Below, piece by piece: positions 1-64,000 of a stretch of DNA of 64,000 nt. Position numbers and translations under genes: made by a program. Source of the stretch: Pelagibacterium flavum (GTDB lineage: Bacteria > Pseudomonadota > Alphaproteobacteria > Rhizobiales > Devosiaceae). Positions within the stretch are counted from its first letter, which is position 1; every line of letters begins with the position of its first letter. The notes under the pieces are model-generated. The model searched no databases. It was given only the letters and a program-made list of their open reading frames with translations, and was not told where the DNA came from. Where the stretch lies: NCBI RefSeq assembly GCF_025854335.1, contig NZ_CP107716.1, forward strand, positions 372,001 through 436,000, written 5' to 3'.

Positions 1-102
1 GTCGTCATGAACATCGGTTCGAAAATCGCCGAGGGACCAACGGACGATGTTCTTGCCGACCCGGCGGTGATCGCCGCCTATCTGGGAGACGGCCATGCTT
101 GA
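1..102 (+). CDS. livG: Branched-chain amino acid ABC transporter ATPase, C-terminal end (LivG-like)
   Basis: Only the last 33 codons are in the window. They end in a stretch reading NIGSKIAEGPTDDVLADP followed by VIAAYLGDGHA, the usual C-terminal signature of LivG-type ATPases (the gene product tail that follows the ABC fold). The stop codon lies inside the next gene: the livF ATG begins 8 bases before this gene ends, so the two are translationally coupled. The protein would pair with LivF to energise uptake of branched-chain amino acids or related amides at the inner membrane. The rest of the gene, and presumably the permeases and the binding protein, lie upstream of the window. Confidence 0.85.
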   Translation, partial: VVMNIGSKIAEGPTDDVLADPAVIAAYLGDGHA

Positions 103-811
103 GATCGAAACCCTCTCGCTGCGCTACGGTCGCCATCTTGCATTGGAAAATGTGTCCGTCAAAATCGCCGAGGGCGAGACGGTTGTGATCCTTGGGGCGA
201 ATGGCGCCGGCAAATCCTCGCTCCTGAAAGCCATCGGCGGGCTGGCCCGTCCCGTAGCCGGATCGAAAATATCGCTCGACGGCCAATCGCTGCTCGGCAC
301 GCCGTCGCACAAGATCCCCGAGACCGGTATCGCGCTGGTTCCAGAGGGCAGGGGCGTATTCGGTGACCTGACCGTTGAGGAAAACCTTCTTTTGGGCGCC
401 AATCCCAAACGCGCCCGCGCGACCGAAGCTGAACGCAACGCGCTCATCTTCGATCTTTTCCCCCGCCTTGCAGAGCGCAAGCGCCAGATGGTGCGCACCA
501 TGTCGGGTGGCGAGCAGCAAATGGTCGCCATCGGGCGCGCGCTGATGAGCAACCCCAAATACCTCATGCTCGACGAGCCAAGCCTCGGGCTGGCGCCAAT
601 CGTCGTCACCGAACTGTTCGCCGCGCTCAAGCGTGTGCAAAAGACAGGTGTGGCGCTACTTTTGGTCGAACAGAACGTATCGATTTCACTTTCGATCGCC
701 GATCGCGGCTACCTCCTGGAGGCTGGTCACATCGTGGGATCGGACACCGCCGAAGCGCTCAAGACCGACGCTGCGGTGCAACAGGCATTCCTTGGCGGCA
801 CCGCCGCCTGA
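95..811 (+). CDS. livF: Branched-chain amino acid ABC transporter ATPase LivF
   Basis: A 238-residue ABC ATPase of the LivF family, which works with LivG on the cytoplasmic face of a high-affinity amino acid importer. The Walker A motif GANGAGKSS is at residues 34-42, the signature SGGEQ at 137-141 and Walker B LMLDEP at 157-162. The switch region reads VEQN rather than a histidine loop, as is normal for LivF. Length is typical for the family. The ATG at 95 overlaps the end of the upstream ATPase gene, and an aldehyde dehydrogenase gene starts 21 bases after the stop, so the transporter may import a precursor whose aldehyde that enzyme oxidises. The substrate cannot be read from the ATPases alone; HAAT-family relatives also carry urea, amides and aromatic acids. 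Confidence 0.9.
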   Translation: MLEIETLSLRYGRHLALENVSVKIAEGETVVILGANGAGKSSLLKAIGGLARPVAGSKISLDGQSLLGTPSHKIPETGIALVPEGRGVFGDLTVEENLLLGANPKRARATEAERNALIFDLFPRLAERKRQMVRTMSGGEQQMVAIGRALMSNPKYLMLDEPSLGLAPIVVTELFAALKRVQKTGVALLLVEQNVSISLSIADRGYLLEAGHIVGSDTAEALKTDAAVQQAFLGGTAA

Positions 812-832
812 TGTCAAACAAGGAGACTAGCG

Positions 833-2284
833 ATGGACCAGCTCGGCCTGCTCATTGCCAATGAAGATCAAGACGCCACCGGCGGTGCCGTCTTCGAACG
901 GCTCAACCCCATCTCGGGCGAGGTTGCGACCTGTGCCGCCGCCGCTACCGTAGAGGATGCCCAGCGTGCCGCAGATGCTGCTGCTGCCGCATTCCCCGAA
1001 TGGTCGAAAACCGTTCCGAAAGAGCGGCGCAAGATTTTGCTCAAGGCGGCGGACGTGCTCGAATCGCGCGGTCCGCAATTTGTCGAGGCTATGGGCGCCG
1101 AGATCGGCGCTACGGCCGGTTGGGCGATGTTCAACGTCATGCTCGCCGCCGACATGCTGCGCGAAGCGGCCAGCCTCGTTACCCAGATCAAGGGCGAGAT
1201 CATCCCGTCCAATCGTCCGGGCAGCCTCGCCATGGCTGTACGCCAGCCGGCAGGCGTCGTCCTCGCCATGGCGCCGTGGAACGCCCCGGTCATCCTCGGC
1301 GTCCGCTCGCTGGCCACGCCGCTTGCCTGCGGCAATACTGTGGTCATGAAGACCTCGGAGCTCTGCCCGCGCACGCATCGCCTGATCGTCGAATGCCTGC
1401 TGGAAGCCGGCTTGCCCAAGGGCGCGCTGAATGCGGTCTCCAATGCCCCCGAAGACGCCGGCGAGATCGTCGAGGCTCTCATTGCCCATCCGGCCGTGCG
1501 CCGTGTGAACTTCACTGGCTCCACACGCGTGGGTCGCATTATTGCAGAGAAAGCTGGACGGCATTTGAAGCCCGCGCTTCTCGAGCTTGGCGGCAAGGCG
1601 CCATTTGTCGTCCTTGACGATGCCGATCTCGAAGAAGCCGTCGCAGCTGCGGCCTTTGGCGCTTACATGAACCAGGGTCAGATCTGCATGTCCACCGAAC
1701 GCATCGTCGTTCAGGACTCGATTGCCGACGCTTTCGTTGAAAAGCTTGCAGCCAAGGCGAAAACCCTCGTCGCCGGCGATCCGACCAAAGGCGATACACC
1801 GCTCGGTTCGGTGGTCGATGGTTCTGCCGCCCAGCGTCTCGATCAGTTGATCAAGGACGCCACCAGCAAGGGCGCCACGCTCGCTGCAGGTGGACGCATC
1901 GACGGCACCATCATGGATGCGACCCTGCTCGACAAGGTCACGCCCTCGATGCGCATCTATGGTGAAGAATCGTTTGGTCCCGTCGTTACGGTCGTCCGCG
2001 TGGGCTCGGTCGATGAAGCCGTGCGTGTCGCCAATGACACCGAATATGGCCTGTCGTCAGCAGTCTTCGGTCGGGACGTTAACCGTGCTTTGTCGGTCGC
2101 CCGACGCATCGAAAGCGGCATCTGCCACGTCAACGGCCCCACCGTCCACGACGAGGCGCAAATGCCGTTCGGCGGCGTCAAAGCGTCCGGCTATGGCCGG
2201 TTTGGCGGCAATTGGGGCATCGCCGAGTTTACGGAATTACGCTGGGTCACCGTCCAAGACGGCCACATCCACTACCCGATCTGA
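833..2284 (+). CDS. NAD(P)-dependent aldehyde dehydrogenase, salicylaldehyde/benzaldehyde dehydrogenase-like
   Basis: A full-length 483-residue aldehyde dehydrogenase oxidising an aldehyde to the acid with NAD(P)+. The general base is Glu251 in ELGGK, and the nucleophile is Cys285 in NQGQICMS. The Rossmann region carries APWNAP near 147-152 and FTGS at 227-230. The NQGQICMSTERI context and the overall spacing resemble the salicylaldehyde/vanillin/benzaldehyde dehydrogenase branch, but substrate assignment by eye is uncertain. The gene follows livF after 21 bases, with AAGGAG before the ATG, and is the last gene of that operon, since a hairpin lies directly after the stop. The pairing with an amino acid or amide importer suggests a small catabolic unit, which is inference only. 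Confidence 0.9.
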   Translation: MDQLGLLIANEDQDATGGAVFERLNPISGEVATCAAAATVEDAQRAADAAAAAFPEWSKTVPKERRKILLKAADVLESRGPQFVEAMGAEIGATAGWAMFNVMLAADMLREAASLVTQIKGEIIPSNRPGSLAMAVRQPAGVVLAMAPWNAPVILGVRSLATPLACGNTVVMKTSELCPRTHRLIVECLLEAGLPKGALNAVSNAPEDAGEIVEALIAHPAVRRVNFTGSTRVGRIIAEKAGRHLKPALLELGGKAPFVVLDDADLEEAVAAAAFGAYMNQGQICMSTERIVVQDSIADAFVEKLAAKAKTLVAGDPTKGDTPLGSVVDGSAAQRLDQLIKDATSKGATLAAGGRIDGTIMDATLLDKVTPSMRIYGEESFGPVVTVVRVGSVDEAVRVANDTEYGLSSAVFGRDVNRALSVARRIESGICHVNGPTVHDEAQMPFGGVKASGYGRFGGNWGIAEFTELRWVTVQDGHIHYPI

Positions 2285-2291
2285 TTTCTGC

Positions 2292-2315
2292 GGCCTTTGC
2301 CCTAGTGTAAAGGCC
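2292..2315 (+). terminator. Hairpin after the liv-aldehyde dehydrogenase operon
   Basis: A perfect 7-bp inverted repeat, GGCCTTT at 2292-2298 and AAAGGCC at 2309-2315, with a 10-base loop, begins 8 bases after the dehydrogenase stop codon. No strong U-tract follows, so it may stabilise the mRNA end rather than terminate by itself. Confidence 0.5.
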
Positions 2316-2491
2316 CAGTATCTTCAAAAGGCAGTTTGAACTGCACGACATGAGCACGGTGAAGCAGTATTGGGAAAAGTTCATCTAGCGGGCCAATTAG
2401 GACCTGGGGGGCCATGAAGTTGGCAATATTTGCAATTTAATGGCAGCTTTTTCCGTTTTTTTGATAGAACCGGTCAGTCCGGTTCCGGCCC

Positions 2492-2530
2492 CGCAGCTGC
2501 CGGTCTCAGCGTTTCACTTTTGGCCAATCA
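2492..2530 (+). repeat. Copy 1 of a dispersed motif of about 40 bp, upstream of the small recombinase
   Basis: The stretch contains GCTGCCGG, then GTTTCACT, then GGCCAATCA, and matches 55843-55881 in the same order and spacing apart from one single-base gap. Here it sits directly upstream of the Shine-Dalgarno of a small tyrosine recombinase gene, so it may be its promoter region or a recombination-related sequence. At the second copy there is no intact recombinase. Confidence 0.45.
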
Positions 2531-2549
2531 CGGCCAAAGGAGAACTCCG

Positions 2550-3182
2550 ATGGTATACTCACGATATGATGCTGCAGCCCGAGGACGGGCTGCATGGAAT
2601 GCAGGCAAGACTGTGGGGACCAAGCGTCCCCTGACTCAGAAGCAGATCTGGGCGATCCGTTTCTTCCTGGATCGGGAAGGACGAGTTCGAGACCGTGCGC
2701 TGTTCGATCTCGCCATCGACAGCAAGCTCCGGGGATGCGATCTGGTCAAGATCAAGACAGGTGACTTGGTCGCAGGGCCGGAAATTCGAACGCGGGCAAT
2801 GGTGGTTCAGCAGAAGACCGGACGTCCGGTCCAATTCGAACTGACCAGCGATGTGCGTGCCAGCCTACTCTTATGGCTCGAGAGACGAGGGGGCACTGTC
2901 GGTGATTACGCTTTTCCAAGCCGCGTCGACCATGCAAATCACATGAGCACGCGGCAGTATGCCCGTTTGGTAGACGAGTGGGTCACAGCCATTGGCCTTC
3001 GTTCATCGGACTATGGCACCCATTCCCTTCGAAGAACGAAAGCGGCGATGATCTACAAGGCAACTGGCAATTTACGAGCCATACAGATCCTGCTCGGACA
3101 CACTAAGATCGAGAACACTGTTCGGTATCTCGGCGTAGACATCGAGGATGCTCTGCTTCTGGCTGAACGGACCGAAATCTGA
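2550..3182 (+). CDS. Small tyrosine recombinase/integrase
   Basis: A 210-residue tyrosine recombinase consisting of little more than the catalytic domain. The catalytic set is visible: Arg61 (KLRGCD), His158 and Arg161 (THSLRR), His184 (LLGHTK) and Tyr193 (VRYLG). The start at 2550 is chosen because AGGAGA lies about 7 bases upstream; a longer in-frame reading from 2430 has no such site and adds non-coding-looking sequence. Such short recombinases without a SAM-like arm-binding domain are widespread in Hyphomicrobiales, where their job is unclear. It stands alone between the aldehyde dehydrogenase and a convergent two-component kinase gene. Nothing nearby looks like excisionase or a clear attachment site. 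Confidence 0.85.
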   Translation: MVYSRYDAAARGRAAWNAGKTVGTKRPLTQKQIWAIRFFLDREGRVRDRALFDLAIDSKLRGCDLVKIKTGDLVAGPEIRTRAMVVQQKTGRPVQFELTSDVRASLLLWLERRGGTVGDYAFPSRVDHANHMSTRQYARLVDEWVTAIGLRSSDYGTHSLRRTKAAMIYKATGNLRAIQILLGHTKIENTVRYLGVDIEDALLLAERTEI

Positions 3183-3189
3183 ACATGGA

Positions 3190-3216
3190 GCGGTCATTCT
3201 CACTATGGATGACCGC
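3190..3216. terminator. Bidirectional hairpin between convergent recombinase and kinase genes
   Basis: An 8-bp inverted repeat, GCGGTCAT at 3190-3197 and ATGACCGC at 3209-3216, with an 11-base loop and an extra A-T pair outside, lies 8 bases after the recombinase stop. The kinase gene converges from the other side, so one hairpin could serve both. Confidence 0.5.
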
Positions 3217-3301
3217 TTCGTGCAGCTTACTCTTTCCCCCAAACATTTGTGCTTGTGAGACTTTCCCTTCGCAGGAGGCAGCTTGATTTCAGGGCATCCG
3301 G

Positions 3302-5707
3302 TCAGGGCGAGGTGACCAACTCGAACCAGGCATCGAGAAAATTGCTGCGTTTGATGGAATCCAGATAGACCAACAGTTCTGGCCCCATGGCAATACGTTG
3401 ATAATCGGCGTCTAGGGCCGGGGCGCGTTGCGTGCCCCATAGAAGGCGGGATACCAACGACAAGCCTCTTTCGGAGAGTAGGAAATTTGCAATCTGTTCT
3501 GCATGGACGGACCACGCGTGCTCCGGAGCAAACAGGGTCCAAGGCAGCGCCAGCACATAATCTTGCGGCATGACGATCTCATAAAAGTCAGATGCACCGG
3601 TGGCGACCACTTCCGAGAGCGGAACGTTATAGGCCAGATCGATCTCGCCCCGTCGCAAAGCTGCTACGAGTTCGGTACCCGTATCGTAAATCCGCGCTTG
3701 GGCCGAACCGAACGCTGCGGCCAGACGCCAGTAGAGCGGGGAGCGCAGGCTATCCTGGGTAGCCAATGTGTAGGACACGGCATCGATCCCAACGTTGACG
3801 ATACCGATGCGTCTGAGCAGGTCTTCACGGGTTTCAAGCGCCTGGGCCAGATCGAGGCGCGAGGTGGGAAGAGCGTTGGTCTGCGCCCATTGACTTGAAA
3901 CCAGAATAACAGCCGGATCGAAGGCGAGCGCGAACAATTCGCTGCGCCAAGAGCTTTGCCCGCCCGATGGCATGCCAGCCGGCTCGATCCGCATCGGGGC
4001 AACGTGACCCTGATTGGTGATGGCAACGGCGATATCAGGCGCGGGCATAATCACGAGATTGGGGGGGAACGGGGCACCGGCGGACAATCGAGCGACCACC
4101 TGCGCGCTGCGCGCTTGTTGGTAGGTGAGATTGATACCGCCAAACTGTGACTGAACCGCATCCAATAAGGGCTGGACACGCTGATCGGTCAAAGGCGCTG
4201 TCAGGGTTAAATCAGCCTGGGCCCGCACGGGCTCGCTTGTCCAGGGTGAGGCTGTAAGCACGACCGTTGCGACCAGAAGGGCAAGGCAATAATGCTGGCG
4301 GGTTTCAAGAGACGATCGGTTGGGGCGTGACGCGCCAGGGATCGAGATGACCACGCAAAGCCCTCCTGTGGCTGGGCTCATCAACGCCACGGTGCCGCCT
4401 AGCGCCGAGATCACGTCTCGCGTGATTGCCAGGCCCAGGCCCGTGCCGCCAGGATGGTCGGTGTCGCGTTCGAAACGCTCAAACACCCGCTCGCGTCGGT
4501 CAGCCGGGATACCCGGCCCCCGGTCGCAAATTTCAAGCACGACGGTGTTGGCTGATGCCTTGAGCGTGACACTGGTCGGCCCTCCGGCATAGAGAAACGC
4601 GTTGTCGATGACATTGCGGATGGCTTCAGCCAGACTGGCGGGATCAGCATTGATCCAAAGCGCGGTCTGGGGAGCGTGGAAGACCGGGCCTTGATCCCGA
4701 TCTGCTCCGCTATCGATGACGGCCTGGTTCACCACAGTTTTCGTCAACGCCACCAGATCTACCGGCTCGGTCTCGCCCGCCGTTATGGAATGAAGCAATG
4801 TGGCATCGGCGAGCAGACGGGTGGCCAGGGTGCTGGTGGTGACTGCGTTGGCGTGAATGCGCTCTAGGCGCCTGCGGATCAGCGCCGGGTCGTTCTCCTC
4901 AAGAGCGAGTTCGGCCTGTAGCCGCATGGCCGCAAGCGGGGTGCGGAACTGGTGTGCCGCATCGGCCGTCACCCGCCTTAACCCCTCCAGCGCGGCAAAG
5001 AGCCGGCCCATAAACCCATTCAAGGCGCGCGCCAGCGTGGCGATTTCACGCGGCAGATGCTCATTGATGGGATCAAGGTTCGAGGGAGTTCGGCGGGTGA
5101 GCTGGTGTTCGATGGATCTCAGGGGCGCAAAGGCCAGCCTGATCCCCACCCAAATAATCCCGAACGCGCAGAGCGCGATGGCGACGGCCGGCAGGAGGGC
5201 GTCGGCGGTCAATTGGGCGGTCAACTGGTCGCGCGCCTCTCGCGTTTCGCCAACGAAAACATCGATCCAACCCGCCTCACCGGTTGTGGCATCCGATCGG
5301 TATCGGCTCACGGCGGCCAGCCGGATCGGCTCATTCTGCATGACGCTATCCTGAAATCGGATGTCCGGACCGCGAGCAGAAGTCATCTCCAGCCCCAGAA
5401 CGGGGTCGCCCGTAACGATGCCACCATCGGGCGCGGCCACCCGGTAAAAGATACGGTTCAGTCTGGACGTGCCGAGAATGGCGAAAGCGGAATAGGGAAT
5501 GTCTACCGTCACCTCACCATCCACATAACCGACCGTATCGGCGATCGAGAGCGCGGCGGCTTCGAGCACCCTGTCGAAGGCTTCATCGGCCGCTATCGTC
5601 GCATTGCTTCGGATGGTCAAAATCAGCAGTGAGCCCACGACGATAAAGACGAGCGCGGCGCTCAAAACGATCAGGCTTTCGAGCGAATATGGGCGCCTGA
5701 TCCTCAC
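3302..5707 (-). CDS. TctE-type sensor histidine kinase fused to a C-terminal periplasmic substrate-binding domain
   Basis: An 801-residue hybrid. Residues 1-460 are a TctE-like kinase: TM1 near 11-31, periplasmic sensor to about 170, TM2 near 171-193, phospho-acceptor His252 in AAHQFRTP, N-box near 365-369, DRGPGIP near 395-401 and GGTGLGLA near 420-427. Then a third hydrophobic stretch (about 474-489) ending in a signal-peptidase-like VRAQA leads into roughly 300 residues resembling an iron/phosphonate-type ABC binding protein. That places the binding domain back in the periplasm, or releases it if cleaved. Ordinary TctE-like kinases are about 450-480 residues. The gene overlaps its response regulator by 4 bases and is divergent from a transporter with two more binding proteins. 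The inferred role is ligand sensing that controls this transporter. I see no frameshift or stop at the junction. Confidence 0.85.
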   Translation of the reverse strand: MRIRRPYSLESLIVLSAALVFIVVGSLLILTIRSNATIAADEAFDRVLEAAALSIADTVGYVDGEVTVDIPYSAFAILGTSRLNRIFYRVAAPDGGIVTGDPVLGLEMTSARGPDIRFQDSVMQNEPIRLAAVSRYRSDATTGEAGWIDVFVGETREARDQLTAQLTADALLPAVAIALCAFGIIWVGIRLAFAPLRSIEHQLTRRTPSNLDPINEHLPREIATLARALNGFMGRLFAALEGLRRVTADAAHQFRTPLAAMRLQAELALEENDPALIRRRLERIHANAVTTSTLATRLLADATLLHSITAGETEPVDLVALTKTVVNQAVIDSGADRDQGPVFHAPQTALWINADPASLAEAIRNVIDNAFLYAGGPTSVTLKASANTVVLEICDRGPGIPADRRERVFERFERDTDHPGGTGLGLAITRDVISALGGTVALMSPATGGLCVVISIPGASRPNRSSLETRQHYCLALLVATVVLTASPWTSEPVRAQADLTLTAPLTDQRVQPLLDAVQSQFGGINLTYQQARSAQVVARLSAGAPFPPNLVIMPAPDIAVAITNQGHVAPMRIEPAGMPSGGQSSWRSELFALAFDPAVILVSSQWAQTNALPTSRLDLAQALETREDLLRRIGIVNVGIDAVSYTLATQDSLRSPLYWRLAAAFGSAQARIYDTGTELVAALRRGEIDLAYNVPLSEVVATGASDFYEIVMPQDYVLALPWTLFAPEHAWSVHAEQIANFLLSERGLSLVSRLLWGTQRAPALDADYQRIAMGPELLVYLDSIKRSNFLDAWFELVTSP

Positions 5708-6375
5708 AGCGGTTTTTCCCGCAAAAGATACCCGACGCCGCGCTGGGTAACGATTTCGACGTTCGAGCCGTCAAGCTTGCGCCGAAGACGGGAAACCAGG
5801 AGCTCGATGGCGTTCAGCGAACCGACATCGTCATAGCCAAAGAGCGCAGTCGTCATGTGTTCCTTGTTGATCGGTTTGCCCTTGCTGGCCGAAAGTGCTT
5901 GGAGAAGCTCGAACTCGCGGCGGCCCAGCTCTAGTGGTACCCCGTTCACCGTCGCCGCCCGGCGAGAGAGGTCGATTACCAAGTCTCCAACGCTGACAAT
6001 GGATGCAGAAGCGCCCAGATGTCTGCGCATCAGCGCCCGGACCCGGGCCGCAAGTTCGTCTAGATCGAACGGTTTGACGATGTGATCGTCCGCGCCCAGA
6101 TCGAGAATGCTGACCTTATCGTCGATCTGGCTACGTGCCGTCATGACGAGCACCGGTGTGCCCGATCCACTGGCGCGCAGCGCTTTGAGAATCTGGAAGC
6201 CGTCCCGTCCGGGCAGGTTTATGTCCAGAACAATCAGGTCATGCCCCCCTGCGATTACCAGGTCCTCTCCTTCGTAGCCATCGGCCACATGGTGGACGGC
6301 GTGACCGTCCCGGCCCAGCTTGGTGGCTACGGCTTCGGCGATATCGATGGTATCTTCTAGGAGCAAAATGCGCAT
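5704..6375 (-). CDS. OmpR/TctD-family response regulator
   Basis: A 223-residue response regulator. The receiver domain covers about 1-115, with acidic residues Glu7-Asp8, phospho-acceptor Asp51 (VLDINLPG), the conserved Thr/Ser near 79 and Lys near 101 (VKPFD). The C-terminal winged-helix domain contains LGRREFELL and ends VTQRGVGYLL, typical of the OmpR class. It is the first gene of a two-gene operon, and its stop overlaps the start of the kinase-binding-protein fusion by 4 bases, so they form a cognate pair. The divergent intergenic space to the PhnD-like gene is only about 110 bases, so one bound regulator could control both directions. The best-known relatives (TctD, QseB) activate transport or envelope genes. 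Confidence 0.92.
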   Translation of the reverse strand: MRILLLEDTIDIAEAVATKLGRDGHAVHHVADGYEGEDLVIAGGHDLIVLDINLPGRDGFQILKALRASGSGTPVLVMTARSQIDDKVSILDLGADDHIVKPFDLDELAARVRALMRRHLGASASIVSVGDLVIDLSRRAATVNGVPLELGRREFELLQALSASKGKPINKEHMTTALFGYDDVGSLNAIELLVSRLRRKLDGSNVEIVTQRGVGYLLREKPL

Positions 6376-6485
6376 GGCGCCGCACGACAGGACTCTGACA
6401 GGAAAAACTGGCTACACAGATAGCCAATATCAGTGGCCGCACCAAATCGTAAAGATGGGTGGCCAGTGTTGTGGAGGAGACAGAT

Positions 6486-7442
6486 TTGAACGCGCGCCTC
6501 GCTTTCGTGGCGTTGGTTCTGGCGGTGCCGGGCCACGCCCACGCTGCAGACTCCGGTGCATCATGCGACCCTATGGGCGCGGGGCAGCTGCCCTATTGCG
6601 ACCGAGATGGTGACCTTCTTGCTGACCGTCCCAACGATGAGAGCCTTTGGCGCAACCCGCCCACCCTTGTCTGGGCCTATGCGCCCATCGAAGACCCGGC
6701 GGTCTACGCTGAATTGTTCAAGCCCTTCACCGAGCATCTTGCCACATGTCTTAATCGGCAGATCGTCTATTACCCCGTCGAGTCCAGTTCTGCAGAGATT
6801 AGCGCAATGCGCTCGGGTCGCCTGCATTTTGCCGGCTTTTCGACCGGCTCGACGGTGGTTGCCGTCAATCAGGCGGGCGCCATCCCGTTTGCGGCCAAGG
6901 CCATCGGTGATCAAATGCGCAGCTATAGCCTGGTCGCGGTGGTCAAAGCCGATTCCGGGTTCGAAACCCTTGCTGATCTCGCAGGGCGTCGGGTGGCGCA
7001 TGCGACGCCGACGTCGAACTCGGGCAATCTGGCCCCCAGGGCGCTTTTTCCCGAGCAGGGGCTGGTCCCGGACCTCGATTACGATCCGATCATGTCCGGT
7101 GGACATGATCGCTCCATTCTTGGCCTTCTCAGCGGCGATTACGATATGGCGGCTGTGGCGTCCGACGTGCTCGAGCGCATGCAGGAGCGGGGGCTGGTGG
7201 CGCCGGACGATGTGCGCATCCTTTACGAAAGCGCGCCGTTCCCGACCTCGTCCTTTGCCTATGCCCATGATCTCGATCCGCACTTGGCGCGCGACCTGCA
7301 AAGTTGCTTTTTCAATTTCACCTTTCCCTCCCAATTGCGCGCCGAATTCAACGGGGACACAAATTTCGTGCCCATCGATTACCAAACCGACTGGGCTGTG
7401 GTCCGCGCCGTCACTGAACGTGTGGGCGTCATGATCGAATAA
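6486..7442 (+). CDS. PhnD-like phosphate/phosphonate-family periplasmic binding protein
   Basis: A 318-residue secreted binding protein. A TTG start at 6486 is chosen because GGAGGAGA ends 5 bases before it, and translation from there begins directly with a classical signal peptide ending near GHAHA; the in-frame ATG at 6459 has no comparable site. The mature protein has the PhnD pattern: LVWAYAPIEDP, then FAGFSTGSTVV, then LADLAGRRVAHATPTSNSGN. PhnD proteins capture phosphonates or phosphite for ABC import, but relatives serve as ligand sensors for two-component systems. It begins the operon divergent to the response regulator and precedes a permease by 58 bases. Two cysteines near the mature N terminus could form a disulphide. 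The true ligand is not shown. Confidence 0.8.
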   Translation: MNARLAFVALVLAVPGHAHAADSGASCDPMGAGQLPYCDRDGDLLADRPNDESLWRNPPTLVWAYAPIEDPAVYAELFKPFTEHLATCLNRQIVYYPVESSSAEISAMRSGRLHFAGFSTGSTVVAVNQAGAIPFAAKAIGDQMRSYSLVAVVKADSGFETLADLAGRRVAHATPTSNSGNLAPRALFPEQGLVPDLDYDPIMSGGHDRSILGLLSGDYDMAAVASDVLERMQERGLVAPDDVRILYESAPFPTSSFAYAHDLDPHLARDLQSCFFNFTFPSQLRAEFNGDTNFVPIDYQTDWAVVRAVTERVGVMIE

Positions 7443-7500
7443 AACCTTGAGCTGACGGCTCAGTCGAGGCGTCGAAAACCAAACGAATGCGAGTGAACAC

Positions 7501-9351
7501 ATGGGATCCACCAGTGGATCGCCATCGGGGACGGCTGTGTCTTCGGATGGTGGAAAACGTCAATGCCCGTCATGGCGCTATTGGCTCAAGATCAAGGCGG
7601 CAGACCCCTCTGCCCTGCTGGCGGTCGCACTTCTGGTTGTCTTTGGTTACCTCATCGCCGGTCCGGTGGTGTTGCTGCTGGGCGATGCGATTCAGGTCCA
7701 GTTCGCCGAACAGATGCGGACCGGACTGCCCCAGGGCGCGTTCACGACCTATTATTTCGAGCGAGCCCTATTCTCGCCGGTGGCGCGGGACATTTTCTGG
7801 GTTCCCCTGTTCAATACGCTCTCGGTAGCGGCCGGCGCCATCGTGATTGCCCTTTTGGTCGGGGCACCGCTTGGCTGGCTGTTGTCGCGCACCGATCTGC
7901 CGGGCAAACGCTGGTTTTCCACGGCGCTGATCGTGCCTTACATGCTGCCCTCCTGGACCTTTGCATTGGCCTGGAACACGCTGTTCAAGAACCGCACGAC
8001 GGGCGGGTCGCCAAGTTGGATGGAATCGCTGGGCTTTGCGCCGCCCGATTGGCTCGCTTACGGGCAACTGCCCATCACGCTGATCCTGGCGCTCCACTAT
8101 GCGCCCTTCGTCATTCTGCTCTTCGGCAACGCATTGCGCCAGTTCGACGTCCAGCTCGAAGACGCCGCGCGAATCCAGGGCGCCGGCCGTTTTCATGTGG
8201 CGCGCCGTATCGTTTTGCCGCTCATGCTGCCCTCGCTGGTTTCGGCCTGCACTCTGATCTTTGCCAAATGTTTGGGAGATTTCGGGGTCGCCTATATTCT
8301 GGGCGTGCCCGTGCGCTATGACGTTTTGGCGACCTCGCTGTTTCGGGCGATCTCATCGAGCCAGGCCGGTATGAGCGCCGTGCTGGCGGGAACGATCGTG
8401 CTCTTGGGCGCCATCTCGATTTTGATCGACATGCGGCTTTTGCGCGAAGCGTCCCGGTTTCAGACCATTGGTGGCAAAGGCGCCATGGCCCGTCCGACGC
8501 GGCTGGGCCGGTTCGCTCCGCTGGCGACATCATGGGCGCTGCTGGTTTTCCTGATCAGCGCGGCCATCCCGCTCACGGCCCTGGCGTTGACCACGGTCAT
8601 GCGGATGCCGGGCGTTTTCACGCTGGACAATTTCACCCTCGATTTCTGGATCGGTCATAACCTTAACACCACGGCGCTGCGGCAAGGCATATTGCTGACG
8701 CCTGACTTCTGGTGGGCCACTTTCAACACGATCTGGATTGTGGGCACCGCGGCGCTGGGCGCAGGATTTCTTGGCCTTCTGGTCGGGATCGCGGTGGCGC
8801 GGTCTCCGCTCAAGATTGCCGGAACGCTGCTGCGCTATCTTACCTTTCTGCCCTATCTCGTACCCGGCATTGCCTTTGCGGCGGCCTATCTGTCCATGTT
8901 CGCGGTCCCGCGCGGCCCGGTGCCAGCTCTTTACGGTACCTCGCTCATCTTGGTGCTCGCCATTTTGGCCGACCAAATGCCATTCGCCTCGCGGGCGGGT
9001 ATTTCGGCGATGATGCAATTGGGCAAGGATCCCGAGGAGTCCGCCCGGATCGTTGGTGCCGGCTGGTGGCGGCGACTGGTCTCGATCGTCGTGCCCATTC
9101 AGAAGGGCGCGCTGGTGTCGGGCGTCCTGCTCCCCTTTATCTCCGGCATCAAGGGGCTCAGCCTTGTGGTTGTGCTCGCGGTGCCAGGAACGGACCTGCT
9201 GACCACATACGCCATCCGGCTCGTGGATTACGGCTACACCCAGGCGTCCAATGCCGTGGTGCTGATGATCTGCGTCATAGCCTTCTTCGGCACTGTCGGC
9301 GTGCAGCGTCTCACAAAAAGTTCTCTCTCGGACGGGCTGGGTAACAAATAA
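7501..9351 (+). CDS. Two-domain ABC permease, FbpB/PhnU-PhnV type
   Basis: A 616-residue inner-membrane permease with two fused BPD_transp_1 domains. Each half has the cytoplasmic EAA loop that docks the ATPase: EDAARIQGAG near residue 220 and EESARIVGAG near residue 512. About 12 hydrophobic segments are visible, with the halves joined near residues 320-345. Fused permeases of this shape are used for ferric iron (FbpB, SfuB) and for 2-aminoethylphosphonate. The gene overlaps the following ATPase by one base (TAATG), so assembly is coupled. Either substrate class would fit the binding proteins of the operon; I cannot choose between them. Confidence 0.9.
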   Translation: MGSTSGSPSGTAVSSDGGKRQCPSWRYWLKIKAADPSALLAVALLVVFGYLIAGPVVLLLGDAIQVQFAEQMRTGLPQGAFTTYYFERALFSPVARDIFWVPLFNTLSVAAGAIVIALLVGAPLGWLLSRTDLPGKRWFSTALIVPYMLPSWTFALAWNTLFKNRTTGGSPSWMESLGFAPPDWLAYGQLPITLILALHYAPFVILLFGNALRQFDVQLEDAARIQGAGRFHVARRIVLPLMLPSLVSACTLIFAKCLGDFGVAYILGVPVRYDVLATSLFRAISSSQAGMSAVLAGTIVLLGAISILIDMRLLREASRFQTIGGKGAMARPTRLGRFAPLATSWALLVFLISAAIPLTALALTTVMRMPGVFTLDNFTLDFWIGHNLNTTALRQGILLTPDFWWATFNTIWIVGTAALGAGFLGLLVGIAVARSPLKIAGTLLRYLTFLPYLVPGIAFAAAYLSMFAVPRGPVPALYGTSLILVLAILADQMPFASRAGISAMMQLGKDPEESARIVGAGWWRRLVSIVVPIQKGALVSGVLLPFISGIKGLSLVVVLAVPGTDLLTTYAIRLVDYGYTQASNAVVLMICVIAFFGTVGVQRLTKSSLSDGLGNK

Positions 9352-10445
9352 TGACTTCGATTACGCTTTCACACATTTCCAAATCCTATGGATCAGGCGG
9401 GCCCAAGGCTGTCGACGATCTCTCTCTCGATATCGCACGCGGGGAGTTCCTGTGCCTTTTGGGACCTTCGGGCTGCGGCAAGACGACGACCTTGCGCATG
9501 CTTGCCGGGCTGGAGCACCCGTCCGAGGGCTCCATCGCCATGGGAGAAAAAACCATCGTCTCGGTTTCGTCGGGCATCTTCGTGCCACCGGAAAAGCGAG
9601 AACTGGGGCTGGTGTTTCAGAGTTACGCGTTGTGGCCGCATCTGAGCGTTGAGGAAAACATTGCCTTTGGCCTCAAGCTCAAGAAGGTTGGCAAGGCCGA
9701 GCGCGATGCGCGGATCACCGAGGTTACCGAAAAGCTCGGCATTGCTCAGTATCGCAGCCGCTATCCCAACCAATTGTCCGGCGGCCAGCAGCAGCGCGTC
9801 GCCCTGGCCCGAATGCTGGCGCTCAACCCTTCCGTGATTTTGCTCGATGAGCCCCTCTCCAATCTCGACGCCAAATTGAGGTTGGAAATGCGCGCGGAGC
9901 TGCGGCGCATCCATAAAGAGCTTGGCGCCACCATCGTTTTCGTCACGCACGACCAGTGGGAAGCCATGACGCTCGCCACCAAAATCGCGGTGATGAGCGA
10001 GGGGCGTCTGCAGCAGTTGGGCACCCCTGACGATATTTACGAGCGTCCCGCGAACCGTTTCGTGGCCGAGTTCGTCGGCAGTCTGCCGATTAACATCATC
10101 GGTATCTCGGACGCAGACCAATCGGCGGTCTCGCACTGGATCAAGGGCCTTGTGGGTGAAAGCCCAGTCTATCCCGTCTCGGTTGGTTTGAGACCGGAAG
10201 CAATTGAAATCGATCCGAATACTCTGGCCGCTGCGAACCTGCGTACTGCGGTCGTCAAGGACATTCTGCCCACCGGCGGAAGTTGGATCGTCGAACTCTC
10301 GGTGGAGGGCGAAAAGATTTTCGCCATCGCCGGCAGCGCGCCGCGCTTTGACATCGAACACACTGTTGGACTTTCGGTCGATCCGGCCGAGCTTCATCTG
10401 TTCGACGCCAGGGGCGAGCGCATCCCATTGTCTCACACCCCGTGA
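9351..10445 (+). CDS. ABC transporter ATPase, FbpC/PotA class
   Basis: A 364-residue ATPase that powers the adjacent permease. Walker A GPSGCGKTT is at 38-46, the Q-loop near 90 (VFQSYALWPH), signature LSGGQQQR at 142-149, Walker B ILLDEP at 163-168 and the switch histidine in FVTHDQ near 200. The last 130 residues form a TOBE-like regulatory domain, as in FbpC, PotA and PhnT. The start codon overlaps the permease stop, and the next binding-protein gene starts 29 bases after this stop. LGLVFQSYALWPHLSVEEN is the usual form in iron, polyamine and phosphonate importers, so the family does not settle the cargo. Confidence 0.92.
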   Translation: MTSITLSHISKSYGSGGPKAVDDLSLDIARGEFLCLLGPSGCGKTTTLRMLAGLEHPSEGSIAMGEKTIVSVSSGIFVPPEKRELGLVFQSYALWPHLSVEENIAFGLKLKKVGKAERDARITEVTEKLGIAQYRSRYPNQLSGGQQQRVALARMLALNPSVILLDEPLSNLDAKLRLEMRAELRRIHKELGATIVFVTHDQWEAMTLATKIAVMSEGRLQQLGTPDDIYERPANRFVAEFVGSLPINIIGISDADQSAVSHWIKGLVGESPVYPVSVGLRPEAIEIDPNTLAAANLRTAVVKDILPTGGSWIVELSVEGEKIFAIAGSAPRFDIEHTVGLSVDPAELHLFDARGERIPLSHTP

Positions 10446-10474
10446 GACGCCTTTATCTCAAGGAGGAATTCGTT

Positions 10475-11620
10475 ATGCCGAAACAGGCCCATTTCATGTC
10501 AGGGATCAGCCTTGCCGCCATGGTCGCGATCGCGTCCGTCAGCGCCGCACCGGCTCAGGAGTCTCTGGGTCTTTCCAACGAGGACTATTCGCTCGAGGCT
10601 CTGATCGAAGCTGCTCAGCAGGAGGGCCCAATCACCGTCATAGATGCGACCGGTAAGATCGTGACCATGGCCGAAAACTTTTCGGAAAAATACGGGATCG
10701 AAGCGACCGGCGTTAAAATGTCCGCCCAAGAGCAAGAGCAGGTGCTTTTGCGTGAAGCGGCGGCCGGAAACGTGCAGACCGATGTCTTCAACATGAGCAA
10801 TCTGCCCTCGGTCACCTCCCAGATCCTGCCGCAAAATATCGGCGTGAGCTGGTTCCCGCCCGATCTTGCCGAGGCGATTCCGGAAAACTATCAGAACCCT
10901 GCGATCACCAGCCTCAATCCTTGGGTCTGGTCCTACAATACCGACGTACACACCGATGGGTGCCCCGTCGATAATATGTGGGCGCTGACCGAGCCGGAGT
11001 GGGAAGGCCGGGTCGCCATTCCCGATCCGTTGCTGCGCAACGAAACGATGTTCTGGTTCAACCAGCTTGAAACCAATTCGGACGATCAGATGGCTCAGGC
11101 CTATGAGGATTATTTTGGTGAGCCTCTTGAGACTGACGAAGCCAGCGCGACCGCCGAATGGGTGAAGCGCTTCGCTGCCAATCATCCCACCGTCACGCGG
11201 TCGGATTCCGATGTGGGACCGATCGTTGGCGCGCCGGGCCAGGCCGAACCCTTTATGGGCTTTGTGAGTGCCGCGATTTTCGGTGATGCCGTTGAAGATG
11301 GATATGGGATGGGCATTTGCGAAGGGATGGAGCCATTCGTCGGCCAGCTCACACCGCGCGTTGCAGTGATCGCTGCGGGCACCGAGCATCCCAATGCCGC
11401 CAAGCTCTTCGTCCATTACATCATGACCGAAGAAGGCATGGCACCCCAGCTTGCGGACGGAAAGCTCTCAACCAACACCGAGGCCCGCATGCCGGAAGGT
11501 GAACCCTCAGGCGTGTTCGATATCGTGGACCAGCTTCACGTGACCGACTCCACGACCACCGAAAGCGATTTTGCGCGCCTGCAGGATTGGCAGGATTTCT
11601 GGATCGTCAATTCCCGCTAG
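10475..11620 (+). CDS. Iron/phosphonate-type extracellular solute-binding protein
   Basis: A 381-residue secreted binding protein of the class that includes FbpA, FutA and AEP-binding proteins. The start at 10475 follows AAGGAGGAATT, an unusually strong ribosome site, and gives a clean signal peptide ending near SAAPAQE; an upstream in-frame reading from 10442 overlaps the ATPase stop and lacks this site. The two-lobed fold is suggested by ALIEAAQQEGPITVIDATGK at the N terminus and the NPWVWSYNTD region. It is the last gene of the operon and is followed by a GC-rich hairpin. The operon thus encodes two binding proteins of different families, while the divergent kinase has a third: an unusual excess for one permease. 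Confidence 0.88.
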   Translation: MPKQAHFMSGISLAAMVAIASVSAAPAQESLGLSNEDYSLEALIEAAQQEGPITVIDATGKIVTMAENFSEKYGIEATGVKMSAQEQEQVLLREAAAGNVQTDVFNMSNLPSVTSQILPQNIGVSWFPPDLAEAIPENYQNPAITSLNPWVWSYNTDVHTDGCPVDNMWALTEPEWEGRVAIPDPLLRNETMFWFNQLETNSDDQMAQAYEDYFGEPLETDEASATAEWVKRFAANHPTVTRSDSDVGPIVGAPGQAEPFMGFVSAAIFGDAVEDGYGMGICEGMEPFVGQLTPRVAVIAAGTEHPNAAKLFVHYIMTEEGMAPQLADGKLSTNTEARMPEGEPSGVFDIVDQLHVTDSTTTESDFARLQDWQDFWIVNSR

Positions 11621-11630
11621 CGGAATAAGT

Positions 11631-11651
11631 GGGGCCGGCCAAGTCGGCCCC
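11631..11651 (+). terminator. GC-rich hairpin ending the transport operon
   Basis: GGGGCCG at 11631-11637 pairs perfectly with CGGCCCC at 11645-11651 across a 7-base loop, 10 bases after the binding-protein stop. The following bases are ATATCTC rather than a T-run, so termination strength is uncertain. Confidence 0.6.
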
Positions 11652-13080
11652 ATATCTCAACAGCCTCGCCCGAATTATGTACATCAACTTTGACCTCCTC
11701 GTGCCTTGGGGCGCAGAACAGAGGCAGTCCTAAGGCTACGGGTCGAGCGTGCGGAAACCCGCAGCAGGGTTGGCCGTGTCATCGAGCGTCTCAAGGCTGG
11801 CGAGGACGGCTAGCTTAACCCCGCTCGGCACGATAAACGCGCAACGTCTACTTCGGAGGAAATGCTAAATCGCATTCAACGCCCAAAGACGGCGATAAAA
11901 CCCGAATGTCGGCTTTCCACACTTCCTTGCCAAAAACAGTCGGTCCGCAACCGGCCCCGATTTCGCCAGACTGCAATGCGCCGCTGCTTCGGCCGTTTAG
12001 TCCATCTTGCGCGCAAACCAAAACCTGCCACTCTCGCCGTGAAGTCCGAGGGGAAGAACAACCTTACATTGCCACCGAGCCACAGGAGCAGAACACCCCC
12101 TTGGTGCGGCATGAAGGGTAGTGGGTGGGTCCTGCGACAGCATGGAAGTCACTCAGACTCCAACGCGGAGGCAGAGTGTCATGCTGAGTTCAACGATTAT
12201 CTGTCGAGTGTCATCGACAACAATGCTGCAGGATTGACATTTCACGACGGCTACCAGAAGCGCTCTGTGTAGCACCGCCCCCTGAGGAGTGCCCGACCGA
12301 CTGCAAGCTGCGCGCATGCCCTGAGCAGCTATCGTTCACCGCCGTCAGCTGCCTCGACCACTCGATTCGGAAGGCTTTGGCCCAGGATTCGCTGCTGAAC
12401 TGAAACGATATCAGATCAGAGTTGGAGAAGCTGGGCCCTGAGCTGGCAGCAAGGCAGTCGAGGCGAACGCCAGCTGTGCTGCGACGGTGAGACGATGCGC
12501 GCACCCAAGGTTCAACGCGATCAAGGATGCACCCAACAAGCGCTTGGAGCTCTTCAGATGCGCGCTCTGAAATCGAAGGGGCGTGCGCCGCCGCTGAATC
12601 GCTAAAATGCGATCAAACGTTTACCCTGTCGGTTAACCCTAAGCGATCAAAGAGCAATTGGGCTCTTGCTATCTCAAACAGCCCGCTTATTTTGGCTTGG
12701 TTGCAGTCATCCCGACCGCGATGCGGCGCCCAGAATTCTGGGCGGTCCCCGCCGGTGTTACGAGCACTGACGAGGACCTGACCGGTAACCTTCTGTGCAA
12801 AGGCCAACGGCTATGACACTCTATATATGCCCCCAAGGATGGGGGGAATCCCTTCGCAAAAGTTTTGCCCATCTCGTGCTCGCTTCGCCCGAAGCGTTGT
12901 GCAGCACCTTGTCCTGTTCCGGCTCCGGCCAGGCCTAGCAAAACCTTTTCCCGACATGCTCCGACCCATCGCCCCGCTGCCCCGGCAGTGAAGGTGAGCG
13001 CGGCTGGCCAATGGTTTTGCACCAGGTCAAAAGCGAGACGCTCGCGAGCATGTCCCTTTATCCTTCGAAGGGATTTTCAA
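11652..13080. other. Gene-poor gap of about 1.4 kb with decayed coding traces
   Basis: I find no convincing gene here. A reading near 11738-11812 encodes ERAETRSRVGRVIERLKAGE before a stop and looks like the end of a lost gene. An open frame at 11862-12272 on the plus strand has a GGAGGA close to its ATG, but its residue composition (basic, proline and serine rich) looks non-coding. The gap marks a sharp boundary between the transport operon and the island that begins with the nuclease-like gene, as expected for a site of repeated insertion and decay. Confidence 0.4.
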
Positions 13081-14181
13081 ATGCCCCATTTTATCTTTCC
13101 CGACCTCCCCTCAGACTTTGCCGATCTTGCTCCCGAATTCGAACGCATCGCCTCCAACGTCGCTGAGCGTTTCGTTTTCGAGACCTCGCGCGATGATCCC
13201 ACTTTCGGTCCGTATGGCGAATTGGCGGCGCTGTTTCGCTCGTCCACCGCGTCCGAGGGTCGTCTGTTTGAAGAGGGCATGCGCTTGCTGCTCGGCACGC
13301 GGGAGCGTTTCATTCTGATCGAAGCGGGGCTCAAACTCCCGCTCATCCCGGCCGCGATCAATGCCGTTGCCTCAAACGATGCCGCCGCCATCGCCAGCCT
13401 GCGCATCGATCCCGACACCTATACCCGGCGCCACTATACCCCCGACGTCATTGTCGTCGAGCGTGAGACGGGCAAGGCGTTCATTCTCGAGCTCAAACGC
13501 ACGAGCAAAAGCTTTGGCCGCGGGCAGATCGATGCACTGGTCGACAAGATGCGCGCGGCCGGGCTTGTGCTCTCGCACACCTTGTTTCATCGCGGCTTTG
13601 GCTTCCCGATCCGTTCGGTCTCGACCTTGCTGGTCGATTGCGACAATTCGGACACCTACAAACGCGTCACCGGAACACATGAGCTCGATGTGACGCTCGC
13701 GGTGCCGGGTCTGGGCACGGCCCTCGATTATCTTCGCGGGCTGTTTGCGGCCAAAGTGCAGACCCAGATCGCCCAGTGCCTGGCGCGCATCGATGGCGCC
13801 ACGCCCGGGCCGATCGCAGCCGAGGTGGTTGTTTCCGAAACGCTTGCTCCCGAACACCCCAATGACCAGCCCGACATCGGGCCAGGTGAGGCAGAGCTGT
13901 GCGTTGTCGAACACCTCGACAAGCCGCGCATGGCCAAACCGCCCCTGCGTGCAGCCAAGGAGGGCAAGAACCTTGGCGAGCCCGATCCTGGGGCGATTGC
14001 GGCCGCCATCCGGCACGGGGTGATGGGGGAAGTCGACAGGACCGGCGTGCCCGCAGCCCTGCGCGAAGCCTTGCGCCGGCAGGCGGCAGAGGGGGAACCG
14101 GCAGCCCAGCTGGTGCTGGACTGGCTCGATCGCTTGCTGCTCGCAAAACTCGATACAGCGCCCATGCGCGTGCGGGTCTAG
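13081..14181 (+). CDS. Hypothetical protein with a PD-(D/E)XK nuclease-like motif
   Basis: A 366-residue protein that I do not recognise by name. Residues 121-139 read as a PD-(D/E)XK core: Pro121-Asp122 (TPDVIVV) and then Glu137-Leu-Lys139 (FILELKR), with a possible upstream acidic Glu64, and it is followed by SFGRGQIDALVDKM, as in many restriction-like folds. This predicts DNA or RNA cleavage, or an inactive nucleic-acid-binding relative. The C-terminal third is charged and probably helical. The start at 13081 follows GAAGGGAT by about 7 bases; a longer reading from 12865 is rejected as it lacks such a site and is non-coding in composition. The gene is followed after 98 bases by an FtsH-like protease and then a recombinase, so the three probably act together. 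Function beyond that is unknown. Confidence 0.7.
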   Translation: MPHFIFPDLPSDFADLAPEFERIASNVAERFVFETSRDDPTFGPYGELAALFRSSTASEGRLFEEGMRLLLGTRERFILIEAGLKLPLIPAAINAVASNDAAAIASLRIDPDTYTRRHYTPDVIVVERETGKAFILELKRTSKSFGRGQIDALVDKMRAAGLVLSHTLFHRGFGFPIRSVSTLLVDCDNSDTYKRVTGTHELDVTLAVPGLGTALDYLRGLFAAKVQTQIAQCLARIDGATPGPIAAEVVVSETLAPEHPNDQPDIGPGEAELCVVEHLDKPRMAKPPLRAAKEGKNLGEPDPGAIAAAIRHGVMGEVDRTGVPAALREALRRQAAEGEPAAQLVLDWLDRLLLAKLDTAPMRVRV

Positions 14182-14197
14182 CGGCCCGAAATCCGCA

Positions 14198-14213
14198 CGG
14201 GCCTACCGGCCCG
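14198..14213 (+). terminator. Hairpin between nuclease-like and protease genes
   Basis: CGGGCC at 14198-14203 and GGCCCG at 14208-14213 form a 6-bp stem with the tetraloop TACC, 17 bases after the stop of the upstream gene. It may attenuate read-through and set the ratio of the nuclease-like protein to the protease. There is no U-tract close behind it. Confidence 0.4.
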
Positions 14214-14279
14214 ACCACTTTGTTTCAAGTCCGAATCAATCCGACGACGCGTCCTTTTTTGGGGCGTGATGGAGACCCC

Positions 14280-16118
14280 ATGCCTTTCAAGTCCATATCC
14301 AAGTCCAAGCCCGACCCGATTCAGCGCTCGGCGATTGATGTCTTTCCCAAATTTGTTGCGCAGGCGCTGCTGGGCAAGCCGTTTCTGGCCGAAATCGCCG
14401 CCAAATCCGAGACCGCCTTTGCGCTGATTATTCACGTGCCCAATGAGAACTGGATGGGCTTTCTCGCCGACGGTCTGCTTTCGATCTTGCCCGGGACGAT
14501 CATCGAACAGATCCGGCCCGGCCGGCGTCGCTCGATCGATGCCTCCAACAATCAATGTCTCGACTATTTGGCCGACGGCCGTTCGGTGGTCGCCATAACA
14601 TACGATCCGAGTGTGATTTCAAAAGACCTGCAGGCAACGGCCGATCGGATCGTCGAAGTTGAGGGCATCGATGTTCGCGTCGTGCGCCGCGCCATTAATG
14701 CAGTTGCGGGCGAGCGCGCCAAGGGTTTGACCCGGACAGATATCGCAACGCTCTCTCCCATTGCGGTGATGGCGGCCATTCGCAACGCCAAGTCGGCAGT
14801 GGAGGCCGTAGCGCGTTTGCGCCGCGCCGCATCGGGCCCCACCGCGCGCACCGCCAATTCCGACCTGCCCAAGCTTGCCGCGTTGCCGCTGGTTGCTGAG
14901 GTGCGTGAGTGGGCCGATACCTTACGCGATGATCTGGCAGCGCTGCGGCGCGGGCAGATCAAAGCCGACGACATCCGCTACGGCGTGCTCGAAGGCCCGC
15001 CGGGCACCGGCAAGTCCTTGCTCGGCGAGGTGCTTGCCCAAAGTGCCGGCTGGCGGTTTGTCGGCACGAGCGTGCCCACATGGTTTTCATCGACCGATGG
15101 CCATCTGGGCGGTGTGACCCGTGCCGCAACCGAATTCTTCATCGATCTCCTGACCCACGATTTCAGCATTGGGTTTCTCGATGAATTGCAGTCGATCCCC
15201 GACCGCTCGGCAATGGACGCCAGCCACCGTGAATGGTGGACAACGCTGGTGGATCTTGTGCTGTTGCAGATCGATCGCGTGCGCAAGTCCGGGCGCCCGA
15301 TCCTGCTGCTGGGGGCGTGTAATCACTACAACCATCTCGATACCGCCCTGATCCGCGGCGGCCGGCTCGAGCAGAAGATCACGGTCCGTCCGCCCGCGAG
15401 CGTTCATGAAGTCCACAACGTTTTGCGGTTTTATTGCGGTACGGCAATCGATGACGGCGAGCTTGAAGCAATCGCCCGCCTGGCGCTTGGCCGCGCCCCG
15501 GCCGATCTGGCCGCGGGCGTAAAACAGGCCCGCGCCCTTGCGCGGCGGGCGGGCAGGGCGCTGGTGCCCGCCGATCTGCACGCCGGCATGGACCTGTCGC
15601 CGGAGCGCCATGGCCCATCTCTGGAGATCGTTGCGCGCCATGAAGCGGCACACGCGCTGATCGCTCACCGGCTTGGCGCACATGTGAACTCGGTCACAAT
15701 AGTGTCAGCCGGCATGAGTGCGGGCGCAACCGAATCTGACTGGGGCGATGCGCCGATGACCCGGCACATGCTCGAAGATCGGGTGAAGGTTGCTTTGGCC
15801 GGGCGGGTTGCCGATGAAATCTTTAACGGTGGTGCATCCTCGGGCGCGGTGGGTGATCTCGCATTTGCGAGCAACCTGTTGCGCCGGGGACGGCTCGAAC
15901 TCGGTCTTTATGACCGGCTTGGCACGATTGACAGTAATGGCGTGATGGCGCGGTTCGATGGTGAATGGCTCGAGGCGAGGCTGAGATGGCTGATGGCGGA
16001 AACCCGCGCCCTGGTTTATGCCGAACGGGCAAAGATCCTCGAGCTTTCGGACATCTTGCTCGAGAAAAAAGTGCTCGACGCCGACGAGATTGTTGCCGCT
16101 CTGGGGGTGGGCAAATGA
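14280..16118 (+). CDS. Soluble FtsH-like AAA+ ATPase with M41-type zinc protease domain
   Basis: A 612-residue protein. Walker A GPPGTGKS starts at residue 239, Walker B is FLDE ending at 302, a sensor-1 asparagine lies in GACNHYNH and an arginine-finger-like GGRLEQ follows. The C-terminal domain has the zinc site HEAAH at 454-458 and the third ligand Asp526 in GAVGDLAFAS, matching the FtsH layout HExxH ... GAxxD. There is no N-terminal membrane segment; instead about 230 residues of unfamiliar sequence occupy the position of the FtsH transmembrane region, so it should be cytoplasmic and choose other substrates. Its gene overlaps the following recombinase by 4 bases (ATGA), a coupling not seen with housekeeping ftsH. 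Known FtsH enzymes degrade regulators and phage factors; here control of the recombinase or the nuclease-like neighbour is a reasonable but untested idea. Confidence 0.8.
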   Translation: MPFKSISKSKPDPIQRSAIDVFPKFVAQALLGKPFLAEIAAKSETAFALIIHVPNENWMGFLADGLLSILPGTIIEQIRPGRRRSIDASNNQCLDYLADGRSVVAITYDPSVISKDLQATADRIVEVEGIDVRVVRRAINAVAGERAKGLTRTDIATLSPIAVMAAIRNAKSAVEAVARLRRAASGPTARTANSDLPKLAALPLVAEVREWADTLRDDLAALRRGQIKADDIRYGVLEGPPGTGKSLLGEVLAQSAGWRFVGTSVPTWFSSTDGHLGGVTRAATEFFIDLLTHDFSIGFLDELQSIPDRSAMDASHREWWTTLVDLVLLQIDRVRKSGRPILLLGACNHYNHLDTALIRGGRLEQKITVRPPASVHEVHNVLRFYCGTAIDDGELEAIARLALGRAPADLAAGVKQARALARRAGRALVPADLHAGMDLSPERHGPSLEIVARHEAAHALIAHRLGAHVNSVTIVSAGMSAGATESDWGDAPMTRHMLEDRVKVALAGRVADEIFNGGASSGAVGDLAFASNLLRRGRLELGLYDRLGTIDSNGVMARFDGEWLEARLRWLMAETRALVYAERAKILELSDILLEKKVLDADEIVAALGVGK

Positions 16119-16996
16119 ACTGGCGTCACCATTTCGATCGGCTGGAGGGCGCTTATGCGTCTTCAACGATCAAGTCTTACATCAGGGATTTCGAAGCGTT
16201 CGCCGGTTGGTGTCGCCGCAAGCGGCTCCGCGCTTTGCCGGCCAGTGCACAAACGGTGGCCCGCTTTATAGATGCGCAAAGCCAGGAGCTGAAAATCAGT
16301 TCAATCAAGCGCAAGATGTGCGCAATCCGCAAAGTCCATCGCCTTGCGGGGTTCAACGACATCGATGAGCATGAAACGATCGCGCTGGCGCTGCGTCGTG
16401 CAAAACGCGCCAGGCCGGGCCGCCCGCGCCAAGCCTTGGGCGTCACATTCGAGCGGCGTAATGCGCTGATGGGCAAGTGTTCCGACGACCTTGTCGGTCT
16501 TCGTGACAAGGTTATGGTGGCGGTTGGGTTCGACACGCTGTGCCGGCGGGCCGAACTCGTTGGTCTGCGCGTTGAAGATTTTCAGATGAGCGATGCTGGC
16601 ACCCTCACCGTGCTGGTCAGACGCGCCAAAAACGACCAAGACGGGCTGGGGCGCATTGCACATTTGTCGGCTGAGACGACCCGCCTCGTCCAGCACTGGC
16701 TGGAGATGACCGGTCTCGAGCGCGGCCCATTGCTGCGGCCAATCTACAAAGGCAAGATCGGCGCGCGCTATTTGCATCCCGCCGCCGTGGGGCGGGTTCT
16801 CAAGCGCTTGTCCAGCATGGCCTACGACCCTGAAATTGCAAAAAAAGTAAGCGGACATTCGCTGCGCGTGGGTTCCGCACAGACGCTGGCAAAGCGCGGG
16901 GTCGGCTTGCTCGCAATCATGTCGGTGGGCGGCTGGCGGTCGTCCAATACTGTCGCGCGCTATGTCGAAAACGTCGAGGTCAATCCGTGGCAGTGA
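16115..16996 (+). CDS. Tyrosine recombinase coupled to the AAA+ protease
   Basis: A 293-residue site-specific recombinase with an N-terminal SAM-like arm (about 10-95) and a catalytic domain. Visible catalytic residues are Arg145 (CRRAEL), Lys172 (RRAKND), His248 and Arg251 (GHSLRVG), Trp274 (GGWRSS) and Tyr283 (ARYVEN). The ATG at 16115 overlaps the stop of the protease gene as ATGA, so it is translated in step with it. A recombinase as the last gene of an operon with a protease suggests that element movement is under proteolytic control, or that the operon is the core of an integrative element. No excisionase is evident. Confidence 0.88.
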   Translation: MNWRHHFDRLEGAYASSTIKSYIRDFEAFAGWCRRKRLRALPASAQTVARFIDAQSQELKISSIKRKMCAIRKVHRLAGFNDIDEHETIALALRRAKRARPGRPRQALGVTFERRNALMGKCSDDLVGLRDKVMVAVGFDTLCRRAELVGLRVEDFQMSDAGTLTVLVRRAKNDQDGLGRIAHLSAETTRLVQHWLEMTGLERGPLLRPIYKGKIGARYLHPAAVGRVLKRLSSMAYDPEIAKKVSGHSLRVGSAQTLAKRGVGLLAIMSVGGWRSSNTVARYVENVEVNPWQ

Positions 16997-17162
16997 AAGG
17001 GCGGTGAGGTGATGCCGAAGAGACTCTTCGCGTCAACTCGCAAAATTTTTGGCGGGACATGGGGATTTCCTGGCCAAAATCGCCAGCAGTCTTGCGATCA
17101 ACTTGACTTGGCCGGCAAAAAGGCAATGACATTACCAGCATTGCCAAAGGGGTTATCACAAC

Positions 17163-17975
17163 ATGCAAGACGACGAAATAAGCCTGCTCGATCTGGGCGT
17201 AACGATCGCCGAGAACTGGCTGTTGCTTGTATTGGTGCCGCTTGCGCTGGGTGTTGCAGCCTTCACTTTTCTCTCTCTTGGTGGCCATCACTACCGCGCC
17301 AGCATCACCGTGCCGTTTGCTGCCGACGAGATTGCAGCCCTTTGGGAGGGAAGCGAAGACAACCAACTGGCGGTCCCGAACGTCGGACTGGCAGATGGTG
17401 TCTCAGACGGCGTCGTTATTGTAGCGAGGGGAGATGGTCAGGCGAGCACCCTTTCGCTGGTTGGAGATGCACCTGAAGAGTTGCGGACCGCGCTCGATGA
17501 GATTGGCGATATCATCACCGAGGCAGCCAATGCCGGCGTGATCGCGCCGTCTCAAGCCCGTACCGCAGAGCGGATTGACGAGGTAAGAGCGTCCATTGCG
17601 CTCCGCTCGCAGGTCATCGCGGATCTTGAGGCCGATCTTGGGGGTAATGATGAGGTCGAGGGATCGGACTATGCGCTGGGCGCACTCGCACTTGCCCAAA
17701 TGCTCGAAGGGCGCGCTGCCGACCGCGCACGACTCCAGGCCCTCAATGACGAAATGGCGGCAACCGAAATGCCGATCGATGGTGCCGAGGTTTCGGTTGA
17801 AAGCCTGGGACGGTCGCCCCTTTTGATGGCAATTCTCGTCGTGCTTGGCAGCGGCTTTTTTCTCCTGATCCTGGTCTTTGTGCGCCAGGGTCTAAAGGGC
17901 GCTTCCCAGGACCCCGCGGCCCGGGAGAAAATCGAACGCATCCGCAACAGCCTCTTGCTGCGCCGAAACAGTTAG
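17163..17975 (+). CDS. Wzz-like polysaccharide chain-length determinant
   Basis: A 270-residue inner-membrane protein with the polysaccharide co-polymerase layout: a short cytoplasmic N terminus (DDEISLLDLGVTIAENW), TM1 near 18-40, a periplasmic helical domain, and TM2 near 220-242 followed by a basic cytoplasmic tail. The N-terminal ISLLDL pattern is typical of Wzz proteins, which set the number of repeat units made by a Wzy polymerase. There is no tyrosine kinase domain. Its expected partners (dehydrogenase, flippase, polymerase) begin about 8 kb downstream, beyond a block of mobile genes, so the gene appears separated from its cluster by an insertion. It is shorter than classical Wzz (about 325 residues) but complete at both ends. 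Confidence 0.72.
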   Translation: MQDDEISLLDLGVTIAENWLLLVLVPLALGVAAFTFLSLGGHHYRASITVPFAADEIAALWEGSEDNQLAVPNVGLADGVSDGVVIVARGDGQASTLSLVGDAPEELRTALDEIGDIITEAANAGVIAPSQARTAERIDEVRASIALRSQVIADLEADLGGNDEVEGSDYALGALALAQMLEGRAADRARLQALNDEMAATEMPIDGAEVSVESLGRSPLLMAILVVLGSGFFLLILVFVRQGLKGASQDPAAREKIERIRNSLLLRRNS

Positions 17976-17993
17976 GATGGCCAGCGTATTGGA

Positions 17994-18014
17994 GGATGGA
18001 TGGTGGTTCCATCC
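17994..18014 (+). terminator. Hairpin after the wzz-like gene
   Basis: GGATGGA at 17994-18000 pairs with TCCATCC at 18008-18014 around a 7-base loop, 18 bases after the stop codon. No T-run follows. Confidence 0.45.
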
Positions 18015-18248
18015 CCAGGAGCCATGTCGCACGATGTCGGCTTTGGCGCTTATAGATAAGGTTTCTTCCGCGTTCGTGAGCGCAGGCACACCTGTGCTTG
18101 GGCATGCCGCATCATTGGTTGGCGGGCACGCGGCCATCGAACATCCAACGCGTTATCGCACATCCGCCCGAAAACCAGGTCTTTCCAGACGCCAAAAATG
18201 ACACCGGAAGTCCCGTCAGATTCCAATAAGTCACCGGGCAGGGGGCTC

Positions 18249-19598
18249 TTAACGGCTGTCGGGATCGTCTTTCCCGCTCCGAACCAGTGCCGGGTTTTCG
18301 GTTGCCCGCAACCCTGCCTCTCGTGCCGCATCCTTGTCGGCGCGCCGGCGCTGGGCCCGCGCCAGACTGGCGGCCACCTCATTGGGATCGCGCGGATCGG
18401 CGACGCTTTGATAATAGGCGCGAACCTCCTCGGCCGTGAGCCCGCGTGGCGAAGTGTCGGGTTTATAGATTGGGGTCGGCATGTCCTCTTCGACAAAGAG
18501 GGAAGCCTGGTCGGTAACAGGTGTCTGCGGCGCATCAGGCTGTTGATCGGGCCAAATGGCATCGGCATCGCGGGGGGCGGCCACGCGCTCAAATATCTGC
18601 TCATCATCGCCTGGGTTTGCGGGCGCCTCGGCAATTGGCGCAAGAGCTGGGTTGAACTCATCCACCGCCCGCGCCACCGCATCCCGGTCATGGCCGACCG
18701 CGCCGCGGGCATAATGGGCATGGGCGGTGCGGATCGAAAGATGTCCGCAAAGCTTTGCGATTTCGAGAGCTGACAGCCCGGCCCGCGTCCAGGTGGCGAT
18801 CGCGACATGCCGAAAACTGTAAAGCGAGAGGTTACGGATTTTGACCCTTTCGCAGGCGCGGGTGATCTGCCCGGCGAGACATTTTTGCCATTTAGCGAAT
18901 TCACGCTTGCTCAGATCATGGTCGATCAGCTTGAGCAACAGATTTAGCCCCATCAGCACGTCTTTATGCAGTTCGGAGAGATCGAGCACGCGCGTGGTGT
19001 CCTGGCCCGGGCGTTTTTTTGCGTTAAGAAGGATAAGCTTTTCGCCCTCGAGGACGGCGCCGCGCATTTCGATGGGTCGAAACCCGCAATGACCGGCGAC
19101 CAGAACAAAAAGCCCAGCCAATATCGAATTGGGATTTTTGTATTTCAGCCCGTGACGCTTGAGCTCGTAAAAGAGTTTTTCGGCTTCCGCCTCGGTGGCA
19201 TCAACATGTTTCTTGGCCGAGGTTCGCCGATCCTCCTCGGGAATTTTGGCCTTTCGCGCCTTCAGAGCGTCGTCCACGCGTTCAAAGGCGGCTTCGAATT
19301 CGGCCATGCGCCCCGTGGCCTCAAAATTCTCGCGCAAGCCATGTCTGAGATAGGCGCGATACCGGGTGATCGATCCTTTTTCTAGGGGACCGGCTACGGA
19401 CTGCTGCGCGATCAGCGCGTCTTCGGGGAGGAAATCGGGCCAGCTCTTCATTGCCTCGGCCAGCCGACGTCGCCCGATAATGAGGTAGCCCTCGGTCGTC
19501 TCGGTTGACGCTGGGCCAGATGAGGGGGGGCAAATGACGGGGCATGGAAACTTCACTTTGTTGCATGACTCCACGGAATTATAGCCAAGTTCCTGCAT
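18249..19598 (-). CDS. Tyrosine recombinase-like protein with long C-terminal extension
   Basis: A 449-residue protein with a recombinase core at about 155-300: Arg174 (GFRPIE), Lys194, Arg263 and His264 (YSFRHVA), His286 (LCGHLS) and Tyr296 (HAHYAR). The first histidine of the usual HxxR box is a tyrosine (Tyr260), so activity may be altered. Beyond residue 300 lies an unusual acidic and alanine-rich extension of about 150 residues, ending in a basic segment. The start at 19598 lies inside a repeated 16-mer; a shorter start at 19451 (Met50) is possible. Upstream is an iteron array, and the gene points outward toward the Wzz side, as integrases often do at the edge of an element. Confidence 0.75.
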   Translation of the reverse strand: MQELGYNSVESCNKVKFPCPVICPPSSGPASTETTEGYLIIGRRRLAEAMKSWPDFLPEDALIAQQSVAGPLEKGSITRYRAYLRHGLRENFEATGRMAEFEAAFERVDDALKARKAKIPEEDRRTSAKKHVDATEAEAEKLFYELKRHGLKYKNPNSILAGLFVLVAGHCGFRPIEMRGAVLEGEKLILLNAKKRPGQDTTRVLDLSELHKDVLMGLNLLLKLIDHDLSKREFAKWQKCLAGQITRACERVKIRNLSLYSFRHVAIATWTRAGLSALEIAKLCGHLSIRTAHAHYARGAVGHDRDAVARAVDEFNPALAPIAEAPANPGDDEQIFERVAAPRDADAIWPDQQPDAPQTPVTDQASLFVEEDMPTPIYKPDTSPRGLTAEEVRAYYQSVADPRDPNEVAASLARAQRRRADKDAAREAGLRATENPALVRSGKDDPDSR

Positions 19599-19609
19599 GA
19601 CTCCACGGA
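19562..19609. repeat. Tandem 16-bp direct repeats at the start of the recombinase gene
   Basis: TGCATGACTCCACGGA occurs at 19562-19577 and identically at 19594-19609, 32 bp apart (about three helical turns). The second copy contains the ATG of the minus-strand recombinase. Placement over the start codon suggests an autoregulatory operator, although arm-type recombinase sites would look similar. Confidence 0.6.
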
Positions 19610-19643
19610 TTTTTTGGAGTGATTTTCTGCCGCGCGGGCAGGG

Positions 19644-19784
19644 TGATCAACAGATAATCATCAACCTCCCAACACATGATCGACACCCTGCCAACATTCC
19701 CGCGCTGGCAATTGGGCGTTTGCGCGCTTTGATCAACAGGTGATCAACAGATCATCGACAGGTCACCAACAGGCGATCAACAGT
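19644..19784. repeat. Array of 11-bp iterons (consensus TGATCAACAGG)
   Basis: Five units abut without spacers at 19730-19740, 19741-19751, 19752-19762, 19763-19773 and 19774-19784. Two are exact in the core TGATCAACAG, and the others differ by one to three bases (TCATCGACAGG, TCACCAACAGG, CGATCAACAGT). A further good copy lies at 19644-19654, followed by degenerate ones near 19655 and 19678. The period of 11 bp puts every unit on nearly the same DNA face, as in replication-origin iterons or partition centromeres. The array lies between a recombinase gene and a putative DNA-binding protein gene, both on the minus strand, and within 2.5 kb of a ParA/StbB-like ATPase. Confidence 0.8.
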
Positions 19785-19897
19785 TTGATGCCTAGCGGCT
19801 CCATCTTCGTGATCAGGACGATTTGAACGCGGGACCGACACCGAACAAGATGATGGCGTCCTTATCGAGCGGGAGGCTCATCGGCATGCCATTGGGA

Positions 19898-20914
19898 CTA
19901 GGGCTTCTGCAATCTCAGCCTTGCCTGACGTGCGGCGCGAGGATCGTCTTTGACAAGATCGGCAAGAAGCGATCGACGAGTGGCGACCATTATCGCAGCA
20001 CCGGGATCGGGGAGACGGGCAATCACCGGTCGGCTGGCACAGGACGGGGCTCCGGCTCGGCGCGGCCGCGAGGCGTCAGGTCGATGGCTCCATTCGGCGC
20101 CAGTTGTTGGGATCGACGAGAGTAAGTGTCGCCGGGCAGCAGAGCTGGGCAAGACCAGCACGACAAGATCGAGATACAGGCCAGCTGCGATGGCTCGCGT
20201 CCAGATTTGTCGCGATTCGAGGCGATAGCGTTCGAACGTCACGCGTTCTGGGATCTCAATAAAGCCGAGGGCAATTTCCGGACCCGTTGGCCGGGGCAGT
20301 GCGAAACTGCTCTCATCGATCACGTGGCCCGGATGGGTTTCAATCAGGATTTGGCTGACCCCGAGGAAATCGGACAACGGGTCGCGAGGCACGAACAACA
20401 GTAGCTGGCGCTCGGCCGGCAATCTGCCCTGACGCGAAAGGTGAGTGACAATCTCTGGGCGCCAGTAATGGGTGTCGCCCGATGAGAGTATTTTTGCCAG
20501 CTGTGTGCCCAAATCGGCCGGCATATGGGATATGCGGCTCGTGGCCGATCTTGGCGACGCTTGCCGGGCGTTGCGTTCCGCCCTGAGTAGCGCGCGATCG
20601 TCGGTGATCCGCGGCGGGGTCCCGGCAAGCGCCGTCTCGAGATAACGATAAACAGCGTCCGGGTCGCGCCGGAACCAGCGCCCCACAATACTGGCTGCAA
20701 CGGCACTGGAGCGAAAAAGGACGGCGCGAAGCGCGGGGTCGGGGACGTCTCTTACCAGTCGAGACGCGTCGGAATAATTGCGCAAAGCACCGCGGGACAG
20801 TCCCAGCCGTCCGGCCAGATCGGTCTCGAAGGCCAGCCTGGGCTGGCCAGACTGCCGTTTCTGCACGATCGCGGCCAAACGGCCAATCAACGCCCATTTT
20901 CGCACCTTTTCCAT
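19898..20914 (-). CDS. Hypothetical protein with N-terminal helix-turn-helix-like segment
   Basis: A 338-residue protein that I do not recognise. Residues near 28-55 (FETDLAGRLGLSRGALRNYSDASRLV) have the look of a helix-turn-helix, so DNA binding is likely. The rest has no motif that I can name; the region 190-250 (LLLFVPRDPLSDFLGVSQIL) is hydrophobic and probably a folded beta-rich core. The start at 20914 (ATG) is preferred to a TTG at 20932. It is divergent from the small gene at 21003 across a short region with a near-perfect inverted repeat, and its 3' end borders the iteron array. Position suggests an iteron-binding initiator, a partition DNA-binding protein or a repressor. ParB was considered, but no ParB boxes are visible. 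Confidence 0.6.
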   Translation of the reverse strand: MEKVRKWALIGRLAAIVQKRQSGQPRLAFETDLAGRLGLSRGALRNYSDASRLVRDVPDPALRAVLFRSSAVAASIVGRWFRRDPDAVYRYLETALAGTPPRITDDRALLRAERNARQASPRSATSRISHMPADLGTQLAKILSSGDTHYWRPEIVTHLSRQGRLPAERQLLLFVPRDPLSDFLGVSQILIETHPGHVIDESSFALPRPTGPEIALGFIEIPERVTFERYRLESRQIWTRAIAAGLYLDLVVLVLPSSAARRHLLSSIPTTGAEWSHRPDASRPRRAGAPSCASRPVIARLPDPGAAIMVATRRSLLADLVKDDPRAARQARLRLQKP

Positions 20915-20969
20915 TCCCGATAGCTGCCCCAAGCCGGGCCTGTTGACAAGCCATCATTATTCGGATAGT

Positions 20970-20995
20970 TATGCTAATGAAAGTTCACTAGCATA
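20970..20995. promoter_or_regulatory. Inverted repeat in the divergent intergenic region, probable operator
   Basis: TATGCTA at 20970-20976 and TAGCATA at 20989-20995 form a perfect 7-bp inverted repeat with a 12-bp spacer, giving centres about two helical turns apart as for a dimeric HTH repressor. It lies just upstream of the start at 21003 and near a TTGACA at 20943-20948. A fitting -10 box at normal spacing is not obvious. Confidence 0.5.
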
Positions 20996-21002
20996 TGATT
21001 TC

Positions 21003-21494
21003 ATGACCGATCCTGACCATCATCACGTATTTATTGAGGCCCTTAAGACCTCCTGGCGGGCCGCAGGCGGCCCGCTCTCACTTACCGGCTTTTTGCGCGA
21101 GTGCCGGCCGGTGATTGCGCCGCTGTTAGCGCGGGGCGTCAGCTGGTCCTGGATCGGGGCGCGGGTGCTGGCGGTTTATATCGACCCCAGGGCAGACGTT
21201 CCGGTCGACATCGAAGGTTTAAAGGCGCGCAAGAAAACGCTGATCCAGCTGTATTCGCGCACGACGCTGCGCGCCAAAGCCTCTGAGGTTGTCGGTCGCG
21301 TCCGCGAGCCAGACGCCCAAAACGTCCAAGTGGGATCGGCCCTGGAGGACGGGACCGCAACGAACCAGGGTGGCGCTGTGCCTCCAGGGACCACCGACCC
21401 GCCTCGAGACAGCCAGGACCGGGCCGCCCGCCGCGCCCGCATCCGCCACGGCGCGGACCTTCGAAGCACGCTTGGACAAATAGAGTCAGCATGA
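21003..21494 (+). CDS. Small hypothetical protein heading a coupled operon
   Basis: A 163-residue protein of unknown function. The N-terminal 80 residues look folded and helical (VFIEALKTSWRAAGGPLSL, then LLARGVSWSWIGARVLAVYI), while the last 70 are polar and probably disordered, with a basic RRARIRHG near the end. The start at 21003 is the first ATG after the inverted repeat; a longer reading from 20778 would run through the promoter and the opposite gene. Its stop overlaps the ATG of the next small gene (ATGA). In R388-like stability operons a small DNA-binding protein precedes the StbB ATPase, and this gene occupies the same position, but I see no clear sequence likeness. Confidence 0.6.
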   Translation: MTDPDHHHVFIEALKTSWRAAGGPLSLTGFLRECRPVIAPLLARGVSWSWIGARVLAVYIDPRADVPVDIEGLKARKKTLIQLYSRTTLRAKASEVVGRVREPDAQNVQVGSALEDGTATNQGGAVPPGTTDPPRDSQDRAARRARIRHGADLRSTLGQIESA

Positions 21495-21724
21495 TGAGCA
21501 CTGAGTTTCTGCCATCCGCGATCCGCATCAGAAGTTTCCGTCCCGCCAAGACGCGGGGCAAGTCCACCGCGATGGCGATTGCAGTCGACAAGATCGCGGA
21601 TACCGCGGTCGAATTGGTCTCGTCTGCGCCCGACATTCAGCGTCTGCCAAAGGCAAGCGTCGTTTTCCGAGACCCGACCACTGCAATTGCGTGCCGCCCA
21701 CACCCGCCTTCAAAGAAACAATGA
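21491..21724 (+). CDS. Truncated ParA/StbB-like P-loop fragment, 77 residues
   Basis: The product reads RIRSFRPAKTRGKSTAMA and then VDKIADTAVELV, which parallels the first 60 residues of the next protein (TRIGVFCTASPKKSGKST, then NEFSDAGYELV). It is therefore a shortened paralogue of the following ATPase that stops shortly after the P-loop region. It overlaps the preceding gene at ATGA and the following gene at ATGA, so it is embedded in a coupled three-gene operon. That preservation argues against simple decay, although a duplication remnant remains possible. A truncated P-loop protein could act as a partner or inhibitor of the full ATPase. Confidence 0.55.
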   Translation: MMSTEFLPSAIRIRSFRPAKTRGKSTAMAIAVDKIADTAVELVSSAPDIQRLPKASVVFRDPTTAIACRPHPPSKKQ

Positions 21725-22569
21725 GTTTTGTTATGAGTTTTAAGTTTCCGCCCCTCTCGATTCCCTCGCACACGCGCATCGGCGTGTTCTGCACAGCGAG
21801 CCCGAAAAAATCGGGCAAGTCGACCGTCCTGCGTATCGCGGCCAACGAATTTTCCGATGCGGGCTATGAGCTCGTGCTGCTGCGGCACGACATTCACAAT
21901 TTGCTGGAAGCTTTTGCGCCCACGGTCCGCATTGAGCTTGCAAAATCGGCTGATATCATGCGCGGCAAGACGACGATGGACCTCAAACATCATGCGCCCC
22001 TGACCGATGCGATGCTCTCGCTGCCCGAGCACCCGCGTCGTATTGTAATGCTGGACGCGTCGGCCCCCGGTTCGGGCAGAATTGGCTCCATCCTTCAGGC
22101 CGGGCGCTTCAACAAATGGCTCGCCGACCGTGAAATTTTCGCCATGTTCTGTGTTCCGCTTCGTCCGATTGAGGATTCAGCGCAGGGGGCGCTTGAGATG
22201 ATGGAAGAACTTCACGCTGTGATGCCCGATCATTTCGTCGTGCCGGTGCCGATCTGCGATTCCAATGATCTCGATATTCTGCCCGACGACCATCTGTTTT
22301 TCGAGGTGATCAAAATGGCCCGCCACGGGGTCATCCATCTTCCCGCGCTTGGCGAGGAGATTGCATCGGGACTCGAACGTCTCGACCGCCCGTTGTCCGA
22401 GATCGCCGATCCCGATAGCGAAGAGGCTCTTGCTTACATCGCGAAGACATCGGGCCACAACCGCCTCATGTCGGGCCTCATTTCCGAGGGAGCGCAGGAT
22501 CTGGTGCTCGCGTTCGAAGAGGCTATGCGCCCTTTGGCATTGACGCCGGGCGGTCGCGACCCGGCATAG
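21721..22569 (+). CDS. ParA/StbB-like P-loop ATPase
   Basis: A 282-residue protein with a deviant Walker A-type motif SPKKSGKST near residues 27-35 (first lysine and GKS/T as in the MinD/ParA group) and a hydrophobic strand leading to VMLDASAPGSGR, a Walker B-like segment. ParA-type ATPases move plasmids, or segregate or position other cargo. The start ATG at 21721 overlaps the upstream stop; a second ATG five codons later is an alternative. Relatives such as StbB also affect conjugation. The presence of iterons 2 kb away supports a partition or stability role on an element that can replicate at some stage. Confidence 0.68.
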   Translation: MSFVMSFKFPPLSIPSHTRIGVFCTASPKKSGKSTVLRIAANEFSDAGYELVLLRHDIHNLLEAFAPTVRIELAKSADIMRGKTTMDLKHHAPLTDAMLSLPEHPRRIVMLDASAPGSGRIGSILQAGRFNKWLADREIFAMFCVPLRPIEDSAQGALEMMEELHAVMPDHFVVPVPICDSNDLDILPDDHLFFEVIKMARHGVIHLPALGEEIASGLERLDRPLSEIADPDSEEALAYIAKTSGHNRLMSGLISEGAQDLVLAFEEAMRPLALTPGGRDPA

Positions 22570-22616
22570 TCGGACCGTCCATTGCCCGCCGTTGGGTGGA
22601 CGGCGCCACCGCACGC

Positions 22617-23099
22617 ATGGACGAGGGACGGTTTGGCTGGATGGATCAGCTTCAAACCGCAGCCCGCCACCTGCCCGAAGACGAACTCGCCGATCTCGTG
22701 CATGCGATCCGGATCAAGCTAGAAGCCGGTCAGGATGTCGCGCTTGCCCGGACCATTGAACGGCGCGGCGTCAAGCGATTTGCGGAAGGCTATCCGAAAT
22801 TGGTGTCAGTGCTTGAAAAACGCTTTGCGGCAAACTGGCGGACAGCGACCCGCGCCGGTATCGCGCGCATCGCCCAGCGCAAGGCGCCTCGCACCGGGTG
22901 GGACAAAGAGCTGGCGCGGCTGTTGCGGCAAATTTCGCCGCTGCGATTGCTCGTCCTGCAGATCAGATTCTGGCGGCGGATCCTCAAGATCTGGTGGCGG
23001 CGGCGCGTCGTCAGGATCGCAAAGCACCTGTCGGTCCGATCCTTGTCAGCGGCGACTGAGCTTACGCGCCAAGTCGCCGAAATCTGGCGCAAAAAATGA
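22617..23099 (+). CDS. Hypothetical basic protein downstream of the ParA-like gene
   Basis: A 160-residue protein of unknown function. The first 100 residues are charged and helical (LPEDELADLVHAIRIKLEAGQ). The C-terminal region is strikingly basic and aromatic (RLLVLQIRFWRRILKIWWRR, then RVVRIAKHL), as for a membrane-surface or nucleic-acid-binding helix. The ATG at 22617 is chosen over a GTG seven codons earlier, and a third option is the ATG at 22641. It starts 47 bases after the ATPase stop and ends just before the methyltransferase gene, so it belongs to the same transcription unit. Confidence 0.5.
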   Translation: MDEGRFGWMDQLQTAARHLPEDELADLVHAIRIKLEAGQDVALARTIERRGVKRFAEGYPKLVSVLEKRFAANWRTATRAGIARIAQRKAPRTGWDKELARLLRQISPLRLLVLQIRFWRRILKIWWRRRVVRIAKHLSVRSLSAATELTRQVAEIWRKK

Positions 23100-23106
23100 G
23101 TGCTCG

Positions 23107-24096
23107 GTGAAAAAACCTGTCGGTGAGTGGAAAGGTCCCAAATTGAGTAGTCTTTCGATTTCAGACCTGCGGGCCGTCCGGAAAACGCGGGGATTGACCC
23201 AGTCGGACCTTGCCGAATGCGCTGCACTGTCGATCCCTACAATCAGGGGAGTCGAAGCCGGTCGTGGACAACTGATCTCACTCGAGAGGATCATGGCCGG
23301 GCTGGGTCTTGTCTTCGGCTTCACCGCATCGGCGACCGAGTTGCCCGGTGAGGCGCTTGTGCGGCTGCGCAAGCGTGCCGGTCTGTCCCAAAGAGCCTTG
23401 GCGGCGAAGATGGGCGTATCGGCCCCCACAATCATCGCGCTCGAGCTGAAGTTTTCTGGCTCGATACCGGTTCTGTTGCGCTATTTGTCGGCCGTGCGGT
23501 CAAAAGGTCTTTTGCGAGATCCCTCCAAACCGCGCCGCCGTCTCATCCCGCAAAAGAACGACCCCTCGCGCGATATCGTCATGACCCCGGACGCCTTGGC
23601 CCAACAGGTCGTCGATGTCTTCGCGCCGCAAATGTCTGGAACTGTGCTCGAGCCTGCAGCTGGGGAGGGGGCTTTTCTGCGGGCCTTTCCCGAGCGCCTG
23701 GACTCGAAATGGTGCGAAATCACGAAGGGCCGAAATTTCTTCGGCTATCGCGAGCGCGTCGACTGGATCGTGACCAATCCACCGTTCAGTGAAATTCGCG
23801 CGTTTTTGGGCCATGCCCTCGAGATCACCGATAACATCGTTTTTGTCATTCCGTTGGCACACCTGACCACCAAAGCCCGGCTGCGCTTGATTGCCGAAGC
23901 CGGCTTTGCCGTGTGCAAGATTGTGTTGTTGCCACACCCAAAATCCTGGCCGAGTTCGGGCTTCCAGCTCGCCGCAATCCATTTGCGTCGCGGCTGGCTC
24001 GGCGCCTGCCGTTTCGAAACACTCGACCAATCGCTTGCCTCCGACATCGAGGCCGACGTGGCCGATGTCGAGGCCGAGTTGCTTGCCGCCCAATAA
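23107..24096 (+). CDS. Adenine-type DNA methyltransferase with two N-terminal XRE-like HTH domains
   Basis: A 329-residue fusion. Two helix-turn-helix units of the XRE class sit at about 18-65 (LRAVRKTRGLTQSDLAE) and 82-130 (LVRLRKRAGLSQRALAAKMG). They are followed by a methyltransferase with the SAM motif LEPAAGEGAF at 181-190 and the catalytic NPPF at 224-227, the tetrapeptide of N6-adenine or N4-cytosine enzymes. The enzyme is small, and no restriction gene is adjacent, so it is an orphan. The HTH pair may target methylation or let the protein repress its own operon. I place the start at the GTG 23107, 7 bases after the upstream stop, though a TTG at 23143 is possible because no strong ribosome site is seen. 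Confidence 0.72.
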   Translation: MKKPVGEWKGPKLSSLSISDLRAVRKTRGLTQSDLAECAALSIPTIRGVEAGRGQLISLERIMAGLGLVFGFTASATELPGEALVRLRKRAGLSQRALAAKMGVSAPTIIALELKFSGSIPVLLRYLSAVRSKGLLRDPSKPRRRLIPQKNDPSRDIVMTPDALAQQVVDVFAPQMSGTVLEPAAGEGAFLRAFPERLDSKWCEITKGRNFFGYRERVDWIVTNPPFSEIRAFLGHALEITDNIVFVIPLAHLTTKARLRLIAEAGFAVCKIVLLPHPKSWPSSGFQLAAIHLRRGWLGACRFETLDQSLASDIEADVADVEAELLAAQ

Positions 24097-24221
24097 CGTG
24101 AGGACCTGAGCATGTCAGAGCGCACTCCCTCCTCCCAATGTGTGCGATTAGCCGTCATTCAGTATTCGAAAACCACAGTCGGGTTCGAAACGGCTATATA
24201 CTTTTTACTGGAGAGCACTGC

Positions 24222-24956
24222 ATGAAGATCGTGAAAACGTCTGCCGACGTCGTGATGCTCGAGGAGATCGTTGATAATGCGCAAAGGAGCGGCGACCCGC
24301 TGCCCCCTATGGGCCCGTGTGGAAACTATTTGAGAAACAGAGAAATACTCGAAATGTTTGAGGAGCGCCGCATCTACACGAGTGTGGAGCTTTGCCTGCG
24401 GCATTTTCGCCTTTATGGAGCCCATTATCGCACGCTGGAATGGAGTGCGGAAAAGTGCGGCCAGAACCTCAAATTCGCCATTGAGCACAATATAGTGCGT
24501 GCAACCAGACGCAAAGACCGCCCTGCCTGGCACCTCATCGATGCGCAACTGCAGTATGAATGCATTGGCTCGGTCCGTCGGAGCAGGGCGATACGGCTGC
24601 GTGGTGCCCCGGCACATGAACTTGCCGCAAACGCACGGCTTTGGGAGCGAGAACTGAGGGCTCGCGAACGTCGGCGTAGGCGAGAGATAACCAGAATTTT
24701 GCCTAGGATCGAGACATTAATCGAGAAGATCGGTTGCCGTTTCGTGTTTGATCCGGGGCTAATCAGTATTTTTGGGTCGCCATCAGCCGCGGGTTTCCAC
24801 GATCGCGCCAAAATGATCTTGGAGCGCATTGACTATATGAGCCCACAGGAGGCCTTGGATCTCGAAAGAGAGCTTCGAAAGGGGCTTTCCGCCCTATCAA
24901 AGCTGCCCGATGTCACTGATGAAGATCTCGATGAGGTCTCACTTTTCGAGCCCTAG
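24222..24956 (+). CDS. Hypothetical protein, possible replication- or island-associated
   Basis: A 244-residue protein without a motif that I can name. The N-terminal half (LRNREILEMFEERRIYTSVELCLRHFR by pieces) reads as a compact helical domain that could be a winged helix, followed by a very basic helix near 135-165 (RELRARERRRRREITRIL, 18 residues) and an acidic C terminus (DVTDEDLDEVSLFEP). The ATG at 24222 has GGAG 8 bases before it, and a TATATA-rich element lies about 25 bases upstream. It is the last gene of the island before the polysaccharide cluster. With iterons present, an initiator role is conceivable, but nothing in the sequence demonstrates it. Confidence 0.5.
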   Translation: MKIVKTSADVVMLEEIVDNAQRSGDPLPPMGPCGNYLRNREILEMFEERRIYTSVELCLRHFRLYGAHYRTLEWSAEKCGQNLKFAIEHNIVRATRRKDRPAWHLIDAQLQYECIGSVRRSRAIRLRGAPAHELAANARLWERELRARERRRRREITRILPRIETLIEKIGCRFVFDPGLISIFGSPSAAGFHDRAKMILERIDYMSPQEALDLERELRKGLSALSKLPDVTDEDLDEVSLFEP

Positions 24957-25660
24957 CCGTATATGTCGCGGGCTGGCTTTCTGTCGACCACCGGATCACC
25001 TACCGCCACGACGCGCGGAGACGATGGCCCCTAGCCAAGAGACGATCAGCTCCCTTTCGAGACGAAATGTTCATCAAGAATCGTTGCGTTTTGAATGAGA
25101 AAAACACAAACGATCCTTGATAGCGAGTGTGGTCCAATTTCTTGTCCTCGTTAAAAAGTCCTTACGGATCTTAACCCATTTCTTCGGCATAGTTATCCCT
25201 GTGCGCCCTCAGCCGTTTCCGCACCTTCATTGGCCACGGGCCCCGTGCGGCAAAAGCCCTTTCCGCACGTTCTGTCATTGCGCTGTTAAATGCCAGACTC
25301 CATGGATAACCAATCCTTGGCATTCTTGACGGCACTGGAGCGCGGGACGGTCATTAAACCGTTTGGAGCAATGAGAGTATGGGCGACGGGGTGGCCCATA
25401 TCGGGCGCAGCACCTGCGTGGGTTTGAACAGCCATTCGTTGCCACACGCTCACATTCGGTCCCAATCGGTTGTCATGGTCCAGTTCCGAGGATAAACGCC
25501 TTTGCGGCGCCTTTTTGCTGACAGATAGACAGCGCGAAAGATCGCAGGTGCAGGGACCAGTCCGCGGGACGAATCCCGAACCCTTTATGTTGGCCTTGGC
25601 ACGCGGTCCTCGATCTGAAATTAGTGAGAGTTGAAACATCATTATCATGAGTCAAAATCT
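24957..25660. other. 700-bp gap before the polysaccharide cluster
   Basis: No convincing gene. A minus-strand reading between 25286 and 25648 includes DMGHPVAHTLIAPNGLMTVPR, which has the look of a coding relic, but I cannot name it. The stretch probably holds the junction of the island with the polysaccharide locus and the promoter for the dehydrogenase gene. No tRNA or long repeat matching the other side of the island is visible to me. Confidence 0.4.
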
Positions 25661-26962
25661 ATGACCGCAGAATCGAGCGTCCTGCAACAATCACTTGAAA
25701 GCGCAACAATCGGAGTCGTCGGGCTCGGGTATGTGGGGCTGCCCCTGGCAGTGGAATTTGCCAAGCGCGGAAAAGTCGTGGGATTCGATATCAGTGACGT
25801 GCGCATCGGTCAGCTTTCACAAGGACGCGATGTCACTCTCGAAGTAAGCGCGGACGAACTGGCAGCTGCAGAGAACTTAAGTTTCTCCAGCGCCTCTTCG
25901 GATATTGCCATGTGCACGGTGTTCGTGGTGACTGTTCCCACGCCCATCGACGCGCAAAAACGCCCCAACCTCACGCCACTCATAAAAGCCAGCGAGACAG
26001 TGGGGCAGGTGCTCAAGCGCGGCGATATCGTGATCTATGAATCCACAGTCTATCCGGGGGCGACCGAGGAAGATTGCGTGCCGATTCTCGAACGTGTCTC
26101 CGGACTTAAGTTCAACGTCGACTTTTTTGCCGGCTACAGTCCAGAGCGGATAAACCCGGGTGACAAAACTCACAGGCTGCCCGATATCAAGAAGGTCACT
26201 GCTGGCTCAACCCCTGAAGTGGCACGTCTCATAGACAACCTCTACGCGACGATTGTCACCGCTGGGACACATATGGCACCCACGATAAAGGTCGCTGAAG
26301 CCGCTAAGGTGATCGAAAACACCCAGCGTGACCTCAATATTGCACTGATCAACGAACTGGCGATAATCTTCAATCGCCTCGGTATCGATACCCAAGCTGT
26401 GCTGGAAGCTGCCGGCACCAAATGGAACTTTCTTCCCTTCCGGCCCGGTCTCGTGGGGGGGCACTGCATCGGCGTGGACCCTTACTATCTGACACAGAAA
26501 GCCCAATCGGTAGGCTATCATCCTGAAGTGATATTGGCCGGTCGCCGCCTAAACGATGGCATGGGAGCCTATGTGGTATCCCAACTGGTGAAGAAGATGC
26601 TGACTACACGAATCCATGTGGAGGGAGCAAAGATTCTTGTGATGGGCTTTGCATTCAAGGAGAACTGCCCGGATGTACGCAATACCCGCGTCATCGATAT
26701 TGTCCGTGAGCTTGGCGACTATAACGCAGAGGTTGACGTCTATGACCCATGGATCGATACCACCGAAACCGAGAGAGAATATGGTATCGCGCCGATCACC
26801 GAGCCCAAACGAGGCTCTTATGACGCAATTATCGTTGCGGTGGGGCACCAGCAGTTCGTCCAGATGGGGGCGGCGGCCATAAGAGACTTGGGCAAGCCAG
26901 CCCACGTGTTATACGACATCAAACATATTCTGACACACGCCGAAAGCGATCTGCGCCTTTAG
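25661..26962 (+). CDS. tviB: UDP-N-acetylhexosamine 6-dehydrogenase, TviB/WbpO type
   Basis: A 433-residue UDP-sugar 6-dehydrogenase that oxidises C6 of UDP-GlcNAc or UDP-GalNAc to the uronic acid in two NAD+ steps. The N-terminal Rossmann motif is [13 protein letters not shown] near 16-28, the catalytic cysteine is in [12 protein letters not shown] near residue 270, and [13 protein letters not shown] marks the C-terminal domain of this branch (TviB, WbpA/WbpO) rather than UDP-glucose dehydrogenase. The ATG at 25661 is preferred to an in-frame TTG at 25631. An epimerase follows after 34 bases. Together they would give UDP-GalNAcA or UDP-GlcNAcA for an acidic polysaccharide. Confidence 0.88.
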
Positions 26963-26996
26963 TGCTTACAAAACAAGGTCTGGGACTGCCCATTTC

Positions 26997-28037
26997 ATGA
27001 AAATTCTCGTCACAGGTGCCGCCGGGTTTATCGGCTTCCATGTCGCAAAAAGACTGATCGCCCGCGGTGATCATGTAGTCGGCTTTGACGTAGTTAACGA
27101 TTATTATGACCCCGCACTTAAGGAAAAGCGTCTTGCTATTCTTGAGGGTCTCGGGAGAGAACAGGGTGCCAGCTACGATTTTATCCGTGCTGATCTTGCT
27201 GACCCCAGCGCAGTCGACGCTGCCTTTAGTGCCCATAGGTTTGACCGTGTGATTCACCTCGCTGCCCAAGCAGGCGTGCGTTACTCAATTGAAAATCCCC
27301 ACGCCTACGTGCAGTCCAACATCGTCGGTTTTACGAACGTTATTGAGGCCTGTCGCCACCATGCGGTCGCTCACCTTACCTACGCCTCGACATCGAGCGT
27401 GTACGGTGCCAACACCAAAATACCCTTTTCCGAGCGTCAGGGTGTGGATCACCCGCTGCAGTTCTACGCAGCGACCAAGCGGGCGAATGAGTTGATGGCC
27501 CATAGCTATTCGCACCTGTTCGCGCTGCCAACTACAGGTCTGCGGTTCTTTACAGTATACGGCCCTTGGGGTCGTCCGGATATGGCACTATTCAAGTTTA
27601 CCAAAAATATATTGGCGGACGAACCTATCGACGTGTTTAATTACGGCAATCATACACGTGATTTTACCTATGTAGAGGATATTGCCGAAGGCGTGGTGCG
27701 GGCGTCCGATAATATCGCCCGGCCTAGTGCGGAATGGGATAGCGATAACCCCGATCCGGCAAGTTCATCCGCACCTTACCGCATCTTTAACATCGGCAAT
27801 TCGAATCCGGTTAAGCTTTCGATATATATTGAAGCTCTCGAGTTCGCTCTCGGCAAAAAAGCAATCCAAAATCTGCTGCCGCTCCAGCCCGGTGATGTCC
27901 CCGATACATATTCCGATACTAGCCGTTTGCAGGAAGCCTTGGACTACAAGCCAGCAACTTCAGTTCGTGAAGGTGTCAAAGCGTTTGTCGACTGGTATCG
28001 AGTGTATTACGGCGGAACTGGACTCTCGGTGTCGTGA
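26997..28037 (+). CDS. UDP-uronate 4-epimerase (extended SDR)
   Basis: A 346-residue NAD-dependent epimerase with [10 protein letters not shown] at residues 7-16, a catalytic YAATK (Tyr-x3-Lys) near 160, and the insert [12 protein letters not shown] near 37-48 that marks UDP-glucuronate 4-epimerases (CapI/LspL). With the upstream dehydrogenase it would invert C4 of a uronic acid or HexNAc-uronic acid. It ends in an overlap (GTGA) with the flippase gene. Relatives WbpP/TviC act on non-oxidised HexNAc, so the exact substrate is open. Confidence 0.85.
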
Positions 28038-29410
28038 GATCGTTTGCCCTTCTTCTAAGCGATTTCCGCTCTGGTGCCGGTCTGAGGGGGCAGCTACTGC
28101 GTGGCGGAGCGTGGGGGGTGGGAATACGCCTGTTAAGCGCTCTTGTGGCGATGCTTCTTTCCGTTGTCCTCGCTCGAACACTGGGACCAGATGGATTAGG
28201 AATATATGCCTTTGCGTTTGCCCTAGTGACAATCTTGACGATTCCTGCCCACTTGGGCCTTCCAGATCTTGTTGTGCGAGAGACCGCTGCGGCCCAGAAG
28301 GCAGGCAATTGGGGGGTCATGGGCGGAATATGGTTCTGGTCGAGCGCCGCCTCCCTCGCCATGTCGATCGCAATTGTCGGTATAGGGGCGCTGCTTTTGT
28401 GGCTTTTCGCCGATCGGCTAGGTCCTCACTATGCAGAAACACTTTGGTGGGGACTGCCTTTAGTGCCATTACTGGCGTTCGGGCAATTACGCGGCGCAGC
28501 ATTGCGCGGGTTGCGGAAAGTTCCGCATGGGCACTTTCCTGAATTAGTTTTACGGCCGTTGTTGTTGATCTTGGCGCTTACGGCTTTCTATTATTTTGGA
28601 ATGCCCCTAAGTCCGAATAGTGCCATGATGCTTCATGTAGTAGCTGCGATTATAACTTTTGGTGTGGGGGGTGCAATACTGTTTCTGGTTCGACCGAGGG
28701 GCGTCTCGGAGGTGAACAGTCTGGTGTTCAAGCAAAGATACTGGCTAACAAGCGCGATTCCCTTGTTATTGGTGTCTGGACTGGACGTATTAAGTCAAAA
28801 TATAGGTTTGGTCGTCTTAGGCATATTCGGGTCTATAGAATCGGTGGCTTTGTTCCGCGTGGCGATGCAAGTGTCGCTATTTGTCGGCCTAGGTCAGGCT
28901 ATTACAAGATTGGTAATTGCGCCCTATTACACAATTTTGCACGCTGACAATAACCAAGATAAGCAGCAGCGATTAGTACTTTCCGTAGCCCAATTGACAT
29001 TTACAACTACGTTATTCGCCTCTGTAGTGATCTGGGCATTCGGTCCACAATTAATAGCGATGGCATTCGGTGATAGTTTTTTGGGAGCCTATGTTCCACT
29101 GTGCATACTGCTATTAGGTCAGGTCGCACTTGGGTTTGGATCGCCGACGTCAGTACTTTTGACTATGACCGGCTATGAAAAAGAAACCGCTACGGCGGCC
29201 GGTATTGGGCTAGCCATCATAACAATTGGCACGCTGGCCCTCGTGCCTTTATACGGTGCTATTGGGGCAGCCGCGGCATGGACCGCTGGTGTGATTATTT
29301 GGCAGGCGTTCATGTGGCAAAAGGCCGCTTCGTTGATTGGAATCGAGTGTACTGCCTGGGGAAAAGTAGGTTTTTTACTTCACCGGATAAAATCGCACCG
29401 GAGGCTGTAA
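28034..29410 (+). CDS. Oligosaccharide-lipid flippase, Wzx-like
   Basis: A 458-residue integral membrane protein with about 12-14 predicted helices in the polysaccharide-transporter arrangement. The N terminus ([20 protein letters not shown] and then [10 protein letters not shown]) matches the Wzx/RfbX family, which flips undecaprenyl-linked repeat units across the inner membrane. It starts at a GTG overlapping the epimerase stop. From here through the polymerase gene the DNA is visibly richer in A and T than in the flanking genes, as usual for O-antigen and capsule-specific genes acquired by transfer. Confidence 0.8.
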
Positions 29411-29476
29411 TTTCAATAATATTAAACTGAACGCTATTATTTCTTTCGAGCGTAATGTTTATTGAGAGCATGAAGT

Positions 29477-30460
29477 ATGACTGCAGAAATTGGAGAGCGA
29501 GGAGTTATAGATCGTCGATACGATGTAGCAATTTCAGTATTTTCCGCAATTTACGCTCTAATATTTGCAATTATTCCATCCCACGGTTTTCGTGACAGGG
29601 AAAATTATCTCAACTACGCGGAAAATGCTTCCGAAATCCTGCATACCTACATTTCCGCTGGATTGCTCAGGGCGCTGACCAATGAGCCCATCTGGTTAGC
29701 CATTAATACAGTTCTTGGCACAATATTTCCGGGCCCAGTTGTAGTCTCGATCATCGCGTTTTTCGCAGCTTTTGGGGTCGCCTTCTTTCTGCTGAGCCAA
29801 GTTAGGCGTCCAATTGATCTCGTAATCGTCACGATAATACTTCTGGCTCCTTCCGTATTTCGCACACACTTGATCCAACTTCGCCAAGGTTTGGCAATAT
29901 CAGTTTTTCTTCTCGCGCTTATGGTTCGCATAAGGGGGGCAAGGTGGGGAATTTTGATGGCTGTGCCGCTTATTCACTCTTCGTTCTTCTTAGTTATACC
30001 ATTGGTGGCGTTAAGAGAAATATCAATAAAATTGAGGTTTTCTGGATTTTTGACGTTGCTAATATTGCTGACAGTCATAGCAACATTTGTGTTTTCGATA
30101 GGTACGGTATCCAGTCTATTGAGGGCTAGGCAGGCCAGCATTTTAGAAACATACGGCTCGGATATATCGCCTTTTAGTTTGATGATGTGGACGGTATTAT
30201 TCATATCAGCCCTATTTCAGGGTAAACGATTTATCCGTGAACATGTGCTTGAGATTTCCACTTTGACGTTCTTTTTTTGGGCTTTCTTCTATATGCCCCC
30301 GGTCGCTCGCGGATTTCAGGCGACACTAGTATTGTCGTTACTGGCAATTTCTAGAATGCGCAGAGACTGGCTTCTAGCCACCAGCTGTGTATTTTTTATC
30401 TACGTGCTTGCCCAATATTTAGTAAGAACTAGTCAGCCATGGTTCGGATACGCCGTGTAG
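29477..30460 (+). CDS. EpsG/Wzy-like polysaccharide polymerase
   Basis: A 327-residue membrane protein with about 9-10 hydrophobic segments. The N-terminal FRDRENYLNYAENA, followed by RTHLIQLRQGLAISVFLLAL, is the pattern of the EpsG family of polymerases (a conserved D-x-x-x-Y and an R-Q-G-L loop). Next to a flippase this is the expected Wzy that joins repeat units in the periplasm. The gene is AT-rich. It ends 177 bp before an IS66 copy, so genes that once followed it may have been displaced by the IS cluster. Confidence 0.75.
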   Translation: MTAEIGERGVIDRRYDVAISVFSAIYALIFAIIPSHGFRDRENYLNYAENASEILHTYISAGLLRALTNEPIWLAINTVLGTIFPGPVVVSIIAFFAAFGVAFFLLSQVRRPIDLVIVTIILLAPSVFRTHLIQLRQGLAISVFLLALMVRIRGARWGILMAVPLIHSSFFLVIPLVALREISIKLRFSGFLTLLILLTVIATFVFSIGTVSSLLRARQASILETYGSDISPFSLMMWTVLFISALFQGKRFIREHVLEISTLTFFFWAFFYMPPVARGFQATLVLSLLAISRMRRDWLLATSCVFFIYVLAQYLVRTSQPWFGYAV

Positions 30461-30680
30461 ATGCTGCTGAAAAGAATGCTGATTGGTTCTGGCGTAAGAA
30501 CTCTAATTGCAGACCTTTGACGGCGGGTGAGGACTTCATTGATCTGTGTCCACAGCTCTGGTCGTGCAACTTGGTCGTGCTGTAGTGGGCATCGCGCGCC
30601 CATCGCCAGGCCGTTGACGACACTCTCGCGTTGGAGCGAAAGCCTCCGTGAGGACCGCGGCGCTGTCAGGGTCCGGCTGA

Positions 30681-30890
30681 TTATTGCTCTTCGATGAGAT
30701 TTCGGAGGCACTCGATCCCATCTTCAGTAAACGCGATCGTGCCGCCGTCATCGGCGAGACTATAGACCCGGATTATGCTGTCCTCGGTTTCCATTTCGAT
30801 GGTGATTTCGAAGATGCGGTCGACCGTCTCGCCGAGCTCGGCAGCGACGCGGTCGATGGTTTTGACGGCATAAACCTTATTGCGCTGCAC
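30681..30890 (-). CDS. Small accessory protein within the IS66 element
   Basis: A 69-residue protein beginning QRNKVYAVKTIDRVA and containing VYSLADDGGTIAFTEDGIE. It lies between the tnpC stop and the IS66 end. The GTG at 30890 is 2 bases past the tnpC stop, so it is coupled; an ATG at 30932 inside tnpC is an alternative. Conserved hypothetical genes are known in this position in some IS66 elements. The inverted partial copy at 35.8-36.8 kb has no counterpart, since its sequence diverges directly after tnpC. Function unknown. Confidence 0.5.
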   Translation of the reverse strand: MQRNKVYAVKTIDRVAAELGETVDRIFEITIEMETEDSIIRVYSLADDGGTIAFTEDGIECLRNLIEEQ

Positions 30891-31342
30891 GATCAGGCGG
30901 CCTTGGTCATGGCCCGCGGGGCCCAATTCCAAGGAAGAAGTTCTCCCAGCTTGCTCTGCGGCATGTCGGCAATGCGGGCGAGCACGTCAGCGAGCCAGGC
31001 CTGGGGATCTATATCGTTGAGCTTGGCCGAGACAATGAGGGTGTACATGAACGCGGCCCTGCGAGCACCGCGGTCCGAACCGGCGAAGAGCCACGCTTTT
31101 CTGCCAAGGGCAATTCCGCGCAGCGCCCGTTCTGCCGCATTGTTCGAGAGGCAGATGTGACCATCCTCGAGGAATGCGGTAAAGCCGGCCCAGCGCGCGA
31201 GCATGTAGTTCATGGCCTTGGCCACCGGAGCATGACGCGAGAGCTTTTCGCGCTCGGTCGTCATATAGGCATGCAGCTCATCGACGAGTGGCGCACACAG
31301 CCGCTGCCGCTCGGCAAGGCGCTGATCATGCGGCAGACCATA

Positions 31343-32273
31343 GAGCCCAACCCGAAAAGAGTTGAGCAGTTTCAGCAGGTTGTGATTCAGTTCGGTTGCG
31401 AGACTGAACGGAGAACACAATGGCCTGGACCGAAACTGCCCGACACGAGTATGCGCGACGTGGGCGTCGTTATTCAAGCGATCTGACCGACCAGGAATGG
31501 GCGATCATCGCGCCCCTCATGCCGCCTGCGCGATCTATCGGTCGACCGAGGACCACGAATTTGCGGTCCGTGATGGATGCTGTGCTCTACATGGCCTCGA
31601 GCGGTTGCCAATGGAGCCTGCTGCCAGGAGAGTTTCCGCCACCATCGACGGTGCAGCGCTATTTCTATGACTGGCGTGACAGCGGTTTGCTCGCCATCAT
31701 CAACCATCACCTGGTGATGATAGCCCGCGAGTGCGAAGGGCGTGAGGCTTCACCCTCGGCGGGCGTGATCGACAGCCAAAGTGTCAAGACCACCGAAAGC
31801 GGCGGGGTCCGGGGCTATGATGCAGGAAAGAAGATCAAGGGTCGCAAGCGCCATATCGTCACCGACACGCTGGGCTTAATGGTAGGGCTGGTCGTCCACA
31901 GTGCCGATGTCCAGGATCGGGACGGTGCTGCCACCGTGCTCCAATCGATCCGTTCGAGCTTTCCCTGGCTGCGTCATGTCTTCGCCGATGGTGGCTATGC
32001 TGGCCCCAAATTACGCGGTTCATTGGCCAAGATAGGCCGCTGGGATCTGCAAATCGTCAAACGCTCCGACACTGCCAAGGGGTTCGAGCTCTTACCGCGC
32101 CGCTGGGTCGTCGAGCGCACCTTTGCCTGGTTGGGACGCTGTCGGCGCTTGGCCAAAGACTGGGAAAGATCGGTCGCCAGCGCCCAGGCGTGGATCTTCA
32201 TCGCACACATCCGAATCCTAACACGGCGGATCGCAAGGCACTGCAATTGCTCATAGAGTTTCGAGTCGGGCAC
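31343..32273 (+). mobile_element. IS5-family insertion sequence, 931 bp
   Basis: The ends are imperfect inverted repeats: GAGCCCAACCCGAAA at the left against GTGCCCGACTCGAAA read inward from the right. ATA is present on both sides (31340-31342 and 32274-32276), consistent with a 3-bp target duplication in tnpC of the IS66 element. It carries one transposase gene and looks intact. The uninterrupted target is visible at 36335-36345. Confidence 0.85.
31420..32256 (+). CDS. IS5-family transposase
   Basis: A 278-residue DDE transposase in a single open frame. The catalytic residues are visible: Asp in GVIDSQSVKT, Asp in HVFADGGYAG and Glu in RWVVERTFAWLG, the last in the Y-(2)-R-like context typical of the family. 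An N-terminal domain SSDLTDQEWAIIAPLMP matches the IS427/IS1031 branch. Many relatives need a frameshift between two frames, but this one does not. It is the only gene of the 931-bp element and appears functional. Confidence 0.92.
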   Translation: MAWTETARHEYARRGRRYSSDLTDQEWAIIAPLMPPARSIGRPRTTNLRSVMDAVLYMASSGCQWSLLPGEFPPPSTVQRYFYDWRDSGLLAIINHHLVMIARECEGREASPSAGVIDSQSVKTTESGGVRGYDAGKKIKGRKRHIVTDTLGLMVGLVVHSADVQDRDGAATVLQSIRSSFPWLRHVFADGGYAGPKLRGSLAKIGRWDLQIVKRSDTAKGFELLPRRWVVERTFAWLGRCRRLAKDWERSVASAQAWIFIAHIRILTRRIARHCNCS

Positions 32274-33901
32274 ATAGAGGTCGCGTTCGATGGCAAAGAT
32301 CTCGTCGATCCTGCGCACCGCCTCGAGCGCGACCGGGGAGATGGCGCCGCCCTTGCCTTTCTTTTTTCGGACCCTTTCGATATCGGCGAGCTCGAACAAG
32401 GGGCGTCGTCCGTGAGCCCAGCAAAAGGCGGGGCGAATGGGCTCACTGCGACGCTCGGGGTCGAACAGGCCGTTGTAACCGGCAAAGGCGTTCGTCGGGC
32501 AAACAGTCCACCGGACTGTTTGCTGACCCTCCTCACCCTGCAGGATGCCGGAATAGTCGACAAGATGAGACCTTGGATGCTCACCCCTGCGATCAGGTGA
32601 GGCGTAGAACAGAGCTGCAGGACCATCGGTGCCACCGAAGGGACGGTCATCGCGCACATATGTCCACACCCGGCCCGTTCTGGTCTGTCCCTTGGCCAGG
32701 ATCGGCACGGTGGTGTCGTCCCCGTGCAGGCGGTCGGCGGCCATCACGTGATGGGCGATCAGATCATGGAGCGGCTTGAGCGCCACGGTTGCGGCGCCAA
32801 CCTGGTCGGCCAGCGTCGAAAGGCTGACCGGCACGCCTTCACGGGCGAAGCGCTCGGACTGACGGTTGAGCGGCTGATGCTGACCGAACTTTTCGAACAG
32901 GATCGTCGCCAGAAGATTGGGCCCGGCAAAGCCGCGCGGCGTGGGATGGAACGGCGCGGGTGGTTGACTGATTTTCTCACAATCCCGGCAGCTGAACTTC
33001 TCCCGCACCGTCTGGACCACCTTCCACTGACGCGGGATCACCTCGAGTGTTTCGGTCACGTCCTCGCCCAGCTTGACCAAGTGATCGGACCCGCAGCATT
33101 CACAGGCTTGCGGCGCTTGCACGACGACGCGCTCGCGCGGCAGGTGGTCGGGAAAGGCGCGCCGTTGTGCCCGCTTGCGGGTAAAGGCCTTGACCGGCGT
33201 GGTCCTGGCTGCGGCCATCTCGGCGGCAAGCTCGTCTTCGGTGGCCATGGCCTCGAGATCCTCGAGTTCGAACTCGAGCTGGTCGAGCAGCTTGGCCTTT
33301 CTCTCAGAGCGCTGTCCATAAAGACTGCGCTTGAGCTTTTCGATCTCGAGCTTGAGGCGGGCGATCTCGGCCTCGCTATCGGTCTTTTCCGCGCGAACCT
33401 GGGCGGACTCAGCCCGAGCCTGCGCCGCATTCAGTTCAGCCAGATCGGCGCGCTGTTCGGCTGCGGCAAGTGCAGCGCGAAGGGCAGCAATCTCGGCGTT
33501 TCCGGCAGGTTCGACCATGCCGTGACCCTACCAGAATCTGGTCCTCGCCACGAGCCGGTTGGCCCCGTTTTGCACCAGATGAGTCACCGTGTCGCGGTGC
33601 AATATGGTCATCCCGCCGAGAGTGGCCGCCAGGTCTTTTGCGGCATCCGCCAGTCGATCCCCTCAAGCAGATATCCGAGCTGGGCGGACGAGATCGTCAC
33701 AACACCATCGGCCGGTGAGGGCCAGAGGAAACGCCCGCGCTCGAGCCGCTTTGTAAAAACACATGCTCCCTGGCCATCATGCCAGATGATGCGAACCAGA
33801 TTGCCCTTGCGACCCCGGAACACGAACAGATGTCCGCAGTGGGGATCGCGCTTGAGCACCTCCTGGACCACCAGGGCCAAAGAGTTGAACCCCTTTCGCA
33901 T

Positions 33902-34155
33902 CTATGGACGCCTCCCGGATTGCAAGGCATTTCTGAACGAACCGCTGGCAGGGCTTGCAGCCATCTATCCGGCCTCTGACTATGCAGCACCGGCAGGGCT
34001 GCGGGCCATTATGAGATCCGTTGAACCTGTTGTCCCATCATGTCGTCGAGCTCAAATTCACTCGATGCGAAAACCGGGCTTTTCAGGTTCTGGTCTCGCC
34101 AGTCATGTCATCTCAGATCCTGTCCTCGCAATGGTGTCCTACTTCAGGGCCAAGT
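33902..34155 (-). other. Non-coding 3' segment of the IS1111-type element, candidate bridge RNA region
   Basis: There are 254 bases between the transposase stop and the element end without a coding frame. In the IS110 family a structured bridge RNA that specifies donor and target is encoded in the longer non-coding end, and for the IS1111 group this is reported on the 3' side. Several short self-complementary stretches are visible, but I did not derive a full fold. Confidence 0.35.
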
Positions 34156-35166
34156 TCACGTTGCTTTGAAAGTCGTCCCTTTGGTGATCATGGCCCACAT
34201 GATCCGCGCCATTTTGTTCGCCACAGCCACGGTCACGACATTGAAGTGCCGTCGGTCAAGAAGCGTGTTGATCCAGTCCCAGATTCCGCCTTGTCGGCGC
34301 CGTGCGGTGCGGACAACGGCTCGAGCTCCATTGATCAGCTGGCGTCGAAGATAGGTGTTGCCCTGTTTCGTGATGCCGAAGGTGCGCTCCTTTCCGCCAC
34401 TTGAGTGTTGCCTGGGCGTGATCCCCAACCACGCGGCAAAAGCGCTACCGCTCTCGAACAAGCCGTTGGCCGTCAGAAACGCCGGCATCGCGGTCGCTAT
34501 CACCGGTCCCACACCAGGCATTTCCTTCAATCGCCGGGACACATTCTCGGTCTTGCACAGCTGCTTGAGCTTCTTATCCAGTTCGGCGATGGCTTTGTCG
34601 TAACCACGGATTTCTGCCGTGATCATCCCAAGAAGTTCGAGAACTTCATTGGGCATGATGTGTTCCGCCTCTTCAACCGACTGAAGCAGCCGGTTCAAAC
34701 CCGCGCGCTGGCTCGCCGAAACGAGGCCGAACTCTGCCAAGTGCCCTCGCAATGCATTGATTGCTCCGGTTCGGCGCCGGATAAAATGGTCGCGAACTCG
34801 GTGTATCATCAGCGTCGCCTGTTGGGCCTCGCTCTTGATCGGAATGAACCGCATATGCGGCCGTTGCACCGCCTCACAGCAGGCCGCAGCATCGGTCGCG
34901 TCGCGTTTGTTGCCCTTGAGGTAGGGCCGCACATACTGTGGGGGCATCAAGCGCACTTCATGTCCCCGCTCCCGAAGGCAACGCGCCCAATGGTGGGCCC
35001 CCGACCCTGCCTCCATTCCAACCAGGCAGGGCGGCACTCGCGACATCTCTGCCAGGAAGTCAATCCGCCTCAATTGCTTTGAAAGCACCACTTCGCCTGC
35101 CTCATCAACGCCGTGCAGTTGGAATACGTTCTTGGCTATATCAACGCCAATGACCATGATCGTCAT
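34156..35166 (-). CDS. IS110-family transposase (IS1111 group)
   Basis: A 336-residue recombinase with an N-terminal RuvC-like DEDD domain: Asp in VIGVDIAKNVFQLHG, Glu in GMEAGSGAHHW and the pair in KRDATDAAA. It ends in a C-terminal Tnp_20 domain with the conserved serine region MPGVGPVIATAM, then GSAFAAWLGITPRQHSSGGK. Length and motifs are complete. These enzymes act with a bridge RNA and do not use a DDE mechanism. The gene fills most of the element and appears intact. Confidence 0.93.
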   Translation of the reverse strand: MTIMVIGVDIAKNVFQLHGVDEAGEVVLSKQLRRIDFLAEMSRVPPCLVGMEAGSGAHHWARCLRERGHEVRLMPPQYVRPYLKGNKRDATDAAACCEAVQRPHMRFIPIKSEAQQATLMIHRVRDHFIRRRTGAINALRGHLAEFGLVSASQRAGLNRLLQSVEEAEHIMPNEVLELLGMITAEIRGYDKAIAELDKKLKQLCKTENVSRRLKEMPGVGPVIATAMPAFLTANGLFESGSAFAAWLGITPRQHSSGGKERTFGITKQGNTYLRRQLINGARAVVRTARRRQGGIWDWINTLLDRRHFNVVTVAVANKMARIMWAMITKGTTFKAT

Positions 35167-35283
35167 CGTTCTTCTCCCTTCTTATGGCGGCGATATTCTG
35201 CCGCTGAGTGGAGGGAGGCGTCCATCCCATCATGTCAGTGTGGCCCGCCGCCAGCCATACACGGGTCCCGCTTGGAACCGGGA

Positions 35284-35694
35284 TCATCGGTCCACCACAT
35301 CGAGCAGGCGTCCCAGCGCAATCGGGGCGATATCGGAGCGTACGATTATGCGGCGACCATTGCGCAGCACGATCTCGACAGGACTGGCTGATCCATCCGT
35401 GGGCGGCTCTGGTAGAAGGCTGCCATCGCTTGCATGACCCCCAATCCCATCCAAGTGCACCGGATAAAACGAAGCCGCCTCGTGGCCCAGCTGGCCGTTG
35501 CGATACGCCTTGCGCCAGGCAAAAAGCAATGGCACCGCAATTCCATGCCGTCGTGCGGTCGCCGAACCCATTCGCGGGGCCGACAAGCTTTCTTCAACGA
35601 TCCGGATCTTCTCCGCATCACTGAACCGCCGGCGCCGGCCTGTGTCCACAATCTCGAGCCGCTCCACACGACTTTTGTCAGTAAGGATATCCAT
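35284..35694 (-). CDS. tnpA: IS66 accessory protein TnpA (HTH)
   Basis: A 136-residue helix-turn-helix protein: RRRRFSDAEKIRIVEESLSA followed by ATARRHGIAVPLLFAWRKAY is the IS3/IS66 OrfA-type DNA-binding fold. It is the first gene of the IS66 operon and overlaps tnpB as ATGA. The gene itself is intact, although both downstream partners are broken. Confidence 0.9.
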   Translation of the reverse strand: MDILTDKSRVERLEIVDTGRRRRFSDAEKIRIVEESLSAPRMGSATARRHGIAVPLLFAWRKAYRNGQLGHEAASFYPVHLDGIGGHASDGSLLPEPPTDGSASPVEIVLRNGRRIIVRSDIAPIALGRLLDVVDR

Positions 35695-35754
35695 ACTGAC
35701 AGTTTGCTACCAGATCGGCCGCTCAGGCCAAGGCGGCCCTCAACGGAGGCTTAC

Positions 35755-35762
35755 CCTGGAGA
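35755..35762. repeat. 8-bp flank CCTGGAGA at the IS66 tnpA end
   Basis: It is the exact reverse complement of TCTCCAGG at 36836-36843, which flanks the end of the inverted partial IS66 copy. Read in element orientation the two flanks are identical, as for an 8-bp target duplication of one IS66 insertion whose halves are now in opposite orientation. Confidence 0.65.
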
Positions 35763-35822
35763 TAGAAGTTTCCACCTTATCGAGGCGGTGCCCGATCGGA
35801 TGGAGGGCGCTCCTGTGGCGCG

Positions 35823-36784
35823 CCGTGGCGCTCAAGCCGCTCCATGATCTGATCGCCCATCACGTGATGGCCGCCGACCGCCTGCACGGGGACGACACCA
35901 CCGTGCCGATCCTGGCCAAGGGACAGACCAGAACGGGCCGGGTGTGGACATATGTGCGCGATGACCGTCCCTTCGGTGGCACCGATGGTCCTGCAGCTCT
36001 GTTCTACGCCTCACCTGATCGCAGGGGTGAGCATCCAAGGTCTCATCTTGTCGACTATTCCGGCATCCTGCAGGGTGAGGAGGGTCAGCAAACAGTCCGG
36101 TGGACCGTTTGCCCGACGAACGCCTTTGCCGGTTACAACGGCCTGTTCGACCCCGAGCGTCGCAGTGAGCCCATTCGCCCCGCCTTTTGCTGGGCTCACG
36201 GACGACGCCCCTTGTTCGAGCTCGCCGATATCGAAAGGGTCCGAAAAAAGAAAGGCAAGGGCGGCGCCATCTCCCCGGTTGCGCTCGAGGCGGTGCGCAG
36301 GATCGACGAGATCTTTGCCATCGAACGCGACCTCTATGGTCTGCCGCATGATCAGCGCCTTGCCGAGCGGCAGCGGCTATGCGCGCCACTCGTCGATGAG
36401 TTGCATGCCTATATGATGACCGAGCGCGAAAAGCTCTCGCGTCACGCTCCGGTGGCCAAGGCCATGAACTATATGCTCGCGCGCTGGGTTGGCTTTGCCG
36501 CATTCCTTGAGGATGGCCGCATCTGCCTCTCGAACAACGCAGCCGAGCGTGCGCTGCGCGGAATTGCCCTTGGCAGAAAAGCGTGGCTCTTCGCCGGTTC
36601 GGACCGCGGTGCTCGCAGGGCCGCGTTCATGTACACCCTCATTGTCTCGGCCAAGCTCAACGATATAGATCCCCAGGCCTGGCTCGCTGACGTGCTCGCC
36701 CGCATTGCCGACATGCCGCAGAGCAAGCTGGGAGAACTTCTTCCTTGGAATTGGGCCCCGCGGGCCATGACCAAGGCCGCCTAA
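35823..36784 (+). pseudogene. tnpC: 5'-truncated IS66 tnpC, inverted partial copy
   Basis: From the codons for VALKPLHDLIAHHV to the stop this is nearly identical in protein sequence to the split tnpC on the opposite strand, and it shows the uninterrupted DLYGLPHD junction. Everything upstream of it (zinc-binding region, tnpA, tnpB) is missing; the sequence before 35823 is unrelated. The element end, GAAGGCTTAC, follows at 36835. About 320 residues of the catalytic part remain without their own start. Confidence 0.9.
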
Positions 36785-36835
36785 CCTAGCCTTAGCGACG
36801 AGCAATAGCCGCCGTGGTCCTCACCGAAGGCTTAC

Positions 36836-36843
36836 TCTCCAGG
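36836..36843. repeat. 8-bp flank TCTCCAGG at the end of the inverted IS66 copy
   Basis: Partner of CCTGGAGA at 35755-35762 (see that entry). The minus-strand reading across the reconstructed target gives MFYVCDYAWR and a stop, which may be the 3' end of the gene that the original IS66 entered. Confidence 0.6.
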
Positions 36844-36977
36844 CATAGTCGCAGACATAGAACATGACACCCATCACCAACACTGGGATGTCGATACAGC
36901 CCTCCAGCGGCCGTCACCAGACGGGGTGGGCTTCCCGCTTACCGCCAGCCCAATCGTTGCTGCGGCCTAAACCGGCC

Positions 36978-37022
36978 GATTACGGTCGAGCCAGCGAACA
37001 GCTAAGCTTTTCTGCCAAGGGC
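36978..37022 (-). pseudogene. Short remnant of an older IS66 tnpC, left part
   Basis: The stretch ending GCTTTTCTGCCAAGGGC (37006-37022) is identical over 17 bases to tnpC at 31092-31108, and similarity extends some 25 bases further left with several differences. It is more diverged than the other copies. Its continuation in tnpC order is found at 39607, on the far side of the serine recombinase module. Confidence 0.55.
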
Positions 37023-37030
37023 CATCGCCC

Positions 37031-37507
37031 GTTCATTCTGCCCATGTCGGGGAAGAGCGGCAAATTCACTATCGCTGGCATCCCTATTTCGGACAGAAGG
37101 TAACCGTTCGGCAGGTTCAGCAGCGGGCCACGGGACAGTTTCTGAGAGTTGACGGTCCCTCTGGCACCATCATCTCGATTCCTGGCTGGATGGTGGACCC
37201 CCTGATCTGTGCCGAGATGAGAATTGGCGGGCCGCAGGTTGATCTTGCGGCACTGTCAGATCTCAAGAGACTGGTCACGCCGACTTCTGTTCCCACACAC
37301 TCCCTGGGCGAAAATGGAATCGCAAGGGAGGAAGTCGATGAAACAGCACGACGCGCCTGTGCCGACCTCGGGCAGGCAGATGAGCCTAGTGTTCGAACCC
37401 CGCAAGGTGGACGCGATGAAGGAGGTGGAGCAAGCGGAGGCCACGAGGGCACTCGCCCACCTTCTGATGCAGGCCGCCGGTCTGATCGTCGAGGAGCTCG
37501 GCGATGA
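37031..37507 (+). CDS. Conserved hypothetical protein of the serine-recombinase module, no clear start
   Basis: The frame is open from 36971 and clearly coding from about 37050: IHYRWHPYFGQKVTVRQVQQ, then SGTIISIPGWMVDPLICAEM and LAALSDLKRLV. It resembles the small DUF5372-like proteins often found two genes upstream of large serine recombinases in rhizobia. No ATG, GTG or TTG precedes the conserved part in frame, so it may be 5'-truncated or use a rare start. The tail after residue 120 is glycine- and arginine-rich and overlaps the next gene in another frame. Its stop overlaps the recombinase ATG as ATGA. Confidence 0.5.
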   Translation, partial: VHSAHVGEERQIHYRWHPYFGQKVTVRQVQQRATGQFLRVDGPSGTIISIPGWMVDPLICAEMRIGGPQVDLAALSDLKRLVTPTSVPTHSLGENGIAREEVDETARRACADLGQADEPSVRTPQGGRDEGGGASGGHEGTRPPSDAGRRSDRRGARR

Positions 37508-37517
37508 ACGGAATTGA
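37338..37517 (+). CDS. Small protein of the serine-recombinase module, 59 residues
   Basis: Starts at an ATG 7 bases after GGGAGGAAG, a strong ribosome site, and ends 14 bases inside the recombinase gene. The product contains FEPRKVDAMKEVEQAEATRA, then LLMQAAGLIVEEL, a charged amphipathic helix. It overlaps the preceding frame fully, so one of the two may be dominant; the ribosome site favours this one. Comparable small genes precede this recombinase type in other rhizobia. Function unknown, possibly a directionality or accessory factor. Confidence 0.6.
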   Translation: MKQHDAPVPTSGRQMSLVFEPRKVDAMKEVEQAEATRALAHLLMQAAGLIVEELGDERN

Positions 37518-39576
37518 TCTGATCCCCACCCAACTCCTGAAGCGCAAGGCAGTTGTCTATGTGCGTCAATCATCGCAGTCCCAGGTCATGACCAATCTGG
37601 AGAGCCAGCGGCGGCAGTACGACCTCGTCGACATTGCCCGCGAGCACGGGTTCATGGATGTGGAGGTGATCGACGACGATCTCGGGCGATCCGCGAGCGG
37701 AACAGTGGCGCGCCCCGGCTTTGATCGGCTGGTCGCATGGCTGTGTGCGGGCAATGTGGGCGCTGTTTTGTGTCAGGATGCATCACGGCTCGCGCGAAAT
37801 GGCCGTGACTGGCACCATCTTCTGGAGCTCTGCGGCCTCGTCGAGGCCCGTGTCATCGATCACGACGGCGTTTATAATCCTTGCCAACCCAATGATCGCC
37901 TGCTCCTGGGCATGAAAGGCAGCATCAGCGAATTCGAGCTCGGCGTGCTCAGAACGCGAATGCACGATGCTGTCAGGTCGAAGGCGCGCCGTGGCGAACT
38001 GCGCTTGTCAGTCCCGTTCGGCTACATCTGGCACCGTGAAGCGGGTCTCGGGCTCGACCCTGATCTGCGCTTGCAGGAGGTGATCCGGCTCATCTTTACC
38101 CGCTTCGGCGAACTTGGCAGCGCGCGCCAAGTGTTGTTATCGATGACGGCCGATCAAATCCACTTTCCTCGACCTTCGGATGAAGGGCGCATGACCAGCT
38201 TCACCTGGCTGCCGATCCGCTATCGCAACGTGATCTCCGTGCTCAAAAACCCGTTTTACGCTGGAGTTTATGTTTACGGGAAAAGCGAGAAACGAACCTC
38301 CATCGTCGATGGGCGCGCGCGGCGGAGCTATGGCCACAGCAAACCGGTCGGGACGTGGGAGGTATTCATCAAAGACCACCACGAAGGCTATATCAGCTGG
38401 GACGAGTACGAGCGAAACCAGCAGCAATTGGCCCTCAACAACTACGGTCGCGCCGGTGGTGTGAAATCGGGCCGAGGCGGCCGGGCGTTACTTTCGGGCA
38501 TGATGACGTGTGCCCGGTGCGGGCGGCGACTGTCGGTCACCTATACCGGCAATCCGCAGAGCCGACCCGTCTATCGCTGCGACAAGCCGAACCTGATGAT
38601 GGGCTTGCCCCGATGCATGACCTTTGGAGGCCCTCGGGTGGACGCGGCTGTTGCGCGTGAGCTGCTGCGCGCGGTAGAACCCTTGGCGATCGAGGCCGCG
38701 TTCGAGGCTGAGCGGATGCACCGGGAACGACAAGATAATCAGCGCCAGATCCGCGATCTGGAACTTCAGCAGGCCCGTTACGAGGCCAATCTCGCCGAGC
38801 GCCGCTATGCCGCCTGTGATCCAGACAATCGACTGATTGCCGCCCAGCTGGAGAAAAACTGGGAAGTAGCGCTACGCCGGGTGCGGGATCTGGAAGTACG
38901 CCAACCGCCCGGAAGCCCATCAACCATCGAGGTTGATCCAAGCGCTTTTGCCAACTTGGCCGAAAACCTCTCCGCGGCATGGGATGCGCCTGATGTGACG
39001 ATGCGTGCCCGTCAGCAGTTGCTCCGGACCTTGATCGCCGACATCATCGTCGATGTTGACGATGCGGTGCGGGACGTCGTCCTCACGATCCACTGGCGGG
39101 GCGGCCAACACTCAGAACTGCGTGTTCACAAACCCCAAGCGGGGGAACACGGTTGCGCGACAGCTGAAGATGCGTTGGCAGTAATGAGAAGCATGGCAGG
39201 TCGTTGGTCTGACGAGCATATCGCCGCGTCGCTCAATCGGATGGGTTTGCCCACCGGCCACGGAAAAACTTGGACGGCGCACCGCGTCTCGTCGGTTCGG
39301 CGGGTTCGCGGCATCCATGCCTACCGTTCGGCTGAGAAAAATGGCGAATGGCTCACCATGACCGAGGCAGCCAAGGCTTTAGGCGTTACACGCCACGCGA
39401 TCAGGCGCCTTATCAAGACCGGCACCCTCCCAGCTGTTCAGGTAGTGCGCGGTGCGCCGTACCAAATCCGTGCCGAAGACCTGGCGTCGGAGACGATCAA
39501 AACCGCGATAGCCCGGAAAGGTCGCCCGTGTCGCACCGTCGACGCGAACACGCTTCCAATGTTTACAGACACTTAG
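37504..39576 (+). CDS. Large serine recombinase with C-terminal excisionase-like HTH
   Basis: A 690-residue recombinase. The resolvase domain covers about 14-160 with nucleophile Ser23 (YVRQSSQSQ) and the supporting QDASRLARN motif. A recombinase domain follows (FGYIWHREAGLGLDPD), then a zinc ribbon with MTCARCGRR ... YRCDK near 333-360 and a long coiled coil (about 400-455). The last 70 residues carry a MerR/HTH_17-like domain (MTEAAKALGVTRHAIRRLIK), which is not part of the usual large-serine-recombinase layout and looks like a fused directionality or DNA-targeting unit. The module lies between two pieces of an old IS66 remnant. Confidence 0.9.
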   Translation: MNGIDLIPTQLLKRKAVVYVRQSSQSQVMTNLESQRRQYDLVDIAREHGFMDVEVIDDDLGRSASGTVARPGFDRLVAWLCAGNVGAVLCQDASRLARNGRDWHHLLELCGLVEARVIDHDGVYNPCQPNDRLLLGMKGSISEFELGVLRTRMHDAVRSKARRGELRLSVPFGYIWHREAGLGLDPDLRLQEVIRLIFTRFGELGSARQVLLSMTADQIHFPRPSDEGRMTSFTWLPIRYRNVISVLKNPFYAGVYVYGKSEKRTSIVDGRARRSYGHSKPVGTWEVFIKDHHEGYISWDEYERNQQQLALNNYGRAGGVKSGRGGRALLSGMMTCARCGRRLSVTYTGNPQSRPVYRCDKPNLMMGLPRCMTFGGPRVDAAVARELLRAVEPLAIEAAFEAERMHRERQDNQRQIRDLELQQARYEANLAERRYAACDPDNRLIAAQLEKNWEVALRRVRDLEVRQPPGSPSTIEVDPSAFANLAENLSAAWDAPDVTMRARQQLLRTLIADIIVDVDDAVRDVVLTIHWRGGQHSELRVHKPQAGEHGCATAEDALAVMRSMAGRWSDEHIAASLNRMGLPTGHGKTWTAHRVSSVRRVRGIHAYRSAEKNGEWLTMTEAAKALGVTRHAIRRLIKTGTLPAVQVVRGAPYQIRAEDLASETIKTAIARKGRPCRTVDANTLPMFTDT

Positions 39577-39606
39577 CAATGGAGTGCATAATGAAACACG
39601 CTTCGC

Positions 39607-39724
39607 CGTTCCGCGCAGAGCCCGTTCCGCTGAGTTGTTCGAGAGGAATATGCGGTCATCCTCAAGGAATTCGGCAAAGCCGGCCCAGCGCGCGAGCATA
39701 TAGGTCATGGCCTTGGCCACCGGA
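39607..39724 (-). pseudogene. Short remnant of an older IS66 tnpC, right part
   Basis: The minus strand encodes VAKAMTYMLARWAGFAEFLE and then FLSNNSAER, matching tnpC near its SNNAAER motif with several substitutions. Together with 36978-37022 it forms consecutive tnpC sequence on the same strand, separated by the serine-recombinase module. Confidence 0.7.
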
Positions 39725-39866
39725 GCGCCGCCGCGTCCCTCACAACGTTACCTCACCAATATGACAAGATCTCAACAACCTGCCAGCCCCCTTTGGTAAT
39801 CGCTCGGCAGTCGCCTAACTGAAATGAAGAATTCTCCACCACAAATCGACGGAGAGAATAATTACG

Positions 39867-40934
39867 TTATAATTCTGCAATTATATTTGCAACACGCGGA
39901 CCATATACATCGATTGAGTAATGAGCCTCAACACGCCGGCGTCCAGCGTCGCCCATACGCTTACGAAGGTTATGATCTGACAATAGTGCGTTAATGGAAT
40001 CGCGCCATTCGCGTTCGGTTGAGGCCAGAAATCCGTTCTCGTTTTTGATAACAATACGGCTATTTACACCGACTGGCGAAGCAACTACCGGCAAACCGCA
40101 TGCCATATACTGGATCAGTTTATAGCCACATTTTCCGCGAGCAAAAGGAGTGTCTTCGAGCGGCATGATACCTATGTCGATGCCCTGTATGAGTTGGATC
40201 TCGCGAGCCTCAGACCATTCCAGAAATTCAAAGTTTGCGAGCGGTACTTCTGGTTGAGCAGCGCCTATTGCTCGGAAGACTGAATGGCTTTGCGACATCA
40301 CATCCTGTAGAAGAGGAACTAGTGGTTCGCCATATTTAGCCCAAGTCACAGGGGTGCCGACCCACCCTATCCGCGTTCTGCCGTCTGACGATGTAGCAGG
40401 TTGGCATCGATAGACGTCGGTGTTGACTACTGTCGGCACAATTTCTACGCGCTTCGCTCCTGCGGCGCGCGCGCGACTCGCCAAGTACTCGTTACCAGCG
40501 AGTACGACGGCAGACCGGTTCATGACATTATCTATTTTGTCTCCCAGAAGGTCGCGAACTGCCGGATTTCTGTGGCTATCATAGTAGTGAAATACTGCGT
40601 CATCGTAGTCAGTGACGACCGGAACATCCCGCGGCCATAGTAAGCTCTCAATTGCCCACGGGATCCAGGGCAAAGCCTCTTTTTCGATCCAGAGTACATC
40701 GGCCTTTGAGGCGGATATTAACTGAGAAATGCGCCCTAAGAAATACTTCGCGCTACCAGCCCAACTTCGTCGACCCGAATAGAGTGCTTTGAGATATGCA
40801 TCATCGAAAAAACTTGCAACATCCACCTGAAGGCCTGCTGCTTGAAGATAGGGAATATATTGCAGCGTGCGCAGACGACTTGAAGCTCCCAGACGGCTGT
40901 AGCGCGATAGAATGAGGAGGCGTTTAGCGGCCAT
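39867..40934 (-). CDS. Glycosyltransferase, GT4-like
   Basis: A 355-residue GT-B glycosyltransferase. The C-terminal donor-binding half contains RIGWVGTPVTW, GIMPLEDTPFARGKCGYK and the LIQYMACGLPVVASPVG segment, the family-4 EX7E-like region. The N terminus (LSRYSRLGASSRLRTLQYIP) resembles transferases that act late in capsule or exopolysaccharide clusters. It is the last gene on the rhamnose strand, about 200 bp after rfbA, and could attach rhamnose. The sequence is moderately AT-rich. Confidence 0.82.
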   Translation of the reverse strand: MAAKRLLILSRYSRLGASSRLRTLQYIPYLQAAGLQVDVASFFDDAYLKALYSGRRSWAGSAKYFLGRISQLISASKADVLWIEKEALPWIPWAIESLLWPRDVPVVTDYDDAVFHYYDSHRNPAVRDLLGDKIDNVMNRSAVVLAGNEYLASRARAAGAKRVEIVPTVVNTDVYRCQPATSSDGRTRIGWVGTPVTWAKYGEPLVPLLQDVMSQSHSVFRAIGAAQPEVPLANFEFLEWSEAREIQLIQGIDIGIMPLEDTPFARGKCGYKLIQYMACGLPVVASPVGVNSRIVIKNENGFLASTEREWRDSINALLSDHNLRKRMGDAGRRRVEAHYSIDVYGPRVANIIAEL

Positions 40935-41137
40935 TGTTGTTTTTTCCTTCAGCAGGACGTATGAAAGCCAGCCGAAAGTGTTTAGCGGCTTTGCGCAAGG
41001 ATGATTGCGTGCGACGGCATAGAGGAACAGCGAGGGAGCGGACTGGTTGTCGGAGTACTAGAATCACTAACTGTGCGGTCGGGGTGGTCGACTACACGCG
41101 TCGGAAACATCTATTGTGACGCACATGAGATGCAAAC

Positions 41138-42019
41138 TTAGTGTTGAACTCTGTTCGCGACCCCAAGCAAATACTGTCCATACTCATTTTTCTCCATCAA
41201 CCGGCCACGCTCGGTGAGTTCCTCGGCGCTTAACCAACCATTGTAAAAGCCGATTTCTTCTAGACAGGCGATCTTGTAATTTTGGCGCGTCTCGATAGTC
41301 TGGACAAATTGGCCGGCCTCGAGCATACTTTCATGCGTGCCGCTATCTAGCCACGCAAAGCCACGGCCGAGTAGTTCGACCCGCAGAGTTCCGCTCTGAA
41401 GGTAGGCATCAATAATGCTGGTAATTTCTAACTCGCCCCGCTCGGAAGGCCTGACTCCACGAGCTATATTTACAACTGCTTCATCGAAGAAATATAGCCC
41501 CGTAACAGCGTAGCGGCTCTTGGGCGCCTGCGGCTTTTCCTCTACCGAAAGCACGTGGCCGTGAGCATCAAATTCCACTACACCGAATCGGTGGGGATCT
41601 TTCACCTGATAGCCAAAAATGGTTGCGCCTTGTTGGTGAAGCGAGGCCGCGCGCAGTTTCTGCGTCAGACCATGGCCATAGAATACGTTGTCGCCCAGAA
41701 CTAGGCACGCCGGTGCGCCATCCAAGAAATCGGCGCCAATGGTAAAAGCCTGAGCCAGCCCCTTGGGTTGGGCCTGCACGGCATAGTATATTTTGATGCC
41801 GAACTGCGAACCATCTCCGAGCAATCGCATGAACGCGGAGCGATCCTCAGGCGTGGTGATGACAAGTATATCTCTGATTCCGGCTAACATTAGAACTGAA
41901 ATAGGATAATAGATCAGCGGCTTGTCGTAAATAGGCAGAAGCTGCTTGGAGACACCCATGGTGAGCGGCCACAACCGGGAGCCGGTGCCCCCAGCCAGAA
42001 CGATTCCTTTGAAATTCAT
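41138..42019 (-). CDS. rfbA: Glucose-1-phosphate thymidylyltransferase
   Basis: A 293-residue nucleotidyltransferase making dTDP-glucose, first step of dTDP-L-rhamnose synthesis. The nucleotide-binding [16 protein letters not shown] is at the N terminus, and [14 protein letters not shown] and [12 protein letters not shown] complete the active site. The ATG at 42019 overlaps the rfbD stop by 4 bases, and the size matches RfbA exactly. It is the last of four coupled genes rfbC-B-D-A. Confidence 0.95.
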
Positions 42020-42879
42020 GCGCTGGCCTCGAGTTCTTGCAAAACCATAGCAAGCCCGGTGCGCCAGTCGGGGCGCTCTATGCCGAATTTCGAAGCTAGA
42101 GAATGGCAGTCCAGCCGGGAATTGGCCGGCCGGCGGGCCGGTGTCGGATACTCGGTCGTCGAAATTTCCCGCACGGTGCAAGAAATACGAGCTTGGCTGA
42201 AAATCTCACGGGCGAAATTGGCCCAGGATACTTCGGGAGCGCCGCTAAAATGGAAGACGCCGCCGTGTTCCGATTCTGCAGTCAAGCAATCGGCCATACG
42301 CACAAGCGCCGATGCGATGTCCGCTGCTGGTGTCGGCCCGCCGATTTGGTCAGACACGATGCTTAGCACATCGTGCTCGCGCCCAAGTCGTAGCATCGTT
42401 TTTACGAAATTCGTGCCATGTGAGGAGAACACCCAAGAGGTGCGCAAGATCGCATACTTTCCACCGGCAGCGCGAACTGCTTCCTCGCCCGCAAGCTTGG
42501 TGCGACCGTAAGCATTTACGGGCGAAGTTGGACAGTCGGGGCGCTGCGGAATTGAGCTAGCCCCGTCGAATACATAGTCGGACGAAATATGCAGGAATGG
42601 TATGCATATGGATGCCGCCGCCTGCGCCATCGCCGCAGGAGAGTATGCATTGATACGGCGGGCCAAGTCTTCCTGAGTTTCCGCGCGGTCAACCGCGGTG
42701 TAAGCTGCCGCGTTGATGACGGCATCGGGGCGACGAATATTGATAGCTTCAGCGCAACTTTCCGGATCACAGAGATCGGCATCCTCCCTGCCGAGAGTTG
42801 TCATCTCCCAGCCCTCCGGTGATCGACGAGATAACTCTCGTGCCACCTGTCCGGTTTTGCCAAATACAAGCACCTTCAC
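42016..42879 (-). CDS. rfbD: dTDP-4-dehydrorhamnose reductase
   Basis: A 287-residue SDR enzyme for the final reduction to dTDP-L-rhamnose. [13 protein letters not shown] holds the NAD(P)H site, SSDYVFDG and YGRTKLAGE contain the Ser/Tyr-x3-Lys catalytic set. The GTG at 42879 overlaps the rfbB stop (GTGA), so a longer reading from 43005 is rejected. It lies between rfbB and rfbA. Confidence 0.94.
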
Positions 42880-43916
42880 GTTTGCAGCCCCAGTCGTGCG
42901 CCGACGCCCCTCCGGTCCTGTAGTGCCCGCCACCAAATCTCGTTGTCGAGATACCAGTCGACGGTCCGGGCGAGTCCTTGCTCTAACGTAACAGAAGGTC
43001 GCCATCCGAGTTCACTGCCAATGCGCTCACAATCGATTGCGTATCGAGCGTCATGGCCTGGTCTATCCGCGACGAATGCGATTTGACTAGAATAAGAAGT
43101 TGCCTTTGGGCGACGCTCATCAAGTAAAGCGCAGATGCTATGAACTATATCGATGTTGCGAACTTCATTGTTGCCACCGATGTTGTAGGTGCGCCCTGTC
43201 TCGCCTTTTCGCAGTACAGTAAGGAGCGCATCAGCATGATCCTCAACGAAAAGCCAGTCACGCACGTTCTGGCCTGTTCCGTAGACTGGGATTGGCTCGC
43301 CCGCAAGCGCTTTAATTATTGCGACTGGTATCAGCTTTTCAGGGAAATGATAGGGACCATAGTTGTTAGAGCAGTTCGTGATAAGCACAGGAAGGTCATA
43401 AGTTGCCCCCCAAGCGCGAACAAGATGATCGCTCGCAGCTTTTGTAGCAGAGTAGGGGGAATTAGGCGAGTAGGGAGTGTTCTCAGTGAATTTCCCCTCC
43501 ATCTCAAGGCTACCATAGACCTCGTCGGTGGAGACATGATGAAATCGAAAATCCTCCGGACGGCTGCGATCTTGCCAATAGTGGCGCGCAGCTTCGAGAA
43601 GGTTGAAAGTTCCGTTGACGTTGGTCTCGATGAAATTGCTGGGATTATCGATAGAGCGGTCCACATGGCTTTCTGCAGCAAGGTGCATAACTGCGTCAGG
43701 TCTGTGAATTGCGAATATTCTATTGAGGGCTTCGCGGTCTCGGATGTCGGCGTTCTCGAAGTGGTATAGAGGGTTGTCAGCTACGCTCGAAACATTATCG
43801 AGACACGCTGCATATGTGAGAGCATCCAAATTCACAACTTCGTATCCGCGTTTCACGGCAAGTCGTGCAACCGCGGAGCCAATGAAGCCCGCGCCGCCTG
43901 TCACTAAGAGCTTCAT
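42876..43916 (-). CDS. rfbB: dTDP-glucose 4,6-dehydratase
   Basis: A 346-residue extended SDR that converts dTDP-glucose to the 4-keto-6-deoxy sugar. [10 protein letters not shown] binds NAD+, STDEVYG carries the catalytic Asp-Glu pair and [11 protein letters not shown] the Tyr/Lys. It overlaps rfbC at its start and rfbD at its end. Confidence 0.95.
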
Positions 43917-44482
43917 CCGGCACTACCTACTTCGAACGGACTTTCGAACATCGACAGCGGCCCCGCTAACGCATCCTTTTGCGACAGGACAGGGGGCGAA
44001 TTTAAGCCCCAGTCTATCCCGGCGCTATCCCAATGCACGACACCCTCGCATTCTGGGACAAAATGGTCGGTACATTTGTATATGATTTCGGTGTCGTTCT
44101 CCCGAGTGACGAAACCGTGGAGAAAGCCAGCCGGAATCCACAATTGGCGAGCATTCTCGAAGCTCAGGTCCGTTCCAAACCACTTGCCATAGGTTGCGCT
44201 TCCTTTCCTCACGTCAACCGCCACGTCAAACAGGCTACCGCGGCCGCAACGTACCAACTTACCTTGAGCATGCGGCGGAGACTGGAAGTGTAACCCGCGC
44301 AATGTATTTGAAACCAAGGAGAACGAATGATTGTCTTGGACAAATTCAGGTAAATCAACGCCTGCGTCATATAGTGCACGGCGGTTCCAACTCTCACTGA
44401 AGAAGCCTCGTTCATCAGAGAATCGGCGCGGTAGAAGTATCAATAGTCCTTCAATCGGTGTTCGCTCGACTCTCAAATTCAC
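43913..44482 (-). CDS. rfbC: dTDP-4-dehydrorhamnose 3,5-epimerase
   Basis: A 189-residue cupin-type epimerase. The conserved [19 protein letters not shown], with the catalytic histidine, is followed by [16 protein letters not shown] and [10 protein letters not shown]. It opens the rhamnose operon; an IS3 remnant lies directly upstream, so the native promoter may have been altered. Confidence 0.95.
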
Positions 44483-44639
44483 CCCTCAGTAGGACACTAC
44501 AATTGTGGCCACCATCACGCATTCGAGGACGGTAGGCAACCCACTTGTAAGCGAAGTCTCCCAATTTCGACAACCAGATAATCATCGTCTAATCGGGAAG
44601 CAAGTGTCAGTGGCGTTGCCCCCATTTTTTATCCAACGT

Positions 44640-45486
44640 GATGCAGACTCCGCGGGTTGTTGTTCTGATCCTGTTGGGCCCGGTGGAAGACGGGAGCTGG
44701 CGTGGAGTTGCCATGGAACGCAGCGCCAGGTCCCGTCGTGGGGTGCAGATGGTTGCGTATTCGGTTGGGTGAGCCAACCCAGCCGCGAATGTGGGCGATT
44801 TCCATTGTAGTCGGCCCGCCATTGTGAAGCGCAGTGCAGGCGTAGGAGAGGCTCGGGAACAGGGGCTCGTTGAGCATCTCGTCCCTGGGCCTGCAATTGA
44901 ACGATTCAATGAATGCGTTCTGCAGCGATATAGTGCCAGTCGATCTTGTGCCGATCGGCGAAGCCAAGGATGGCATTGGAGGTGAATTCGGTGCCGTTAT
45001 CGCTGATGATCATCTTCGGTTTGCGACGTGCCGCCATGATCGTTTCGAGCTCTCGGGCAATCCGCAGACCTGAGAGGGATGTATCAGCGACGAGCGCCAG
45101 GCACTCCGCGCGTGAAGTCATCCACGACGGCCAGGACCCTGACCGGCGCCCGTTGGTGAGTTGGTCGGAGACAAAGCCCAGCGACCAGCGCTCGTTGGGT
45201 GCTATTGGGATGGCCATCGGCGCTCGCGTTCCCAAGGCCCATTTCCGGCACCCCCTGCGCCGAACCGAGAGTTCTCCTCCCGATACATCCGGAACAGACG
45301 CTTGTGGTTGACCACATAGCCTTCCCGGCGCAACAGTACATGTAGCCGCCGATATCCAAAGCGCCGGCGCTCATGGGCAATCGCCTTCATGCGATCTCCG
45401 AGTTTGACATCATCGACGCGGCTGCCCTGACGCAGCGTGGCTATGCGGTAGCAGAGCAGCACTGTGCACGCCCACCGCTGACTCAC
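44640..45486 (-). pseudogene. Decayed IS3-family (IS407-like) transposase
   Basis: The minus strand encodes HERRRFGYRRLHVLLRREGY, VNHKRLFRMYREE, then in another frame VLAVVDDFTR, in a third SDNGTEFTSNAILGF, and finally NAFIESFNCRPRDEML. These are consecutive OrfB segments with at least three frameshifts. The partner orfA is missing. It fills the space between the rhamnose operon and the bacillosamine-type genes and marks a past junction. Confidence 0.85.
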
Positions 45487-45813
45487 TTGAAGGTCGTCCT
45501 AGACCTCGCCGCCGCATCTGTCGGAGGATATAGCGCGTGACTGATCGAACACGCCATGGGTAAGGGGGACGCGTTCGTGTCTGACAAAATGTCTAGAGTT
45601 AGCGTATCAAGTGCAGCAAGAGTGGGATGTTCACACCTGTCGAGCTAGAATCGCGGTGGTATGAGGATCCCCACATACCTCGGGGCTAATTATTTCCCAT
45701 CCGATCGCCGCTTGGGTTAAGCGTCAATGCCTCCTAATTAACTAGACATTGGATCCACACCGCGTGACAAGGTGGGTTCCAATATTGTCGCAAAATAACT
45801 TCTTCGGCCCAAC
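45487..45813. other. 327-bp gap upstream of the bacillosamine-type operon
   Basis: No gene seen. AT-rich stretches around 45690-45790 probably hold the promoter of the glycosyltransferase gene that follows; a specific -35/-10 pair cannot be assigned with confidence. Confidence 0.4.
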
Positions 45814-46935
45814 GTGACGAAATCATTCCTACTGATTGGCAACGCCGCCGCCCCTATCGTCAATTTCCGCGCACCACTTATCCGTGCAATAGTTGAGAAG
45901 GGATATCGGGTTTCTGCATTAGCTCCAGATTATGATGATCAAAGGAGAGTGGAGGTGCGCGCGCTAGGAGCCACTCCGGTAGATTACCGTTTGTCCCGAA
46001 CAGGCCTGAATCCGCTTACCGATATCAAAGCGCTTGTGTCGCTGTACAGTGAGTTGCGTGCGATCAGACCGAATGCTGTGCTGGCCTTCGGGATCAAGCC
46101 TGCAATTTATGGTCCAGTCGCAGCGCGGCTTTCAGGCATCCCCGCGCGTTTTGCGTTGATCACCGGGTTGGGCTACGCGTTCACTGACAGTGGCCAGAAG
46201 GGACTTAAGCGCCAGCTGATCGGTTCGGCCGCGCGGATCCTATACAAAATCGGATTGCAGTCAGCAGATCGCGTCTTCATGCAGAATCCTGATGATGCCG
46301 ACGATTTTGTTTGCCTCGGAATTGTGCCTCGCAATAAGGTTTTGACTGTCAACGGTACTGGCGTGGAGCTTGATACGTGGCCCGCCATGCCGCCTGTCAT
46401 GGAATCGATAACCTTCCTGCTTGCCGCGCGCATGTTGCGTGACAAGGGCATTTTCGAGTTCGTCGAAGCGGCGAGAAAGGTGCGCAGCCGTCGGCCCGAT
46501 GCAAGGTTTGTCCTCGTGGGTGATGTGGATAAAAACCCTGAAAGCATTGGTAAGGCGCAGCTTGACGCTTGGGTGCAAAGTGGGATCGTGGAGTGGCCCG
46601 GCCATGTCGATATGCGGTTATGGCTCACGCAGACCAGCGTCTTTGTTCTGCCGTCCTATCGCGAGGGGGTGCCGCGCAGCACGCAGGAAGCCATGGCCAT
46701 GGCGCGCCCCGTCATCACCACCGATGCCCCCGGCTGCCGTGAAACCGTGGTCGATGGCGTCAACGGCTTCCTTGTGCCCGTGCGCGATGCCGAGGCGCTG
46801 GCTGCGGCCATGCTCAAATTTATCGATCAACCAGAATCTATTGCTTTGATGGGCGCAGAAAGCCGAAAATTGGCAGAGCAGCGTTTTGACACGCACAAAA
46901 TTAACGCGGTTCTGATCGAGGCGATGGGGTTATGA
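45814..46935 (+). CDS. Glycosyltransferase, PglA-like GT4
   Basis: A 373-residue transferase. NAAAPIVNFRAPLIRAIVEK and then FGIKPAIYG define the N-terminal lobe of the PglA/WbaZ-like group, and PSYREGVPRSTQEAMAMARP with TDAPGCRETV the donor site. In Campylobacter PglA adds GalNAc to undecaprenyl-linked diacetylbacillosamine. The gene starts at GTG 45814 and ends 40 bases before the phosphoglycosyltransferase gene, at the head of a coupled operon. Confidence 0.85.
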   Translation: MTKSFLLIGNAAAPIVNFRAPLIRAIVEKGYRVSALAPDYDDQRRVEVRALGATPVDYRLSRTGLNPLTDIKALVSLYSELRAIRPNAVLAFGIKPAIYGPVAARLSGIPARFALITGLGYAFTDSGQKGLKRQLIGSAARILYKIGLQSADRVFMQNPDDADDFVCLGIVPRNKVLTVNGTGVELDTWPAMPPVMESITFLLAARMLRDKGIFEFVEAARKVRSRRPDARFVLVGDVDKNPESIGKAQLDAWVQSGIVEWPGHVDMRLWLTQTSVFVLPSYREGVPRSTQEAMAMARPVITTDAPGCRETVVDGVNGFLVPVRDAEALAAAMLKFIDQPESIALMGAESRKLAEQRFDTHKINAVLIEAMGL

Positions 46936-46975
46936 GTTTACCAGACTCTTTGCGGGCGGATTTTGAGGGTTGGCA

Positions 46976-47560
46976 ATGAAGCGATTATTCGACATTGCAA
47001 CGGCGACGGTTCTCTCTGTCTTGTTGCTGCCCGTCTTCATCGTGCTCTGTGTGCTCGTACGCACGAAGCTCGGCTCTCCGATAGTGTTCCGCCAAGTGCG
47101 CCCGGGGCTGCATGGTCGTCCCTTTACGCTCATCAAATTCAGAACAATGACCGATGCTCGCAATGGGGATGGTGAACTGCTTTCTGACGCGCAACGGTTG
47201 ACGCCGTTCGGGCGGTTTTTACGCTCAACCAGTCTCGATGAACTGCCAGAGCTCTGGAACGTATTGAGGGGAGAGATGTCGTTCGTGGGGCCACGCCCGT
47301 TGTTGTTGGAATACCTTCCGCTCTATTCGCCCCGGCAGGCTCGTCGGCATGAGGTCCGGCCTGGCATAACGGGATGGGCCCAGGTGAACGGGCGCAATGC
47401 CCTCGCTTGGGAGGACCGACTTGAGCTCGACGTCTGGTATGTTGAAAACAGATCGATGATTTTGGATCTGAAGATTCTGTTTTTGACGGTGGGAAGGGTA
47501 ATCAGTCGTAAGGGTGTCACTGCGGAAGGCTCCGCAACAGTCGAGAAGTTCAAGGGCTGA
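46976..47560 (+). CDS. Initiating phosphoglycosyltransferase, PglC type
   Basis: A 194-residue monotopic phosphoglycosyltransferase that starts glycan assembly by moving a sugar-1-phosphate to undecaprenyl phosphate. The single N-terminal re-entrant helix (TVLSVLLLPVFIVLCVLV), the Asp-Glu catalytic pair in TSLDELPELWNVLRG and FVGPRPL are visible. Size equals that of PglC; larger WcaJ-like enzymes have four extra helices. ATG 46976 is preferred to an in-frame TTG two codons earlier. Its stop overlaps the acetyltransferase start. Confidence 0.88.
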   Translation: MKRLFDIATATVLSVLLLPVFIVLCVLVRTKLGSPIVFRQVRPGLHGRPFTLIKFRTMTDARNGDGELLSDAQRLTPFGRFLRSTSLDELPELWNVLRGEMSFVGPRPLLLEYLPLYSPRQARRHEVRPGITGWAQVNGRNALAWEDRLELDVWYVENRSMILDLKILFLTVGRVISRKGVTAEGSATVEKFKG

Positions 47561-48189
47561 TGTCGGGTAGGCTAGCAATTCTTGGGGCCGGGGGACACGG
47601 ACGCGTAGTAGCAGACGCAGCCGAGGAGGCTGGCTGGGATTGCATAGAGTTTTTCGATGACGGCCAAAAGGGTGCTTCGGGACGATGGCTTATATGCGGA
47701 ACCAGCACCGATCTCCTTGAGAGTGTTCAGATCTATTCCGGGATTGTTGTTGCAATCGGAGACAACACAGTTCGGCAAACCTGGAGTGATCGGTTGGTGA
47801 CCCTTGACGCAAAGTTGGCGACCATCCTTCACCCTCGCTCCAGCATCAGCAAGGGAGCGCAAATCGGTGCTGGAACTGTGGTGATGGCCGGCGCGGTGCT
47901 CAACGACGGCGTGACCATAGGCGCTGCCTGCATCATAAATACGGCTGCGGTTGTCGATCATGACACAAAAATAGGTGATGCGGTCCACATTTCCCCAGGA
48001 GCCATTCTTTCGGGCAACGTTACCTTGGGGTCAAGGGTGTGGATAGGTGCAGGCGCAGCTGTAAAAAATGGGATAACCGTCGGGGATGATGTCGTTGTGG
48101 GGCTCGGGAGTGCGCTGATCCGCGATGTTGCGCAGGGTTCGACCGTCGCCGGCGTTCCAGCTGAAACGTTAAAGGCAAAATACGAATGA
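47560..48189 (+). CDS. UDP-amino-sugar N-acetyltransferase, PglD/NeuD type
   Basis: A 209-residue left-handed beta-helix acetyltransferase: an N-terminal nucleotide-binding GAGGHGRVVADAAEEAG, then hexapeptide repeats (IGAGTVVMAGAVL, VWIGAGAAVKNGI) and the catalytic histidine in VVDHDTKIG. PglD acetylates the 4-amino group of UDP-4-amino-4,6-dideoxy-GlcNAc to give UDP-diacetylbacillosamine. The start overlaps the previous stop, and the end overlaps the aminotransferase. Confidence 0.87.
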   Translation: MSGRLAILGAGGHGRVVADAAEEAGWDCIEFFDDGQKGASGRWLICGTSTDLLESVQIYSGIVVAIGDNTVRQTWSDRLVTLDAKLATILHPRSSISKGAQIGAGTVVMAGAVLNDGVTIGAACIINTAAVVDHDTKIGDAVHISPGAILSGNVTLGSRVWIGAGAAVKNGITVGDDVVVGLGSALIRDVAQGSTVAGVPAETLKAKYE

Positions 48190-49352
48190 GTTTTCAAGCG
48201 TGGCCTTGGTATGGGGCAGAAGAACAGGCCCGAGTTACCGAAATCCTTCAGTCCGGGCGCGTCAACTACTGGACTGGCAACGTTACTCGCGAGTTCGAGA
48301 CAGCATTTGCTCAGTGGTGCGGGACGAAGCACGCTGTCGCGCTTATGAATGGTACAGTTGCCCTCGACCTTGCGCTCAAAGCGCTGGGGGTAGGCGAGGG
48401 CGATCACGTGATCACAACGCCACGCACTTTTATCGCCTCGGCCTCGTCAATCGTCACGGCAGGCGCTACGCCATTGTTTGCCGACGTAGACAGCGATAGC
48501 CAGAACATCACGGCCTCCAGCATAGCCGCGGTTCTAACGCCAAACACCAAGGCAATTATCTGCGTCCACCTTGCTGGCATGCCATGCGATATGGATCCGA
48601 TTATGGACTTGGCGGCTGCTCACGAATTGGTGGTGATTGAAGATTGCGCTCAGGCCCACGGTGCCACCTACAAGGGTAAATCTGTCGGATCAATTGGACA
48701 AGTCGGCGCTTGGTCGTTCTGTCAGGACAAAATCATGACCACTGGTGGTGAAGGCGGAATGGTAACGACCGATGATCCTGAGCTTTGGTCGAAAATGTGG
48801 TCGTACAAGGATCACGGCAAGTCCTGGAAGGCAGTTTACGAGACCGAACACCCGCCAGGGCCGCGACTGGTGCACGACACATTCGGGACGAACTGGCGCA
48901 TGCTCGAAATGCAGGCCGCGATCGGTCTCGTTCAGCTCGAGCGCATAAGTGATTGGAAGGCGCGGCGAACCGAAATTGCGGGCGCCTTGGCGAACACTTG
49001 CCGAAAGTACGCCGCGTTTCGCGTCCCTGAAGTTCCCCCCGGCATCGAACATGCCTACTATAGATTTTACGCGTTTGTAGAGCCGGACGGCCTGAGAGAT
49101 GGCTGGTCGCGAGACCGAATTATCGACGAAATCTCTGCGCTGGGCGTTCCGTGCTTCCACGGTTCCCAGTCGGAGGTCTATTTGGAACACGCTTTCGACA
49201 ATACTGGGTGGCGGCCGACAGAGCGGTTGCCGGTCGCCCAAGAACTTGGCAAAACGAGCATTGCCTTTCTCGTCCATCCAACGCTGACCGATGATGATAT
49301 CGATGCAGTCAGAAAAGCGATTGATCAGGTGCTCGCACGTGCGTCGCGCTGA
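48186..49352 (+). CDS. PLP-dependent sugar aminotransferase, PglE type
   Basis: A 388-residue DegT/DnrJ/EryC1 aminotransferase. The PLP lysine lies in FCQDKIMTTGGEGGM, and EDCAQAHGATYKGKSVG is the cofactor region. It would transaminate UDP-4-keto-6-deoxy-GlcNAc, the step between the dehydratase and the acetyltransferase encoded next to it. The last 28 bases overlap the convergent dehydratase gene tail to tail. Confidence 0.88.
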   Translation: MSFQAWPWYGAEEQARVTEILQSGRVNYWTGNVTREFETAFAQWCGTKHAVALMNGTVALDLALKALGVGEGDHVITTPRTFIASASSIVTAGATPLFADVDSDSQNITASSIAAVLTPNTKAIICVHLAGMPCDMDPIMDLAAAHELVVIEDCAQAHGATYKGKSVGSIGQVGAWSFCQDKIMTTGGEGGMVTTDDPELWSKMWSYKDHGKSWKAVYETEHPPGPRLVHDTFGTNWRMLEMQAAIGLVQLERISDWKARRTEIAGALANTCRKYAAFRVPEVPPGIEHAYYRFYAFVEPDGLRDGWSRDRIIDEISALGVPCFHGSQSEVYLEHAFDNTGWRPTERLPVAQELGKTSIAFLVHPTLTDDDIDAVRKAIDQVLARASR

Positions 49353-51220
49353 TCTCTGAGCGTGATAAGTTCAAAGAGGAGATGCCGTGCTTCTTGTTCA
49401 TTTTGATTGTCGAGCGCCTCGGACATCTTGGCGATGTGCGCTGAGAGAACGTCATCAATTGGTTTGGTCGCAGTGCCGCGCATAATTTTCGGGTGGCGAG
49501 TGCCGATGGCAGTCGATTGGTCGTAGAACAGCTCTTCGTATAGTTTTTCGCCCGGTCGTTTGCCCACCGCGATAATTTCAATATCGCCCTCGGGGTTCTC
49601 GTCCGTACGTACGGTCAGCCCAGCAAGTCGAACCATGTTTTCCGCGAGATCGGTAATAAGGATCGGTTCGCCCATATCGAGCAGGAAGACATCACCGCCC
49701 TCGGACAACGATCCTGCCTGGACGATCAGTTCGGCGGCCTCTTGTATTGACATGAAATAGCGCGTCATGGCGCGGTCTGTCAGCGTTATCGGTCCACCTT
49801 TGGCGATCTGCTCCTTGAACAGCGGCACGACCGATCCGTTGGAACCGAGCACATTGCCGAACCGTACGGCGCAAAAGCGCTGTCCAGTGTTTGCTTGTTG
49901 CGCTTGAGCGGCTTTTTCACGCACGATCAGCTCTGCCCAGCGCTTTGTGGCGCCCATCACATTCGTGGGCCGAACGGCTTTGTCGGTCGAAATGAGGACG
50001 AAGTCTTTGACACCATTGGAAAATGCCGCGTCCGCAACAGTTTTGGTGCCGAAGACATTATTGTAGATGCCCTCCAGGGCGTTAGCTTCCACCAGCGGCA
50101 CATGCTTGTGCGCCGCGGCGTGGAAGACGACGTCGACGCCGTGCTCCTTGATCGCGCGAACAACGCGTTGCTCGTTGGTGACAGAAGCGAGGACAGGAAC
50201 TGCCGCCACGTCTTTTTCGGCAGCCAGTTCCATCTCGATTTTGTAGAGCGCGAATTCGTTGGATTCAAAAAGGACGAGGCGTTGCGGACGCCATTGCGCG
50301 ATCTTGCGGCAAAGCTCGGAACCGATAGACCCACCAGCGCCAGTGACCATGATCGTGCGCCCCACAATCATCTGACGAATGAGGTCCAGATCAGGTGGGA
50401 CCGATGACCGGCCCAGCAGCTCATCGATCTCGATTTCGTGGATCTGACTGACAAGGTATTTGCCGGTGACGAGGTCAGTAATTCCAGGCAGCGACTGAAC
50501 CTTGATGCCGTGCTGACTGATGTCACGAACGATCTCTTTGCGGCGCGCAGCCGAGACAGAAGGAATCGACAAGATGACCTGCTTGACCCCGTAATCGCGC
50601 ACAAGGGAAGGGAGGTGTGACGGCGGAAAGACCTTTATGCCTGCGACGTCGCGACGATGAAGCGCTGGATCATCGTCAAGAAAACCAGCAATGAAATGGC
50701 TGTTGCGAAGTGATGTGGCGAGTTGGGTACCCGCTTCTCCCGCGCCGTAGATGACAACCGCAGGGCGTTTGAGCAGGGCTTTGCGTCCCGAGGGCCAAAA
50801 CACCCATTTGGCGATCAGTCGGCTGCCGGTGATCACCAACGTCCCAAGCGTCCAATAGATAATCGGGACTGAACGCGGCACAAAGCCCCGGCCAGTCATG
50901 GCCGAAAGGAAAGCAAGAACCACCCAGAGGATCGCTGCGAGGGTCATAGCTTTGACGATTGTCCACAGGGCTCGCTCAGGTAGGTAGCGCACAACAGCGC
51001 GGTACAGCCCCATCCGGATAAAAATAGGAATGGCGATAAGGGGCGCTGAAGCGATGATTACCCATTCGTCCAGCGAATTGGGAAGGTCCCAGCGATCATA
51101 GCGGAGCGAATAGCTCGCCCACAGGACGAAAGCTAGGGCTCCGAAATCAAAGCCGACAAGGATGACACGTTTCCAGAAGCGCGGGAGGGCAAGAACGCGC
51201 TTGCGCAGGACAGAAAACAT
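49325..51220 (-). CDS. Membrane UDP-HexNAc 4,6-dehydratase, PglF/CapD/FlaA1 family
   Basis: A 631-residue membrane enzyme with four N-terminal helices (about 15-130), a first Rossmann-like domain (YGAGEAGTQLA) and the catalytic SDR domain starting GAGGSIGSELC near 295. The active-site region is STDKAVRPTNVMGATKR. The long form makes UDP-4-keto-6-deoxy-GlcNAc, the first intermediate of bacillosamine. It is transcribed toward the other four genes, not with them, and overlaps the aminotransferase by 28 bases at the 3' ends. Confidence 0.9.
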   Translation of the reverse strand: MFSVLRKRVLALPRFWKRVILVGFDFGALAFVLWASYSLRYDRWDLPNSLDEWVIIASAPLIAIPIFIRMGLYRAVVRYLPERALWTIVKAMTLAAILWVVLAFLSAMTGRGFVPRSVPIIYWTLGTLVITGSRLIAKWVFWPSGRKALLKRPAVVIYGAGEAGTQLATSLRNSHFIAGFLDDDPALHRRDVAGIKVFPPSHLPSLVRDYGVKQVILSIPSVSAARRKEIVRDISQHGIKVQSLPGITDLVTGKYLVSQIHEIEIDELLGRSSVPPDLDLIRQMIVGRTIMVTGAGGSIGSELCRKIAQWRPQRLVLFESNEFALYKIEMELAAEKDVAAVPVLASVTNEQRVVRAIKEHGVDVVFHAAAHKHVPLVEANALEGIYNNVFGTKTVADAAFSNGVKDFVLISTDKAVRPTNVMGATKRWAELIVREKAAQAQQANTGQRFCAVRFGNVLGSNGSVVPLFKEQIAKGGPITLTDRAMTRYFMSIQEAAELIVQAGSLSEGGDVFLLDMGEPILITDLAENMVRLAGLTVRTDENPEGDIEIIAVGKRPGEKLYEELFYDQSTAIGTRHPKIMRGTATKPIDDVLSAHIAKMSEALDNQNEQEARHLLFELITLRDQRDARAST

Positions 51221-51395
51221 GCGTGCCAGCCTGGTTCAGATATCGTCAAAATCGAGCAGTTTGCGTCCCACGAAATCGTGAGCAGGTCAAGCATTCCAAC
51301 TTTCCATTGGGATGATGAGGGCGGATATCCAAGCCGAATGATTGGGGGTAAACAATGGCAAGACTAACCCGGGTCGCACCCAATCGACGCAATTG

Positions 51396-51421
51396 GGGCC
51401 CGGAACGCGTGCACCGGGCCC
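51396..51421. terminator. Strong hairpin after the acidic hypothetical gene
   Basis: GGGCCCGG at 51396-51403 pairs perfectly with CCGGGCCC at 51414-51421 (10-base loop), 18 bases beyond the 3' end of the minus-strand gene at 51440. No U-run is seen. Confidence 0.5.
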
Positions 51422-51439
51422 ATATGATGGGTTTTCGGA

Positions 51440-52063
51440 CTATTCGTCCTCGGCATCCTGCAATTGGCGGCGGCGATAGTCGAGCGCATAATAGACGTCG
51501 TGGACGATGCATTCCGAAGCGTCACTGGCCTGACGCGTCAGGGGCGCCACTATCGCCTTGAGTTCTGCGTTGGTGGAATTGGCAGTTACCGCCACTCCCT
51601 CCCAATCAATAGACTCGAACCAGTCGATCGCATCGATCACCCCGTCACTGGTCCTCCATTTGGCCCAATCGAGGCTAGCTTGAATCTCTTCTTCGGCCTC
51701 CTCGGCATCTTCGGTCAATTTGCCGACAAGCTCGAAGTCTTCCGTAATAAGGCTGTGGTCCGCGTGAACGTGAGCGAGCAGCGGGGCAATCTCGGCGATC
51801 ATCTCTGCGATGGTCTCGGGCTCTGGACGGAAAGGGCCTTCCTCGCGCGTACGCGCTGTCCACTCGATCTCATTGCCGCTGTTTGCGGCCCTGTTCTCGA
51901 TCCAGCTATTGGCCGGCACCGAACGCATGTCCAAGATGGCGATGCCATCGGCATCGAGCGTCAGGACAATTTCGGCGCGAAACGTGTCGCCCCCATACAA
52001 TTTATCGTCGATGTGGTCCGCGAGTGTGACGGATGCGGACGAGGTCCTAGCGATGTTGGCCAT
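51440..52063 (-). CDS. Acidic hypothetical protein
   Basis: A 207-residue very acidic protein that I do not recognise. The first 80 residues may be beta-rich (FRAEIVLTLDADGIAILDMR), then comes a glutamate-rich helix (KLTEDAEEAEEEIQASLDW), with an aromatic patch DWFESIDWEGVAV near 160. The ATG at 52063 follows AAAGGAGC by 7 bases; a longer reading to 52186 is rejected. Such acidity suggests a DNA-mimic, anti-restriction or chaperone-like role, but that is a guess. It stands alone between the dehydratase gene and a decayed region. Confidence 0.6.
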   Translation of the reverse strand: MANIARTSSASVTLADHIDDKLYGGDTFRAEIVLTLDADGIAILDMRSVPANSWIENRAANSGNEIEWTARTREEGPFRPEPETIAEMIAEIAPLLAHVHADHSLITEDFELVGKLTEDAEEAEEEIQASLDWAKWRTSDGVIDAIDWFESIDWEGVAVTANSTNAELKAIVAPLTRQASDASECIVHDVYYALDYRRRQLQDAEDE

Positions 52064-53446
52064 TTTTGGCGCTCCTTTGATAGGCTGATCGGGCGCCAGG
52101 CCAAGCCCCATGCTCGGTCTGACGTGATAAGATCTCGATGCGAACCGGTGCGGTTGGCTTTTCACATCCCGGACATGGCAAGCCATGCCGGGACGACCCG
52201 GTTCAAAATCTTGAAAATATCAGCCGCAAACGCGGCATGTGATTCGGATGGTCTTTTGACCAGCCGCAGTCCCGATCAGCCGCAAGGTGCGGCAAGTAGC
52301 CTACGCGGGGAGCGCATGCGACGGGGCAGGCGGGGGTCCTGCCACGGTCTGTAAATGCTCTCGCATACTCTCGACCAAAGAGTAAAGCACGGCATGATTC
52401 CAACCTTGCAAAAGGGTTAAAGGTCGGCCGATCGAGGTAAGGGCAGGGTGGTGGTGGGAGCGCCCGTTGACTCTCCTCATGCGGCCATCACCGCGCCAGT
52501 CTGGCGCTCAAAGTGTCGGAATTGCCCTTTGGAGAGCCGCAGTTTTCGGGCAAATGTGCGATAACGCAAGCGGGGAAAGGGCCGGAGCTTTGTCGGTGGT
52601 TCAGTAGCATATTGTCCGACCCATCTTTCCCGCTGTGTAATAGCTCGAGAACCTTCACAGTATGGTGTTGGCTGTCCGGTTCTTTCGCCCGAAACGCAGC
52701 ATCGATGCGTGAAGGCATTCCCGCTCTGCGGGACAAGGGGCCAATCATCCTTTCCGCAGGTTCGACTTGCGCGTTGCCAATAAAGCGGGCACCGGCTTTT
52801 TGGTTCGGCAACGCGAATAGGGGTAAACGTGCGGAAAGGGTGATTGGCGCACAACCAGATCGGCAAATGGGCACAAGCGCACAAGACGCACAATGGTGTC
52901 GCACGGAACATGCGCGTTCGTACTGTGCGTCGACTGACTGCACCCATGGAGGCCAGCTGACGCCGCCTGGCGCGACGTGGTGGTTTTGCGCGTCGGAAAC
53001 GTGAATTTTCTTTCGATGAATGATCCCGTTCGTGAAGCGGAACAAGACCGATGCGGTCGATGCCAAGCCGATTTGCGAGGCGGCGCAGCGCCCCGGCATG
53101 CGCTTTGTTGCGCTAAAGAGCAAAGAGCAGCAGGCCGCTGGGAGAGGCGTCGGGGTCGTAGGCGGTCGAAGGAGGGTATGGCACAACGCTCGGCGAGACG
53201 GGGCTGGAAGAACCAGGGAAACGGCAGAGCGCTTGCCAGGCGCGCAAACCGGAACTGGTTCCGGTCCGCGAACTCTCATACTGGCCCGCAGCTATCGCTC
53301 TGCTCATCGAGGCGGTATAGATGACAGCATCCAACTAGGTGCCAACGTACCCCGATTTACCGCTTGCCTCCAAAGGGGCGTCTACAGATGCCGTTGACAC
53401 AGCCTTGTATTGCTGTGCCGGCGATCCTGGGTCTGCAAAGAACCGA
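52064..53446. other. Gene-poor decayed region of about 1.4 kb
   Basis: Open frames on both strands overlap without ribosome sites or recognisable domains. The only identifiable item is a fragment of an IS110-type transposase near 53020. The direction of the neighbours suggests lost genes between the polysaccharide and signalling regions. Confidence 0.45.
53020..53139 (+). pseudogene. Fragment of an IS110-family transposase
   Basis: Forty codons read IPFVKRNKTDAVDAKPICEA and then RPGMRFVALKSKEQQAA, matching the KxNKxDAxDA region of IS110 enzymes (compare KGNKRDATDAAACCEA in the intact copy at 34156). Both ends run into unrelated sequence. Confidence 0.75.
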
Positions 53447-55735
53447 TCACCGTTCTTGAGCCCACCTCGGCTTCTCCCGCCCGCCTTGTACCAAACGCGA
53501 AGCGTCGCATGCGGGCATGGCTTTGCCGAAATAATAGCCCTGACCATACTCGCCGCCGCGCCGGACAATCTCCTGCATTTCCTGTTGTGATTCAATTCCT
53601 TCCGCGATAACGGGCAGTCCAAGGCTCTTGGCAAGATCAATCACGGAACTGACGATCTTGGCGCTTCCGGCATTGGACTGCATCGAGGAGATAAAAGATC
53701 GATCGATCTTGATCTTGTCGAATTTCAGTTCACGCAGGTTGTAGAGACTTGAATAACCGGTTCCGAAGTCGTCCAGCGAGATTTTTATTCCGAGTTCCTG
53801 GATCGCGACCAAAGCAGAGCGCGCAGCCTCGATGTCGGCAACAAGCGACGTCTCAGTGACTTCTATCTCAAGTCGTTTTGGCGGGAAATCAGTCTCCGAG
53901 AGGGTGGCGAGCAGCTTAACCGGCAAAAGAGGGTCGGTAAGATGGATTGCAGAAATGTTGAGCGAAATCGTGATGTGGTTGGGCCAGTCAAGCGCATCAA
54001 GGCACGCACGGCGTAACAGATCGTAGGTCATATCACCAATCAGGCCAAGCTTTTCCACGATGGGAATGAAGACGTCCGGTGCGATATGGCCTTGCGTTGG
54101 ATGGTGCCAGCGCGCCAGGATTTCGAAGCCGACAAGCTGCCCCTCTGTCAGATGCATGAGAGGCTGGTAGTGCGGCTGGATGTCCTTTTGTAACACCGCC
54201 CGCCGCACGTCCCGTTCGAGCGCCATGCGCTCGCGAAGAGCGTCTTCCATGCCTTGTGCAAAAAGCCGATAGGTTCCCCGACCTTCTTCCTTGGCGCGAT
54301 ACATCGCCATGTCGGCGGCGCGAAGCAGAGTATCTGCATCCGCTCCGTCATCTGGACAAAGAGATATGCCTACGCTCGCGCCCACTTCAACGACCTGGTC
54401 GCCAATGCTGATCGGATGGCTGAGGTCGGCCACGATGCGGGCAGCCAAAGCGGATGCAGCCTCAGCGGGAGTTGCATTCGCGCAATCAAGGATCACGCCG
54501 AACTCGTCGCCGCCCAAGCGCGCCACAGTGTCTTCATTCCTGGTCAACGCGCCCAGACGTTCAGCGATTTCGCGCAACACGTCATCGCCTGTAGCGTGGC
54601 CATTGATGTCGTTGATTGGTTTGAAGCCGTCTAAATCGACAATCATCACTGCGGAGCGCGTAGAGCCGCGCTGGGCGCGAGCGACAGCCTTACCCAGCGT
54701 GTCAGCGAAAAGCCGTCTGTTCGGTAATCCTGTGAGCGCATCGTGCCTCGCCAGTGACTCGGCGAGACGATGAGCGGCTTCTGTTGCCTCGTGAGCTTTT
54801 TCAAGCGCTGCCACATGTCTTTGATAGGTCTGTTCCTTTTCTTGGGCGGCTTTGGCCTCGGCCAATTTGAGGCTGGAGATATCGGTGTCGGTCCCGACAA
54901 TGCGCGCAACACTGCCATCAGGCATGAATTCTACGGGTCGTCCGCGGCTTAGAACCCAGATGTAGTGCCCGTCCTGATGCCTTTCGCGGTACTCGAAAGC
55001 GTTTTGGTGAAGTTCGCCGGAATTCTGCTGGTTGGTTTCGCGAATCAGCCGCTCCCTATCCTCGGGATGGACGCGCTCGAGCCAGGCTTGGCGGGATGGG
55101 TCTACCGGATCGTTGGGGCCTATGCCCCGCATCGTTCGCCACATGGGCGAGAAATAGGCCGTGCCGGTCTTTAGGTTGTGGTCCCAGACGCCTTGACCTG
55201 CGCCCTCAAGGGCAAAATTCCATCTGCTCTCGCTTTCGGCCAACGCATCTTCCGCCAACTTGCGCCCGGTAATGTCCCGGGAAACACCGACGAGGCCCTT
55301 AATCGCCCCGCTCGCGTCGCGCAGTGGTAGCTTTGAGGTCGCCAACCACTTCTTCTCGCCAGAGGCAGTCACGATAAACTCCTCAAGGTCGATTTTCGGT
55401 TGCCCCGATTTCAATACGGTCTGTTCGTCGGCGAAGAACTTTTCCGCCAGTTCTCTGGGATGTAGGTCGAAATCGGTTCTACCGGTCAGGTCGCCAACTG
55501 AAAGTCCGAGGTCCGTTGCAACCGCCACATTGGCAACAACGAAGCGGCTGTCTGCGTCCTTTACGAATAGGTAATCAGGCACGCAATTTATCACGGTACG
55601 AAGGAGGTGTTCCTGTGAAACGAGATCTAACAGTGACGTGTTCGTACCCATCGAAGACGGGAGCATTCCGTGGTTGATATCCGATCGACGGCGCGCGTTG
55701 ACCCGGCGCGCTTTGTTTGGGTCTGTGTAGGACAA
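53447..55735 (-). CDS. PAS-PAS-GGDEF-EAL cyclic-di-GMP enzyme
   Basis: A 762-residue cytoplasmic protein: PAS near 45-165, a second PAS near 170-290, GGDEF domain with LGGDEF intact and an RNED inhibitory I-site five residues before it, then an EAL domain in which the signature reads EIL (GFEILARW) with the rest of the site present (NISAIH, EVTETSL, DDFGTGYSS, KIDRSF). It can probably make c-di-GMP and may also degrade it. Divergent from another GGDEF-EAL gene 440 bp away. No membrane segments are seen, so the signal is probably intracellular. Confidence 0.92.
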   Translation of the reverse strand: MSYTDPNKARRVNARRRSDINHGMLPSSMGTNTSLLDLVSQEHLLRTVINCVPDYLFVKDADSRFVVANVAVATDLGLSVGDLTGRTDFDLHPRELAEKFFADEQTVLKSGQPKIDLEEFIVTASGEKKWLATSKLPLRDASGAIKGLVGVSRDITGRKLAEDALAESESRWNFALEGAGQGVWDHNLKTGTAYFSPMWRTMRGIGPNDPVDPSRQAWLERVHPEDRERLIRETNQQNSGELHQNAFEYRERHQDGHYIWVLSRGRPVEFMPDGSVARIVGTDTDISSLKLAEAKAAQEKEQTYQRHVAALEKAHEATEAAHRLAESLARHDALTGLPNRRLFADTLGKAVARAQRGSTRSAVMIVDLDGFKPINDINGHATGDDVLREIAERLGALTRNEDTVARLGGDEFGVILDCANATPAEAASALAARIVADLSHPISIGDQVVEVGASVGISLCPDDGADADTLLRAADMAMYRAKEEGRGTYRLFAQGMEDALRERMALERDVRRAVLQKDIQPHYQPLMHLTEGQLVGFEILARWHHPTQGHIAPDVFIPIVEKLGLIGDMTYDLLRRACLDALDWPNHITISLNISAIHLTDPLLPVKLLATLSETDFPPKRLEIEVTETSLVADIEAARSALVAIQELGIKISLDDFGTGYSSLYNLRELKFDKIKIDRSFISSMQSNAGSAKIVSSVIDLAKSLGLPVIAEGIESQQEMQEIVRRGGEYGQGYYFGKAMPACDASRLVQGGREKPRWAQER

Positions 55736-55842
55736 GCCCGTCTCCTCTCGAATGCACGGCGCAAATCAGGCGCGGACGGTATCAGCGCGTAATTGCCAAG
55801 CGATTAACCAGTGAAGGGTCCTCATCGCCCGCGTTGCGGCTC

Positions 55843-55881
55843 CGCCGCTGCCGGCCTCAAACGTTTCACTCTCGGCCAATC
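55843..55881. repeat. Copy 2 of the dispersed 40-bp motif
   Basis: It contains GCTGCCGGCCTCAAAC, GTTTCACT and GGCCAATCA, parallel to 2492-2530. It lies between the two divergent GGDEF-EAL genes; the remaining 400 bp of this gap hold no gene that I can support. Confidence 0.45.
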
Positions 55882-56175
55882 AATGTCCAGCCGATGATTG
55901 CTGCTGAGAAGTGATCGATTGGATGCTCCCTCCCGATGCCGAGCGTCGACCGCAAGGCCGGTCGGGTTATGGTACCTTTGGCTGCAAGGTCTGCGCGACG
56001 AGGGTAAACGGCGTGAAAATGACGAACAGCGAGCAATTTGTGAAAGGAGCGCTTAACCCTTCCAACAGTTTTTACGAATTGACTGCAACACGTCGGGTGG
56101 CAGGTTAAGTACGGAAATGGGCTATTAATCCAGTCGTGATCCAATAACTCAAGTAATTGAGGGCTCAGAAAAACG

Positions 56176-58716
56176 ATGGACGACAGCCAGCTCTTCGAAA
56201 CGCTTACGCGCGCCGTCCCAGGACTTGTCTGGGTCTGTGACGCGCACGGCCATGTAGAGTTCAACAATGCCAACTGGACAGAGTTCACCGGTCTTCCACA
56301 GAGCCACGGTCTCGGACAGGGGTGGCTGGATGCCATTCATCCGGCCGACGCCGCAGCGTTTCGCGCGCAATTGCCGATCGATCAAAACACCCAGGAAAAT
56401 GTGCAGGCCGAAATGCGCGTTCGTCGCCATGATGGTGTTTTCCACCGTCATCTGCTCAATGTTCGCTACGTGGGTGACGGCAAATGGGTGGGTTGCGCGA
56501 TCGATGCTCACGATTGGCTGACGACCGAACTTCGTGATGCCACCCAGGGCCATATTCTGGAGATGGTCACGGCAGGTCTCGAACTGTCGCACCTACTCGC
56601 GGAGCTTTGCAGGGCCGCGCAACGCCAGATCCCGGGAGCGACCTGTAGCATATTGCTCGTTGATGCAGCCAAGGGATGCTTTACTGCGGGCCATGCTCCC
56701 AATCTGCCTGTGGAAATGATGTCGGCGGTCCCCGCCATCAAAATTGGCACCGGCGTTGGTTCATGCGGCACTGCCGCGTTCGAAAAGCGCGACGTCATCA
56801 GCACAGATATCGCCAATGACCCTCTTTGGGACAGCTGGAGAGAAATGGTACTGCCGCTGGGGTTTCAGGCCTGCTGGTCAAAGCCAGTCTTTGCCTCCAA
56901 TGGTGACGTCATTGCCTCGTTCGGCTTCTACTTTCAAGAAAAGCGCGCGCCCAATCCCGCGGAACTCCATGAGCTTACACGGTTGCGTGGCCTTGCGTCC
57001 CTGGCAATCGAACGCGCCCGTATGTTTGAGGCCTTGCGCGAAAGTGAGGAGCACTACCGGCACACGGTGGAGCAGAACCCTCAAATTCCTTGGACTTCCG
57101 ATCCGCACGGCCACATCTTGAGTGTGTCATCGCGTTGGACAGAAATGACCGGAATCAGTCAGTCCGAAGCCCTCGGCAATGGCTGGCTACAGGCCTTGCA
57201 CCCCGACGATATCACACCGACAATTGAAAACTGGGATGAGGGACTGTCCACCGGGAAACCGGTGGACATCAATTACCGCATTCGCCTCAAGGATGGAGAT
57301 TATCGCTGGGCACGCGCTCGAGCAACGGCTCGCAAGGACGAACTGGGAAAGATCATCCGGTGGTATGGGACAGTCGAAGATATCCACGAGCAATATCTCG
57401 CCAGTGAGAAGCTCCAGCGTCAGGCTTATCAAGATGACCTGACAGAACTGCCAAACCGCCGACGATTTGTCGAAGAGCTAAAACGACGCCTGGGCTCTTT
57501 GCGTGACACGATCGGCTTGATGGTCCTGGATATGGATGACTTCAAGCTCGTCAATGATCGATACGGCCACCTCACGGGCGACGCGGTTCTCCGCCTTTTT
57601 GCCCGCTATCTCCAGCGTATCGTGGCGTCCGATGAATTTGTCGCACGCCTCGGTGGCGACGAGTTTGCAATCATCTGCTGCAACATCTCTGACGACCATT
57701 GTCTGGCCGATAGGGCGCACTCAATTGAGGTGCAGCTCGAAACGTATCTCAAGTCCAACAAGAAGACCCGCTCCTGTCGTCCCAGCATAGGTTGCACCGT
57801 TGGGAAGCGCGGCGATAGCCCCGATGAGGTGTTCAAGCGGGCCGATCTGGCGCTTTACGCTGCCAAAGCTGCTGGCAAAAGCACCGTCAGGCTCTTTAAC
57901 CCCGGTATCCGCAGTGCAGCATCCAAACGGAGCGAAGCCCTAGAACTGGCAAGGACCGCTCTTCGTGAACATTGGATCGAGCCATTCTACCAGCCGATAA
58001 TCAATCTTAAAGACCAGAGCATTCGTGGCTTTGAAGCCCTATTGCGTATCCGGCATCCCAACAAGGGGCTTCTCACGCCCATTGAGATAAAAGACGCTCT
58101 GGACGATCCCCGTTTGGCCGACAGCATCGGCACTCGCATGGCTCGGTGCGTGATCGATCACATGTCAAAGTGTGCTGCCGTAGATATCATGTACGGCCAA
58201 GTTTCGCTCAATCTCGCTACCGAGAACCTGGTCAACACCAAATACGTGGACGACCTTCTCGGCTACCTCAAGGAAAACCAGTTACCTCCTGACGCGATAA
58301 AGCTGGAAATCACCGAGCGCGTGCTGATGGATGATCTGGGCGACGTCGTGGTGGCCAACCTTGGCAAACTGCGCGAAATTGGGATCGGTATTTCTCTGGA
58401 CGATTTCGGAACCGGCTATGCATCACTGGTTCACCTTCAGGCGTTTCCGGTTGATGAAATCAAGATCGATCGATCGTTTATCGCGGGCCTGGGGACAGAC
58501 GCCAACAAGGGCGAAATCGTGCACGCCATGCTGGGCCTTGCCAAAACACTCGGCCTGGTCACAGTGGCAGAAGGCATAGAAACCCAAGGGGAAGCGCTAA
58601 GATTGGCAGCATGGGGATGCGATTTTGGACAGGGCTATCTGTTTGACAGGCCCATGCCATTCGAACAGGCCAAACGCCTGATGGCAGGACAGCATCGGCA
58701 CCGCAAACACAACTGA
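56176..58716 (+). CDS. PAS-GAF-PAS-GGDEF-EAL cyclic-di-GMP enzyme
   Basis: An 846-residue protein: PAS near 5-125, GAF near 140-285 (GTGVGSCGTAAFEKRDV is characteristic), a second PAS near 290-410, GGDEF with LGGDEF intact but no RxxD I-site at the expected position, and an EAL domain with FEALLR, NLATENL, ITERVLM, DDFGTGYAS and KIDRSF. It may work mainly as a phosphodiesterase or be bifunctional. It is divergent from the previous enzyme. With two HWE kinases downstream it forms a signalling block next to the polysaccharide genes. Confidence 0.92.
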   Translation: MDDSQLFETLTRAVPGLVWVCDAHGHVEFNNANWTEFTGLPQSHGLGQGWLDAIHPADAAAFRAQLPIDQNTQENVQAEMRVRRHDGVFHRHLLNVRYVGDGKWVGCAIDAHDWLTTELRDATQGHILEMVTAGLELSHLLAELCRAAQRQIPGATCSILLVDAAKGCFTAGHAPNLPVEMMSAVPAIKIGTGVGSCGTAAFEKRDVISTDIANDPLWDSWREMVLPLGFQACWSKPVFASNGDVIASFGFYFQEKRAPNPAELHELTRLRGLASLAIERARMFEALRESEEHYRHTVEQNPQIPWTSDPHGHILSVSSRWTEMTGISQSEALGNGWLQALHPDDITPTIENWDEGLSTGKPVDINYRIRLKDGDYRWARARATARKDELGKIIRWYGTVEDIHEQYLASEKLQRQAYQDDLTELPNRRRFVEELKRRLGSLRDTIGLMVLDMDDFKLVNDRYGHLTGDAVLRLFARYLQRIVASDEFVARLGGDEFAIICCNISDDHCLADRAHSIEVQLETYLKSNKKTRSCRPSIGCTVGKRGDSPDEVFKRADLALYAAKAAGKSTVRLFNPGIRSAASKRSEALELARTALREHWIEPFYQPIINLKDQSIRGFEALLRIRHPNKGLLTPIEIKDALDDPRLADSIGTRMARCVIDHMSKCAAVDIMYGQVSLNLATENLVNTKYVDDLLGYLKENQLPPDAIKLEITERVLMDDLGDVVVANLGKLREIGIGISLDDFGTGYASLVHLQAFPVDEIKIDRSFIAGLGTDANKGEIVHAMLGLAKTLGLVTVAEGIETQGEALRLAAWGCDFGQGYLFDRPMPFEQAKRLMAGQHRHRKHN

Positions 58717-58795
58717 AGGTGTCTGTCCTTGGAACCTTCCGGGTGACGGGGCATTTACAACGACTTCGCCATCATAGCGCCCGATCTTGGCACCA

Positions 58796-59767
58796 ATGAC
58801 ATTTCCACCCATTAGTAGCGATTCCTGGCTTGCAGCCCTCGTGGAGAGCAGCTCTGACGCTATCATCTCCAAAACTCTCGACGGAATTGTGATGTCGTGG
58901 AACGCCAGTGCGGAACGCACCTTTGGCTATACGGCCGACGAAATGGTTGGCCAGTCTATCCTCAAGATCATCCCGCCGGAACGTCACGATGAAGAAGCCT
59001 TGATCCTTGATCGGATCGGTCGAGGGGAACGCATAGAGCACTTTGAAACCAAACGCCGGCGCAAAGACGGTGCTTTGGTAGAAATCTCGCTCACGGTCTC
59101 TCCTATTATGGATGAAGCCGGGATCGTTCTGGGTGTGTCAAAGATTGCCCGGGATATTTCGGAAGCTCGGCGAAGCCGCGAGATGCAACGGTTCCTGATG
59201 CGTGAAGTAAACCACCGGTCAAAGAACCTGCTCGCGGTTGTCGAAGCAATGGTCCGTCGCTCCGCTCGCCAGGCAGAACCCGCCCAGTTTGCGCAGGCCA
59301 TATCGGCCCGTGTTTCCGCGCTTTCGCGTACGCAGGACCTGATCGTCCAGGGTGACTGGTTAGGTGTAGAGTTATACGACCTCGTATTCGCGCATGCATC
59401 GGTCGTTCATCCTGAACGACTGCTGCAATATGCAATCTCGGGACCAAACCTACGCGTTTCTCCCGGTGCAGCTCAAGCCTTGGGTCTCGCATTGCATGAA
59501 TTGTTTTCGGGATCATGCAAGCGGCTGGGACAAGCTGCAAATGGCAGGGTCACCGTATCCTGGTCGGGTGACCTTGACGCCAGATATCTGGAATTTTCAT
59601 GGTCAGAGCACATTGGCGGCAACCCGACCACTGCCGATGAGTTCGCACAGGACGTTTTAAGTAAGGTTTCGCCGGTCTCGCTAAACGGCGTTGGCACATT
59701 TTCCGTCACCGATAGGGGATGGCAATGGTCAGTTTCGACGACTTCAGACGTCGTCTTCGGGCCATAG
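58796..59767 (+). CDS. PAS-HWE histidine kinase with degenerate ATP-binding N-box
   Basis: A 323-residue kinase: an N-terminal PAS (LVESSSDAIISKTLDGIVMSW by pieces) and an HWE domain with phospho-acceptor histidine in REVNHRSKNLLA and the WxE motif in FSWSEHIGG. The N-box reads LHELFSGSCK where this family has LHELATNxxK, so the Mg-binding asparagine is missing. The glycine box is also weak (GVGTFSV). ATP binding may therefore be lost, leaving a phosphotransfer or scaffold role. The ATG at 58796 is preferred to a TTG three codons earlier. Confidence 0.82.
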   Translation: MTFPPISSDSWLAALVESSSDAIISKTLDGIVMSWNASAERTFGYTADEMVGQSILKIIPPERHDEEALILDRIGRGERIEHFETKRRRKDGALVEISLTVSPIMDEAGIVLGVSKIARDISEARRSREMQRFLMREVNHRSKNLLAVVEAMVRRSARQAEPAQFAQAISARVSALSRTQDLIVQGDWLGVELYDLVFAHASVVHPERLLQYAISGPNLRVSPGAAQALGLALHELFSGSCKRLGQAANGRVTVSWSGDLDARYLEFSWSEHIGGNPTTADEFAQDVLSKVSPVSLNGVGTFSVTDRGWQWSVSTTSDVVFGP

Positions 59768-60067
59768 ATCATCGATCCGTCGGCCATCCGGCCCCCTAAC
59801 GTAGTCGTGTTGCGTCCAATGTGGTTGTGATTTAGCATAGATCCGTCCAGTGGCGGGGCAATCCACATGCACCAAGATGAACTCGCAATTGCTGTTGCAG
59901 AGACGACTCCCGCCATGCTGTGGATGGGTGACGAAGACGGGCGTTGTTTGTTTCTCAACGGCGCACTCCGCAAATTCTGGGGCGTTAATTGAGCTACTCC
60001 CCGAAAATGGGACGCTGACGTAAGCTACGAATTGTTGTCTGCTGGTCTTCGACGATGGAGATCAGAG

Positions 60068-60361
60068 ATGTCGAAACGAAAGCAGCATTCGCCCGAGTTC
60101 AAGGCGAAGGTCGCCCTGGAAGCATTGAAGGGCGAAGAGACGGTATCGGAATTGGCGAGCCGGTTCGGTATCCACCCCACGATGATCCACCAATGGAAGC
60201 GGGCGTTACTCGAAGGGGCATCGGGTGTGTTCGAGCGTGGCGGGCGCAAAAAGCCAGAGATTGACGATGAACAGGTCAAGGATCTGCACGCCAAGATCGG
60301 AGAGCTGGCCGTCGCCAACGATTTTTTGTCACGAAAGCTCAAGCCCTGGGGCGGGAAGTGA
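60068..60361 (+). CDS. IS3-family OrfA (HTH)
   Basis: A 97-residue helix-turn-helix protein: HSPEFKAKVALEALKGEETV, then SELASRFGIHPTMIHQWKR, followed by a coiled-coil leucine zipper. It binds the element ends. OrfB starts at a GTG overlapping this stop in the -1 frame, and a T-run near 60322 could serve as slippery sequence for a fused OrfAB product, as in other IS3 elements. Confidence 0.92.
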   Translation: MSKRKQHSPEFKAKVALEALKGEETVSELASRFGIHPTMIHQWKRALLEGASGVFERGGRKKPEIDDEQVKDLHAKIGELAVANDFLSRKLKPWGGK

Positions 60362-61221
60362 GACGGGGGATGATAGAACCTGATCACCCCGTTCTCTCGA
60401 TTGGCAAGCAGTGCACGCTGCTGTCGCTCTCGCGTTCCTCGTTCTACTACACGCCGAAAGGCGAGACCGAGATCAACCTCGCGCTAATGCGCAGGATCGA
60501 TGAGCAATTCCTGGAGACACCCTTCTTCGGAGTCCGGCAGATGACCTGGCACCTGCGCAATGAAGGGCACCTGGTGAACGAGAAGCGCGTGCGGCGGCTG
60601 ATGCGGCTCATGGGGCTGATGCCAATCTACCAGAAGCCCAATACCTCGAGACCGGCCAAGGGACACAAGGTTTGGCCGTATCTTCTAAAGGGATTGAGGG
60701 TGGAACGTCCGAACCAGGCCTGGGCTGCGGACATCACGTATCTTCCGATGCGCCGGGGCTTTCTCTACCTGGTGGCCATCATGGACTGGCACACCCGCAA
60801 AGTCTTGGCCTGGCGCATCTCGAACACGCTGGAGGCAGACTTCTGCATCGAAGCATTGAACGAGGCGGTCCACAAGTTCGGCCCACCCGAGGTCATGAAC
60901 ACCGATCAAGGCAGCCAGTTCACGTCCTTTGCCTGGACCGATCGGTTGCGACGAATGGGAGTGCGCATCTCCATGGATGGCAAGGGGCGGTTCCTCGACA
61001 ATATCTTTGTCGAGCGGCTCTGGCGCACCCTCAAATACGAATGCGTCTATCTGCACGCTTGGGAAACTGGATCACAGGCTCGTGCTGGCGTCCGCGACTG
61101 GATGGAATTCTACAATCATCGACGCCCTCATTCCGCCCTTGGCGGTAAACCGCCTGCCGTGATCTATTGGCAGCGCATTGAGCAAAACCAACCCGACCAG
61201 CAGGTGCAACGAGTAGCTTAA
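60358..61221 (+). CDS. IS3-family OrfB transposase
   Basis: A 287-residue DDE transposase. The catalytic triad lies in WAADITYLPM (Asp), NTDQGSQFTS (Asp) and DNIFVERLWRTLKYE (Glu), with a preceding HTH_21 segment (FGVRQMTWHLRNEGHLVNEKR by pieces). Length and motifs are complete. Usually translated as OrfAB by -1 frameshifting; here the GTG start at 60358 would allow separate translation too. Confidence 0.94.
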   Translation: MRRGMIEPDHPVLSIGKQCTLLSLSRSSFYYTPKGETEINLALMRRIDEQFLETPFFGVRQMTWHLRNEGHLVNEKRVRRLMRLMGLMPIYQKPNTSRPAKGHKVWPYLLKGLRVERPNQAWAADITYLPMRRGFLYLVAIMDWHTRKVLAWRISNTLEADFCIEALNEAVHKFGPPEVMNTDQGSQFTSFAWTDRLRRMGVRISMDGKGRFLDNIFVERLWRTLKYECVYLHAWETGSQARAGVRDWMEFYNHRRPHSALGGKPPAVIYWQRIEQNQPDQQVQRVA

Positions 61222-62082
61222 TTTACGCCGAAATCTGTCCAGCGATTGGGGGGTAGCTCAAATCCCGCAAAACTCGATGAATTTGATTGGACCTCAACTC
61301 TACACCCCGAGGACGTCGAACTGCTGCAAAAGCCATTTATTAACGCAATGAACGAGCAGGCCCCTTTCGTGGTAGAGGCACGCTATCGTCGTGCCGACGG
61401 AATTTATCGGATAATGCGCACCGAAGCCAATCCGCGGTTTGACAGCACTGGACAATTCCTTGGAATGACCGGGCTCAATACCGACGTCACAGACCAGCGG
61501 ATCGCGGAGGAACAATCACGCTATTTGATGGGCGAGCTCAATCATCGCACCAAAAACCTGCTCACCGTCATCCAGGCTATTGCCCGCAATACCGCGCGCA
61601 CGACTTCGCCTGAAGCGTTTCTTGATGCGTTTGGAGCAAGACTTGGTGGACTTGCGGCCAGTAACGACCTCCTGGTTTCGAAAGACTGGGCCTCTGTGCT
61701 GATCAGGGACCTCGTATTCGGTCAGCTTCAAACCATTGGTGCTGACCGTGATAGCCGGGTTAGGGTGCAGGGGCCGAGCATTCTTGTCTGTCCGCAATAT
61801 GCGCAGACGATCGGCATGGCGCTGCATGAACTGGCTACCAACAGTTTGAAGCATGGCGCTCTTTCGCAGCCGTCGGGGTCATTAAGAGTGGAATGGGCCG
61901 GGGATCCGAAGGGCCGTTGGTATATCGAATGGGACGAAACCCTGTCTGAGTCGTTAGCACCGCCGGCTCACAGAGGCTTTGGTCGGGTCGTCATGGTGGA
62001 TATGGTCGAACGCGCCATAAAGGGTTCGGTCGAGCTTGCGTTCCGCCCTCACGGCATTCTTTGGCGTTTGAACGTTGATTGA

Positions 62083-62753
62083 CCGAGTGGGTCTCTCAGA
62101 CGTCAATGGATGAGCGCTGCACCTTATGGTTTTGAAGCTGTGCGATGTCACCAATCCAACCCACTTAGGTTATGGACAATCTTCATCGTTTCAAGGCTGA
62201 CGGTGATTGCGCGCTGGAAAAGCTCCAGCGGCCAAGCCGTAATGTTGCCTTCCTGGTTTCCACCCCACGCTCTCGAAACCAGTACCAACCGCGCAATTGA
62301 CAGTAACCGTGCACCCAACGGTTGAACTTGAGTTGATGATTTCTAAAGTCGGAGTGCTGGTGAGCTGGCGGAAAAGAATACGCACAGCGGCGCCTTATCG
62401 AGTGGCGACCAAGGTGACCTAGTCTGGCTTTAAAAGAGCGGAACCGCACCATTGCGCCAGTTATTGGGTAGGCGCGTCGCGGATAACCAACATTGCATTG
62501 GGCAATTGCGATGCCCGCTGTGGGGGTGGTCCGGCGCCGGGCAAGTCGTGCTGCCATAGTATTTACTCCTGCGCGACCCTCTGCCGGCTGACGCGGCGCA
62601 TCGCAGCATCCTGCGGCGCGAAAACTTGCTGCCTCCCCAGCTCAGAGCACGTTCCGACGCACGCACACCGATCTCCATTTTCTCGATGAGAAAACGAAAA
62701 GTTAACAAAGGGCTTTTAGCGTTTCCGTTTTGGCCAAAGTCCGGAGCGCTCTG
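62083..62753. other. 670-bp gap before the serine hydrolase gene
   Basis: No gene that I can support; open frames on both strands are short and without ribosome sites. The last 60 bases contain the likely promoter of the hydrolase gene. Confidence 0.4.
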
Positions 62754-63863
62754 ATGAAACACGTCCTTGCCGCCGCCACTGCCGCATTGCTTGTCGCGGC
62801 ACCTGCTTTTGCAAATGAACCACTGCTCGAAGAGGCGGTAGGCTTCACCGGACAAATCTTCCACCTTGAAACCGGCGTTCCCGGATTGGTCATTGCTGCT
62901 GTGCGCGACGGCGAGAGCGCGATTGCCACCTTCGGTGAGACTGGCATCGGCAGCGGACGCCAACCCAACGGCGAAACACAGATCGGTGTCGGCTCCATCA
63001 CCAAGAGCTTTACAGGCCTTGCCTTGGCCCATGCGGTTGCCGATGGCACGGTAGCATTGACTGACCCCGCTGGACCGCACATCAGCCTCGTTGACACACT
63101 GCCCGAACGCGGGGGGCGTCACATCCGTCTGGTCGATCTGGCCACGCATGCCAGCGGGTTTCCGCGCGAACTCGCGCCCGCCGAAGGTGTGGAGCGCTAC
63201 AGCGATGCTTCGTTTGCGGCCAATCTAAACAATGACCCGCTACTCTTTGCGCCGGGGGAAGGCATGGCATATTCCAACATCGGTTTTGACCTGCTGGCTA
63301 TGGCGCTCTCGGAACGCTCGGACATGCCGTATGCCGACCTGCTCCAGGAAAGCGTCCTTGACCCCATCGGATTGAGTGCAACCGGTTACGCGCGCCCTGA
63401 GGGGGAGAATGTCATGACCGGCTACGACTGGAATGACCAAGAGATGGATCCGGGCGATCCGATTTCCAACCGCTTCGGAGCGTCGCAGCTCTACACCACC
63501 GCCAATGATATGGTGAAATATCTCTCCTGGAATCTCGATCGTTTCGGCGAGGAAGGGACAGAGGCCCGCTCGATCAGTCACGCAGCATGGGTCATGCGTG
63601 ACGGACTTGATCCCGTATTCGGAATGGACGAGTCCGGACACATGGATGCAATGGGGCTCGGCTGGGTGATCATGATGCCGGAGGGCGACCGCCCGTTGAT
63701 TCTCCAGAAGGCTGGGGGGACGAATGGGGTCTTTAGCTACATTGCCTTTGCACCGTCGCGCGGCGTCGGCGTGTTTATGTCCATCAACAAGTTCGATTTC
63801 GCCGCCGCAACGGCAATGGCCGACGTCGCAAACGATCTGATCACCACGCTCGCACCCAGGTGA
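62754..63863 (+). CDS. Secreted class C beta-lactamase-related serine hydrolase, AmpH-like
   Basis: A 369-residue protein. A signal peptide ends near APAFA (residue 21). The active-site SxxK is in GSITKSFTG near residues 83-86 and YSN in GMAYSNIGFD near 175, the second catalytic tyrosine of class C enzymes. A KTG-like triad is less clear (KAGGTNG near the C terminus). AmpH-type enzymes are DD-carboxypeptidases/endopeptidases acting on peptidoglycan with weak beta-lactamase activity; esterase relatives share the fold. The ATG at 62754 is the first that leads straight into the signal peptide. Its genomic neighbours give no functional hint. Confidence 0.85.
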   Translation: MKHVLAAATAALLVAAPAFANEPLLEEAVGFTGQIFHLETGVPGLVIAAVRDGESAIATFGETGIGSGRQPNGETQIGVGSITKSFTGLALAHAVADGTVALTDPAGPHISLVDTLPERGGRHIRLVDLATHASGFPRELAPAEGVERYSDASFAANLNNDPLLFAPGEGMAYSNIGFDLLAMALSERSDMPYADLLQESVLDPIGLSATGYARPEGENVMTGYDWNDQEMDPGDPISNRFGASQLYTTANDMVKYLSWNLDRFGEEGTEARSISHAAWVMRDGLDPVFGMDESGHMDAMGLGWVIMMPEGDRPLILQKAGGTNGVFSYIAFAPSRGVGVFMSINKFDFAAATAMADVANDLITTLAPR

Positions 63864-64000
63864 CCAAGCAGCAGCAGTCTAGCGCTCGACAGCTTTTTGG
63901 AAGACTGGCAACAGTCAATCTTGAGCATTTGTGCCAAGATGGTGTCCCCATTTGGTGGCTTGGCTTTTCGTGAGGGAACTTTGTATTCCTGCGGAGTGCT

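Follow-up and report, generated by a model that had tools for sequence, protein, structure and literature searches.

Two neighbouring genes of Pelagibacterium flavum, one encoding a protein of probable PD-(D/E)XK nuclease type and the other a soluble AAA+/M41 zinc protease, form one unit, accompanied by a tyrosine recombinase gene that we read as an optional, accessory mobility gene. The three tightly packed genes occupy positions 13081..16996 (+) of the window, by which we mean the whole 64,000-nucleotide stretch of DNA analysed. Gene 1 is separated from gene 2 by 98 nt and gene 2 overlaps gene 3 by ATGA, confirming from the open reading frames (ORFs) the tight operon proposed in the first-pass annotation. 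The cluster is not a product of chance, because the same clustering recurs in other genomes. Across relatives the protease is conserved and the DNA cutter beside it varies, which suggests an undescribed module for defence or for the control of mobile elements.

Composition of the operon

The features are as follows, with the evidence in brackets.
12718..12872, + strand: upstream stretch similar to genome G406 (80% identity over 155 bases)
13081..14181, + strand: gene 1, probable PD-(D/E)XK-type nuclease plus S domain, 366 aa (ORF, alignment, hhalign)
13441..13497, + strand: catalytic motif region of gene 1, P121-D122 ... E137-L-K139, TPD...ELKR (sequence, alignment)
13954..14178, + strand: S domain, residues 292-366 of gene 1 (profile; a separate gene in several relatives)
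14280..16118, + strand: gene 2, soluble AAA+/M41 zinc protease, 612 aa (ORF, Pfam, conservation, hydropathy)
14307..14879, + strand: N-terminal region of gene 2, residues 10-200 (hhalign to its own AAA domain)
14988..15386, + strand: AAA ATPase domain PF00004, residues 237-369 (Pfam, conserved residues)
15624..15935, + strand: Peptidase M41 domain, residues 449-552, with HEAAH at 15639-15653 and the distal Asp D526 (Pfam)
16115..16996, + strand: gene 3, tyrosine recombinase, ATGA-coupled to gene 2, 293 aa (ORF, Pfam)

Gene 2 matches the Pfam families AAA (1.5e-16) and Peptidase_M41 (3.9e-15). Most of Walker A (G239, P241-K245), E302, N348, R359 and R362 are invariant over 46 aligned homologues, as are the M41 residues H454, E455, H458 and the distal D526. 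No membrane helix was found (the best 19-residue Kyte-Doolittle mean is 1.28) and the N-terminal FtsH family is absent from the Pfam matches, in agreement with the earlier description of an AAA+ zinc protease free of any anchor. That description had called the N-terminal 230 or so residues unfamiliar, which needs correction. About 200 of them resemble the protein's own AAA domain (hhalign 42.7%, E 2.5e-4; 22.1%, E 1.9e-4 in another setting), with at most 0.5% for five other profiles, and are probably a degenerate, dead AAA domain. FtsH is the best named match of gene 2 (TIGR01241, 1.7e-30; PDB FtsH, 2.8e-25), having the same order of AAA then M41 and the same catalytic residues. However, gene 2 scores 106 bits against an NCBIfam equivalog cut-off of 600 and, unlike FtsH, has no membrane part, carries a dead-AAA-like N-domain, has a nuclease-type partner gene and corresponds to two genes on Rhizobiaceae plasmids.

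The PD-(D/E)XK reading of gene 1 finds no usable database match: Pfam identifies nothing in the protein, no PADLOC model matches it and a comparison against PDB gave nothing relevant. In the alignment of the nuclease-type part (residues about 40-245), G60, E64, D122, K139 and R140 are kept in 27/27 rows, and position 137 is E or D in 26/27, the exception being L053 with Ser; the family feature of PD...(D/E)xK with an upstream Glu is thus conserved. Among the profiles tried TnsA is the nearest (hhalign 36.4%, E 3.7e-4), and its catalytic residues line up with those of gene 1; the match is not decisive. Mrr, Shedu, GIY-YIG, M41, AAA, the gene-2 N-terminus and S give at most 1.6%, and Mrr and Shedu, at 0.1% each, find no support as relatives (the Shedu profile consisting of 3 rows). 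From the conserved E64, D122 and K139 and the TnsA match, gene 1 is probably a DNA-cutting enzyme of PD-(D/E)XK type, as first annotated.

Gene 1 has 13 protein relatives at E<=1 and no relative in viral contigs, and gene 2 has at least 10 distant relatives there; a phage origin is not favoured. A class-wide survey, which scored the best 3-5 candidates per genome and includes the genome of the window itself, found gene 1 in 1/385 genomes and gene 2 (E<=1e-75) in 12/385. A scan of genome contigs with gene 2 as query gave no match.

Pairing and exchange of the upstream gene

Co-occurrence had been proposed as a check on the operon, and for genes 1 and 2 it bears out the link. In the window's family there are 8 gene-1 loci in 7/136 genomes, all with a gene-2-like gene downstream. 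The same holds for a ninth, weaker locus from another family (L053, profile E 1.1e-5), so that all 9/9 gene-1 relatives in the genomes searched have a downstream gene-2 relative, in one case only a partial gene cut off where the contig stops (E 3.6e-6). Gene calls came from an in-house codon model. Plasmid relatives of gene 1 have a gene-2-like gene in 10/11 cases; the eleventh ends with its linearised record.

On Rhizobiaceae plasmids the nuclease, S, AAA and Zn-protease each have a gene of their own, often overlapping the next, and the window form therefore represents two fusions. S is present in 11/11 plasmid records (one through a hidden ORF), the AAA gene in 10/11 (short or split in L174, L175, L181 and L183) and the protease in 8/11; two copies carry an IS3 transposase in place of the separate protease gene. 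A profile of S built from 5 Devosiaceae sequences also picks up a small ORF lying between the nuclease gene and the AAA gene in L123, L098 and L161, as on the plasmids, and finds none in the corresponding gap of L124. In L054 S is the next gene after a gene-1 form of ~288 aa. We rejected the notion that this gene 1 is broken by a stop, several relatives having the ~288-aa form that ends there.

For most gene-2 homologues the partner is not gene 1. We built a tree by a quick method from 120 gene-2 loci, an E-value-filtered part of the homologues taken from the matches listed, after excluding from 125 rows those shorter than 480 aa and one ORF for which no gene had been called. The tree splits into two lineages (54 + 66 rows; support 88, not starred); the long rows L049, L162 and L160 are unsure. 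In the window's lineage 50/54 homologues are preceded, on the same strand and at most three genes away, by a nuclease-type gene (in L064 a GIY-YIG-like gene lies third), and this is PD-(D/E)XK in 6 and GIY-YIG/DUF4357 in 44 of the 54. For the 50 pairs of the whole set in which the nuclease gene directly adjoins the gene-2 homologue, the gap between them has a median of 87 bp. PD-(D/E)XK partners occur in two separate places of this mostly GIY-YIG lineage, and the gene-1 label changes 4 times over the whole tree, each change being forced by starred branches; the root is a midpoint that serves for drawing and sets no order of the nuclease types.

The GIY-YIG partners match DUF4357 in 8/11 cases (E up to 0.1, best 2.4e-8) and the Pfam GIY-YIG model in 0/11. 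Against PDB, four UvrC chains head a list of six matches, weakly (E 0.21-0.7), and a protein annotated in its record as 'GIY-YIG nuclease family protein' matches the partner profile at 3e-27. One such partner has no match in phage records, and a PHROG of unknown function does match it. S goes undetected by profile in most GIY-YIG partners. A domain resembling it (hhalign 34.6%, E 4e-4, as against no more than 1.5% for seven other profiles) lies at the end of another family's GIY-YIG proteins or is encoded by small genes beside phosphoesterases. Genes 1 and 2 are thus linked by their conserved pairing, by their occurrence in both fused and split form, and by the two nuclease types that fill one slot.

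The recombinase and the genomic setting

Gene 3 exceeds the curated cut-offs of Pfam for Phage_integrase (1.2e-15) and Phage_int_SAM_1 (1.2e-6). The recombinase adjoins only 14/120 gene-2 homologues, all 14 in the window's family, and 41/57 gene-3 matches in that family, some of the 57 being pieces of one gene, lie away from gene 2 (25 gene-2 places were compared by script and the remaining listed places by eye). Of 10 non-adjacent relatives inspected, the recombinase gene was uncalled in 2; in the 8 laid out, the listed upstream genes match no gene-1, gene-2, GIY-YIG or S profile. Therefore, a three-part system was rejected, and of the three-gene combination first put forward the link between genes 1 and 2 stands and the recombinase drops out.

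An att site had also been suggested as a check, and no tRNA or Rfam target was found in the 64-kb window at default thresholds. The stretch at 12718..12872 has its counterpart upstream of the triad in G406, another genome of the same species. In G408, which has 0 gene-1 matches and a gene-2 match at FtsH-like level only, the transporter operon of the left flank is syntenic with the window. As an empty site, G408 aligns by synteny on the left side, the right border of the module not being placeable.

A further suggestion was to look for a defence neighbourhood, and here the outcome is mixed. We scanned 120/274 neighbour genes with PADLOC. Raw model matches are about equal (22 in 120 neighbour genes, 19 in 115 control genes), whereas family names exclusive to one set number 12 among the neighbours, including Mza, AbiLi, AbiU, HEC and PDC candidates, and 5 among the controls. 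The test is weak, because the difference shows only once shared names are removed and the control consists of 7 regions. On plasmid pCMU01, a more remote homologue of gene 2 is surrounded by TIR, phosphoesterase, exonuclease and S8-peptidase genes.

Possible functions of the unit

The reading we favour, at a little under an even chance, is that a nuclease effector is restrained by AAA-driven proteolysis, probably as a defence against invaders, and that the recombinase only moves the unit. The unit would comprise the exchangeable nuclease, the small S domain and the soluble AAA+/zinc protease, which by analogy with FtsH may be a hexamer. The protease would recognise the nuclease via S, and perhaps also via its dead AAA-like N-domain, and in an uninfected cell would keep it in check by unfolding or degrading it. 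Phage or plasmid DNA entering the cell, or a foreign protein, might then occupy or block the protease and free the nuclease to cut DNA. The recombinase would stand outside this control circuit, moving the unit between genomes. Stated more broadly, and as a tentative proposal that we hold slightly less likely, this may be a new kind of machine for immunity or for guarding an element, where a common S adaptor plugs an exchangeable nuclease (PD-(D/E)XK, GIY-YIG or possibly phosphoesterase) into the protease, such that proteolysis gates cutting, with a sister branch of the protease taken up beside Tn7-like machinery.

That sister branch bears on a second reading, the control of mobile elements, which we consider rather unlikely and yet the main rival. 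Here the protease would remove or remodel an element's own DNA-breaking enzymes (recombinase, TnsA-like nuclease, transposase) and the nuclease would aid integration or excision. Comparable cases are ClpX acting on Mu transposase and ImmA on ICE repressors. In the second lineage, 38/66 homologues lie near two or more of tnsA, tnsB, tnsC and tniQ (representatives were named by Pfam), often beside tnsABC, and mostly lack an active nuclease directly upstream, an arrangement that element control fits at least as well; it raises the question of whether the protease helps to control Tn7-like transposition. Moreover, a degenerate TnsA homologue (hhalign 96.3%, E 2e-9) lies upstream of 19/120 gene-2 homologues, the profile nearest to gene 1 is that of TnsA, and gene 3 is coupled to gene 2. 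PMC10233336 concerns an ICE regulatory module and mentions a metalloprotease 10 times. Against this, in the window's lineage two Tn7 core genes were found in the retrieved flanks of 0/54 loci and the recombinase at only 14, and therefore the nuclease-protease pair lives without either. The nuclease may also be GIY-YIG, which is not known to take part in tyrosine recombination, and the second-lineage gene could be an insertion target instead of a part of the transposon. The Tn7 core itself pairs the TnsA nuclease with the AAA protein TnsC; unlike TnsC, gene 2 is a protease.

An addiction module, in which the protease keeps a toxic nuclease harmless and loss of the plasmid or island frees it, so that the element is retained, is improbable. 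Of the plasmid copies 4/11 lie divergent beside repABC (2/11 records are unannotated in this stretch), and the order of toxin-like gene first and controller second is compatible; however, these four look like close relatives, so that the independent cases are few. Large proteases are unusual as antitoxins, the window copy sits on a single 3.93-Mb contig and therefore not on a small plasmid, and the two copies with IS3 transposase at the protease position still keep the nuclease gene and its motif. That the genes are chance neighbours or loose cargo is very improbable for genes 1 and 2 given the pairing in 50/54 loci, the fused and split forms and the two nuclease types in one place, and in part true of gene 3, island genes being often shuffled and most family gene-3 matches not adjacent to gene 2.

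Two other known systems share features with the operon. McrBC-type restriction combines an AAA motor with a PD-(D/E)XK nuclease; unlike McrBC, the AAA protein here is FtsH-like with a protease domain. IetAS, a defence system of an AAA ATPase and an S8 subtilase, shares the idea of an AAA protein with a protease. In PADLOC gene 2 matches only the IetA and TRIP13 models, over its AAA part and as generic AAA matches (IetA 4e-8, 31 bits), and misses the curated IetA cut-off (22.7 vs 510 bits). Unlike IetAS, gene 2 is a zinc M41 protease with a nuclease partner, and the operon holds no S8 protease, its other members being genes 1 and 3.

The combination had first been reported as matching no named system, and we likewise found none in Pfam, NCBIfam, PHROGs or PADLOC. 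No paper describing it was found in the literature searched, outside which lie subscription papers and most preprints, and PMC8649781, PMC10293859 and PMC13092281, looked up by term, gave no description in the passages retrieved. Nor did a description turn up in that literature of an FtsH-type machine that gates a nuclease by proteolysis. With two nuclease types per slot, both fused and split forms and a shared small domain, the model is concrete and testable by point mutants.

Anatomy of the operon

The first-pass annotation described a three-gene operon, and its layout and the domains of genes 2 and 3 are borne out:

13081-14181, gene 1, putative PD-(D/E)XK-type protein
14280-16118, gene 2, soluble protease with AAA and M41 domains
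16115-16996, gene 3, tyrosine recombinase

The whole window lies within one 3.93-Mb contig and therefore the triad is probably chromosomal. We show that a nuclease-type protein and an AAA-M41 protease form a conserved, recombinable pairing.

Gene 1 had no match in Pfam, NCBIfam, PHROGs or PADLOC. Its relatives rose from 3 to 13 once a profile search was used; apart from the window's own genome, six of their contigs match contigs of gene-2 relatives in length. In an alignment of 27 sequences, plasmid and genome relatives included, G60, E64, D122, K139 and R140 are invariant (27/27), whilst only one row departs from E or D at position 137 (26/27; Ser in homologue L053). Profile comparison matched gene 1 to TnsA (36.4%, E 3.7e-4), and the upstream Glu, TPD and E-x-K all fell in register. 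Seven other profiles, Mrr and Shedu among them, gave ≤1.6% each. These two are PD-(D/E)XK families themselves, so the missing match either argues mildly against such a reading or reflects how far the method can reach. We take gene 1 to be a PD-(D/E)XK-type nuclease of putative fold.

The ATPase and zinc-protease residues of gene 2 are invariant over 46 aligned rows, and no membrane helix was found by hydrophobicity. Its closest named protein relatives come from Pelagibacterium and Devosia. Residues 1 to ~200 matched the protein's own AAA domain (42.7%, other profiles ≤0.5%; 22.1% in a second comparison), the match falling after Walker B in the alignment. That this region is a dead AAA domain is moderately supported by these profiles.

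The small C-terminal domain of gene 1 (S) can be a separate gene. In relatives of ~288 aa the C-terminal 75 residues are missing, and at L054 (in the same genome as the window) they correspond to an 89-aa gene that sits between the nuclease and protease genes. A search of every ORF in the loci with an S profile built on five Devosiaceae sequences matched a hidden ORF in L123 and small genes in L098, L161 and ten plasmid records, at E values from 1e-5 to 0.017; an unrelated ORF in L120 (0.0049) ranked amid these, L162 was weak (0.058) and L124 yielded no S ORF. An eleventh plasmid record carries S as a hidden ORF. An S-like domain ends GIY-YIG partners in another family and forms small standalone genes in other loci, some adjoining phosphoesterases (34.6%, E 4e-4; seven control profiles ≤1.5%).

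Partners of the protease

Of 136 family genomes, 7 carry gene 1 and 40 carry gene 3 (E≤1e-15), and the gene-2 profile matches 128, many only via FtsH-like scores near 1e-62. We drew 120 gene-2 homologues from 121 sequence records, one of them the window. In the window's lineage (54 rows, branch support 88), 44 rows have a GIY-YIG/DUF4357 partner upstream, 6 have gene 1 and 3 have another gene, with no same-strand gene in 1. Five of the gene-1 rows group together (99*) and the sixth, L098, sits in a second place within a set of 12 (100*); the other lineage contains two further ones, L053 and L162. We assign the GIY-YIG label from DUF4357 matches (8/11 members), UvrC as top, weak PDB matches and the name that one record gives to a plasmid relative; the Pfam GIY-YIG model did not match these partners.

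In the second lineage, at least 2 Tn7-like core genes lie nearby in 38 of 66 rows (Pfam names of representatives). A 200-aa TnsA homologue (96.3%, E 2e-9), which in the alignment has lost its E-x-K, stands upstream in some rows, and a DUF6634 gene in some. At L115, L116 and L119 a degenerate TnsA gene separates two tandem AAA-M41 genes.

In Rhizobiaceae, 11 plasmid records show the order gene-1 relative, S, AAA gene and a protease gene of its own, which several records annotate as 'ATP-dependent Zn protease'; the window's two genes are therefore up to four elsewhere. The AAA gene was found in 10/11 and the protease gene in 8/11; where the latter is missing, an IS3 transposase occupies its position in two records and the third record stops.

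The window's own genome holds two further AAA-M41 units (C1:284108-285961 and 2451233-2452795), L054 with a gene-1 relative and separate S, and L055 with GIY-YIG. At L056 (9446-17387) two GIY-YIG/AAA-M41 units stand back to back, one with the gene-3 recombinase. A ParA-like gene, judged by eye, follows the protease in several loci (L085:9404-10069, L056:8319-8960, L091:5928-6578).

The recombinase and mobility

Gene 3 is coupled to 14/120 gene-2 homologues; in 11 of these the partner is GIY-YIG, in 3 it is gene 1. Counted by position, 16 of 57 gene-3 matches adjoin gene 2: all 13 of ≥52% identity (own gene counted) and 3 of the remaining 44. G406, given as the same species, carries the triad among largely different neighbours, its gene 3 only 67% identical to the window's, and G408 has the left-hand transporter operon without the module. 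These observations fit a mobile unit that gene 3 would move; no ends were located for it.

A second-type recombinase lies near the triad in the window and G406, in opposite orientation relative to it. In the window this is a different tyrosine recombinase (18249-19598; weak Pfam match), with profile relatives near the unit in L056, L059, L085 and L125. No tRNA or Rfam match was found in the window. A stretch of ~57-75 bp (11899-11968) has copies scattered in most genomes of the genus at 73-85% identity. Directly after gene 3, 17163-17975 encodes a protein that matches Wzz weakly (0.028, below cut-off) and ends in a C-terminal membrane helix; gene-3 relatives in L056, L058, L226 and L229 also adjoin apparent polysaccharide genes (the last two by eye).

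Possible role and neighbourhood

The protease would restrain the nuclease, and the pair may serve defence; element control and addiction are possible alternatives. We regard the kind as new, since our searches turned up no named system built this way, and its function could yet prove familiar. PADLOC at 1e-10 gave 22 models with one match each among 120 neighbour genes, and 9 models with 19 matches among 115 control genes. Twelve family names, including Mza, AbiLi, AbiU, HEC and PDC candidates, occur only near the module and 5 only in the control, which lends weak support to a defence setting. Lastly, Pfam families among the 120 neighbours include nucleotide-sugar epimerase (4), ParA-like ATPases (7) and DUF6634 (6).
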